From Neelides folsomi (taxonomy: Eukaryota > Arthropoda > Collembola > Neelipleona > Neelidae), in NCBI GenBank assembly GCA_034687125.1, contig JAQGBZ010000193.1:1-64000 (forward strand): a stretch of 64,000 nt of DNA, in the 5' to 3' direction. The notes under the pieces were generated by a model, which worked only from the letters and a program-made list of their open reading frames with translations, ran no database searches and was not told the origin of the DNA. The position numbers were made by a program, and so were the translations under genes. Of the stretch, positions 1 through 64,000 are shown one piece after another; the first letter of the stretch is position 1; each line of letters opens with the position of its first letter.

Positions 1-915
1 CAAGTATGAAGATTAAATGTTTAATTTTGATAAAGTTATGCTTGTTTTTTAACAAACCGGGCTAACTCTGAAACACACTGTACATTCATACTACTCTTTA
101 CTCACGCTTCTGGTTCTAGTCAGCCATGTATAATAAGTAGGTATTAAGTGCTAACAATAAGTATTAGGAGTAGGAGATATTTTAGTTAAGGTAAATATGC
201 ACTTTAAGTATGTAAGTAATGATATAAATTACATAATTTACTATACGCATGTCTATATAATTTCCCAATAGGACAAAAGTTAATTTTTACAAAACAATCT
301 TCTGTCAAATTGCATAACTTATAAAGAATTGCTACTTATTGTTTTTTGTTAATAAAAGTATTGAGAAAGGAAGATTTCTTTAAAACCTATATTAATAGTT
401 AAAAAAGTAAAATAATATTTGAGATGTTTGAGATTAAGGACTAGAGTTATTACATTTTAGTCAAGTTTAAATTGTTAATAATATAAAAAAGTTTGATTTG
501 ATGATTCAATAAATAAATCTAAAATAGTAATAATTAATATTTACACAATTACCTAATTAATGCTTAAATTATTTACTGTAATAACATTATACTTATAATA
601 GGTATTACAGTCGACTTTGTATAATTATAGATTAAATGTAAATGGGTAATCTTATTACAATTATCTACTTTAAATAAGTAGCATTAGGCTAAGAAATTCT
701 AGAAATTCTTTAACACCACTTTCGATAATTTAATAAATATGAATCCAAATGACCGTATAAATACCAGTATTCAAATTGCCAGTCAAATCCCCATTTGTTA
801 TGAAGTTAAAATAATAAGTAAATTCTATATGTACCTTATATAAACATCATGATGGAATATCAATGTATAAAAGTATATAAAACACTCATAAACAAACTAA
901 ACAACAGATCATTGC
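1..915. other. Non-coding flank 3' of cornichon-4
   Basis: AT-rich sequence downstream of the cornichon-4 stop codon. I see no convincing exon, RNA gene or repeat with clear ends. The part nearest 900 is presumably the 3' UTR of the neighbouring gene. Confidence 0.5.
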
Positions 916-1768
916 TTAAAATTCATCAAAGTCATTTGGCATTGGTGTTACGGGCAGTGGATCAGCTTTCAGCATTGAAACAATCGTACTGTAAATATAA
1001 TAATTCAAATTAGTTATCATATCCACATTAACCTCATTACATACACCATGGCCCGATAATTGTGATATTTTTGGAATTTGGAATACCAGTATAAATATAC
1101 GAAAAAGGCAACGAGGTAATAGCCAATAACAATTAGTACATCCCTCATGTGCGTTTTCAATTGTCCTCGATTATGAATTTCGGCAGCATCGTAAACACCC
1201 ATATTTCCAGAAGGAACCCTTATGACTCTGCAGATCAATAATCATTTCATTATAGTAATGTACTCCATTTTAAAATAGATTTATAGAATAAATGCATTTT
1301 TTGTTTCTTACTCAAAAATTGTCCACGCGCTAACGGGAATATTTGCAAAAAAAAGCCAAAAGTATCCGTGAAGTAAGAAGAAGAATGTGACGAATCCTTG
1401 TGCACACATTTTTGGGATGGTCCACTGTAAACAAATGAGCAAACATTAAGTATGACCTGTGAAACTTTTTATGTTATTGTGCATTTTCATAAATAACATG
1501 TTATACCGATGTTCTATCACTATATTTGCTTACCATGTTAAGACGATTGCAGCATTGTGAAGCATTAATGTAATCACATTCTAAATCCGACAGTGTGATG
1601 ATCTGTAGACAATAATGTGTAATACAACCAGTTTAGAGTCATTATTGTAATATTATTAAAATGATCAAATGATTATAAATATATTCTTACAAAGTAGACG
1701 AGTAGGAAAAGTAGGAATCCGGTAATGGCCATCGAAAAAATGAAGAGGATTGTTTCTGACATAAACAT
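916..1768 (-). CDS. CNIH4: Cornichon family cargo receptor 4
   Basis: Five exons, read on the minus strand: 1691-1768, 1534-1602, 1312-1424, 1087-1227 and 916-988. Phases close to a 157-residue protein. It matches CNIH4 rather than CNIH1-3: exon 2 encodes [14 protein letters not shown] and exon 4 encodes [20 protein letters not shown], both diagnostic of that member. Hydrophobic segments lie near residues 7-26, 55-80 and 115-135. Cornichon proteins are ER membrane cargo receptors that load clients into COPII vesicles; CNIH4 is known to help GPCR export. The start could be Met1 or Met3. The C-terminal tail after the last membrane segment is longer than in human (139 residues) and ends PMPNDFDEF, acidic. 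The gene is divergent from MRPL40, with 615 bases between start codons, so they may share a promoter. Confidence 0.93.
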
Positions 1769-2383
1769 TGCTGCGATTTTAATCTAACTTTCCTTTGAAA
1801 CTTGAAATGAAGAGTAATGTATTTGATTTATTGACTTAAAGTTTAAGCTACTTTAATTTTCACAAAGCACAGTAAAATAAAAAGTTTGCAAATGCGGTTA
1901 GAATGCCGCAATAAAATTAAACTATTGTTTAATTGTGTCCTTAAATCTTTAAAATAAATATAATGTGCTGAACGAAATAATGCGTCAAATCACTTTTGGA
2001 GATTCCTTCGACTTCGAAGAAATGATAATCTTTAGAATACGCATGAAAATTTGATTCGACGTCTGCGAGGCAAATGATCCTTATATCATATTATGCCTTA
2101 TATGATACGAAAGAGATCAGAGATATTGACTATATAGCGTCTATTGTATTTAGTTCTGTAATATGTAGGAAATTTGGGAAATATAATTCGAGGTGCAAAA
2201 GCATTGCGATCTATAGCGGCAATCCTGCAGTATTTTAAAGGAATCCATGAAATTATTCAATAAAATAATCAAAGATTACAAGAAATGAATAGCAAAGTCT
2301 TTTTCAATATTCTGATTTGATTTTTGATTTATTTTATTGTCGAACAAGGTTAATAGAAAAGGATATAGTTTTTACAACTAAAA
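1769..2383. promoter_or_regulatory. Shared intergenic region between CNIH4 and MRPL40
   Basis: A 615-base AT-rich gap between two divergently read start codons. It must hold both 5' UTRs and promoters. I see no clear TATA box placed correctly for either gene, which fits housekeeping promoters. Inference from layout only. Confidence 0.4.
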
Positions 2384-3346
2384 ATGTCAAGCCTTTGGAC
2401 TGGAATCGTTAAAAACTTTAGTCAACTAAACATGAGGTAATGAGGATTACAAAATGCAATTTATACTACACATTGTACATATGTTTTAAAGATTTTTTAT
2501 ATTAATTAGAAATCGTTCGTATTTTCGTATATTGTTTACGGTTCTTCCAATTCAACCTAAAACTAAACTAAAATAAAAATTGATTTTTATAGGCTCTGCT
2601 CTGCCCAAATTCAGAATTCATTCATGCGGCCATCAATAAATTCAATCCATTCGTCTGCTACATTAAAGTGAACAAATTATTAAAAATTAAATTAACTAAC
2701 TTTAAGAACTCAATTTAATATTTAGCATCAATAATACAGTTTTATTAATTTATAGCGCTGAGCCCCTGAAAAGGAAAAAGCGTCTCGATCCAGCCATTGT
2801 ACGTGCTAGAGAAGATCGGAAAAGAAGAAAACTTGAAAAATCTATTAGGAAACTTCAAAAGATTTCAAAACAATTGAAACCATTAGATGAAATTGAAGTT
2901 CCTCCTGTTATCTTAGATGACCCAAAGTAAATCAAATTACTAATTACTTATATTATTACAATTTTACGCCTATATTATTTTTGTGATATTTATTTTAACC
3001 GCTTCAATTTTTGATTTATAGAGTAAGACGTCGACCTCCTGTTAAACTTGATCTTGCAGAAGTCGAACATCGTTGGCGTTTAGAAAAACGCTGGGCAAAG
3101 TATCAATCAGAGAGGGTCAAAACTGAAGTCTCTGTTTTCAACACACTGTTCAATAGTCAAAAGAAGGCCTTGGATGAACTTCGACACGAGTCCGAAGAAC
3201 TTTATCTGGCCGCAGTAGCTCCTGATGAATCCTTAATTCCTTATGAAGCAAAAGGTCCCACGGACACACCGCCATTGAAAGAATACAATACACCTCAAGG
3301 AGACTATATAGATATTTCTAAGGATTGGAATGCTCCTCCAAGTTAA
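2384..3346 (+). CDS. MRPL40: Mitochondrial large ribosomal subunit protein L40
   Basis: Four exons: 2384-2436, 2593-2667, 2756-2926 and 3022-3346, giving 207 residues (human MRPL40 has 206). The family signature is clear: AEPLKRKKRLDPA in exon 3 matches the human SEPLRKKKKVDP block, and the last exon carries RWRLEKRWAKYQSER, LIPYEAKGPTDTPP and GDYIDISKDW, matching the conserved C-terminal half. The N-terminus is short, basic and serine-rich, fitting a mitochondrial targeting peptide. The protein is a structural component of the 39S subunit of the mitochondrial ribosome in the matrix. A possible polyadenylation signal (attaataaa) follows the stop near 3360. The 464-base gap to the convergent cytidylyltransferase gene holds only 3' UTR-like sequence. 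Confidence 0.95.
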
Positions 3347-3810
3347 AATGTGTTCACAATTAATAAATGATATAAATACAACTTCGTTCAAAAATACGAA
3401 TTCAAGATTTAATAAGAATATATAACAGGCTTTTAACACATCAATTAGTGAATGGCAGAATATAAGTGTTATATTTGTTTTATATCTTAAACCGGATATT
3501 AGGGATACATGAGCTTTGATATCCGATTTGATATTTGGGAATAAAAACCATGCAAAAGACTAGACTCATATTGACAAATTTGGTCATTGACATTAATTGG
3601 CATTGTTAATTACATTTACGATTAGAATATTTTTAAGTAGGGTACAAATTGAATAGATAAGCATTTAAGTTAACGTACATACATATGTAATTATTAAGAA
3701 ATTGTTGGATTATTTCAAAGGAAAGGAATGAAATGCAATCTAAAATGCACACACAATTAATTTGAATGAAGATAACACTTCGTGGATAGCGTAAAGGAGC
3801 AAATGCCAAA
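3347..3810. other. Convergent 3' flanks
   Basis: The stretch between the MRPL40 stop and the PCYT2 stop, which face each other. It is AT-rich, consistent with two 3' UTRs. Open frames here are short and show no protein similarity I recognise. Confidence 0.5.
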
Positions 3811-5768
<1,958 letters not shown>

Positions 5769-6902
5769 TGTTTTAAATTTTCGGGATGTCCAAAATTTGA
5801 CAAGTCAAAGTGTTGCAATGAAATGAGAAATTTTTAAATATAATGAAAAGCAATGAATTTATTCTCGCGTGACTCGTAATAAAGGATGACTGGTCAGTTA
5901 GTTGAGGAATCCTTTGTACTTCCTATATACTATATGTATACTATATTCTCATGACGTGGAATATTTTCCTTATAATTTTAATTACTTAATGACTTTTGGT
6001 TATACATATGAGATCCAGCTGGACTTTTGACTTTGGATGTGATGATATAGTAAGTGAAACTACCCCGCGCAGACGAACTATCCATTATTTGTCTATCCAA
6101 CTTCGAGATATAATTGTTGTCCTTTCAGTTTATTTCACAGCCTACACCTTTTATCCAATTCCATTTGAGCAATTATAATTTAAATTAACTACGAGGAACT
6201 GCCCTAAATGCGTATTATTAGATACAATTATTGTAACACGAATCGATCCCTACCGATCGATCATAGTGTTTCATAATATCGGATTAAATTTTCCGTTACA
6301 TAACAAATTTCCTAATTCATCCCACAAAATACTTTCATTTCCATACTGAGACCTCGAAGGACTAATTTCATAAATCAACAATAAAAGGTAATCTAAACAA
6401 TATTCAAAAATCAAATTGAATACGTTATTTAGCATAATTGGGTATTTTTGGTTTTAAAAGTGATTCATTGCTTATACTTATGTTCAATATGATCACGAGT
6501 TTTATTTTTTGCTCTGTAAGTAAACATTTTTTACTGGCCTTGCAAACTTACAGGCTTATTTGTTTATTAAGCAAAATTTAATAAGTATTTAAGCCATTAT
6601 TATATGCATTAATAATAAAGGAATTGTAATATTGTTTAAAGGTCAATATTCAATTCATATTATTACTTTTATATTATAATTTGGTTAATTTTTATGTTTT
6701 TAGTTGATTAGCTGAGTTCGTGGCTTCCAATTCTAGCATTGAAAAATTATTCATTTGATTAGTAAGTTGAGAGCCACTTGATTGGTCATTTAAATTATTT
6801 TGTACTGATAGGACTTTTGTTAACAATTAAATGGATTTACATGATTGATGCGATTATATTGTTACAAACCAGTAATAAATCATTTTTTCTAATTTAAACA
6901 GG
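5769..6902. promoter_or_regulatory. Intergenic region between PCYT2 and the syntaxin gene
   Basis: The upstream region of two divergently read genes. The syntaxin ATG sits two bases after a splice-acceptor-like sequence (ttaaacag), so a non-coding first exon of that gene probably lies here; a donor-like aaaaggtaat near 6384 is one candidate. Nothing else recognised. Confidence 0.4.
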
Positions 6903-8135
6903 ATGTCGACTCGTTCTGGACTTATGTCTGGAAAAGATAGAAAATCCTATGGAACTGCTGGGAACGATTCTGAATACCGAGTGGATTTTGAAGGGCCTGG
7001 GACTTCCTCATCTCCCATATTTTTCGATGCGGCCCAATTTTACAGGCTCTGTGATAATATTACTTCGAATATATTTTCACTAACAAAACATGGTGGTTAT
7101 TCCTCAATATAATAGATATTAATTCATGAATGTCTTGAAATATATTTATAAATCATTATCATATTTTTACATTCTTGAATAACAAAAGATACTTTTTTCT
7201 AGCGAATTCACTTGATAGAACTTTGAGAGCTATCGGGTCTAAAAATGATTCTAAAGAGCTTCGGGAATCAGTCCATAACACTCATACAATTGCTAGCAAA
7301 ACCATTACTGATACAAGTACATATTTAAAGCAAATAGACGCTTTAGTGAAGAATCCTCGAGCTCCAGGAGGAAAAGAAGAAAAGATGCGAGTCACTCGAC
7401 TCACTCATGATTTCCAACAATCTGTGCAGAGATATTCTGATCTTCAAAAGCAAATTTTGGCCAAAATGAAGTCCAACATTCTTCCCTTGTCTAGATCAAC
7501 ATCAACATTTGAAGGTGGAGACAATGAAGAACATCAAGAATCCTTAATTGCCTCAGAAGCTGAACGCCAAGCACAGCTCCAACTCCAAGAGCAGCTCGAA
7601 TTCGAACAAGGAATGATGATTGAAAGAGAAGACAGAATTCGTCAAATTGAATGTGACATTGTGGACATTAATGGTATTATGCGAGACTTGGGGGAGATGG
7701 TACACGAACAAGGAACAATGATTGGTATAATTAAAACATTTAATTTTACTTAAACAATTTTTGAGAATTTTTTGAATATTAAATAGTTATTATTTTATAA
7801 AGATTCAATTGAGGGTCATATTGAAACAACTCATCAGGATGTTGAAGATGGCACAGCCGAGCTTAGAAAAGCTTCAGCATATCAAGTTAGTTTCATCAAT
7901 CAAATTAAATTTATATATTGATTAAAATATTAGAATTAATATTTAGAATTAGTTACAATTATATCCCGTATGCCGCATATTATATTAAACCATGACCAAT
8001 TGTAGTTAATTATATTATTAATTCTATTTTTACTTTCAGACAACTTACCGGAAAAGATTGTTTTGTCTTCTTGGAGCAGGACTGGCTGTTTTGATTGTTG
8101 TGATAATTATTCTCGTAACTCAACTTAAAAGTTGA
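6903..8135 (+). CDS. STX7: Syntaxin-7/12-type Qa-SNARE
   Basis: Exons 6903-7092, 7203-7724, 7803-7885 and 8040-8135, giving 296 residues. The order is that of endosomal syntaxins: an N-terminal three-helix (Habc) region starting near residue 45, with LDRTLRAIGSKNDSKELRES and DFQQSVQRYSDLQK; a SNARE motif at about 200-262, with DRIRQIECDIVDINGIMRDL and MVHEQGTMIDSI carrying the central glutamine; and a C-terminal membrane anchor at about 272-293 with only KS after it. Human STX7 aligns across the SNARE motif. Such proteins drive fusion of early and late endosomes and lysosomes as the Qa-SNARE. The first 45 residues are longer than in human STX7 and Gly/Ser-rich. STX7 and STX12 cannot be separated from this sequence alone; a Drosophila relative is Syx7/Avalanche. 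Confidence 0.93.
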
Positions 8136-9589
8136 TATCCTACAATATAAACACGGAACACTATGCGCGGTGAATTTATTTAATTTTTCATTATCTCTAT
8201 CCGTTCAACTTGTTTATAAAAGATGTTAAGCATTTTTTATTTGATCAATCTCTACATAAATTGCCATAATATGATAGTGATAAACAATAACAGTGATTGC
8301 TATTGAATTTATATACATAACTTCATGTAATTTAACGTAATTAAACATCTCGATTCGCAAATACAGATTACAACTTATAGATTTATTAATTTAAATTTAT
8401 TATATTTATTCAGTGCTTACTAAATAATTAAAATCTATCGGTGTAAATCTTTAACGTTTGTACGCCACAATTGTCAACAAAAATACTAATTTTTAATATT
8501 TGTAACATCATAGTCCATTAATTATTTAAATAATGTCATTTAAGGATAAATAGACACAATGCATCAACATTATTCAATTGAATATTTAAGTGTGTATTTT
8601 ATTCAATACCAATGTAAGTACTTATACTTAAGTGTACCTTTTACAATGACTTATTTATAGTACCATTTTATAATTATTTGCTTAATAATTAATAGGTAAC
8701 AGTATTTGACTAAATATTTAATCACATTGTAAAATACAGATTTGTGCTATAAATGTTAATATTTTTACAAGAAAAAATACTCCCAATATATTTAATTCCT
8801 TCAATTTTCATTAAAGTATATGTAATATCTCATTTGTAATTAATTGTAACAATTTTTTAATGTCTTTTGATTATTATTATTATAATAGCTTTAATATCTA
8901 AAAATGCTAAAAATATAAATGTGTGGATTTGGACAATAAATAATTTAAAACGAAAAAATAAATATTAAAGATTTATTGATATTGTTTACTCTTAAAGTTA
9001 AATAACTAGAATGGAAGGTAATATTTTAATCATAACATGTTACCTATTAACATTTGCAACAAATGTGCTAACACCACAAAACGGATTTTTATTAATTCAC
9101 GAGTCATAAAGATGAAGATTTTACAAAGGGTAAGTTGCTGGCCAGTTCCAAGTTCCAATTGAAGGAAATATTTCTTATTTGCTTGTACTTGTAGTAGGTA
9201 AGAATTTATACCTAAATGTATAATTTGGAACTGTATGTTAGTAAAGTATGTATCTATCTTTATGCACATTTTGAATATGATGCATATAAATACAAATTAC
9301 CTACTCATTTGGTATATATTTTATATTAAAATTTTAATCTTGTAGTGAGATCATGTCAATTTTGGAATGTATTTTAATTAACTATTTTTTGTATATTAAA
9401 TGATCGTTCACATTCAATATTGTATAGGTATTATGTGTTACCTACTTAAGTAATAAGGTTACGAGATAATTTGAAGACTATAATACCAGTAAATATAAAT
9501 ATTTATCCTTAGGTATTACTCATTTTACATTATGCACATTATATAACGTGTATTTAATAAAATACTTTTAATTCCACAGATCATTCTAG
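8136..9589. other. AT-rich intergenic DNA
   Basis: The 3' flank of the syntaxin gene followed by very AT-rich sequence. I see no exon-like block, structured RNA or repeat with definable ends. Confidence 0.45.
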
Positions 9590-9841
9590 GTACATATTCC
9601 CGAAACCAACCTAGCCGTGCACTTCGGGACTTTAGCGTCATATCAAGATTTGAATGTCTCATATTGTCTCAAGCAATATGAACGTATGTTATTTAGATGA
9701 CATCGAAATTATCTTTTACTCCGTTCAGAAAAAAATTATAGAGAAAATGTTCAAAACGTTATAAAGGGCAATTTGAGACATTCAAATATTGATATGGCGT
9801 TAAAGTTCTGAAGTGCACGGCTAGATTGGTTTTGGGAGTAC
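9590..9841. mobile_element. MITE-like hairpin element, about 250 bp
   Basis: Two long arms are inverted copies. The left arm from 9590 contains cctagccgtgcacttc and then gtcatatcaagatttgaatg. The right arm, read on the other strand from 9841, gives ctagccgtgcacttcagaac and catatcaatatttgaatg. The arms are about 80-85 bases with roughly 85-90 percent match and enclose a short AT-rich centre of about 90 bases. There is no reading frame inside. A non-autonomous DNA transposon (MITE) is the simplest reading; the gtac at both tips makes the exact duplicated target unclear. Confidence 0.75.
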
Positions 9842-10256
9842 ATTAAATCTATCAGCTCTGTACATTCAGTAGAAATGTCATTCGATTAAGTGAGAAATTA
9901 TCAATCTTTCATTAGTTCAATAAATATCAACAATTATTTAATTATTATCATTAGCGTATACCTCTTGCTTGATTGAAGAATCAATATTTGCTCCCAATTT
10001 CCAACTTTTCTTGTTCAGCCTCTTTCACATCTACATTCAAATTGTAAGAATTTTTGAATCTGTATTCAATTCACTTTTATCTGCAATGTTTACATATTCC
10101 GCTTACGTATTTAAGAAAATAAATATAAATTAGATGGTGTAATATTATTCCGAATATCATTTAATGAAGAATACAAGTAAATCGACTCATTACTGATGGA
10201 TATAAGTTAATTATTTAAATTGTCTAACATTAAGGTCTTTACATCTACAGTACAAC

Positions 10257-10802
10257 GTGGCCCAGCGTTAACTAAGTATTTTTGATCATCCCTAACTTTT
10301 TATATTTTTTAACACAATTTTCTCATAGATTATCATTATTTGCTTAATGCATCAGACAACTAAAATAATAATCTCAATATGTGATTGCAGTCCCATTTAC
10401 TTCAATACAGCCTTTCAAACAACCTTTGGAAGCTTCTCAAGCTATTTTACATAACGCATAAAGAAGCGGACATTTCACTGAACGCTTGGACAATTCCAAC
10501 TATGAGCTCCACAAGGGTTAATGGAATTTTGTAGACATTGTTGTTCTTTACATAACCCCAAAAGAAAATCGAGTGGTTGGGGATGGGATTGTCCAAGAGT
10601 TCAGTGAAATATCCGTTGCTATGTGTGTAAATGAACTTGGGCTTTCAACGCTGCGCTGAAGCTAATGGTGCTCAAACCACAAATTAAGATTAATTTTCTA
10701 GTTGTATGATGTATTGAGCATATAATGATATTCTTTGAGAAATTCAGGTAAAAAATAAAAAAGTTACGGATGATCAAAAATACTCAGTTAACGCTGGGCC
10801 AC
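10257..10802. mobile_element. MITE or foldback element, about 545 bp
   Basis: Terminal inverted repeats begin gtggcccagcgttaact on both sides (left from 10257, right ending 10802) and continue through tatttttgatcatcc. The inverted match extends inwards almost the whole way: gcggacatttcactgaacgc with cttggacaatt near 10470 pairs with its complement near 10600. The element is therefore close to one large palindrome. It has no open frame of note. It sits in intergenic DNA 3' of Slo2. Confidence 0.75.
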
Positions 10803-12119
10803 CCGATATAACTGTACAGGTGTGTACAATATACTCATGGTATTGGTTTGGGCTCGGGTTTGAATTGTTGGATGTTATATACACCTACACTACAAGATCT
10901 ACTGTTTGTCTACAATATGAGTACTTATATTATTATAGTATCTGTATGATTTGTATGCATTTATTTGTATAATAGATTCTTAATTGACGAAATGCACTAA
11001 TTAATATAGCTTTTGATCTTTCATCTTAACCATCAATTTATTAATTTCTTGAGTTAATGGGTGAAACAGCTAATTAAAACACAAACGAAGTTGCCATCAA
11101 AGATTCTTAACAAGAGAATACTAATTCTATCTTCTTGTATTCTCGTTAGTAATCATTTAATCATTGAAATGTATGTATTAATTATACTAACTGTACAGTA
11201 CATGATGTAATACGTTTCAATTTACTTGATTTGAGTAAAACTTTAAGAATTAACTATGAATTCGAAACACTGATCTGACTATGGTAATGTTCTAATATGG
11301 TATGTGATTAAGTAAAGAATGAATGTAATTCAATATTAAATTAGCTTTTTCCACCCCTTTCGATCGAGTTTCATTGAAGTTTGTTTTTTGTATGAAAAAG
11401 TTCCGGGTATACTATATACTAACGTTACATGTTATATGCATGTCCCACATCCCATTCAATGAAATCAAATAATATGGTTCTCTTCCTTATCGTTAGTTGG
11501 ATTTTCAAAAGGAAATAATTAGGAAATGTTTACAATGGGGTTTCATTTAATGTTTCTTGTGTCAGGAGTCTTATTTCGAAGTAAAAGGCGCCCACAGTGT
11601 AAATGCTTCAAAGGTGAACATCGACCTCAGGAGTTCTTTTATTACTTGGATTTCACTAGGCACTAATTGGGACTTGGGTGAAGGAAATCTGTAATTGGAG
11701 AACCATTGAGTTAGGAATTAGAACTTGAATTATTCTCTCGGTGCATAAACGACATATTAAAATTTTAAAAGAAGATATTACCAGGTATAGCATGAAGCAT
11801 TATTCAATTGGATATTGAGAAGTCAATTTATAAGATAAAATATGCTACCGATATAATATAAAATAAATGTTATTGAATGTTAATTATTACTTTTTTAAGT
11901 TTTTATGCTCATTATATGCATTAATGCATTATATGGCCATATGGTGTTCTATAGTACTCTAAATGTATGTAGGTATGTATAGGTATTTACCAATATGTAC
12001 ATGCGATGTGTAAAAGTTTAAGTATGTACACTTTTATAAATACAGTTAGTAATATTAAAGTAATTTTAAGTAGCTGTATATAATATTTATATTGTGAGTT
12101 TACAAAAATGTTAATTATA
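10803..12119. other. AT-rich 3' flank of Slo2
   Basis: Sequence beyond the Slo2 coding end on the minus strand. It probably includes the 3' UTR. I see no separate gene. The composition changes sharply at about 12,160, where GC-rich coding-like sequence starts. Confidence 0.45.
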
Positions 12120-12386
12120 TTACACATTGTCAGGTACGTGAGTTTTTACAATGCGAGGCTTATTGAACTTTGTGCTAGAGTTAGTTGGAGTTGCTCTACT
12201 GAGAGACGGAGCGAAAGAAAACGGTTTCCATCTCTTGTGCGGGTGAGCAATAGGCCCTTTGTTTTGACTTGCAAACCCCGTGAGACTCGACCTCCGAGGT
12301 GACCGTGAGTAAGAAGGCTCACTCTCCTCCGCCAAGTCATAAGAAGGGTATTTGGAGAGGGTGGGGCGGGGAGAGGTCTCCGTATG
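12120..12386 (-). other. Coding-like in-frame extension behind the Slo2 stop
   Basis: On the minus strand, directly after the TGA at 12387-12389, the same reading frame stays open for 88 codons and ends with TAA at 12120. The stretch is markedly richer in GC than the flanking intergenic DNA, and its first three quarters use codons like the exon before it. The product is Ser/Pro/Arg-rich, with segments such as YDLAEESEPSYSRSPRRSSL and HPHKRWKPFSFAPSLS, like a disordered channel tail. Either the TGA is sometimes read through, or an intron removes it, or this was coding sequence until recently. The base after the stop is C, which is the leaky context for TGA. Confidence 0.5.
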
Positions 12387-15300
12387 TCATACAATCGTCC
12401 CTTGGAGGAGCAAAGAAGGTGGGGTGGAACCTGAGTCTTCAGGTGGAGTCACTTCCAGTCCAATCCCCCCATTAAGGGTCAATCTCACAGGGCAGGGAGT
12501 TGTGACGACGGTGGAAGGGATGCCGAGTTCTTCGTGGGAAGAAGGCCGGCGTGGTGCTGGGAAGGATACGAACCCTTGTCTGAGTGAGGAAGATCGTCTC
12601 ATTAAAATATCCTCTGTTAAATTGACACGAAGTGAGTTGGATCTTGGTCGACTGAAAAGATTAAATTACAATTTATCACAATACTGATTTAATTTATGTA
12701 ACTACAATTTATTACTAATTTAATTCATGATAAAATATTGATAATATTGGACTTTGGATAGGTTTTTGATTTATACCTGCTTGGAGAATCAGGCAGGGAA
12801 AGACTGTTGCTCTTTGTAACGAGGGCCCTTGCAGAGGCATGGTGTTGTCTATGGACGAGATTCCTGCTTTGATTTATGGAGCAAAGCAGAGATCCCGAGG
12901 AGGATCTTCGTCTCGCTGACGGGTCATTAGAACCATCCGGCCTGGGAGATGACGAAGGTTGGGCAAAGAGGTTAAATCCAGGATAAGTTTCGCCTCCAAT
13001 TGCGCCGGAGGCCGAGACACAACTCAAAGTGGACTTTCTTCGCGAATTGTGTCTTTCAAAGGTTTTTTGAGCAGAGAAGGGGCTGGGTTTTATGCAATAA
13101 ATAATATCTCCTTCCTTCAATTTCAAGTCACAGGATGGATTAATGATAACGTAGGAAAGGGAGCTTCGTTTTTCAGTAAAGTGGAAAACAGTGTCTCCGA
13201 AATTGGGAAGGCCAAGGCTCTGCATCCGGAATCGAATGAGGCTCGCAATTTCCGCCCGCTCAATAAGAGTGACGTGAGAGTCTTTGGTCCCGTGCAGTGT
13301 CTCGTCCTCTGGAGCCACAGCTAGGGACAAGTAAGAGCTCTGTTGAGTGGCACAACCGCCGAGACATGCAGGGCCTCCACTCCTTTGAATGCTTATTTGA
13401 GGATACGGCGTCCCTTGAGTACCTCCAATCGGCAGGGATGAGGAATGATGACGCGGGATTCGGGTCCTTGGCCTTTCACTCACGGGACTTGTCGGTGTGT
13501 CCCGTTCTGTGGAGTCGGCTGGGGAGTCTTCCGATGAGCTGCTTGTATCTTGAGTCCGATAAATCCCAACTGGAAACAAATGCATTATTTATTTATTTCC
13601 GTCCTCCTCTCGATTAATTCTAGAGTTTATTAGGACTAGGAGATGGTTGAATGTAGAAGTAAACAGTTCTCACTGGGAATTTCACAAGTGGTGGAGCAGA
13701 GTTTTTGGTAAAGCCGGCCGTACGTCCGGACCCATAAATCCTCTTTGGTGATTTCGAGCTGTTAAGAGAGACTTCATAATTGACAATTTGGAGAGAGCAA
13801 ACAAAAGGAGATTGTGTATTTAGCAAACCGAAGTGAGGAATCCGGATCCAGGAGCTTGGTCAACCCCAAGGAGGAGTCGGACGAAAGTAATAAGGTAGTC
13901 TTTCACAAAGGCTTGGTACAGAAGCGTGTCGAGCATCGAGGCAGAAAAAACACTTCCTGCCGCAAAGGGAAGGCGGAACATGTAGGAAATGTGAGAGCCA
14001 CGCTCTTTCTCCCTCTGGAATCAACACTCCCTTGTTTAAATAAATCCTTTTCATGAACCCCATTTGCACTTTCAACCGAGGTTGAATTCTAAATTGAAGA
14101 ACCTCATAAAATGAAGTTACGTGTATTGAATAGATCTTGCCCTTTAACTTTCTCTTCATAAAACTCATCTCTTTCCTCTACGTTAAAACTCGGAGAGGGG
14201 GAATGAAAAGAACAATGGATTTGTCGCCAATACTTTTTTGAACAATAAAACTGACAGAAGAAGAGAAGGGGTCAGATCAGAAAAAATCCCTTCAAATATT
14301 TTTTGTCTATAAAGTTTCACTTTATACCTACCTATCATACCTGTAGAAGATATATCTATTTATAAACTATCAATTATTTATGCTATGTATTTGCTTAAGA
14401 ATGGACGTATTATTATGATAGATATTAATTTATTTAAATAAATGTTAAATATTAGAATTAACGTTATATTTTATGAACTTACTTTTTCCATGAGTGACAA
14501 GTGCAGAGCGTATGCATCATGAGCTCTAAATTGCATAAATCTCATGTTTGAAGACTGCGAGAGTTCCGTGACAATCTTGATGTGTGGGAAGAAGCGGAAC
14601 ATGGTTTGAACTGCAACGATCGTATTGCAGTCATATAAAGTGTCTTCCTCGACAGAGTTAGACAATTCCTTATTGACGACGACGACGTTTTCTGCGAGAG
14701 TGATGCCGGCTCTAAGTAGATCATCCAAGCTGTCAATGGATCCATGCATCCAATAGACCATTGGGAAATGAGAAATGGCGTCAAGGAATGCATGGTCGGG
14801 CCTTCGTTCAAGAAGCAAAATAATCGGATTCAGTCTTGACTTTGGCCTAAAATGAGCCCGTAGTGGAACAATGAAGTTGTAAATGGCCGACGATCCGTAA
14901 TCAGCAGCCAGAATAATTGAGCTATTTTGCCAGTTGTAGTCATACGCATTTCGATGAACGCAATGCTCACAAGCCTATAGAGGAAAAGGTAAGTGAAAAT
15001 TTAAACTAAAAGTTATTGAAATTTCTGATTGGTTCCAAGACACCATAACTGGGAATGATAAATATGGGAAAATGTTGCATATTTAGGTATTTAGTACATG
15101 TATGAAATATGTCTTCCCTTAAAGTGTAGTAGTACCTATATGCGTATGAACCTCACCATTATTAAACATAGGATCAAGACTATGAGTTTCACCAGGACGC
15201 TGTAAATTATTCAGCCTTTGACCAATTTCTGTTCCTTGTTTGAGTCCTTTTCAAAATGAAAAAAAGGTAGAGTTGTATAAATTGATGAGGTTGGAGAAAA

Positions 15301-18300
15301 TTAAAAATGTTTTATTCACGAGCCATCGGAATTTTAAAATTGAAAGGGAATGTCCTTTGAAAAGAAATCGGAAAAAAATAAACGGAGCAAATTAAGTCAA
15401 TAATAAAACTATTGAGCCCAATGCATAAATGTTATCTAGAAATGGCTGACTAACGATGAGAGCAAATCAAATAATCTTTTTAACTATTCATGAATCTATC
15501 AATGGGTACCATCAAAATTCATAAATTGTTAGAGTAGAATAAAAATAATAATAAAACCTAAATTGAAATTGTTCAATTTTTCTTGGTATTTATTCCTTAA
15601 TGCGCATTATAACCTTCTCGAATAATAAATAACTCAAGCTGTTTCAACTTTCTTCAAATAATGCAAATACTTTTAAATTGTATTATCATGCAAATGTTTA
15701 TAAATGCATAATCACAATAATTCGTAAAAACTCAAAGCATTGTGTAACACCTTTATACCGTTCCTTTCATATATCACGTGTAAAACCGTTATTAACTTCA
15801 TGCATAAATTATGCATTTGAAGAAAGAAATTAAGAACAAAAACAATTAAGTTCAAGTTTTCCACCCGAAACTCAAAATGCATTTAACTAAAATTCAACCA
15901 ACTTTCATCGTAGAGTGAAAGGTAGGAAAACTAATTTTTCATTCTCCACACGATCTTTTCAATCTCATATTAAATCTCCTCTATGAGCTCTTTGATAACT
16001 TCACTCGTGAATTTGAATATGGCTTACATAAATATAATAAGATATGTGTACAAAATGGAATAAGTATAAGTAACATATTATCCATATTGAATACTCATAA
16101 GTATTCAGTATGGGTAGAGAACATAAATTAAAAGCTTGTATATACTTAAATTATATTTATTGATACTTGATTCTCATAAGTAATATGCTGCTTAATGGCA
16201 TGATTGACGGATAAAATGGATTGAAATGAAAATTGATTTTCGAAGGACTGAAAGGTATTAGTGATTCAGGATTTGGGGATTTGATCAAAACAGTTATGAC
16301 AAGATGAGTTAAAGCTGATTTCTTTTTAGATGAAAAACTCGGCTTATGGATTTTTGAAACAAAGCACTTAAAACGAGACAGTGAATATGAATAATTTATC
16401 TTATCCTTATCAATAAACTGTTTACAAATACACCATTTGGATTTTAGGCATCTGGGCCGAGTTTTGGGTTGATTTAGGAAAAGTGTGGTTGAGCAAACAC
16501 CCTTCCAAATCGAAAGAAAATAATGAATAGATGGATGGGGAGATTTAGAAAGCATAATGAGGATTTACTTGAGCTAGCTGAAGACAGCAGAGAGGTTTTT
16601 TCTCTCTAAGAAGATAGCAGAGCGTCGGGGTGACTCCGATGTACGGAGCCACAGGAGGGAATCCCTTGGTGATGGAAGAACTCTCAGATCCACTTCCGAC
16701 GCCCAACCAGCCCACTTCATCCTCAGCCTCATCATCTGACCCTCCGCCTTCTTCATCCGAGTTGTGGTCAACAAGGAAATCCTCAGTGTCCACGGACCCT
16801 GAGAAGGATTCGGGCACTGGGAGAATGCTCGGCCTTCGACTATCTGCAAATCGAGTTAACATGTTAAAAGCCCACTTACATAATAATAGTAAAATGCATT
16901 AGAAAAGGTCAAAGAACGATAAGAGGATAAGGAAAGTATTCTGGGGCGCGTGGTTCATAATTTATACACTCATATCACGAATAAGTATGGTATAACATAC
17001 AAAACCATAAGGAATCTCCAGAGGTTCATTTATTACTCACCACGGTTACTAAATTAACCATGGATTGTCCTTTGAGAATAATTGATTAGTAATCTAAATG
17101 GGTAATTCCATTGACTTTGTTAGTTAGAAGAGCATTGTTTTTGAATACAACAAAATGCAAAACCTTATTGAACTTACATTCCAAGTTTACCATTCGTTCA
17201 TGAATTAATGTAATACAAAAGTTTAATGTAATTTTTAAAAATTTTGATTTAAAAAATATTCTCTAAATCGAGTTTTTTGTTTCATATACGTTATATTATA
17301 ATATATAATAAATATATAAAATGAATATATATATAATACGCAATATTTTATGTATTCAAATATTCTTTTGGAATCTGTTCTGAATCTATAATGGTGAAAA
17401 TGAAATGTGGAGATTTTTGTATTAAAAAAGATGTAAAATGTGAAAGGTACAATTTTAGGAAAGGATGAAATGAGCCAACGAACCTCTTCGCATCCCGTGA
17501 GCAGGGGGAAGAAGAAGAGTATTGCTCTCAGTGGGCTTGGACATCAAATTCATGAACTTCATAGGCGGAGGAGCCGTTGTTGGTCCTTGAGGACCACAAG
17601 ACCCGGCGGCCGGTAAATCCTGTTCGCATTTGCTCAACAAGGGCGTTGAAGCAGTGACAATGCAATTTTCGTTCGTTTTCACTTCTATACTAGTCCCATG
17701 AGACACGGAAACTGGCGTTGGAGTGTTGAGCCCCGAAGGAATCACGTTGATTTCCGTTGGCATCGACGAGCTCTGATCGTCGAAATCCGAATTCTCCTCC
17801 TTGGTAATGCTGAAGTAAAAGCAGACATCCGACTTTTGCATAATATGTCTTGGGCCGGGATTGAGTAAAATGGTGTCTTCGTAGAACTCGGGCAGTTGGG
17901 CCGGTCGAACTCCCGTCAGAGCTACTCCGTATTTGCGATGAGCGTGGAAAGAGGCATAAGTGAAACTTTTGCCTTCATACTCTCCGAAGAATCTCGAGTC
18001 CTCCAGACGGATGTGGTACACTTCATTGCCGGAACATCTCCCGTAGAGCCGATGCCACTCCTCACGGGACGTCTGGCCTTCTCTACAATTCAACCTTCCA
18101 TTTGTCCACTTTCATTTCAATTTTTAATGTGCACTATTCCTCTCTAAGGAAAAACTCTCTCAACCTTTGACTTTTTATTCAAATAATAAATAACAATGAG
18201 CTTCTGAATGACAATTCTCCCATTCAATCCTGGAAGCATTATTATTTAAAGCTCAATTCCTCCCACTTTGAATTAACTTTCACCACAATCAAAGTGGTGT

Positions 18301-21300
18301 TATGAAAGTGATAAAATATAGAAACTATCAGAATGAATGAATAACACACAATGTTATTTACAAATCTTCTATCTAATATTTACTAGGTATAAATAACATA
18401 GTGTAGTGTTACATACAGTGTAAAATATAATTTTGATATGGCTATTATATAAGACTTGTGTAATATGTATTTAAATGTTAATTAAATTGAGGTTGAAAGA
18501 CAAATCAAACCTTCCGCGGGAAGTATGTAGAAGAAGAGTGACGAGAGTGGAAGCTCCAGGGAAGAGACAATTGTTGGCGAGGAGCGCGTATTTGAATTCA
18601 TCTTCGCAAACCACATGTTCCGCGAACCTCACATGGATTTTGTTCTCAGGTCGGAAGATCTGTACATATTGTGGCACTTTAGGAGCGTAGTCTTTCACAG
18701 CCCATGATCTCAGAATGGTGTGTTCATCAGCGGCAGTTTTATCAGCGTAATTTCGGGCCGCCAAGATGAAACACGCTTCGGCTTCACCCATCCTAGCTCG
18801 TATTAGATCCGCGTCTTTGAGACAAGATCCTTGAATGTAAATCACACGTTGGGCCCATATCGGAACTTGGAGAATCATCCTCATTGTTGTGTCCAATTCC
18901 ATGGGTGAAAGAAGGACCACGAAATAGTCCTATGATCATAATTAAATAAATTTTCATTGCACAATCATTAAATAAACACCTAATTAACGCTCAAGATTAT
19001 TCTCTCAGAGTCATAATAAACTCATATATGTATATCATATCAATATAAATACAATATGCATGACCATATGGGAAATGATGCAATATGAGTTTAAATAATA
19101 CATGATGCTTGTGAAAATGACTGATTAAGAAAGCCGCGCGTGGTTTAGCTAATTCCCTTAATGAACCCTATTCAATTCTATTAACCAGTGCAATCAAGTT
19201 AGTTGAAAAATTCCATTGAGGCTACAATTGACCTAACGACGTTTGTAACATTACTTGAGTGTCCTCCTCGTGTAATTCCAACTTCAACCTTCATACGAGG
19301 AAAAGGTGGTGAAAGTCCCAGGAACGTAGTCGGGGAACCCTTGAGCGAATTCGTGGCCGAAGTTCTACATTGTTACATACCACATATGGTTATAGATGTA
19401 ACATGAACATGGGAATCCATGAAGGAAGAAATTGATTCGGGCCAAAAGGACAGTTTTACGATTCTCTTTTATGTTCCTTCAACTTCAACCACGTACCTTC
19501 GAATGTGAAATTCTCTTTCGGCCGACTCATTCAAAGGACTCAAGAGTCATTTATATGCACATGGACGCTCAATTGTGTCAGATACGAACAAGGATACTTT
19601 GAAGGAAAAAACCTGAGTGAACAAACATTGACTCTTTCTTCTTTTTATTCAAAAAATGCTTTCAATTCACTTTATACACCATCACTTATAAAGTTTTTCG
19701 TATATTTTATGCCTTTCCTACTCGAGTTTCATTGATTCTTTATAATAGAAACCATTTCACGGTTTCTACATCTTTGATGATTTCTATTATGGTATTATGG
19801 TTTATCTTCCTATGGTTTATAATATTAAATAAATGTGAGGTAAAATCTTATGACAGATGAAATGAAATGTGATAACTTATTTATATCCAAATTATGCCTA
19901 TTAAGATGTCAAACTCAGATACCATAAATATGACAATAACATTATCATGTCCTTTGAGTTTAAGTGGCTTTTAATAAATCCACCAAATTGGAAATTCCAT
20001 TTCTAAAATTCTACAAAATTGGGCAAATACCAAATAAATGATCGTTTCAAATGTTTGCTCTCTGATATACTTAATTCCTCATATACTGATATACTTAATT
20101 CCTCATGATGTAAAATTAATATATTAATATTTCACAATTTCAGTAGCAAATGTGTCAACTTCAAAGGTCGGAAGGAATAAAAATAAATAGGATTCTTTAG
20201 AGGAAAGATTGAACGAATGTAAGGTTGTAAGGTACGTGATAAAACGATACATTTGATAAGATTAAATTGGTTGGGTTTTTCTTTTGGGCTCATTACCTGA
20301 AGCATGGGATGTGCATAGAACTCATTAAGAAAGTCCATGATAGTGTCGGCGTGGAGGGTCGTGCTACAAACGACGACATGATGCTCATTCTGAGCTCGAT
20401 GAGAAGAGTAATTTCCGCCCAGCTTTTGTCTCTCCATCCAAGTGAAGGCAAGTTGCTCGAATTGAGTTGGAAGCACAATGAGAGCAATGCAGATCATCGT
20501 CACCATAAAGAGTTGAGACGGCCATATGTCTGGCTATAATAAAAGTATAGAGGGAAAATAATTATTTTTCCTTCTCAACCTTTTCTCTTTTTCTTCAAAG
20601 GAGAAAACCCTCATTGTGTCATTGTAGCCATTGTAGTCTGAGGTGAAAAAAGAACTTACCACAAAGTCTCCGTAGCCCACAGTGGAAAACGTAACGAGAA
20701 CGAAGTAAACCGCTAAAAACAAGTTGGGTTCATTTCACAAATACCATAGATAAATAACGGTAGATACTCATACAACTCATACTAGTGTGTTTTTTTGTTT
20801 AAACTGAACATTACCTTGAAAGAGATTGAGACGCTTTTGGCCAGCTCTTTGAAAATGTTGAAGACCGCAAAAGCTCGTAAAAACGAGACAAACGAGAGTG
20901 GCCGAAAGAATGGTGATTTGCTGCGAAAGGGCCGATTGGCTCTTTTGCATGGCCCTATGAAGGTCATTGAACATGTTCTCAAGGGCGTATTTGGCTAGCC
21001 ATAAATTGAGGAAAACTGGAATGAACATGTGACGAAGCGGCGGATGGAAAACGGTCGCGATGAAAGGGACCGTCGTGACCAATTCAAGAATAAATTGGCG
21101 AGACACAATTTGCTGCCGAAGGTTACCCTGCAAAATTACACTTTCCTTTATGATCTCATTCTCCATATTAGCACAATCAAGAGAAAAGGTTAAAGGTCTT
21201 GTTAGTTTGATGATTGATGATCTCACAAAGGTATAAATATGTATTATCTATCAAAATTCTCATTTTCTCAATTTGGGAAGTGTTTCATTAGGTGTATGGT

Positions 21301-24300
21301 ATAACCTTGTAGCAAATTTTTTCTCTTATTCTACTAAACATGATTAGCTAATTTGAATATCGCATAATAAATATGTGTAATGCTACTTATTGTTGGCCAC
21401 AACTAAATTATTAATATTTATAACTACTCATTACTTTGTAAATATTTTTCCTCTAACGAATTATGTATTGTGAATTTTGAACAAAGAGTATATAGATATA
21501 ATTCCTTCATTTAAAGTTTCACAAATGGAAAAGATGCTTTACATAAGACACAAGACGAGGTGTGAGAAGATGATAATGCGTTTAGATGTGCCTTTCTTCT
21601 TTGCTTATCTTAAGACAGCTTTCTAAAACTTTTTCTTTCGAATTTTCACTTAATTTATACAGGATTAAATGCTAAACTCGCCTCGCTCCGAATTCTCTCA
21701 AAATCTAAGAATTGATACTGACAGTTTAATTTGGTAGTGAAATTGAAAAATAATCCTTCATTCGCTAGAACGAAAAAGAGACAAGGTCAAAACAAAGAGG
21801 ATTATGAAATGAATTAACTTTGAATAACGCAAATGTAAACATTTAAAAATTCAGTCTTAAAGTGTGCCATAAACTTTTTTAACCAAATAAACACTGCTGA
21901 TAATGTTTTTTCAGATAATAGTTAAGATATTTAAAATCGAACCTTGTAGCCGAGATATGTAAGAAGTATTGACTCTGAAAAGCTGATAATTGCTAAAATG
22001 ACGTGAATGATCCAAAATAAAGTCGGGCGTTTGACCCACCATATGGCTGGCCAATTGATGACAGGACCATCTTGAAATTTTTCCACCGTTTTATTTATTG
22101 CTTCAAGGTAATCTTCTCTCTCACTCATGTTTACATCACATCCATAGCTAAGAATACAAAAGTATCATGATCAATTTCTTTATTATTCAAAACTAAGAAG
22201 TAACGTACTTATTGATATACAGGGTGATCCAAATGAAGTAAAAAATATAAAAGTACCATACTATCACATATAAATATAGGGTACATACATTATACGACTT
22301 ATAGGTTTATACGCTTCGTATCGAATTCAAAAGTATTGCAAGTTTGCATGTAAGCATTTGACCAAAAGTAAAAGTTAGATTATTATATTTTAAATTTTAT
22401 AATAAGTATAAATACATAGCATACAATACAATATATATTATATTGACTATTAACATGCCATTGAAATTGACCAATGTACTAACTTTAACCATTGTATTGG
22501 ATTAAAAAAATGTAAAGAATTAAATCTGGGAAAGTGACAGATTGGGGATTGAAAAATTTTGATCTTGTCAGAATAACTTTTATCATGACATTTCACTTCT
22601 CTTTGGTTCTGACCAGGGATTTATGTAGCAAGAAAGGTGATTTGAGGCTGGCATAATAGGAACATCTGACACATTTCCTCTTTTGATGAGAGTGGTCAAC
22701 ATTTTCTCGTTTGCCAACGTCCTCTGAATCCTCTCTTGTGATTGTGGAAGTGAAAAGGAAACCCTTGCCAGACTGTCAGGGCAAATCAGAGGTAATCAAG
22801 ATAAGCCATAAAATGAGTCCCCAGTTTTCTCTTCCACACACACACAAGTAAACCTTTCAATCGTACTATGTACAATAACAATTCAATTTTCTCCATTTCT
22901 CAATCGACCCAAATTATTGATTAATTTATTTCTCATCCTTCATGCCTCCTTCCCAACTCATCGTCGTGTAAGGCCAAGTTATACAATAAGCCTACAAAGG
23001 TACTCACGGTTTTTTTATCAATTCTCTTTTACCTATTATTCCTCATCGTATATCGATCCCATTAAGAATAAATGTCTAATGTCGTCTCCTGCGGGCTTGA
23101 TAGACCTCTGCTCATCTAAATGTATGTATCATGTCCGCTCGGTTTTCTCAGCTTATCATTACACGCCCCGAATGCTCGCGGGACCCCTCGAGGATAATAA
23201 TAAGAAGACGGAACATATTATTAAGGATTCAATTAATCATGATGCAGAAGGCAAATAGGCATATTAAGCCCCCGCACCTCACTGCCTCCCTTCAATCAAT
23301 ATATTTTGATCCAATCACCCTCTTTCAACATTCATGGATCATGGACGGGCTCACTCGAACTACTACTAGCATTAACGGAAAATAAACCTTCTTGCATCTA
23401 ACATTAACAAAAGTATAAACAGAGACCTATACAACTTTGTAAGCTCTTTATGGCTTCTCAAGGAGTCGAACTCTGTAGATAATTCCTAGATCTTTCATTT
23501 AATGTTCCTTTTTCTTTGGTATTATCACCAATGCAAATGTATATGATGAGTACTACTACATATGATGGGTATGTCTATCATACACTATGTAATTTAGAAT
23601 ATTAGAATTTTGAAAGTGAGTTGAACTATATCAACTTGCGTTCAACTATGCGTTTAATAAGAGGGCAAACAAATGTTTGTATTGTATGTGTAGGCGTGTT
23701 GGAGCAAGTCGTTGTTGGAAGTTTTGAAAGTGGGCGGAGAAGTTCACCTCAGCTGGGCATTTAAATTCTCTTCATAATCAAGAGGGGTATTCTTCATCAA
23801 TGTTTCAGACAACTCTGGGTTTACCTTTCTCGGAGTGAGAAGTCGATTTGACAAGTGGGGCTGAGTGAGTCGAGCCTTACTCCTGTCTCTTTCAATGCTC
23901 AGAATGTTCCACCTTAATGAAAAGTCTTTCTCTCAATTCATGGAATGTTAATCTCCCTTTGAAACTCCACCTCCATCAGGGTTGGGAATAAAATATAAAC
24001 GAACCTTTTATCTACATGAGATTTTATATATCCCCTCAAACCCCTATTCAATTTTAAGTATAAACTTAATCCAATTCCACAATAAATGAGAAAACTCATA
24101 TATGAAGTTTGTAAATCCAATTACTTTAAAGAATTATATAAATTAAATTTCTGGTTCAATTCTTATAAGAATTTTGAAATTAAAGTTAATTTATTTTAGC
24201 GACTTATCGTTAATTAAAAGGAGCAGTTTGAACTGTACAAAGGGTTAATAAGCTAAAACTTATATTAGCTCGTTAAGTTAAAATAATCTTAAAGCTTCTG

Positions 24301-27300
24301 TACCATAGTCTACAATATGTAACCATACATTTGTATACTATGGTCTATGGTAGGTATGTTAGATAAGGGTAGTTATGTATAATAATAACAGTTTTTATCC
24401 TAAGATAATACATATTATGTACGTATGTAGATGTACTATACTTTTGTACTTTTAAACACGAATTGTATTTATTAACATTACATAAGATACCTATCCAATT
24501 AATAATACGTTATTATAAGAAGAGATTAATTTACATATGGAATTATACTACATAAATATTTCTTTTGAATTTTGTAACGAATCCCTCCAGAAATGATGAG
24601 ATTCCTTACAACTTCTCTTTTAAGTCTCTCTGAGATGTCGAAAGGTTTAATTTCAAAGACAATGAACTCCATAATTTAATTTGAGTTCATGCATAAAAAG
24701 AGAAGATCTGCGGGCTCATTTTCTTTGAATGAGGAGACGCTGAGGAGTTCGTCCTCAATTCGGGAATAATGGCTCAATTTTTAGCAACTTGCCCTCGCTG
24801 CTGTCGCCGTTATTTTATTTCCATAAATTCTTTCCCGTTTCCCAATTCAAGTTCTTTTCATCGTGAAAGAAAGTGTTTGCGTCGGAGAATCAAACGCCCA
24901 TTTCCTCTCAAATGCATTTTCCACTTCAACTAACCTACGTTGCCGGATACTTTTTAATAAAGTGTGGGGAATAAGTATTTTCACAAATATTGTCCTAGCT
25001 TAAGTTTTTTTCAAATCCCTTCCTTTCCCTCAGAAAAACAATATGGGCTCAAGATGAGGATTTCATAAAATGTTTTTACCAATTGGTATTATTTCTTTGT
25101 TAGAGTTCTTATATCAGGAATTATCAAAGTCAGTTTCAAAGATCGAAAGTGCTTTTTAATGTCTTTATCTATCTGAGAAGGCACAATCTTTATTTTATCC
25201 TCAAATCTTCATCATTTTATAAACTTCTTCGGGACTTTTTGATAACTTTTTCTTACCTCTGCTTTTAACAATATTAACCCCCTTTGGTTCCTGAATTTTT
25301 AAAGAGAAAAGTGGAGAAAGTCATTTAAAAGGCTCGTTAGGATTTTCCTCTTTTCCGATGTACATAACATACCTTTATATCTCCGACCTAACGAGATGAT
25401 TATAAATCAATATATAGTGCACGTCCAACTTCAATTTATTCAGACTTTCACACTCAAACATTTAAGGTACAAGAGACTCAATTTGTCAAGAAGGCGTTGT
25501 AAAAAATTAACTTTCCAAAGTGCTTATCGCTATTTGATAAATTCTATTTACCAAATTGAACTAATTTGACGCATCTTGAGAAAAATGGGGCAGTTATATT
25601 AAATTATGCATGCAAATGTTATAAATGTAGTTTAAACAGTTATTCTATATATATACTATTTACATTTCGGAATTTGGACCTACAGTGTGAAATACGATGA
25701 AATAAATATTTGCTCTAGATGGCAATTTACCTAAAATTTTCTTTCATTTTCATAATAAAATCTTACATATAAAATATTTTTATTTATTTAATATTATGTA
25801 ATTAATTATTATGTGCTAATATTTTATGAATAATTATTATGCTATTTCATAAATCACAATACTTAATGACAATGAGTATTAAGACTAAATGCGTTGGCTT
25901 ATGGAGAATTTTGAAATTATTATTATTATTAGTTAACTAATGGAGAGTTAAAAAAAGTTTTTATGGATTAATAAGACGCGAAATGGGGTCATAAGCATTT
26001 AACAAACAATAAATATAATCATTTATTTCATTGAGAAGTTTAATACAGCAAATGTTTATGAAATTGGAATTGCATGCACTTTAAAAATAATGAGCTAATT
26101 GAGCTTCAAATGAGTCTCAGCAATTGTCTCATCAAGTAATTCCTTTACAAATTCCAGAGGAATTTCAATGTTAAATTATACAAATGATCTTCATTTATTG
26201 AAATTGTCCTCGTCTCACTTTTGACAGACTTGAGCTCATTATTATAATTTATTATTTAAGCCCCTTTATCCAACTTTCACTTTATTTCAATGATAAGTTA
26301 AAACGAGTCAAAAGCCTGCATTTGGGTTTATTCTATAAACTCTTTGGAATATTGTTTAAAGCACGTATGTAGATGTAGGGGCAAGGTAGAGCCCGCATTT
26401 TTAAAGGTTACAAAGAGAAGTGAAAATGATTCAACCGACGGAGTTTGTTTTGTTTATACAGAAAAAGCAATAATTTTTAGGCTCACCAAGTAGCCGAGAT
26501 GGGATCCGTATCAAAATAGACTCGAAGCACGTAGAGAAAACATGTGAAGAGTTTAAGCACCATCCTTGCAATTCTGATCCTCAGACTCGACCTCTGGTTC
26601 TTAATAAAGTAAAGTTGAAGCCTTTCCTTTACCGTATTCTCATTCACGTAATACTCGACTCGAACACTAAAAGTCCAAATAAATAAATCCAATTTAATAA
26701 ATTGACATCCCATTCATCAATAGCTTTTTTCATTCAAAGAATCTTAATTTTTTGAATTATGCCTTATTAAATTTGAAAATTTAAAATTTAAAAATTCTTA
26801 AAATTCATTATGGTATACTTACTTATGTAATAAACTACGATTTGAATGGATATTTTTTATATGAAAACTACTATAGTATAAAATGACATGAAGGAAATAA
26901 ATGCAGAAAATACTTATAAAGCCTTTAAAAGAATTCTCTGGATCATCCACAAAGCTTGTAATGCTTATGCCGTTTGTGAAATTGAGCGTAAATGTATCTA
27001 TAATCCTCTCGAGGGACCAGGTACAAGATGGTACAAGTACGTATAACTTATATAACAGTTATAATGTCACTCTATAATCATGTCACCATATTTGCACTCC
27101 AGCTGAGGAGGATCGGACGGAATCATTCTTTTAGCCACAATAATCCACACATAAGATCATTTACAGAAAGACGAAACCACTCGCGTGTGAGTGCCAATTC
27201 GAAGGTGAAGTTACAATAAATAATATCGCTGGGGAAAGTCTCATATTTTTATTTTTCATGGCTAATTAAGACTTGTAATAATTTATATATCAAAATAAAT

Positions 27301-30300
27301 ATGACTTATGAGGCATTCAAACGCACATAAAGGATTGAATAATTATAATTCTTAGATTATTTCTTTTTTCTATTTAATGCCGAATTCGAATAGTCTGGAA
27401 AAGTTTTATAAATATCAAGAAAAAATCTTTCGTATAATCTCAACTCCAGCCCGATTCAGAGTTTGATAAAGATAAAGCCGAGAAATCACGCATAGATTTT
27501 ATCTTGAAGAAAAAACCTTGGTAGGAAAAACAACTCGTTTATGACTTTAATTATACGCAGTTTGTTTTAAAGCTCCAAAGAAAGTATGCAAGGTTAAGAT
27601 GAATATAATGATATCTTAAAAACCTTTCTACGCTTTATGAGAAAAAAACTCGCCTGATGCATTCTTATAACTAATGGTAAATACAATCTGTATCATTCCT
27701 TATAAATATGTCCGGAGTATATTTCGAATGCAAAATATTGAATAGGAAAAATCTATTTTGCATGATACAATAATATGTAGATTAAACATAGACAGAAAAT
27801 ATTCACATTAATTTATCGAAGGATAAACAATGCTTATGCAAAAACCTCATTTAGGTTGTAAGTGTACCTTTGGCTATTATAAATACCAAAGTCTAACGTT
27901 ATGTTACAAAGGGTATGGTGCATTTATGGCTTATTTAATATATTGAACTTTCTTCAAAGGAATATAAATTTTGTAGCTCATAAAAGAAAGCAATTTTAAA
28001 CGTAAATAATAATTTTCCTTTAATCTCCTCACGAAATGAGATAAAGCAAAGAGCGCAGTTATTCCTTTTTTATAAATTGTTCAAACCACCTAGATTGAAT
28101 GTCATAAATATTGAATTTTTATAATCTACTACGTATGCTTTTATACTTATGTATACTCATGTCTATACCAGTTGAGCAAGTATGTAAATAAGTATATATA
28201 TATATAATATATGTAGCTGTAGCCAATATCTAGCTACATGTGTACTATCATACTACTATGTATGTAATAACTATTAAAGTGAAAAGGTTTGTTGGCTCTC
28301 GAAAAAAGACGTATGGAAAGGAAATGAGTGAAAACAGGGTTTTGACCACCTGCCCACTTTTTTTCCATTTTCCTAAATTGCATTAAGGAGGAAAGTAATA
28401 GAGAGGTTCAGCAATCTCCTCTTATATAATTTCCGATTCCTATTTTATTGCTCTTTTGGCTCTTCTATGAATATTCGTATTCTGATGGATGAGCCATGGG
28501 CGAACAAAATGATATGTAAAGTATGTTATTTAGGACATGAAATTTTTTGACATGAAAAATTGAAACTTTATGTATGTGTGCGTTTGATCCAATTGAGAGT
28601 TAGATAACTTGTAGTGCATATGGGACCATGAAGCAAAGTACAATTCTTCTTCGCAATTCAATTCAACTCTCTGATCCGATTAGCATTGAGTCGTCGGAAT
28701 GAAATCCGGCTTTGCCCTCTTCAAAAAATTAATTTTGGGATCATAAAGGAGGATTTTTATTACATTTTACATTGGGAAATGCATGAGAGATTTATAGAAA
28801 GGAATGAAGGATTCTTAACATTTTTTCTTCCTTTATTCTCTCATCTTCGCTTTCTTTCATCCTCCTTTCTTCAAAACATTGTAAACTTTAATAACTTTTC
28901 TTTGTATATTTATGTTCAGTTTCAGAAAAGTATTTAAGAATTAAGGAGCCTTATCCCTTAAAAACTTTGTTTTTTACAATTCGAAACTAATATAAGAAGC
29001 TAAAAACCCTAAGAGTTAGTAAGGGTAAGAATATTAAGAATAGGTATTTAAAAAATATCGAAAAGTTTTTAACAATACATTTATTTTGCTAGTTAGGAGA
29101 TCATGTGAAGTTTAATGTAAAATTATAAAATAAGATCCCTTTCATTTCATGAAATTGAAATCGAAATCTTTTTTATAATAAAGCTAATAACATAATTTCT
29201 TGTAATTTGGTGTCTCAACATAAGCTCATTTGTTATGATATGGATTGTTATTTCAATTTGACTTCTAATAAGGATTATTTGTTGAGAAACTCATTTTTTA
29301 AATAAGATTATTCTATCAGTTGATTGGATGTAAGAACCTCTTTACAAAAAAAAACCCGATGCAATGTAAAGGAATAGGAAGGAGGAAAAATATATTTGTG
29401 TTTATTTAATAGGGAAAACCCTGATCGGATTTCTGGCCGGCGAGTTTCTCCTCTTTCTTATTCAATTGGCCTAATACGTGCATTTACAGACATAGCAAAT
29501 GAGTTCACAAACTTTCTACTTATATACACATTGTATAAATAAATATTTTGTCGCACAATAAAGAACTAAGAATTTGCGAATAATTGTCTGGAAGTGAAAG
29601 CGGATACTTTGATGGATGTTTGTTCGGGTCGACTCAAGAAAACAGAAATTTGAGTCAACCCCCAACTCGAGTTTTATTCTATTACCCGAAATATTGAGAC
29701 TTGTAGTTCGTTTCAGGACACTCATTCGGTTTCCTTTTCAATAATATTTCTAACCAAACAACGGAAAACAAGAGGCTCTTTTGAATTAAAATCTAACTAA
29801 TTAAGTGTAACATATTTCAACAGAGTAATTCCATCAATGAAAATTATACCTCCGGTAATTGTCCTATATATATTGTATACTTTATTACTTTAATGGTACA
29901 ATGTTCCCTGTAGTTCAATTATCTACATACATATTTATGTACTACCAACTGCAATCAATTGTTTTATTTCATTACATGTTATATAAAATCAAATGCACGT
30001 GCACAGTATAACAAATATCTGACACAGGTAACATAAGCACTTTATTTATGATTTAACTTTGGAAGATATTTTGGTTTAAAACTATTTTCCATCCTTATGG
30101 AATAATAAGATTTGGTGGATTCAATGAGTGTCTAAAACATATATGTAATGAGATTACATCTTTTCACTACAGTAGATTGTATGAATAGTAGGAATGCATT
30201 CTCCAAAGTGTTTCAGAAAAGGCTGTACGTGAGTACGCGGAAAAAATTGTCTACGTGAAAAATTGAAAGAGAATAAAGTGAATAGGAATCCCTACAGGAT

Positions 30301-31614
30301 ATGGAATGTTTGTCGATTCGAGAAGTTTCTTCCTCCTAGACCTTTTTGGTAAATAAATAAATAATTGCATACTCAAGAGTTCGATTTCAAAAGAGTTTAA
30401 TACATATGGTACATATATGGTAAATATAAATATTTCACCTTTTTTTATTTACGCATATTCCCCTTACAAGTTCAATTTTTTTATGAATGCTTTGACATTT
30501 TATTGCTCTTTGCGCAAAATGATGAGAGTAATATTATTTATTTGGAATAATCTGATATTTATTTATTTATCTACATAAGTAAGAGCAAATCGAAGAATAT
30601 AAATTCAGTAATAGCGAGTTTCAATATCTTAAGATGCATATGTTAAACATGTTTACATTTCTTTATTATATAAATTATTTTGTCGTGAGCTAAACTTATA
30701 AAAACTTTATTTTGAATTTAAAGTTGGCTTTTCAAAAGTTGAACAGACAGAAATTTCAATTATTCACTTCTTTAAGGAGCAGTTGTTTAAATACTAAACT
30801 TGAACTATTTTGTCCAGCATGTAAACTTGAGTATTATTGTTAAAGCTAAAATGTTTTATAAAACATGGTAGAATAAGATTTAAAAAATGATAAAAATTTT
30901 TTATAATATTATAGTTGTAAATCTATGATGTAATGAAAATTAAAGATTGTAACTTGTTTATATCTTGGATATACCATATATACAAAATTATACATTTGCA
31001 AGTCACGATAAGAAGGGTGTGTTCTTTTAAGTCAATTACAAACTAATATGAAAACAAATAGAAAAGTATGACGTAAATACGTGCTTATTACCTATTTACT
31101 ATCTAACGATAAGTATAATCCGAAATATCACAGTTATTGTCTATGAATGAAATTTTGAATGAAACTACAACTAAATTATCATTATATCTTTAAATAATTC
31201 ACAGGTAAAGTTTTTTTTACGCAGTAAACTTTCACTGTCTGAAATCAATTATCTGGGTATAATACTAACCGCTGAATATCCAACTTATAGGCGTTTCAAC
31301 TCCACTAATTAATAATATTCTGACCTTTGGTGCATTTGGGTAAGAGAGCAACTTTGAACGTTTGAATTAAGAAAGGGTTAATTCGAGACTTACCGTGGAA
31401 TGGCCATTTCGACTTCGTCGAGGCTGTCTGTTGGGGTTGGAGGGGCCTTTTCAAAGAGTCTACCGGGGGCCAGGGTCAAATGGTTACAGGACTTGAGGTG
31501 TTGCCATTGGAATCGTGACTTTGTGGTGCGAGAGTTCTTTTGATGCTCACGCTGTCGCCTCTCCTCTTCTCGCCTCTGCAGATTATGGAAGCGGAAGAAG
31601 AAGACGTTGGACAT
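12387..31614 (-). CDS. KCNT1: Slo2-type (Slack/KCNT) sodium-activated potassium channel
   Basis: Fourteen minus-strand exons: 31394-31614, 26487-26666, 21943-22147, 20815-21127, 20660-20712, 20297-20533, 18511-18929, 17484-18082, 16569-16843, 14483-14974, 13829-14014, 13674-13758, 12777-13569 and 12387-12651. All phases close, giving 1,440 residues (human KCNT1 about 1,230). Order: cytosolic N-terminus; [14 protein letters not shown] and [10 protein letters not shown] before S1; six membrane segments; selectivity filter TVGYGD at residues 317-322 on a 53-base exon; RCK1 ([48 protein letters not shown]); an acidic linker; RCK2 ([56 protein letters not shown]); then a Ser-rich tail. Family knowledge: plasma-membrane K+ channel opened by Na+ and voltage, setting firing patterns. 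The start at 31614 is provisional because the frame stays open 5' of it. Orthology to KCNT1 or KCNT2 is not one-to-one in invertebrates (Drosophila SLO2). Confidence 0.95.
14975..16568. other. Slo2 intron
   Basis: The intron between the acidic-linker exon and the first RCK2 exon. AT-rich. The only long open frame (minus, 16157-16555) lacks splice context and resembles nothing I know. No repeat with clear ends seen. Confidence 0.5.
18930..20296. other. Slo2 intron with a short tandem duplication
   Basis: The intron inside the RCK1-coding part of Slo2. It contains a direct duplication at about 20,062-20,107 (tgatatacttaattcctcat twice) and a small perfect hairpin at about 19,747 (tagaaacc / ggtttcta). 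No exon-like block seen. Confidence 0.5.
22148..26486. other. Large Slo2 intron, 4.3 kb
   Basis: The intron between the pre-S1 exon and the S1-S2 loop exon. It is mostly AT-rich, with two patches of higher GC at about 22,960-23,200 and 24,700-24,950 that have no sustained reading frame with splice sites. These could be regulatory or unrecognised alternative exons; I cannot tell which. Confidence 0.45.
26667..31393. other. Large Slo2 intron, 4.7 kb
   Basis: The first intron of the Slo2 model. AT-rich throughout, with short TA-rich microsatellite-like runs (for example near 28,200). No exon-like block with both splice signals and an open frame was found. Confidence 0.45.
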
Positions 31615-31720
31615 TCTGATACTGCTCGTCCTCGAACGTGAGCCCGGAGAGGTACTCTGTTTGGTCGTGGTGGTGGTGGGAGTCGGGGAAGACTCGGGTT
31701 GACTTTCTCCCTTCGCCCTC
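31615..31720 (-). other. Possible N-terminal extension of the first Slo2 exon
   Basis: On the minus strand the Slo2 frame stays open 5' of the chosen ATG and contains no further ATG. An acceptor-like tgacag ends at 31721. From 31720 the frame reads RAKGESQPESSPT, then a run of Thr and KQSTSPGSRSRTSSIR, before reaching Met at 31614. The Ser/Thr/Pro make-up resembles a channel N-terminus. If an upstream exon joins here in phase 2, the protein is longer. Otherwise this is 5' UTR. Confidence 0.35.
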
Positions 31721-32734
31721 CTGTCACTCTTCTTGTCCCTCCCACCGGCCGCCGCTCAGCCCTCCATTCTCCCACTATGGGACCGAACGAGAAGCCCTTG
31801 GACCAAATCTTCAACTCACTCACTTTACACCTGAAAGGTGAAAGGAAGAAGATTGACTAGGCCTTTCTCACAACCCCACCTCACCCAGACTCCACAGTTC
31901 TCCTGTCTTTGCGCACCGAGTCAACTTTTTACACTTGCTGATCCGAATCTCTGGATCACACACGAACATTCAGCCCCACCAGTAAAACCACTTCAACAAA
32001 TATTCTCCATTCACCATGGCCCGAGATAAGTGAGGGGCAATAAGGGCCAAATGCCATTGGGATACATGCAGTTGATATATTCAGACTTAATCGCTCTGGT
32101 CCTTCAATTACCACGCGATGGAACGCGGAGGCGAATGTCATGGGCAATTCCCTAACCCATTATCATCCGAGATGTATATCACACACACACCATTGGGTTC
32201 GGATTCTCAATAATTCTAGTTCTTAAATGGAGGAATATTTGACTAAAATCCATAAATATTCTCCTACTTTTACCGCCCTTCTCTCGAGAAATAAAGTGTT
32301 CATGCTTTTACTACAAACAAACAAAAAAGAAAACTCAAAGTTCTCTACTTGTAGATCTAACCTACCTATTATGCTAGATATAATATTAAAGCATTACAAG
32401 AATCCTTTTTGATTACAATCCTGAATTTCCTTCCTTCTTTTGATGGATTACTAGAAAAAATTTAGCAGTAGTTGTTAGTCATTTTTTAGTGTTTTCAATC
32501 TTTTCAATTCTATACTTTTTATTAATTCTCCCTCCTTGATGAAAGTCATGAGTCTCATGAGGCAAAATGGACTTAAAAGATTCTGCTTAAATATAAATTA
32601 TATACAAATACATACATAACATATAATTGTCTTATCGTTAACTCTAATGTTTAAAGATCATTATTATAAGAAAATAAACGTGAGAATAAGCTACAATATA
32701 ATTCTTGTTAAAAGAGTGTTTAATGGATTCTTAC

Positions 32735-32806
32735 GTTTCCTGCAACTGCAGTTTTCTCATGAAGGCCGGTGAAAGTAAATAATGTTGGCGCGAAGGATTC
32801 GGATAC
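32735..32806 (-). other. Candidate alternative 5' exon of Slo2
   Basis: A 72-base block on the minus strand flanked by an acceptor (cttttag) and a strong donor (gtaagaatc). It is open in the frame YPNPSRQHYLLSPAFMRKLQ and ends in phase 2. It contains an ATG at 32760. Phase 2 fits both the acceptor at 31720 and the second Slo2 exon at 26666. It could be an alternative first exon or an internal 5' exon. The match of phase alone could be chance. Confidence 0.35.
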
Positions 32807-33083
32807 CTAAAAGAATTTTGGCAGGTGTTTGGGATCATACTTTAAACTTTGGTTAATAAGTTAATCATGCTTAACTTCACTCATTGCATTGAGTAGAATA
32901 AATACTATTACTATTACATTCCTTATATCAGTTTAAATCTACAATAATATACTGAACTACCGCGGCCGTACAACATACTATGGTATACAGAAACTATTAT
33001 TAGGTATAGACTATTTATGTATTTACTATATGTACCTATAATATTACATAATATTAAACACGGTGTATTTGTATTAGGTATAT

Positions 33084-33266
33084 TATACTCTATTCCATTT
33101 GAGAAGATTATTAAGAATTGAATCATTTCACTTGACAAGTCATTAGAGATTCAAATAAACCGATATTATTTCCTGTAGAAATTATTTGCGGGTGACATGA
33201 CATTCGATTGCCCGGTCAAGTAACATGATTCAATCTCAATAATCTTCTCAAATGGAATAGAGTATA
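33084..33266. mobile_element. MITE-like hairpin element, about 180 bp
   Basis: Inverted arms of about 50 bases. The left arm starts tatactctattccatttgag, then aagattatt and gaatcat. The right arm ends with the complement, aatcttctcaaatggaatag then agtata. Arms match at about 90 percent and enclose about 80 bases without a reading frame. The tips end in TA, consistent with a Tc1/mariner-type MITE. Confidence 0.65.
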
Positions 33267-36130
33267 GTTAGTATCATTTTAAAAAAAAATACCAAAGTCG
33301 TTTGACATGAAGATATTGCACCATGTGCTTTCAAAACACTTCTTATTGTGAAATTGCGATACAGTAAAATAAATTACCTATTAATGTAGATTACCTTCGT
33401 ATACATTATGCGTTTAAGATGAATAGGTAATTGTCCATTTTCATGTTAGTTTGTCAGATATTAATATGCCATTAAAATTTTAAAGTTTATTGTATTAACA
33501 TTGTGTTAACTTATAAAATGGTTATGGCTTGAGTGATTTGGGAATACACGATCTATATAAAAATAAAGATATTTTGTAACACATACATATTGTTAAATCT
33601 TTCTCGATTCTCTTTCTTTTGTCCACTCATAAGTTATGATCCTTATAAATGCAATCAAAACTTTTCCAACAAAGCCACGAACTTTTGACAGTTTGAAGTT
33701 CCTGAGTGTTCATTCTCAAAAGTTGTACAGCTCATACAACTAAAAGTAAAGATCACTCGAATGCAAAGCGAAATCCAATTATAAATGACTCAAAAATGTG
33801 GTTAACGCTAAGAATAAGATACTTCTAAACCAATAAATAAAAATTCCTTGTGGTATGTTAGACGTTTACATAAAATGCTTTTAACTAAAGAATATTAACA
33901 CAGTCTTTGATGTGATTAAATAAGACTTTGATATAAGTTGTAATAACGAATCGCTATCAATACTATGTATCTATATGTAGCATTACCTACCTTAAGTATT
34001 ATATCTGTATTATTGGCTTTATTGGATATTGTCTCATACAATATTTTATACTTAAGTAATTCAATTAAACATGCATTGTTCCACCGTCAAATCTTGTGAA
34101 ATATTGATTCAGATTTTGAAGCTGAAAGTAAAAAAGCTAATTTATTGCAAAGAAATCAATCCATTACATTACACCATACAAATTGGCATTTACGAGCATA
34201 CATAACTTAACCCACCCAGAGACATACTTTCCCAATAAAATAATAGTAGAGTATGTTGCAGAGGGGAGGAAAGTCGAATTGGATAATAATAGATCCCTAG
34301 GGGTCCAATTCAATTTAATATTTAGTGATCAAATGTATTATGTCTTTCATTTTCCAAACCTAATTTTGATATGGAGTAATTTAGTACAAGGTATTTAACA
34401 CACACGTACACCTAAAGGGTAAACGTAATAGCGGAATGTAACTCACACCTAACTTTAAATTATTTTGTCATTTATAAAAGATTAACTCTTATTGAATCTA
34501 AAAGAATGCTTGCGATTCCTAATATACTTGCAATCTAAAATTCAAATAAACTTTTTTGACATTCTTCTGTAATTAAAAGAGCAAGTTCCAAATATCAATT
34601 AAAGGACAATATGTTATAATCTTATAATGCTTTTGTGGAAGAAATACACTTATCAATTCGCACAATAGGCATACATAGGCATTAAACACATACCATATAT
34701 CATATAGGTAATGTGTGATTAATTATTTCAGTCATTATTAGGAATCGATTCTTTTAAATAGAGAAACTGTATTATGAATTTTATAAGTATCTTCGTTTCC
34801 ATTCATTACATGCATCATCCATTGAACCCCAAAGGATCCTTCTCGAATTTTATTAGGAGACTCTCATGGAATATTAACCAAAGACAATCATATATCAAAT
34901 TATAAGATTACAATTATAAGTATGTAAATATCTATAATAGTATTACATATTCTGATAGATATAGTATAAAGTACCTACATACTCACACAGTAAAGCCTTT
35001 TGTGAAAGATATGGGGATATTATATTTGTAATATCCATAAATGACATGTTAGAATATATAAGTTTATGGATAAATTCCATAGTCAGTGTCAAAAATGCAT
35101 TATTAATAATGGTAAAGTATTAATTTTATTGACGACATTGATCAATTGAATTTTTCTTTGTTGTTTAAAATAATTCAGATACATAGATATGGTAGATATA
35201 AATATTTATACTTATAGGTAGATCAATAAAAAAGAAACTTTCCCTAAAAGCCCTCAAATAAATACAGTGAAATAAGAAATGGCTATTTAGTCTTAATATG
35301 CACATCATAAGGGTTAAAACAGCCCAATATTATGTATGGTATATTGGCATGTTTCTACAAATTATTTATTTTAAGCATTTTTAATATAATATACATATGT
35401 AATAGTTTAAGTATACAAAATAGTTCATGATACATTGAATTGATTGTAATTACCTATGCTATGTACATAATATATAGGTGGACACTATCTATTCTATAAA
35501 TCCAACTGATTAGATCTGTATTGGATATCACGCGTCTACTAGTCTGAAAAATGAGACGGAATTCTAATTATGTCTAATTGTCAGACAAAATCGATTGATT
35601 GAATCAACTTTTATAAGTAATATATGTAGTCTTAAGGTCACGATATGTGGCTAAAAGTGTTTTGTAAATAATCGAAATTTATCAAGGTATTCATCGTGGT
35701 AAAAGCCACTTAATATTATGCTTTGATCCCAAAATAATTAATGTCGCATATTTAACTCATTAGACTCGTTACACACACAGACATACCAGAAATGCAATAT
35801 GAATGAAAATAAGTGCATAGTATTTGTAATGTATTTACATAATATAATGCCCATTCTCTATATAAATACTTTATTGAGATAATTATATGATTCACTACTA
35901 TATATCGAAGAATACTTGTGGTATTCGATATTCCTTGTGCACAAGTTATATCAGATTTGTATACTTAACAATAAGAGCCTAGAGTATAGTATATAGGTAA
36001 AAAAATGTTTTCAATTACTAGTATTATTAATTTGGTATACATAAATTGAAAAGTTACATTTTTCTCAGTGAATGCCAACTTTGAGGTCTTTAAAAAAATT
36101 TAAAGAAGTAATTAATCCTGTTGAATCCAA

Positions 36131-36652
36131 TCAGTACGAGTAAACCTTTCCATTAATGTTCGTGGTGAGAGTGGAGAAAATAGGTTTCCGTGATTTGGAA
36201 GAAGTGGGAGCAGAAGGGCGGTCGGAAGAGGCGGGGAAATATTCCACGTTTGCCTTGTATCCGTTTTTATCGGCTGAATAAGTGACGACTTGGACACGAC
36301 CATCCGGCATTTTGACACGATATTGCCCCCTTGTTACTTCACCATTTCGTTCTTCTTCGTGTCCAAAGTCATTCCCGTGAGTTGACTCGTAAACTCCATA
36401 TTGAAATTTATAGTTGGGAGAATTCTAAAATAGTTCGTTTAAGCATTGATTCGATCAACTATGTATATTATTTATTGTATGATGAAAAAAGTTATGTGCG
36501 TATATAATTAAAGCCCGATCAAATTGTGTAAAAAACAATAAGTTTACATAAACAGTGTCAACAAATTCTGAGTCCTCGTTTCTCCTTGAAAATCTTGTTT
36601 TTGATTCAATTTCTGCTACACAGGAAATTAAAAGAAGGAGAAGGAAAAATGC
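36131..36652 (-). CDS. RR-type chitin-binding cuticle protein (first exon not found)
   Basis: Two exons on the minus strand, 36548-36652 and 36131-36424. Exon 36548-36652 opens with a hydrophobic run (AFFLLLLLISCVAEIES) that is clearly the core of a signal peptide. The last exon holds a Rebers-Riddiford chitin-binding domain: YKFQYGVYESTHGNDFGHEE, then GEVTRGQYRVKMPDGRVQVV and TYSADKNGYKANVEYF, with the G-Y-V pattern in place. It ends in GKVYSY. The spacing is closest to the RR-2 class of hard cuticle, but RR-1 cannot be excluded. Such proteins are secreted by the epidermis and bind chitin in the exoskeleton. The ATG must lie in a small upstream exon, as usual for arthropod cuticle genes, where the first intron splits the signal peptide; I could not place it. 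At least 132 residues. Confidence 0.88.
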
Positions 36653-37941
36653 CTAAAATATTCATTTTGGTTATTTAAAATACATTTTTAGATACAACTA
36701 TTGCACGCAATTTTATAGATGATGTTTTACCAAATCGGGAAAATTATTAATTAGATTCATCTCCTAATTATAATGGTTTACTATATATAATTTATTTCTT
36801 TTACTGTAATATGATAAACTCAAAAAGCGAAGGTTCTATTAAATTAAGTTTTATATAAATATAAGCTTGTATAAAAATATTTGGTATTGCAAATCGTTTA
36901 AATTCACTTTGGAATATCAAAAATACAAAAATCAAGTTTTAACTTTAAAGAACAACTAATCGATCGAGCGTTGAAATTGTCTTTTTATAGCCAGATGTGA
37001 ACTAATTGATGTATATTATAAAGTATAGGAAGTACCTTAAAAAGACATTTATGAAAAATTTACATAATGGAACTTTCTTTTTTTCTCATCATTTCTTATA
37101 TAGTGATAAAAGCAATAACAATGTCTGGATTCTTTGTTCATACTATCAGTATTTACCTACTCTACATTATATGTATATTCTACAATGTAGAAAAAGTAAG
37201 TAAGTATAAAGTAAGAGTACCAAAATAGGAAATAAATATAGGCCCACATAAATACCTATATTAAATAGATGCTACCATATGCACGATAAATTGATTGAAT
37301 CTTCAATGGGAACATGAGAAGACATCATAATAACCTTCAATTTACTTCTCACAAAATCAATGAAATCGACACAAGAAAACGTTGGCTCATCATCTTTTAA
37401 TTTTGTGTTCATAGGAGATCAATTAAAATGCTCCGTATTTACACCATATAACAGCAGGGAACCAAGATTTAGATCTTGTCAAAGCACGGGATCGTGATTG
37501 TTGTTTAACACACAGGTTCAAATTGGACATGGTTTTAATTTAAAAAAAAATGTACTCCACTTGTGATAGCGTGATAGACGTGAAATATTCACAGCGTTAC
37601 GTTGTGAGATTACTCCTATTTATATGTAATATATTATGTATTGTGTGCAATTATATAATAATATAAACCAATGTGTACATACTTATATTCTTATATACCA
37701 TACTTAATATCCTAAGTGTGAATTATAATTAAATGTAAAAGTACAGTTTGCATTTTTATTCTCACAATTTGGCAAAAAACTTTATTAGTTCAATCAAAAC
37801 TTGTAATTTTGAATATCTTTGATATAATATGTAAAGTTTTGAGAATTTAAAATACATTTATATAAAAGTGAAGAGTTAGGACAAAACTTTGAATTTTATT
37901 ACAAATTAGAATAAGTTTGCAGTCAGCGAGGTATGAAAAAG
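36653..37941. other. Gap between the RR cuticle gene and NAGLU
   Basis: It should contain the short first exon and promoter of the RR cuticle gene as well as the NAGLU 3' UTR. AT-rich. I could not identify the first exon with confidence: an ATG directly followed by gtgtaa on the minus strand near 37,436 is a weak candidate. Confidence 0.4.
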
Positions 37942-40900
37942 TCAATCAAGTTCTTTCCTCTTGGTATTCCTTACAAAACTTTTATAAAGCTTTTTCCATT
38001 TGTGAAAAATTCTTAGAGCTTCTTGGAAGGTGTCACCTAAAAATTATTTAATTCTCAGTAATCAAGTTATTAAAATTATAAAAAATGGTATGAAAAATTA
38101 AGTTTTATTTTAGAAAAAAATTGCATAATAAATATGTATAAATTATACGTAAATATAAGTATAATACAAGTCAGGATTCATTGTCAGAAGCAAGGTTTTT
38201 ATTAAGGGTGACATTTTACAGAGGATGTGTAGTAATATAGATGTCAAGAGAATGGCACCATTCGGGGTTTTAGGACAGACTTAAAAAGTTCATTTCCTTA
38301 AAAAATGCCGATTTTCTTAAGTGTAATGGTGGTTTTAGTAGTCTCTTAGTGTTTGACCAGCTTTACGAGAAAAGTGTTGGTCGTAAAGGTTAAAGTTAGA
38401 GCCCACTAATAAATGTAACTACCTTTGGGCTGTGCAGGGAAGATGATTTTGGTTTGAGTAAATGGGATTTCAACTGTTTTAAGAACCCTGGATCGAAAAT
38501 TTTTCCAGTTGAAAGGTTTGCCCTTCTTGAGCGCGTCAGCAAGAACTCGAGTAAAAAGAGCCCATCTTGGGTAGTAATACTCCTTCGTCATTCCTAAGAA
38601 ATTATAAACAAATTAATTATTCAATTAGCAGCTCACTTCGTCCCACTAATTAATTCTATTCATCTCTGACGAATCTCCGTTCTTCATTGGATTTACTCAT
38701 TGAGGAGTTGAGGAGAGAAAATGGAGACGCTTTGAATGAAATTCCGAGAGAGCAAAATATAATGGAATAATAGATGAGTTCTTTATTAACAATATAGCCC
38801 AGCGCAGTATTGCATCACTCTTCCAATCTATTACCTTTCTTTACTATGTCCTTTTTACTTAACTTACATTAATGTAATCTAAAACCATAAACACGATCAA
38901 ATAACCAAAACGCAGTGTAACTGTGCAACCTTTACGAGGACCGTACAAAAAAGCAATTTTATATCTAATATATTTCTAATATAAAAACTACATTATTTAC
39001 ATAGTACATATAAGCATATTGAGATATTTAGGTATATCAGTATAATATTTACCTTGATGCATTATATCAATATAATTTCGGACATTAATATATTGGTCCA
39101 AATCGGTATAAAAATATTAATTAATATACATTACCTCCCCATTGCTTTGCTGCATAGTCTGAAATTTCACCATTTGGACCCCATATTGTGATTTGATTGA
39201 GGGCGTTGTAGCGAAAAAGCTCCTTCTCCTACATATCAAAACATCCTTTATCTTATTTGCAAATATGCAGAGGAAATGTAATATAATAGATTAGTAGTAT
39301 AATTTGTAAAAATCGATGTTTAATCATTCTGAAAGTTTTTTGGAATGAGAGTTGAACAGAGTCGCCTTCTTTTGTTGCTAATTCCATTTTCCACCAACAA
39401 CCTTTTGTTATTTCTCAACCTCAAAAGTCAATCAAGACAAGTCACATTCTTTGAACATTCCGTCTAGCGTTTCTTTTAACCATCAAAAATTAACTTGCCG
39501 TTGTTGTATTTCCCCAACGTTCCGCATCATTCAACCAAGGTCCCACCATAAACTTTAAGTTTGTATTCAAGACACTTTCCATGTCGTCTAGCATTTCCAA
39601 AAGTTTCGAACTGGCTTTCCTATCGATAAAATGATACAGATAATATGTACGTATTTATGTAGTTAAATCATTGAATACTGAATAATGTTAAATGGGAGTT
39701 AAATCAAATTAAATAGATTTTAAAGATTTTCACCTGAATCGACTCATTTTTTTGAGATTAAATGCATTAATGAGGACTTTGTAATTTTGGCTAAAAACGA
39801 GCTGGATGAATTGTCGTGTGAAGTCGGTGAGATCATGGGAGAAGAGTGGGGAATTGGCCAGAGTTTTACTTGCCTCCCGGGCATTGATGAAACATTCCAT
39901 GACTTTATAAAGGTCATCAAGTTCGTACCAAAGCTACCCAGAGAGAAAATTAGGAAAATTTCCATTTTATGGGGGGAACCATCTTATAATAAATTGGGAA
40001 ATTTGCATTTGAAGATAATTAGCTTTCTTTTCGACTCACCGGTTCGACCAACTTCAAACTTGGCCTTCTCGTAATGAGAGTTCTTCCGCTGAAATAGGTG
40101 GAACTGTTTCCGTTATAAACTCCGTTCTACTTAAACAAAAAACTTCGTCCAAATCATCTTGTTGAGAAAGACAACATGGGATTTAGATACCTTCAAGATT
40201 CGCCAAGCTTCGGAGAGCAAGTCATTAATTTCCCCGTATCGCCTTGAAGCATAATTCTCAACCCTAATCGGGAGAGGAAAACCGAGATTTTAATAAAAAG
40301 TATACAAATGTTGAAATTATCGAACCTCTTATTACTCTACATATAATATAAAGTTGCATACCTATTAAAGATTGAGTAGATGCATAACACCTAGTCTGTA
40401 TGTAATGTACTAGAGAATATTCACTAAATATACCTATGCGTTTATGTATGTTTCTATTTTACACATTATTTGTAATATCTATGATACATAGAATATTTAG
40501 TACATATTACTCGATATATAATTCATATATAAATCACATAAATGTAATTAATGGAGAGTTCAAGAGAAACAATTTTCATTAAGAGAAATTGGAATTAGTG
40601 ACTTACATTTAGTTAATTAGTAAGCAATTAAATTTGTACCTCTGACATAACTCTCAAACAACTTGAACGTTGTTCAAATTGCATATATTTATATTATTAT
40701 ACACTCTATAATATATTCTGTATATTACATAAATATATAACAACTTATAAAATATATTTATTTGGACTTTCTTCTGAAACCTCAACTTGAATTATCGTAG
40801 CAAATACTTTATAATAGAAATACTGATACTTACTCTAAATGTATAATACTGACAATGTATGTGTAGTTATATCAAAATCAGATAGAAAATTACAAAATTA

Positions 40901-43900
40901 TCCAACGATATAATTAGCTTTAGATCATACACATTGCCATTGAATATGCAGTATCCAAAATTGCGGAATATGTACAAATATATTTTGAAATTAGATTATT
41001 TAGAAATGGATGATTACCAGATACTCGTATTTAATGTGTTGTTAGCGAGAACAACATCATTGAAGAAGTCATACATGACATAATTCTGATGAATTCCTTC
41101 TGGACAAATTCCGGTTCCAATAAGCGGAGCTTGAGCCTCCCTCGTCTCATGAACTCCCTTTTATAATTCCCCATGATTAAATTAGAAGCGGCAAACGAGA
41201 AGTTAAATTAAATTTCGGGAAACGTCCTCATACCTTATTAACAAGATCCATAGCTCCGTAAAGGCCCAACGTCCCTCCGAAATTGTGAAGCATGCACCAA
41301 ATGAAGCTGTGATTCTCAAAATTATTGAATTTTTTATAAACAGGATTCAATTCGGCCTGAAGATCCAGGACGATCAAATTGCCCTATAAATTTTTTACAC
41401 CCCGCTTTGAACCATCATTTACTTCTAATTAACTTATAAGTAAAATATGTTCACATTACAACTTGCACTCCACTGAGATAGCTTTTAACAGTTTCCTCGT
41501 TCCAAAAATCCTTGTCATAACTAAAAACCCATGACTGAATTAACCTGCAAGAATTTCGACCAAGTTAAAATTCCCGTGAAAAATGATCGAATTTATTTAG
41601 AAAATTTACCAAACAGCATTTGGATCTCCTGATTTCATTGAGTTGTATGCGGAATTGGCCATTTGGCGCAAATATTCTGAATCGTTACTGCTTGGTCTTC
41701 CTTCATTAAAAGAATCAGCACCGTAAACATGATCGCTTCCAAATTCCTTTTTCATCTAAAGCAAAATATTAAGTTTATTAAAAAGCTCCTTGAATGTAAA
41801 ACAAAATTTTCCAATTCCCATTCCTTCAGTACTTCATTTTGCCATTTAAAGCAATTTCAAAAAGTAGGATAAGAAATTAGATAATATTGCACATACATAC
41901 TAGGATAACTATACAACTTTACTATTAAGGTAGTTATTTAGTTAGCATACATTAGATTTGAGTGAAGTTGTAAATTAATATGTAAAACTAATTATATTAC
42001 GTACGAGTTGTATAAAAATCATATATTTCATGTTGTGTTCTTATACCTCTGTGATAAAAAGTTGGCCAATTTGAAGGAAAAGTGGATCAGTGGGGTCGAG
42101 AATAAAAGTGCTAAAAAATATAAAACAGGGCAAGAAGTTCGTGATGAGTTTAGAAACGATTTCCTCAATTTGGGGAAGAGCAGGCGAACCTTGAGAAGGA
42201 AGAATTAAATCCAGCCCATGAAGGATGCTGGCTCACGGTTGCATTAGGAAACCGAGTTTTAATGCTCTGTGGAACATTTCCCGAGAAAGCCGGGAGAACA
42301 GGAAGCTAATAGGTTATATAAAATAAAAACTAAAGAAGATGGTATGTCTTAAAAAGGTTAGGGATTCTCTGAGAGCAGAAGTGTGATGATACCATGCCAA
42401 GGCTCCTCATCCTCTCCAGTATTTCATGACTCAGCCCCAATTTTTTCTTCGTAAAGTCTGAGGGAATTGGACCTCCAAACTTTTGTATGTTCCCCATACG
42501 CCACCTTCGATCAGAAATAGAGATATAATGAGATCAATTTTCTGCTTACGTGAGCATCATTCACAACGAAAAATACCGCTTTTCTGATTTAAAAATGAGT
42601 ATATATCAAAAGCATGAATAAACTCTACAAGTTACCATTTTAACACATATATCGTACGTGTACGTACATGTGTATTAGTCCTATTAGTACAATATATAAG
42701 TAGTAGTAAGTACAGTTATATATACAGATACTATATTTATGTACAAGTAGTTATACTGTAGCTAGTTATCAAATATCAAACAAAAATTGAAGCTTGCTAA
42801 TTTTCTTTTGATTATTTTATGCAGGATTGACTTTAAAACCAACATTTCTTTTTCAATGCTTTTTTCATAAAAACATAGTTTTACATAAATATTATATTTT
42901 CAGATCTAGCAATGTTTTAAAAATTTTAATGTATGTAATTTCAATTATGTTATTCTACCATGCTAAGAAAGCTGGCCCGGTAATATATTCCAAAATTTCC
43001 GTCTCACTAAATCCAATACTCGTGTAAATTCTTTTCCAGATTTCTTCTTGCCCGGTGAAAGCAAGTGGGAGATCTAATAGAGAAAATAAGCCAAATCATT
43101 CAATACATAATTTATGATACCCCAACATTGTATAAATATACCTACATTATGTTTTACGTCATACTTTACCTATATTTTATTATGTTTTACTACGTTTATT
43201 ATGTATTACTATTGGAATATTATATAACTTGATTAAATTGGAAGAAAATAACTAAACAAATTAAAATAAGTTACTAATTCCATTGAGTGCCATCCAGTCG
43301 ATGTGCTTCTCCCATTGATTCCAATCCCACCAAGGAAATGAATAGCTATCTGTGCAGGCATTCTCGTAATATCGAAACCTTGGAACGTTGGAACATCAAA
43401 AGGAAAAATTAGACAGAATCACAAGATGAGAATTTAATTAGTTTTCAATCGCTGCAGACTTTTCTCAACTTAATCTAATTATTACAAAAGTTAATTCAAT
43501 TTCAGTTTGTGGTGAATAATTTATAGAATTAAGGACATATAAGGACGTATTCAACTAATGCGTATTTAAAATAGTTTATATAACATTATAAACTATTTTG
43601 TTTGTTAAGACTGATGGTTAAATTGCTTAAACATCAGTCACCTTAATTTACACTGACAGGTGAGCATTAGAGAAGTTTAAGCACTATCTAACATTAATGA
43701 CCAACATGGTATACGCCAACTTCCAACATAGAGAATAATATTGGGAATTTATTCTTATAATAATCCATTTTATAAACTTGCTTAATCAAACCACCATTTA
43801 TTTAATAATGTATAAATGTAGACAAGGCCGAAGTAGAATGTGCATATTATACCTGTCATTAATTTGTAGTTTGATTGAGGCATTAGGCAAGGGGTTTGGG

Positions 43901-44727
43901 AGGTTCACTTCGTTTCCATCCCATGAGAAATGAGACAAAGTGGAGCGTTTGAGGTAAAAGTTGAGGCCCCAAAGAACGCTCACTCCTGTAGTTCCCTTCA
44001 CTGAGACTTTCCCCTCTCGACACTCAACCTTAATCAAATGAAATATATATAACTATAATGTTCCATCCTCATATCCCATGTCCAATACAATATAATAGTC
44101 TATCATTCTATAATGTGAAGGGGAGGATGATATATAACTAAGGCTATTGTTGGTAAATTTATGAGCCCGCTATAAATCCTCTCACTCCTTTGCTCCTCAA
44201 AATCAAGGGAGAGTTGAGGCGAGGAATTGAATTACAATCCGAAATATACACTCTTCACTTCACACACACCGAAAAGGCGTCTTGGTATGGAGAAGTGGTG
44301 AGGTCAGGATCGACGTAAATTGAAAATTCGGAGAGTCTTTCTGGAGGCAAAAGCCGTTCAATCACGCCACGGGCTGCTGCACTCTGAATCTCAGGATTAA
44401 CTTTCGTATATAAAAACTTGAGATCTATAAACAAGTAATACTATTGTAATAACTTATGTGGTTTGGATTTTGATTTAAAATCGAGTTCACAATTTGTAAC
44501 ATAGTTAGTATATTGTATAGTATAAAGATTATCTATAATGTGATTATTAGTTAACTTAACTTTTATTAACTATTTTTATGTAAGTGATTCGAATAAGCTC
44601 TAATATATTTAAAAAACTTACTTCCTTGAGGAATGACAAACTCTGGATTAAAACCATTTGCAATTTTTAAATAATAAATCAGGAAGGAAATAAATAAATG
44701 AGATTTAATATGAAATGATTTCCCCAT
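37942..44727 (-). CDS. NAGLU: Alpha-N-acetylglucosaminidase (GH89, lysosomal)
   Basis: Nineteen minus-strand exons: 44622-44727, 44270-44424, 43853-44028, 43275-43378, 42959-43073, 42393-42504, 42190-42305, 42047-42110, 41610-41755, 41460-41544, 41234-41383, 41018-41157, 40191-40263, 40040-40126, 39734-39933, 39499-39619, 39135-39228, 38423-38593 and 37942-38036. Phases close to 769 residues (human 743). It removes terminal alpha-GlcNAc from heparan sulfate in the lysosome. Landmarks: signal peptide at 1-25; [49 protein letters not shown] with the probable acid/base Glu334; [23 protein letters not shown] with the probable nucleophile Glu463; [28 protein letters not shown]. These two glutamates correspond to human E316 and E446. 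Intron 16 has a GC donor. The catalytic machinery is intact. Confidence 0.96.
39229..39498 (-). other. GC-AG intron in NAGLU
   Basis: The junction between exons 16 and 17 on the minus strand reads acaacg followed by gcaagttaat, and the intron ends in atgtag. The GC donor is otherwise a perfect match to the donor consensus (gcaagt), as is typical of genuine GC-AG introns. Joining here keeps the frame (GNTTT then [17 protein letters not shown]). No GT donor nearby gives an in-phase join. Confidence 0.8.
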
Positions 44728-45518
44728 TTCTCCAATAAATTTTTCTCGAGCGTGTAATTTTATATCTTTATCAATAAAAGAACTACAACGAAAGTGTCGG
44801 ATAAATATTAAGTTCTAACGACCCTCAAATTTTTCAACTTTTATTTCTAGGAACTTATTTACAAACGACTTGTTTGTGCTTCGTTTATTGAAAATAAATA
44901 GAGATAGATACAAAACACAAATGATAAGCTTGAAGCATATTTGGAGTCTTTCCAAAGTATGTATACTTAAAAATAAATATACCATCAATCATTATTATAT
45001 GTATGATTAAATGTAAAATACTACATTTAAATATACCAAGTGTTAAATAACATCTGAATATTGAAAAAAAACATAAAAAATAATTATTTTAAGATTGAGA
45101 TTCAACAATAAATATACGCTTATCGTTTGGAAAAGTTTTTAAAAGTACATGTATGATATGTGTATATGTCTTGTGTTAAAGAATTGATAAAAATGAGGAA
45201 GTGAAACTTTAATATGAGAAAAGTTATTATGATTGAACATTAAAACGATGTTTACATTATAAATAAAATGATTTTACTCATGAATATAAATGTAAATACG
45301 AATAAATAATCTTTAATAAATCCGAATCTTATATCATGTTATATAAATATTTATATTTTAAACTCATAATTTATGTAAAGGTCTAATTTTTTTTAGTAAA
45401 TCATGGAAAAATGAATGATACGAGTCATAAATTATTCATAAAGTTCATCTCAACACCGCACCGGAAGCTTTAGACACCTTAAAATTGTCATTTTTAAAAA
45501 GAGTTTAATATTAACACA
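44728..45518. other. AT-rich gap between NAGLU and the transposon remnant
   Basis: The NAGLU promoter side followed by very AT-rich DNA with long A and T runs. Nothing else recognised. The outer end of the mariner-like remnant may lie somewhere after 45,420, but no terminal repeat was found. Confidence 0.4.
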
Positions 45519-46505
45519 CTAAGCTCGACTAGCGGATAATTTCTGTTTCAAGTAATCAAAAGAGAAAAAGTCCATGGGTGCTGCATCAGGAGATTTAACT
45601 GGGACTTCAGTCATCGGGATTATTGTGATTCCATTTTTATCTTTGATTTCCTTAGCATAAGCTAAAGTTTTTTTGGAGGTGTGAGAAGTGGCGTGATCGT
45701 GGTGAATTTTGACAAGATGAGTTTTTGGTTCATACATTTGAAGAATGATTTTTTCGCAAATTGGCTTTAGCACTGTTCGATGTAAAAATCAGAATTCACC
45801 TTAACTTTTGGTGGGACGAGAATAAGTGGAAGGGGTCCACGGCCACTTAACCCGCCGACTACCATGAATTTCTTTTGAAAGTTTTCATGGCTTACAGTCA
45901 ATTGTCGGGATTGGATTCTACTTTCAAGGTGTAGCAGATTTTTCTTTTGCCACCTTTGCAGTCTTCAACCGAAAACAACCTCGTCGAGTGTGATGAAATA
46001 TTGGGACTTTCTTCACCCCTTTATGTACTTTTGACAAAATAGACGGCATCTCTACAACCTGTAAAAATTATTATGTCATTTGTGTCACCTTTCCCCCCAA
46101 TTTTCAATCATTTTTTTATGACGCTCGTTCAATTTGTGCACTTTTAATTTTGACTTCCTTATTCAACTTTCGTTTTAAAACTCTGCATATGTGACTTTGA
46201 TTCAATTTTAATCTTCTTGCCATTTCGCGTTGACTTGGCAATTTTCAAGCGAGGAGAATCAATTTTCTTAACGCACTTTTGTTAATTTTTCTTGGAGGTA
46301 GTTTTACTGGTGGTGTTGGTAAGCTATTCAACTTTGCTTGCCTTCGTTTGCCAATGTTTTTGGCAATATTCCTCACAGTCGAAGTCGATATTGGATGTCC
46401 CAACAACTGAACTTTATCGCGAATAACTTGGTAGGAGAACTTTTCACCGAGAAGAGCTCTGACCATACCGTCAACCTCTTGACTTAATTTCTTGCCCATT
46501 TGCAA
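45519..46505 (-). mobile_element. Tc1/mariner-type transposon remnant
   Basis: Broken transposase in pieces on the minus strand. The 5' piece (46245-46505) encodes the DNA-binding part: GKKLSQEVDGMVRALLGEKF and a helix-turn-helix with ISTSTVRNIAKNIGKRRQAK. A middle piece near 45,980 contains YFITLDEVVFG, with the first catalytic Asp. The 3' piece (45519-45773) has the second and third Asp: KIHHDHATSHTSKKT and VKSPDAAPMDFFSFDYLKQK, with 36 residues between the two Asp. The pieces lie in different frames with stops between, so the copy is dead. No inverted terminal repeats were recognised, so the ends are uncertain. Family by motif: mariner-like with a DD36D spacing, close to the DD37-DD39D branch. 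Confidence 0.85.
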
Positions 46506-47387
46506 ATAAATTAATGTTATATGATTAAATAATACAAAGAACTACATTAAAGCGAATTATAAGGGGGGATAATATAAATAGGCGGGAATTCAACTCTTGG
46601 GTGGTCTGAGTTTTGAGGCATGTAAAATTAGAGGCATCAGCCTCAGTAGAATTGTGACTGTGACTTTAAAGTTTTAACTATCTCAGGTGCTCTCAAATAT
46701 GCATTAAATATATGGGGAGAATAGGGAGATGGAGACGTGCTCAACGGCCATAGCTTTTTGCTCTTCTACGCATCAGAATGAGATTAATCTATGAATTTCT
46801 TTCGATTTTGGAAGACACATTTTTATCATTGATGTATTTCTTACTTACTCTACACCTACTATTACATACATAGTACACACGGTATTATAGTTAGTACTTA
46901 TATCGTATCGACTTCCTTTAAACAAGATATTTTATGTAATTTTTGGAGTATATTATAAATACACAATATGCAATAGGTAAGCACTAATAATAAGTATACT
47001 CTATTTATAGTAAGTAATATGCTATACTTGTAGGAGGTATATTGCATTGCAACGGTAAAATACCACCAACAACTCATGATGTGAAATGGGTTTTAAACAA
47101 ACGGGTCTTTTACATGTAATAAGCACAAAAGTTGATGCTTGAATGAACATCAATGATCAATTCTTAAATCATTGTTGTGCTTCGTCAAACTTTCAATTTA
47201 GTTCATCACAAAACTTCGAATAATGAAGTTCACTTAATGTAGATTACCATTTTAAATCCGAAATTAAAGATTGTTTTATCATTTAATGAAATTCTTTAGT
47301 ATAATACGTCTTAATTCCCAATAAGCATACTTTTGTGTGTATCCTTGTTTATAAAAAAGGTTGACTCGTATATTGGAGAAAAATAAA
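46506..47387. other. Gap upstream of the Star/FkbM gene
   Basis: It contains the 5' flank of the transposon remnant and the promoter region of the next gene. AT-rich; no further gene or repeat with ends recognised. Confidence 0.4.
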
Positions 47388-48737
47388 ATGTCTATTACTT
47401 CATATTTAAGATTTTTTCTACGAAGAATGTCACATTCAAATAATTTGAAGTATGATGGTAAAAAGGATTACAGTGTGAGACTTAATCAATCTTTAAAGTT
47501 TATTAAGAATAGCAAAGTGTTTAAATTCTGTGCTCTTTTATTCATTGTTTTCCTTACATGGAGAATGTCACAAATGACTTACCTTCGTAGTAATATTAAA
47601 ATAGAGGATTTCAATCCATTTGATCCCAATTTAAGCGATGATGATCCAATGCTAATTGAATACATAAGAAAGTTTCATTTGGAACCTCCATCAAAACTTC
47701 CATACCGCCTATCAGTTAGGAGAGATCCATCAGAGCTGAGTGAAGAAATGATAAATTATATTTGGAGCTGGATAGTCAAAAATAAATTAGTAAGTGCATG
47801 TTTGTCTAAAGATAATTAAAACATGATTTGAATCAAATTTTTCTTGTAGAAAAACGGATTCTTTATTGAAAGTGGTGCAGCGGATGGAGAGTTTTACTCA
47901 AATACCCTTTTGTAAGTAATTACAGACATTTATAATATACCAATATGATAAACACAATTTTTACAATTTCTAGTATTTTAATTAATTTCAATTAGATTGG
48001 AAAAACGCTTCAATTGGACAGGTCTACTTGTTGAAACAAATCCTTCTTTGATTAAACGGTTAAGAAGTCGACACAGAAAATGTTGGATTTCCAACGTTTG
48101 TTTGTCCTCAAAGCCAGAGCAAGTTAGATATTTAATATTTAGTGCTATCAATTATTATTATAACCTCAATATCTCTTGTAACATTTTTTGACATAAATTT
48201 TTGCATTTTTAAACATTAGTTGGAATTCTTCTTTGGGAATTATGACTCGAACATAGGAGTTGGTGAACTCAATATTGTGACCAAGAAGCTCGAGAAATTA
48301 ATTGTGGGAGATAAAGGAGAGACGCTTATTAAAGGAGCAGGGACGGAAAAAATACCGAAAATTGGAGGATATCAAGGGCTTGTCAATTGTTTCACCCTTA
48401 ATTCAGTCTTAAATGCTGTCAATGTGACGATTGTCGACTTCTTTAGTCTTGATGTTCAAGGGCATGAATTCAAAATATTGGAAGCGTTCAATTTTAAAAA
48501 AATTCTTATCAAGGTTGCTAGTTTTTAATAATTTAACCCATTAAAAACCCATTTAAATAAAAACTTTATTTAACTAATATGTAAAATGTTTATACTTAAT
48601 AGGCTTTGGTGATTGAACACAATATGATTCCAGAGGGCAAACCAGCCCTTGATAAATTGATGGAACTTAACGGATACAGGATACGCCACGAAGATGAAAA
48701 TGACGTTCTTTACATTCACAATAGCCAGATAATTTAG
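47388..48737 (+). CDS. Star-like membrane protein with FkbM methyltransferase domain
   Basis: Exons 47388-47789, 47850-47911, 47996-48122, 48220-48513 and 48603-48737; phases close to 339 residues. Residues 1-45 are basic and cytosolic, followed by one membrane anchor (FKFCALLFIVFLTWRM, about 46-61), so a type II membrane protein. The second half is a FkbM-type (Methyltransf_21) fold: NGFFIESGAADGEFYSNTLL for the S-adenosylmethionine loop, GLLVETNPSLIKRL, VDFFSLDVQGHEFKILEAF, and IEHNMIPEGKPALDKLMELN. This architecture is that of Drosophila Star, which brings the EGF ligand Spitz out of the ER, and of many expanded arthropod relatives. Whether it methylates anything is unknown even in Star. 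Upstream 5' sequence has ttg codons in frame but the first ATG is at 47388. The two conserved acidic positions (ESG and ETN) are present. Confidence 0.85.
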
Positions 48738-50043
48738 TGAAAATTCAAAATTAACTTGTTTAAAAAATATTAGTATTCGAAAAATCTTAAAAAATAGAAT
48801 TAATTAATCATTTGTTGAAGTTATTTCATGCTTTTTATTACCCATGCCTCAGTCGTTTTTCAATTTTTCAAATTGGTTTTATTTCATGATTTTTAATCGA
48901 AAGGAGTGAATGCATTGTTTGACTTTAAAAAGTGATTTTTAAAATGAGAGCATCGTATGGATATGGATATTAAACGACAATTAGAAGAGATTTTTATATT
49001 CAGCTCAAGGGTGATTGTAATTCACGTAGTTAAAGTTTCATTAAAATCATAAGTTAAATCTATTTCAAAAGTTTAGCACATTTGCCGATCACTTTAAAAT
49101 ACTTTTTTAATATTTAAAAAAATTGGAATTGATTTTGTTGTTTCTATTGATTTTCGTATTTTGGTTAATAGTTAATTATTATGTTTTTTGAGGTTAATTA
49201 ATTAACCATTAATTTTTTCTTAATTTTTATCGCCCTACGACCTGCTCACAAACTAGACCTGTCTTTGATATATTGCATATGAAAATCGGTTCAGTGGTTT
49301 GGGAGGAGATAGCTTCCAACCATACATACACACATACAGGTAAAAAGCATACTTCTATCGGTAAACCTCAGTCGTAATAAAATTCACGGTGGCAAATTTC
49401 ACATAAAAATTGAATATTATTTTGTTTCTATTGTATTTTTAATTTAATTTACTGAGTTAGCAACAAATTTTACAAACAATCACAACTTTCCAAAAAATTT
49501 TCCAACAAACAGACAAGCGTACACACAAGTCAAAAGCATACTCCTTTCGGTAAACCCCAGTCGTAAAAAGTAAGTTAATTTGTATCTTGACATGTAAGTG
49601 GATTGGGGGAAGTGAGGGTTTTCGTAACCCAAATCTTATAAAAATACAAAAATAAAAATCTCTAACATTTTGATTTACATTACAGTGCATTATAAAAATG
49701 ATAAATACCATATTGTGTGCTTGAATAAAATTACTATAGTTTATTCACGGTGAATTTGCGCTCGAGTTATAGGATAGCCCCTGCATCTGCATTATTTAAA
49801 TTTTGTTACCAACTAAACGAGAATTTTTATTAATGCACATGATGGGCCAATGTATAACTCAAGCGCAAATTCATCGTGAATGAACTATAATTCATAGATT
49901 CCAATTCTGTTTCTGAATAGACAGATAAAAATCCTAAGATGGTAACGATTCTTATATACATAACTGAATAAGATGTTTATCACTAAAAATATATAATCTA
50001 TAACTATATGATTGTCGTATTATGATTTTATGATGATTCATAG
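48738..50043. repeat. Intergenic region with two diverged copies of a repeat
   Basis: Two related blocks lie in the same direction. The first, about 49,126-49,380, has cctgctcacaaactagacct, tgaaaatcggttcagtggtt and gcatacttctatcggtaaac then ctcagtcgtaa. The second, about 49,410-49,570, ends gcatactcctttcggtaaac then cccagtcgtaa. The gaaaatcggttcagtggttt block is a recurrent piece of dispersed repeats in arthropod genomes, so this is probably an old transposon or its tail in partial tandem. No coding frame remains. A separate hairpin element lies at 49,735. Confidence 0.55.
49735..49889. mobile_element. MITE-like hairpin element, about 155 bp
   Basis: Inverted arms of about 40 bases: tatagtttattcacggtgaa, then tttgcgctcgagttata at the left, and its complement, tataactcaagcgcaaattc, then atcgtgaatgaactata, at the right. 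About 90 percent match, with an AT-rich loop of about 75 bases. The tips are TA, as for Tc1/mariner-type MITEs. Confidence 0.65.
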
Positions 50044-50620
50044 CAAACACCAATATTCGAAGAGAAGAAGAAAAGGAAAATAAGAAGAAAGAAACAAGGG
50101 TGGCTTCAGAAAACTCGTAAAGTAGGAGTTGACGGCCAACAGGTGAAAGAAGAAAAAGAGAAAGAAGAAGATGACAAACAAGTCAAGTTCTCAGAAGTCG
50201 CGGTTGAAGTTAAAGATCCCGTGATGGACAATCTTGTTAGCCCTTCTATGGAGAGCGGTAATGGGAATAAGTTTATTTTTATTTAGAGATATTATTACCC
50301 AAAATACTTCGTTATTCAATTAAATAAAATTTCACTTGATTTAAACTTTCTTTGTAGTACAATCAAAGAGATCAGGTGAGAGGGTCAAAAATTCATGTTG
50401 GGAACAATTTTTAAACAATTCTGCTCCACATAATGTTCGACTTCCCTACTCTTGTAAAAAATGCAAAGAAGGGCAGATCAGGGGACATTGGACTCCTATG
50501 GGAATCTTCTTTGTCTTTTTTGTTCCTTGTTTTGGATTCCTCTGCTGCATGGCTTTCAGAGACTATCGCTGTGACAAATGCGATACGACTTACGATTTTC
50601 CTCTTCCAAAAACCAAATAA
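50044..50620 (+). CDS. BRI3/LITAF-like membrane zinc-ribbon protein (5' end uncertain)
   Basis: Two exons, 50044-50257 and 50358-50620. The C-terminal part is a membrane-inserted zinc ribbon: CKKC, then KEGQIRGHWTPMGIFF, VFFVPCFGFLCCMAFRDYR and CDKC. The spacing between the two CxxC pairs (35 residues) and the G-I-F, P-x-G-F and CC positions match vertebrate BRI3 exactly; LITAF domains are the wider relatives. Such proteins sit on late endosomes and lysosomes. The N-terminal part (exon 50044-50257) is rich in Lys and Glu (EEKKKRKIRRKKQGW, KEEKEKEEDDKQVKFS), unlike the Pro/Tyr-rich N-terminus of BRI3. It is preceded by an acceptor (attcatag) and an in-frame stop, so the true start lies in an unseen upstream exon, or translation starts at the internal ATG 50224, giving 99 residues. 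Confidence 0.75.
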
Positions 50621-50919
50621 GACATTTCGATTGGCTACTAAAGCTGAAGATGGTTATAATAAATGTACGAGAATGTGAAAATCAATATATGTTTTAATGT
50701 TAGGTAAATTATTTATTTAAAGAAAAAAAGTTCATTTTAAAAGAAAAGGAAAAGTTAATTTTAAGTTTTAAAATACAAAGGTTGATTGGAAATCACAAAC
50801 TTAGAACTATTACCTAATTTATAGACTATGATGTAAAATGTAATTGTATTATGTAGTAATTGACAAAATGTCTTTGAACTTTGAAGCAACCTGTTGAGAG
50901 TATTAATTTTTGGCGTATT

Positions 50920-51844
50920 TCAGTAATCAATATAGTCAAAGTTTTCTGGAATGTTAAATTGCTTGTTGAATGCTTCTTCTTCAAATCCGAATTTGTTCTT
51001 TATCCAGGTACGAGTCGAGAAAATGTTGTCAGTCCATCTATTAGCAGCATCAACAGCAATCTAAAAAAGAATAATATAATTATTATTATAAATTAAAGAA
51101 TAAGGTGCAATGCAATAGATAACATACTTAAATACATGTGTAATTAATAACCTTTATTTCTTCATTTTCTTTAGCAATGACATCAGGATCAGAATCACGA
51201 TAAGCTTTAAGAAGAGTTTGTAGCTTTTCTTTCTCAGCAACAGCTTTTTGTAAATTTTTGATCGTTTCAGCCCTTTCTTCGTCGTCCTTTCCACGACCAA
51301 CCTTTGCCCTTTCAACTTCCTTTTCAAGAGTTATTTTCCTCCTTTTGCTGTCCTCGATTTTTTCACCAATATCTTCTAATTTTCTCTTCCTTATATTCTG
51401 CGCTTTGCTATTAGTGAACAAATTAAGATTATTCAATTATTTCGATATCGAAATTGAATAAAAATAATGTGGAACCTCGGAAAAGCCCAAAAATATACGG
51501 ATGTTCCGATTTTTTCGCTGTCAACGAATCCATCATCAACAAGGCTTGTGACAACATCCTTAACGGATTGAACTATGATTCCTTTTTCTTTTGGTGCAAT
51601 CTTCTCCAATTCCTAATAAAAACAATCGCCTTTAATTAAATATCAACATTTATTCGTTAATATCATTCTTGAGAAAAACATACAAACAATCGATATTTGT
51701 ATAAATGAAATAATAATATTTATCATATTATATATTGAAATTTTAGAGAATTGGTACCTTTAATTGAAAGACGTCTTTCTTAGCGTAAAATATGTCAAGC
51801 ATCCTTTTTCTTTTTTCCTCCAAACTCAAGCCCTTTTTCGACAT
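50920..51844 (-). CDS. MND1: Meiotic nuclear division protein 1
   Basis: Four minus-strand exons: 51758-51844, 51476-51612, 51152-51407 and 50920-51060. Phases close to 206 residues (human 205). The N-terminus [20 protein letters not shown] is the MND1 hallmark, followed by the winged-helix part ([40 protein letters not shown]), a long coiled coil (about 75-155), and a C-terminal block with [20 protein letters not shown] and [14 protein letters not shown]1 pairs with HOP2 and helps RAD51/DMC1 invade the homologous chromosome in meiosis, in the nucleus. Complete and with no odd residues. It is tail-to-tail with the BRI3-like gene, with about 300 bases between stop codons. Confidence 0.96.
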
Positions 51845-52288
51845 TTTGCTTTATAACGAGAATATTAATTCTAGTAGAAATAGGAAGTGGTGACAGTGAG
51901 GAAGAGAAGACGACAAAACAAATGACAAATAAAAAAGTAAATAAAAATGATAAACGAAGATTCAATTTAATTCCGGCTGTCAAGCATAGCTAGTCTTATC
52001 TTCATATTTCATGAGCCTTTCTCTTCCAAATTTCCCAAAACACCGAACCATATGCAGATTGTATTTGTTATGTATGAGCAAATATTTATATAGGTATTAG
52101 TCGTATTAGGTATGTTGTATGTTATGTAGTATTGTAATATGATTTTTAATAAGATATGTAGGCATTTACATAAAATTAATAATTGACAAGGACGCATTGA
52201 CATTTTACTTTACATTGTTTCATATTTTCACAGATTTAGAAATACATAAAAATACATTGTTTCATATTTTCATATTATAGAGTTTTAA
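51845..52288. other. Gap between MND1 and the MATH-BTB gene
   Basis: The MND1 promoter side and the 3' flank of the MATH-BTB gene. A short direct repeat (acattgtttcatattttca) occurs twice at about 52,213 and 52,253. No exon seen. Confidence 0.45.
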
Positions 52289-53969
52289 TTAATTAGCAGA
52301 TTGAAAAATTCGCAGTAGTGATTCTGGGTGTTTAACTGCTGTATCAAAAAAGTTTCGCTTATTTTTCAGGGCTTTCTCATTCCTGTATTACACAATATTA
52401 TTAATATCAATATTAAAATTATTATAAAATTCATAAAATTAATTTAATTCAATATCTTTATGTATACATAGATAGTATAGGGAAATTGTCAATATATTAT
52501 AATATATTGGAACTGACTGTTGACAGAACTTTTCCATCTTTTTAATAAACTGTCTGTTCGGATTGTATTAGCAAACATAATCCAGAACTGTCCCGCAGTT
52601 TGCAATTCCCATTCGGTCAAACAAATTATCAAAGCTAATGTTTTTTAATGCATCAATTTGGTATTCATCCGCAGCTTTAATTAGACTTCCTACAAAGGCC
52701 AAATCATCCCAATCAATGTTCTCCAACTTTCCAGTATACATAAATTCGAGCATTGAGCGAAAAACACGGACTGGGATGTCAATGAGCTTAATTCGGTTCT
52801 CCTTTCTTTCGATCATCTTATTACGCATCATTGCATTAATCACTGGACTGCTCACTAATTAAATTAATAAAAATTAAAACCATTCACAAATTGTCTAAAT
52901 TCAATTTTACAATTTTGAGATGAGATTCTTACTACAAAGAATGCCCTTATGAGTGTTAAATATTTCTTTATCACACTCTACAACCAGATCAGAGTATAAA
53001 GTTGTTTCCCAAAGATTGGTTAAGATTTTAGTGGCGACGTCGTTGTAGCCTGTGCCATCACCAAAAAATTCATTTTCAGAGATTTCAGGGTAAAAGAGCC
53101 TAGGATTGTGAATGACCAGATCGTTATCTTTTGTCGTTACACTTCCGTAAATATAAAAGTAGAGTCGAAATCGTAAAACGTTCCCTTCCATCAAGATTTC
53201 TCTTCTTTCCCAAAGATCGGTCATTTTTATAAAAATGCTCGGACCTCGAAAATCATCTTCAGACCAATCACGGAAACTGCTTTCTTCTACAAGAAAAAAG
53301 TTAAGCAATGGATTTATTAATTGTTAATGAATTACATAATTATATTAGGTATTTCAAATCAAATACCATAAGAGTGAACAATTTTGCCAATTGAGTTAAT
53401 GATTGAAATTCGGAATTTCGTGAATAATTCCTTTTCTTCCACATTTGCTGCATCTTTTAGACGTAATTTGATTGACATTTTAAATTGTCCGTCCCCCTGC
53501 CCTTCTTCTTTTGAATATATCTCCATCATCCTATTAGACATTGCAAACAGATGTTAATAAAATAAATATTTTAATTACAGTGTAGCCCTTACCATAAACA
53601 TGGCTTTCCGATACTTTGTCAACGGACGAATTTTGGAGAATAAAATGGTTTGTTAAAACGTAAGTAGGATCGAAATTGTTCGTCAGACATAGCTGATTCA
53701 TTAAGGGCAGCATTGTCTTCTCTTGTTGCAAGCAATTGGTCGAAGTTTTCAATGCTCCATGTAAAAATTGAATATTCAACTGGGAACTACAATATAGGAA
53801 TAGGAGTATTAATAATATTGTATTATGTATTAATAATTGAGTATTATGTATCGATATAAAACTTATTTTTTGGTAAAACTGATATATTTTATGTACGATA
53901 TATTTCTCTACCTTTTTTTGGTTTTTCAATTAAAGAAGCTGTTTTATCCATCAAATCGACATCAACCAT
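52289..53969 (-). pseudogene. MATH-BTB (SPOP-like) gene with two in-frame stops
   Basis: Six minus-strand exons fit by splice site and phase: 53912-53969, 53593-53779, 53367-53530, 52933-53286, 52518-52854 and 52289-52382 (398 codons). MATH half: VEYSIFTWSIENFDQL, SPKF, WMMEIYSKEEGQGDG, KMSIKLRLKDAAN, FRISIINSIGKIVHSY. BTB half: LWETTLYSDLVVECDKEIFN, THKGILC, IPVRVFRSMLEFMYTGKLEN, IKAADEYQIDALKNI. The last exon (NEKALKNKRNFFDTAV, HPESLLRIFQSAN) looks like the end of a BACK-type tail. A TGA (53619-53621) interrupts the MATH domain and a TAA (52568-52570) lies between BTB and BACK. Relatives act as substrate adaptors for cullin-3 ubiquitin ligase. Intact splice sites suggest a recent loss, a polymorphic null, or assembly error; if only the TAA were real, a protein lacking BACK would result. 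Confidence 0.75.
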
Positions 53970-54782
53970 TACATAACCTAATATTAAAATTAAATTTTAA
54001 TATGAATTCAATATAAAAGCTACAATATTATTTTTACAAATAAACACAAAAACCTTCATAAACCATTTATAAATAAAAGAATAATCAAACAATCTTCTTG
54101 CCTATGGAAATGCATGTACACGGACCTATAGTATAGTGGGTATCCTATAAAATACAGTTTTATATGACATGCTTGTTCTTGTACAGTGGTCGAACTCGAC
54201 TACGCCATACATAAATAGATGAGAAAAAGACCCATGAGAAGAATCGTATTCATAAACTATACCCAGTAATTCAAGTTCAAGTAGGTATTTATAGTATTGT
54301 GTATCATAATATCATAAATTGTTTTGTTAAACAATTAAACATACAATAATGCATACCCTAGGATTTCTTGGCACGCACTCAAAGAGACAAAGGGAGATGC
54401 AGAATGAATTGAATGTGGAATTGAACTTTGCTTGATTCAATTCCAAGCCTTCCACCCGGGAAGAAATCAAAATAAGAAAATTCATTTTGTAATAATAATT
54501 CCATCTTTCCATCTCCATTCTCTCTCCATCTGAGTTCCGAAGTAAAAGTTTAATGATAGTTAAATTTTATAAAACATTAAATTGTGATCTGATTAAGAAA
54601 ACTTAAAAAGCAGTAATAGAGAATTTTTAATAACATAAAGTAAACATTCTTTCACAGTGCAGTGAAAAGTAAAAAGTAAGCCGCTAAACATTCTTAATAT
54701 ATTAATTAAAAGTTTTATTAAGTTTTAATTGGTTTTATCTATGCTCACTTATTGAAATTTACTTTTTAACAGAGCATCAATA
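53970..54782. promoter_or_regulatory. Shared region between the MATH-BTB gene and NDUFAF4
   Basis: Divergent start codons 813 bases apart. An acceptor (tttttaacag) just 5' of the NDUFAF4 ATG, and a donor-like aaaagtaagc near 54,674, suggest a non-coding first exon for NDUFAF4. Nothing else recognised. Confidence 0.4.
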
Positions 54783-55540
54783 ATGGGGGAACACATGTCT
54801 AAACTACGAGTATTGATAAGACCTGTAAAAAACTACAATGTCGAGAGCAGAGCAATGAAAGAAATTTCGAAAGATAAACCGAAAGCCGCTCCTTATCATC
54901 CGACATTTCAAAAACAACAAATTGATTCAAGTAATAATTTTAATTTTATAATGCAATGAAATGAACACATTAATTGCCTGAAAATATTAAAGTATGAGAA
55001 TTTTATTAACTATTAGACCATTACCAATTGTAATTCCTAAACATTTTCAATTCCACAGTGCCCATTGAGAATGAAGGAAATCCAGAATTGTTAAAGAACT
55101 TAACCAATGTTTACATCAAATCAGAAGGAGATAATGCAGTCATAACAGCAAAGAAACTTCCACATGAGCGAAAAACTCCAACTGACATGATGTGGGGATT
55201 TGAAGAACCGGAAGTAGTTCCTCGTGGGAAAATGTCACTCCGACAAGCCTACACTCTTCTCAGTGAACATAATGCAAACCCAGAGGAGGTCACAGCTCTA
55301 AAGGCATCAGAAAAAGAAGGAATCAGTCATGAAGATGCTCAGCATATATTTAAATATTACTACACTTACACAGCTGCTTATCCTATCAAAGACAAAGCTA
55401 CGTCATCCACTTTAGTTGCTGTTAATGCTGTCAACGCCTACTTGGAAAAAATAATTCCCAATAAAATAGATTTCAAAAAACTTAACGATGGTTCACACTT
55501 TATGGAAGCAAATCCCAAAAATAAGAAAAAAGATGATTAA
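54783..55540 (+). CDS. NDUFAF4: Complex I assembly factor 4
   Basis: Exons 54783-54930 and 55059-55540; 209 residues (human 175). The family pattern is present: Met-Gly start (human NDUFAF4 is N-myristoylated at this Gly), IRPVKNYNVESRAMKEISKD then KPKAAPYHPT matching the human [25 protein letters not shown] block, and GKMSLRQAYTLLSEHNANPE with IFKYYYTYTAAYPIKDK matching the second conserved block. The protein works with NDUFAF3 in building the Q-module of respiratory complex I at the inner mitochondrial membrane. The C-terminal 40 residues after KDKAT extend beyond the human protein and end in a Lys-rich tail. Start chosen as the first ATG after a splice-acceptor-like site. A possible polyadenylation signal (aaaataaatt) follows at about 55,560. 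It is convergent with eIF2A, 384 bases between stops. Confidence 0.92.
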
Positions 55541-55924
55541 ATGATTATAGATCTATATTAAAAATAAATTGTGACTTATTGTTTATGAAAAAGATAATCT
55601 AGCTTCAACCTCAAGTCAAGTAAGATTTTTATAGACTGCCATATTTATCATTATAAATTGTATAATATGAAGAATTATAGATGCAAATTTTAGTTGGACG
55701 TTTAATTATTCAATGAGTGAAATTAAATATAAAAGTTTGTTAATCGAGCAAAGTGTTTTTTATTCATAGATTTGCATATTTTTTATAGTATACAAATAGA
55801 TAATAAAAATAGCAACAATGATTGACATAAATACGGATATAATTTAATAAGTCAGGGATGTTCATAAAATCAAAATTAATAATATTGAATGAGTAACAAA
55901 TTAATCAAATATTCAAATATTAAT
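55541..55924. other. Convergent 3' flanks of NDUFAF4 and eIF2A
   Basis: A 384-base AT-rich gap between facing stop codons. Contains 3' UTR-like sequence with polyadenylation-like hexamers on both strands. No gene seen. Confidence 0.5.
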
Positions 55925-58448
55925 TCAAGAAATCTCCAAGCTGGACAATTCACTCAGGAGCTCTTTTTCTTTCGAAATTTTCTCTAGCTGATTCTTCTCG
56001 ACCGCTTTTCCAGCTTCAATGTCACTCTTCAGCTTTTTGATTTGGTCCAATTTCTTAAAAACAGGATTGATTGGAATTTTTATACATTGGACCAAAAATG
56101 GCCATGAAATAAAATTTATAGTTTTAAATAGGTATAATGATCATATAAGTAACTATAATAGGATGTTACCTTTTTTAAGTTTTTAATTTTCTTTTCTTTT
56201 TCAACATCTTCTGAGCTGGCCACTTGAGCTGCAGGTTTTCCATGAGTCTTTGGCAAGAGAGCACCTTTATCCGCCTCCCCCCTTTTGGCCCTGACAACAT
56301 ATTTCCCTCCAGCAACTCCAGTTTTTGTTTCTTGAACTAAAATAAAAAGTTTCCAAAATGTATTTGAGAAACTATATTTTATAATTGATTATTCTGATTT
56401 TTTTTTATATGAATTTCATTACGATTTTGAGGCTTCTTTCCAAGTTGAGCAACGAATTTGTCAAGTCTTTCTTGATCTGCAAAGGGTACGGACGGAGATG
56501 AGAGGAAAGGACAAATGCCATAAAGATGTTTTTCAGCTTTCCATTCAAAGCAGACTTTACTCGTGTAATCGTAAATTCTGAATTCATTATCAATTTGCCT
56601 TCTAGGAGCAGTTGAAGCAGTTATGAAATGCACTCCATCTGTAAATTTAATTATTTTAATGGTAAATTCTTTAGTTTCGTCCTTTCGTCTAATGATTTAT
56701 GTTTAGTTATTAAGCTTCAAAATGGTTTAATTCGTCAAATCACCATTAAGCCACGCAAGTTGGGTCGTAAGAGGCGCGCTCATTGTAGCGAGAAGTTTTT
56801 TATGCTTTTTGATTTCCCATATTTCAACATTTCCGTGGGACAAATTCCCGAATCCACACAAAAGAAGAAGGTTTCCTTGAGGGTTGAAGTAAATAGCATT
56901 CCTAGCAGCTATATTCATGTCAAAGATTACTTCGCACCTGAAAATAAAATATACCATTATTACTATATTATTCAATCAATTAATCGTCTCCTAATCTTTC
57001 AACCTTGAATTGAAGATAACTGCTCTGGTTTGTGGCATTTTCCCAGTTATAGCAGCAAATTCCATGGAGTTTGGACTCCATTCGGCAGCATGAATAACGT
57101 TTGAGTCTGACTCTGTTTGAATCATCGCCGTTTCCCCTAAAAATTGAAATAAGAAATCGTAAAATGAATTTAGTTTCATTAATTATTCAATTTTATTTTA
57201 CATTTATGTTAGTTAATTTTGAAATAAAAATAATGCTAAATAAAAAAACAAGTTCAAAACCTTTGGTGTCGAGATAATGCAGCATGGTTTTTCCATAATA
57301 TGATTTTCCTGTCTTGTCAATTTCCGTAGTCGTGATTAAAAGAACAGCGGTTCCTTTATAATTCCACTTCATCTTTACGGTATCAGCTTGAAAGAAACTT
57401 TTTGATGCCACAATTGTGTCGAAATTTGGGTACCGGTAAAGACGAGCAAATGAAGGTGTTCCAGCATTATTCGCTAATATAAGACAAAATTCGAGTTAAA
57501 CATAAATAAATACATTTAAGGTTAATAATAAAGTTTTACAAGTTGTAAGCTATAATTAACAATTAAATGAAACACAACGTTTGTGTGTACTTATGACTTG
57601 TGTATTTTTATTGAATTGAGCTTACAAGGTATGTATAGAAGGACATGAAGAGGAGCAGTTCCAGTTGAAAGTGAAAAGTTACCAACTTTCATAGTTTCAG
57701 GTGTTTTATTCGCAATAACACTGAAGTCAGGTAAATGTGAAAACATTACAATGTTCGAACTGAGCCGAGCGAATTTTTTCTCATCACCAGAAAATTGCAC
57801 TTCTGGAGGTTTGCTGAGCTTCAACGAATAAACACTTTTGATGTTCTTGCCCTCTTTAATCTCCCAAATGGTGAAATTGTCATAGTCTGTAACAGATTTA
57901 AATTAGCTTTAAATGAGATTTTATGCTTATTTAATATAGTTATTTAGTGAGTTTAATATTACAATGATCTAATTCATTAATAAAATATAAGTACTTTGAT
58001 TAGGATTGTCCCATCCAATCAAATAGGATCCATTTGGTGAAAGACTTCCTTCAATGAGTTTATGTCGCAAACTGCCGATAAGCTGACCATCCTTTTTCTC
58101 ATAAATATTGACACTGAAATTAAAGTCCAAAAACAATTAAATACTATCTACATATTACATATTATTCTAATTACATTTTTAACAGAAAATTTCGTTTACC
58201 AAGAATTGTTTCCGATTGCAATGTGCTTCGAAGTAAACGTGGTGACCATAAACCGAGATTCGCCTTCTTCCTTCTTAAACTTCTCCCACTGCTCGAACTT
58301 GGGTGGCCCATTGAGACAATATGTCCCATAGGTTTCCCTAACTGAAAATGAAAATTTGCAATTATTTTATAAAGGTTTATTAAGTTTTTATTAATTAAAC
58401 CGGAAGAGTAAATTGTCACAGACCTCCAAATACATTCGAAGCCGCCAT
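55925..58448 (-). CDS. EIF2A: Eukaryotic translation initiation factor 2A
   Basis: Ten minus-strand exons: 58424-58448, 58200-58341, 57995-58113, 57626-57886, 57261-57473, 57004-57136, 56744-56937, 56423-56638, 56170-56336 and 55925-56053. Phases close to 532 residues (human 585). The WD-type beta-propeller carries family landmarks: YCLNGPPKFEQW, SYLIGWDNPNQ, FARLYRYPNF with SKSFFQADTVKMKWNYKGTA, DKTGKSYYGKTMLHYL, AAEWSPNSMEFAAITGKMP, ARNAIYFNPQGNLLLLCGFG, NLSHGNVEIWEIKKHK and FITASTAPRRQIDNEFRIYD. The C-terminus is a basic coiled coil (KYVVRAKRGEADKGALLPKT, then a Lys/Glu-rich helix). This monomeric factor can deliver initiator tRNA to the 40S subunit independent of GTP, mainly on special mRNAs and under stress. 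The middle linker is shorter than in human. Complete. Confidence 0.95.
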
Positions 58449-58605
58449 CTCTCTCAATTGAGGGTTGATGAGATAGTCTGATGATACTCGTTTAAGACCC
58501 GCCCTAAAATCCTCTTCTCTCTCTGAAAGAGAAATGCGTTTTTGAAAATCATTCCATTTCGAAGACTGTTAATTTATATTAACAATTAAAATATTCCCAT
58601 TTACA
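58449..58605. promoter_or_regulatory. Bidirectional promoter between eIF2A and the mini-ATP6AP2 gene
   Basis: Only 157 bases separate two divergent start codons, so both 5' UTRs and promoters must share this space unless upstream non-coding exons exist. No TATA box is obvious. Inference from layout. Confidence 0.55.
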
Positions 58606-59123
58606 ATGGCTACAACGATTTCCCCGTTTTTTCAGTCTGTGCTGTCCAAAATTTGTGTTCTCATTGCATTTGCTGTTTATGTGGAAGGACAAGCCAAGGA
58701 TGGACCACAATTAACACCAGACGAGGAAGACAGGGTAAGTTGGCGAATTTTTTTGTTTCAATAAAATAATCATTTTTTTATTTATATTTACTAAAAATAT
58801 ATAGAAATATGATATCATATTTATAATAGATTAAATACAACGGGGCGTTACCAATAAGTGAGGATTATGCAGTCATTTTCAATATCCTCCTTTGGTTTGG
58901 AATTGGATTCCTTCTGACCGTCATTTCAATCTGTGGTAAATTAAATATTAGATTTACAGAAAAATTACTATTTTATGCAAATGAGTTGTGGACTTGGATC
59001 TTTCAATTATAATTATTTGACCAATGATTTACTTTTATAGTCGCAATTGCTTCAATGGATCCAGGAAGAGATTCTCTCATTTACCGAGTCACCTCTGCAC
59101 AGCGGTTCAAGAAGGAGAATTGA
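58606..59123 (+). CDS. Miniature ATP6AP2 (prorenin receptor)-like protein
   Basis: Exons 58606-58734, 58830-58935 and 59041-59123; phases close to 105 residues. Residues about 13-29 are a signal peptide (SKICVLIAFAVYVEG), then a short acidic lumenal stretch (KDGPQLTPDEEDR). The rest matches the C-terminal end of ATP6AP2: YAVIFNILLWFGIGFLLTVI for the membrane helix, and ASMDPGRDSLIYRVTSAQRF for the tail, where human has NMDPGYDSIIYRMTNQK. Human ATP6AP2 is about 350 residues; the large ectodomain and furin site are absent here. Its membrane end lies inside the c-ring of the V-ATPase. The protein ends KKEN, a canonical KKXX ER-retrieval motif. It has introns, so it is not a retrocopy, and there is no room upstream for missing exons. 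Likely role by family: V-ATPase Vo assembly in the ER; unproven. Confidence 0.85.
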
Positions 59124-59897
59124 AATAATGGAGATATCCTCTGTATGAATCATTTATTTTTTGTGATAGTCGTTCACGTATCTCAATTAGATTTTATTGT
59201 ATTTTAAAGTATATTAAAAATGTGCAAATTTTTAATTCAAGTCAATAAGTTTGTAAAATGTTAGGTTTTTCGAACATTCTATTCTTTAACGTTATTTGGT
59301 TAAAATTTATAATTATGGGGGTGGATGTTAAATATCATATTATATAAATGAATTTGACTATTAATCAATTTCATCTATAACCGCGTAATAAATTACAAGA
59401 GTCATCAATTATAAATTGTTTATTTTCTTATAAAAATTTCTCATTTCTTAAAGTCGTTCAAAAATATCGCATCTTGTCAAAGTAAGCTGTAGGTACTAAA
59501 TTACAAAGTAACTTTTTGCATTATTTAATGTCATTTCTCCTTCCAGAAAGTTATATTATAATATGTAATATATATTATTATTTATAGCGCACATAATATC
59601 AATTAAGTTCATTTTCATTTTAAATACTCAAATAGATTATACTTAAATACATACATGTATGCGTAATGGTTTCACGTTTTGATCACCGGAGAAAGTAAAG
59701 AGAAGAATTGGAAGACTTACAATTAGTTAATAAAAATGTAAATAGAAATATTCATTAGAGTCGAAGGAAGCATGTAGGAAGAAATTAATAATACGTTTTC
59801 ACAATATTTAAAAAAATATTAGAGAAACAATCTTTATAAGATCTAGAGTCAAAAATACTTTCTGGGAACTAACTTAAATAGGAGATATCATGGTTTA
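59124..59897. other. Gap between the mini-ATP6AP2 gene and the structural protein gene
   Basis: Convergent 3' flanks, AT-rich, with 3' UTR-like sequence. No exon, RNA gene or repeat with definable ends. Confidence 0.45.
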
Positions 59898-62800
59898 ATG
59901 AGCATATGCAGCATAGGCACCGGGACCAGCGTAATGGGCATATTGGAGAGGAGAGGCGTATTTAGCAACAACTGGAGTTGCAACGTGTTTCACAGCTGGA
60001 ACTGCGACTGGGACTCGAGCGACGGCTTGAATGGCGTGTTTAAAGACAGTTGGTTGGTTAACAGCAACACGGTGGAATTTCGTGGCTGGTTCTTGAACTT
60101 CGACATCTTGGATGGTTTCAATTGGCCGAGTCACAACAATTCTAAAATAGAAAACAATAAATAATGTTATTACCTTATTACTCAATCACTATATTTGTAT
60201 TCCAAATAATTAATTTTTAATATTAAATACCTTCTAGTGGTGATTCTCTCTCCTCCTTGAAGTGAAAGATCTCCAAGAGCATCAGCAACTTGAAGGACTG
60301 AAGCGGAGTCAGCGGGCCTTCCATCCTCAGTGAGGATTTCAGTAACGGTTCCTCCTTTGGCAGTGAGGAGATTGATCAAACGCTGTTGAAGCTCAGCGGG
60401 CATGTCAGGGCTGATGACACGGCCTTGTGGCAATCCCTGTGGCTGTTGTTGTTGTGGCTGTTGCTGTTGTTGCTGTTCTTGTTGTGGCTGTTGTTCTTGT
60501 GGCTGTTGGGGTTGTTGTGGCTGTTGGGGTTGTTCTTGACCTTGGGTGGAAGCTTCAATCACTTCAGTATCTTCATTGGATCTTTGAGCTGGAGCTGGGG
60601 ATGGTTGTTGCTGTTGGGGTTGGGCTGATTGTGGTTGAGCGGTTCTTCCAGCCACGCGTCCTCCGACTCTTCCTGCAGCATCTGGAGTGAATCGTCCAGC
60701 AGCTCTCATTTGAGCGAACAAGGTTTGACCTTCTCCATCGAGGATTTGACGAGATGCTCCATATCGGACAACAGGGGCATGATGAACAAAGTTGGTTGGG
60801 GTCAACACTGCTGGTCCCTATTAGGATAATTTCATTCATTAGCGTAAAAGTGAAACTTAATGAATTAAACTATAAAAGCATCTGCTACACATCATTGTAC
60901 ATTTCTCCCAAGGAAATTGGCGAGATCCTTCTGATGAATTGGCAATTATGCAAAGAGTGTCTTATTCAATTCAACAGGAGAAAACAAATGATGAATCAGC
61001 TCAGGTAAATTGTCTTGCTAATGCATTTGCAAAGATATATCTAATGTGCATAGTTAGTACGTGTATAGTTTGAGTGATTAGAATGCAAATCACTTTCCTT
61101 ATCCCGATCCCATCAGGATAAGATAAAATAAACAAAAGGATAAAAAATGGAAATGCTGAGATCCGGACCCTTATCTCTTTACGTCTTCACTCCCAAATCA
61201 TTAGCAAAAGGGAGGTGAAGTGTTAAATGGGGTTAAACAATTTTTTCAGAGTCGAGAGAAAGAGAATGGGAGAATGAATGGGCGATTAGGAAAAACATTA
61301 GGAAATCCTCAAGGAGTTCATCCAACTACTCTCGTCTAAGTAATAGAAAACATCCAATCTAACAATTGTATCAACTTTGTCGTTGACTCCTTCATCTCAC
61401 ACTTTGACACATCCACACACCAACACTCACCACAGACACAAAGAAGAAGGGAGGGATTGAGCTATAAAATCAAACTTGCTCTCTCCTCATAATAAATTTC
61501 TCATGATTTCATGCATTGCATCAGGTAAGGTCTAGATATACCATACAGGTATTATGTGTATTTATCATCGTGATCTCATCATTTATAAATTGATAAAAAG
61601 TGAGGTAATCAGGATGGGAATGGAAAAGGTGTGTTTTATGGTGGAAGTGAGAAACGCAGACCTCCTGCTTATTCTTCATTAATCTACTTAATTTAACAGT
61701 ATTACTCTTTGGTGAATGATTTTCTCCAATCCACACCTCTTTACCTTTTGTTCCTTTGAGATTGGTTGGGTGAGTTCAAGGGTGGCGGATCCCGCTGGTC
61801 GAATGATCACTCGGTGTTCAATGTCATAAAATTCTTTTCTAAGGGCTGGACGACGAACTTTGAGCTTCCTCGTGCTGACGGCGGGTTGAGCGACGTCCAC
61901 AAGCTTTTGGGTAACTCCGTGGGAATAGGCGAGTTTTGTCACTGGAACGTCAGCAACTCCGGCAACCTTTGTGAGCACTGGAGTAGCGGCATATCCAACC
62001 TAAATATAACAACGATCCAAATTGTTTATTGTATTGTTCAAAGTGTTGAGTAATTCGTTAAATTAAAAATCCTATTAGCATTGTAATATCGGTAAATTAA
62101 TTACGTATGGTTGATATTGATGTTGATAGTATTGTTGTTGATGGTAGTGGTTGAGCGGCAAACTTACCTTTTGGTGAACGGCAAGAGCTGGAGCAGCAGC
62201 ATAGGCCAGTCTTTGTGGATGAGCATATGCAACTGGGGCAGCAACCTTTGTAGCGTAGGCTGGAGTAGCGTAGGCTGCAGCGGCATAGGCTGGAGTAGCG
62301 TATGCTGGAGCAGCGTATACTTGGGCAGCGTATGCTGGAGCGGCGTATGACACTGGAGCAGCAACCTTGGCCACAGCTGGAGCAGCGTATCCCAATGGAG
62401 AAGCGTATTGGTATTCGGCTGGGACAGCACGGTGGAATTGTTGCTGGGCTTGCTGTTGTTGTTGGGCTTGGGCTCCTTCAGCTGCATTTCTTCCAGCAGC
62501 TTCTTGGGAATCTTGAGCGTCTTGCTGTTGCTGTTGCTCTTGTTGCTGTTGCTGTTGCTGTTGTTGAAGCTGTTGTTGTTCAGCAGCAAATTCTTGGGCT
62601 GCTTGGTCTGCAGCGGCAGCTTGCTGTTGTTGTTCATCATGTTGCTGTTGTTGTTGTTGTTGCTGGGGCTGTTCTTGTGGTTGGATAGGTTGTTGTGGTT
62701 GAAGTTGGGGGAGCTATTGGGAAAATGGGATTAAACGTTTAATTTCAATGCAAACTTTTAATTCAATTAAACAATAATTTATTTAGCTTTTCGATGAATA

Positions 62801-63207
62801 ACATATATGATTCCAAGTTCTAAAAGCTCTAAATAACATATGTAAAAATTCATTATATTTTAAAAATATTTAAAATATTTACTCGACTATAAATAAATTC
62901 ATAAAAAATATTATTTTTTCCAAGAAAAAATTATTTCAATTCATTTATTTTAAAGATTTTTTATCTTACAAGTTAGATATAAGAATATCTTAAGTATAAA
63001 ACAATCTTTGTAGATTATAAAAATAATAAAATGTCTAATGTTATGATTTTGCCAAAAGTATAAAGAGGAATTAAAAAAACTTACTGGTTGAGGATCGGAG
63101 CTTCCAAATCCAAAGTAGGTGACTCCGGCCGGGTTTTGGAAGGAGTAACTTCTGAAACCCGCCTGGCTCAACGCCACTGCACCGAGGAGTACGAGGAAGC
63201 ACTTCAT
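59898..63207 (-). CDS. Secreted Gln-rich, Ala-Tyr-Pro-rich structural (cuticle) protein
   Basis: Five minus-strand exons: 63085-63207, 62168-62713, 61745-61999, 60231-60817 and 59898-60141; phases close to 584 residues. A signal peptide (MKCFLVLLGAVALSQA) is followed by a Gln-rich block (exon 2, with runs of 4-7 Gln), then repeats of the type AYAAPAYATPAYA with KVAAPV; exon 3 has VTKLAYSHGVTQKLVDVA and a basic/aromatic stretch; exon 4 has a second Gln/Pro block and a more ordered end (LQQRLINLLTAKGGTVTEIL); the last exon returns to VPAVKHVATPVVAKYASP and ends GAYAAYAH. The AAP(A/V) repeats are typical of arthropod structural cuticle proteins of low complexity. No chitin-binding RR domain is present. 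It is presumably secreted into cuticle, tube, gland product or eggshell. A TATA box precedes it. Confidence 0.85.
60818..61744. other. Intron of the structural protein gene
   Basis: A 927-base intron. Contains a purine-rich patch and, on the plus strand, a TATA-like ctataaaatc near 61,463. No exon-like block with both splice sites was found. Confidence 0.45.
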
Positions 63208-63287
63208 GGTGTGGATGTTTATCTTATGGAGAGATTGTTGAGGGTGGCTCTCCGCTTTTGAACTGGTTTTGGGTGACCACCAAGATG

Positions 63288-63297
63288 TTTATATATA
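63288..63297 (-). promoter_or_regulatory. TATA box of the structural protein gene
   Basis: On the minus strand the sequence reads tatatataaa about 80 bases 5' of the ATG at 63207. A start of transcription about 30 bases downstream would leave a 5' UTR of about 50 bases. A strong TATA box is usual for highly expressed cuticle genes. Confidence 0.6.
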
Positions 63298-64000
63298 GGG
63301 GACGGATCCGGAATACGTTCCTCCGTCCACTGGGTGGACAACGGTGAGGGATCAGACATACACAAACGGTCTATTTCCCTCCATGAATTTCATTCTTCAC
63401 CCACTTTGAGGGCCGCTGATGCACACCATGGGAAAACTCTCCCTTTGCTCGCACAAAGGCCAACACCCATTCACTCCACCATTCATTGGCCAGCCAAGTT
63501 AAATATGGTTAATTCCTCGAGTCAAGTCGTTTATGAGGAATTGTATAATAATCCCCATTCAACTTAATTTTAAGGCTCTCCAATTGCCTTTCGCCTAATT
63601 GAATTGAGAAGATGAAGGTAAAGTGCCTCATTTGAGTCACTGAAAATTCATACCGATGCGTATTATCCTCATGGACTTCAATACACGTGTAGGGGATATT
63701 TCGCAACTTGCTCGTGCTGGTAGATTAATTGCAGCTCAGCCCTTTGATCATTTCATTAAGAATATTCCAATCCTTCCTCTTCGTTAATTTGAGGCCATTG
63801 AGAGGTAATTAAAGCCCAAATGTTATTGATGTATTTATGTATTTTGAGATCGGCTCTTTTGGCCCCGCTGGGTTTTGTCCCGCCCTCCTTCATTTTCTTT
63901 CTCCTTTTCAAACTGAGTTATAGAATGAGGAACGGAAAGTGAATTTGAATAATCGAAACAGATTTACGACGACGTTTTGGGTCAGCGGCAACTGAAATGA
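63298..64000. other. Upstream flank of the structural protein gene
   Basis: The promoter-side region, less AT-rich than most gaps. It has a small palindrome (gtccactgggtggac, about 63,324). No further gene is recognised up to the window end; open frames are short and lack similarity. Confidence 0.4.

What the first reader, a model, noticed from the sequence alone, without database searches (positions are those of the whole stretch)
58606..59123. A 105-residue ATP6AP2 reduced to signal peptide, membrane helix and tail
All known full ATP6AP2 proteins carry a large ectodomain that is cut off by furin, leaving a membrane fragment that sits in the V-ATPase c-ring. Here a gene encodes almost exactly that fragment, with its own signal peptide and no ectodomain. 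It has introns and a promoter, so it is not a retrocopy. This would separate the V-ATPase assembly role from the receptor roles of the ectodomain. It also ends in KKEN, a perfect KKXX ER-retrieval motif.
Basis: partly seen in the sequence, partly recalled or inferred. Interest (0 to 1): 0.75.

Follow-up and report, generated by a model that had tools for sequence, protein, structure and literature searches.

The report
V-ATPase accessory protein without its ectodomain
A small animal gene encodes only the membrane stub of a proton-pump helper protein that other animals make as a large precursor and trim with a protease, and the pump's second trimmed helper looks shortened in the same way in this genome.

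Summary
At 58606-59123 three exons with canonical splice sites encode 105 residues: signal-peptide-like start, short luminal stalk, one membrane helix, tail ending KKEN. Residues 39-103 are ATP6AP2 (Pfam Renin_r, 83.6 bits). Intron 1 is 95 bp, so no ectodomain fits inside the gene; an eIF2A gene starts head-to-head 157 bp upstream. It is the only Renin_r locus found in the 75-Mb assembly, by a search shown to miss things.

New here: the only Ac45/ATP6AP1 locus over cut-off is also short, 248 residues: signal-peptide-like start, second luminal domain, helix, no furin-shed first domain. Both furin-cut V-ATPase proteins thus appear encoded pre-trimmed, while furin-type P domains remain. A mouse construct of the same ATP6AP2 design restored LysoTracker staining to 38%, full length to 119% (PMC3817224), so a natural gene of this design is surprising. 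Best reading: a working c-ring core subunit and assembly factor without receptor parts. Expression, species and presence in relatives are unverified.

The parts
58606..58734 (+). exon 1: residues 1-43, signal-peptide-like start (about 1-28, cleavage inferred after VEG) and acidic start of the luminal stalk
   Evidence: translation and splice sites; hydrophobicity; cleavage site by the -3/-1 rule (recalled), inference
58735..58829 (+). intron 1, 95 bp; too short to hold an ectodomain
   Evidence: GTAAGT...AATAG, phase 0
58830..58935 (+). exon 2: residues 44-78 and first base of 79; juxtamembrane YN...Y..FN..LW segment and most of the membrane helix
   Evidence: Renin_r profile 21-56, 34.1 bits; PDB renin receptor matches
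58936..59040 (+). intron 2, 105 bp
   Evidence: GTAAAT...TATAG
59041..59123 (+). exon 3: end of the helix, MDPGxDSxIYRxT segment, tail and TGA stop
   Evidence: Renin_r profile 51-78, 31.3 bits
59109..59120 (+). C-terminal KKEN, fits the KKXX ER-retrieval motif
   Evidence: translation; function inferred
56500..58448 (-). 5' part (as far as read) of a divergent eIF2A gene, ATG at 58448, 157 bp from the ATP6AP2 ATG; bounds the 5' end
   Evidence: Pfam eIF2A 151.4 bits on an approximate exon join; position

Best explanation
The gene is a real, functional ATP6AP2 orthologue that lost its whole shed ectodomain and has its signal peptide joined directly to the luminal stalk. The signal peptide inserts it as a type I membrane protein; after signal cleavage a 77-residue, 8.6-kDa chain remains, about the size of the furin-cut M8.9 fragment. 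Its helix would sit in the V0 c-ring core with Ac45 and c'', and KKEN would return unassembled protein to the ER during V0 assembly. Because Ac45 in the same genome also seems to lack its furin-shed first domain, the two partners probably shrank together, giving a V0 core that needs no furin trimming. Shown: architecture, homology, gene bounds, short gene models for both. Inferred: expression, c-ring placement, ER retrieval, co-evolution.
For: Renin_r 83.6 bits over residues 39-103. 26 of 56 residues identical to the best PDB renin receptor chain (its numbering agrees with the bovine residues in PMC7414150), including Y294, N295, Y304, F308, N309, L312, W313 and DPG 333-335. In bovine V-ATPase residues 293-313 bind the Ac45 luminal domain and the helix lies in the c-ring core (PMC7414150 passages); the homology here starts at about that segment. 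Mature mass 8634 Da if cleaved after VEG; no RXXR. Intron 1 95 bp; eIF2A head-to-head. Single Renin_r locus. Ac45: one locus over cut-off, 248-aa model, VAS1_LD 29.3 bits at 35-183 and TM 59.2 bits, no RXXR. VMA21, Vma12 and P_proprotein matches over cut-off remain. The processed C-terminal part of human Ac45 complements voa1-mutant yeast (PMC4894975 passages; KKNN was added to Ac45 constructs where indicated), so trimmed Ac45 can work alone.
Against: The mouse CTF, same design, restored LysoTracker staining to 38% against 119% for full length and 14% for the shed part, and the authors conclude the ectodomain is required (PMC3817224); they caution about tag and insertion. K299 (contacts Ac45) and W330 (beside a sterol-like density) of bovine ATP6AP2 are P and A here. 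No transcript evidence. Three scans of viral and prokaryote contigs gave no relative, as expected of collections not meant to hold animals, so conservation of the short form is untested. The genome search is insensitive or the assembly incomplete: PF00137 gave one match, which I read as mitochondrial subunit c, so V-ATPase c and c'' were not seen.
Confidence: 0.62

Rival explanations
1. The short gene is real, but a full-length ATP6AP2, or a separate secreted ectodomain gene, exists elsewhere in the genome and was missed; the stub would then be an accessory paralogue or one half of a gene fission.
For: Identity of the whole protein to human falls to 35% in distant invertebrates (PMC10073018 passages), so an ectodomain is hard to find. 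The genome search missed the Ac45 luminal domain, which the joined model contains, and gave one match for ATP-synthase C.
Against: A full-length paralogue should carry the conserved C-terminal exons; the only Renin_r matches were the two exons of this gene, and the protein search found only its own three exons at E<=10. RENR_N gave no candidate at E<=10.
Confidence: 0.2
2. An isoform or assembly artefact: far-upstream ectodomain exons splice into exon 2 and exon 1 is a minor alternative start, or the assembly lost exons.
For: The acceptor of exon 2 is phase 0 and could take another donor; no homologue of exon 1 is known here. A family scan of the + strand upstream was not done (one search failed).
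Against: The upstream DNA holds a divergent eIF2A gene. No N in the window. The Ac45 gene on another contig is short in the same way. A signal-peptide-like exon 1 arises at 3 of 6391 other AG sites.
Confidence: 0.1
3. A decaying or non-functional remnant of ATP6AP2 that still happens to be open.
For: Ectodomain absent; no transcript data.
Against: Three open exons with canonical splice sites, many family positions kept in helix and tail, and no other ATP6AP2 found to take over an essential role.
Confidence: 0.05

Closest known systems
Furin-generated C-terminal fragment of ATP6AP2 (CTF, M8.9) in mammalian V-ATPase
   Same: Same segment: luminal stalk, helix, cytosolic tail; similar mass (8.6 kDa calculated here, an 8.9-kD protein there, PMC3553411 passages)
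   Different: Here encoded directly behind a signal peptide instead of being cut from a 350-residue precursor
Engineered mouse CTF construct lacking residues 18-275 (PMC3817224)
   Same: Same architecture: signal peptide joined to stalk, helix and tail
   Different: Artificial, C-terminally FLAG-tagged, only partly functional in mouse cells
Full-length ATP6AP2 / (pro)renin receptor of animals, e.g. shrimp LV-RR of 323 residues (PMC9798321 passages)
   Same: C-terminal Renin_r domain, type I topology (inferred here)
   Different: Here no RENR_N ectodomain and no furin-type site
Yeast Voa1 and processed Ac45
   Same: ER-retrieved single-helix V0 assembly proteins; the processed C-terminal part of Ac45 works in yeast; Voa1 ends in KKNN (PMC4894975 passages)
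   Different: Different family; they keep a luminal domain, the short ATP6AP2 has almost none

Membership tests
ATP6AP2 (Pfam Renin_r, PF07850) | C-terminal juxtamembrane, helix and tail domain | tested here: met
   83.6 bits against cut-off 27.8, residues 39-103
ATP6AP2 / (pro)renin receptor, full form | RENR_N ectodomain (PF25294) | tested here: not met
   Only PF07850 found in the protein at E<=1; no room in intron 1; none in the genome at E<=10, (insensitive search)
ATP6AP2 / (pro)renin receptor, full form | furin-type cleavage site | tested here: not met
   No RXXR in the 105 residues
ATP6AP2 | N-terminal signal peptide, type I topology | tested here: inconclusive
   Hydrophobic start and one further hydrophobic region; no signal-peptide or topology predictor was run
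ATP6AP2 | Place inside the V0 c-ring with Ac45 and c'' | not testable with these tools
   Contact segment 293-313 largely kept, K299 and W330 not
ATP6AP1/Ac45 (gene on C277 of this genome) | Second luminal domain and Ac45/VOA1 helix | tested here: met
   VAS1_LD 29.3 bits (cut-off 26.9), Ac45-VOA1_TM 59.2 bits (cut-off 25); C146 and C196 align with human cysteines, (disulfide pair in bovine)
ATP6AP1/Ac45 (gene on C277 of this genome) | First, furin-shed luminal domain | tested here: not met
   VAS1_LD match begins at residue 35, about 15 residues after the probable signal peptide, in a 248-aa model; no RXXR. Exon 1 of the model has no homology support, and the 1.2 kb upstream was read only as ORFs

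The most novel reading that the evidence does not exclude
An animal lineage has removed from its genome the furin-shed ectodomains of both V-ATPase accessory subunits, ATP6AP2 and ATP6AP1, and runs V0 assembly with gene-encoded, pre-trimmed stubs. Ectodomain functions assigned to ATP6AP2 (Wnt/Frizzled adaptor, prorenin binding, ectodomain-dependent pump assembly) would then be dispensable in a whole animal, and loss in one partner would have allowed loss in the other.
Probability: 0.45. Interest if true: 0.78.

Novelty: new variant of a known kind. Interest (0 to 1): 0.6.

Why it matters
ATP6AP2 is essential in the systems tested, and its roles in pump assembly, receptor binding and Wnt signalling are hard to separate because one precursor carries all of them. 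A natural animal with only the membrane stub would separate these roles. It would directly test the mouse-cell conclusion that the ectodomain is indispensable, and the parallel shortening of Ac45 suggests that the two shed domains act together.

Tried and rejected
Ectodomain search by RENR_N found nothing, but I do not treat it as proof of absence: VAS1_LD failed the same way though the joined Ac45 model matches it, and the tool itself warns that nothing rang anywhere, controls included. The idea that furin was lost was rejected: 6 of 6 scored P_proprotein candidates over cut-off on four contigs (the protease domains themselves were not checked). The idea that the V0 assembly pathway was lost was rejected: VMA21 (3 of 7 matches over cut-off) and Vma12 (2 of 2). 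Relatives were sought in viral contigs and prokaryote genome contigs: 9, 274 and 60 pattern matches, none confirmed. Naming the species failed: the rRNA family search errored twice; an 18S start pattern hit two places, but no eukaryote collection was on hand to compare with; the paper search on compact copepod genomes (12 of 89 listed) named no match that I could tie to this assembly. The promoter scan covers bacterial promoters and is not informative here; no tRNA was found in the window with the bacterial setting. No structure prediction was run, because the tool takes proteins read letter for letter from DNA and this one is spliced. Guida 2018 on ATP6AP2 assembly is not held and is known here only from a reference list. 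Paper searches in which a short ATP6AP2 could have turned up: 4 of 4 listed; 9 of 10; 15 of 58; 19 of 19; 1 of 1; 12 of 15; 15 of 44; 2 of 2; 2 of 2; I saw the listings and, for ten papers, an outline, passages or sections, and none of that reports an ectodomain-less ATP6AP2 gene. Most subscription journals are not held.

Full report
Observation. The coordinates given are exact. Three exons, 58606-58734, 58830-58935 and 59041-59123, with GT-AG introns of 95 and 105 bp, encode 105 residues. Pfam finds one family, Renin_r, over residues 39-103 with 83.6 bits (cut-off 27.8); no other appears at E<=1. The eight distinct PDB sequences matched (E from 6.5e-11 to 3e-7) are all named renin receptor or ATP6AP2. 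Against the best one 26 of 56 residues are identical, and 23 of 56 columns are invariant in an alignment of the window stretch with three of those chains.

Is it more than chance? Exons 2 and 3 carry family homology across the intron (34.1 and 31.3 bits apart; 83.6 joined). Exon 1 rests on its own features: ATG, phase-0 GTAAGT donor, hydrophobic start. Of 6391 other AG dinucleotides in the window, 3 have an upstream ATG exon of at least 30 codons with a phase-0 GTRAGT donor and a hydrophobic start within 300 bp, and 49 do so without the hydrophobicity rule (+ positions 58600-59400 were left out; real exons in the window were not removed from the count).

No ectodomain. Full-length animal ATP6AP2 is about 320-350 residues (shrimp 323, PMC9798321 passages; 350, PMC3553411 passages), and one survey reports a fairly constant length in all genomes it analysed, fly and worm included (PMC3354321 passages). 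Here intron 1 is 95 bp, and the upstream side is bounded by a divergent eIF2A gene whose ATG lies 157 bp away. Genome-wide, the Renin_r search returned two matches, both exons of this gene, and a search with the protein itself returned only its own three exons. The RENR_N search returned none at E<=10.

How far can absence be trusted? Only partly. The tool searches exon by exon. It missed the Ac45 luminal domain, which the joined gene model contains. It returned one ATP-synt_C match, which from its reading frames I take to be mitochondrial subunit c (my reading, not a search result), so V-ATPase c and c'' were missed or are not in the assembly. The tool states no completeness for this genome. 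The local gene structure is therefore the stronger evidence.

The partner is short as well. The Ac45/VOA1 helix profile found one locus over cut-off, on contig C277 (three further matches were below cut-off). It gave a four-exon model of 248 residues with introns of 128, 100 and 125 bp. The model matches the second luminal domain (VAS1_LD, 29.3 bits against a cut-off of 26.9, residues 35-183) and the helix (59.2 bits). Its C146 and C196 align with cysteines of human Ac45; the bovine pair forms a disulfide. It has no RXXR. Human Ac45 ends at residue 470 and its N-terminal part of about 250 residues is cut off by furin (PMC4894975 section 10); fly VhaAC45 has a predicted furin site at 185 (PMC8541823 passages). 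Here almost nothing stands between the probable signal peptide and the second domain. The first exon of this model has no homology support of its own. An ATG of an unidentified ORF lies 89 bp away on the opposite strand; its joined ORFs have no family above cut-off, so it bounds the gene less firmly than eIF2A does at the ATP6AP2 locus. Short or uncut Ac45 relatives exist (yeast Voa1; vertebrate ATP6AP1L without a furin site), so this half alone is less unusual.

Mechanism. In bovine V-ATPase the ATP6AP2 helix lies in the c-ring core with Ac45 and c'', residues 293-313 bind the Ac45 luminal domain, and the shed domain is not seen (PMC7414150 passages). The homology of the gene product starts at about that segment. 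Its mature chain, 77 residues and 8634 Da if cleaved after VEG (cleavage inferred), is close to the M8.9 fragment. Lys299, which contacts Ac45, and Trp330, beside a sterol-like density, are replaced by Pro and Ala, so the contacts are not all kept. KKEN fits KKXX; yeast Vma21 needs such a motif for ER retention (PMC13142848 passages), and Voa1 and cleaved Ac45 required a dilysine motif for ER localisation in yeast (PMC4894975 passages). The mammalian ATP6AP2 tail is said to have ER-retention motifs too (PMC3817224 section 22). Signal insertion, ER retrieval and c-ring placement are inferred.

Evidence against a simple stub-is-enough story. Mouse cells lacking ATP6AP2 were given a construct of the same design (residues 18-275 removed); LysoTracker staining was restored to 38%, against 119% for full length and 14% for the shed part (PMC3817224 section 18). 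The authors conclude that the ectodomain is required (abstract) but warn about tag and insertion effects (section 22, part 1). A natural gene of this design is therefore unexpected. Parallel trimming of Ac45 is one way to reconcile the two, and a testable one.

Status of names. The protein belongs to the Renin_r domain family. It does not meet the definition of a full (pro)renin receptor, since ectodomain and furin site were tested and not found. P_proprotein domains, which I take as furin-type convertases (matches on four contigs), VMA21 and Vma12 remain in the genome.

Limits. No transcripts; no relatives in the collections on hand, which are not meant to hold animals; no species name.

Noticed in passing
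L007 3848-4947, minus strand (G000:C277): ATP6AP1/Ac45 gene of the same genome: a 248-aa model without the furin-shed first luminal domain
   Followed up: yes
G000:C60:3909-4212, C60:100838-101198, C132:133921-134118: VMA21 matches over cut-off at three places, two of them more than 95 kb apart on one contig, suggesting more than one VMA21-like gene; one weaker stretch at C60:100838 holds a stop
   Followed up: no
window 59890-60820, minus strand: Next gene downstream encodes a glutamine/proline-rich protein with an A/V/P/Y-rich end that resembles a cuticle protein (impression); its main exon has no Pfam family above cut-off, TFIIA at 19.9 bits being below 36.2
   Followed up: partly
L007 5037-5576, plus strand: Unidentified ORFs head-to-head with Ac45; no Pfam family above cut-off (two ORFs joined by eye)
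   Followed up: partly
G000 whole assembly: ATP-synt_C search returned a single match, so V-ATPase c and c'' were missed by the search or are missing from the assembly
   Followed up: partly
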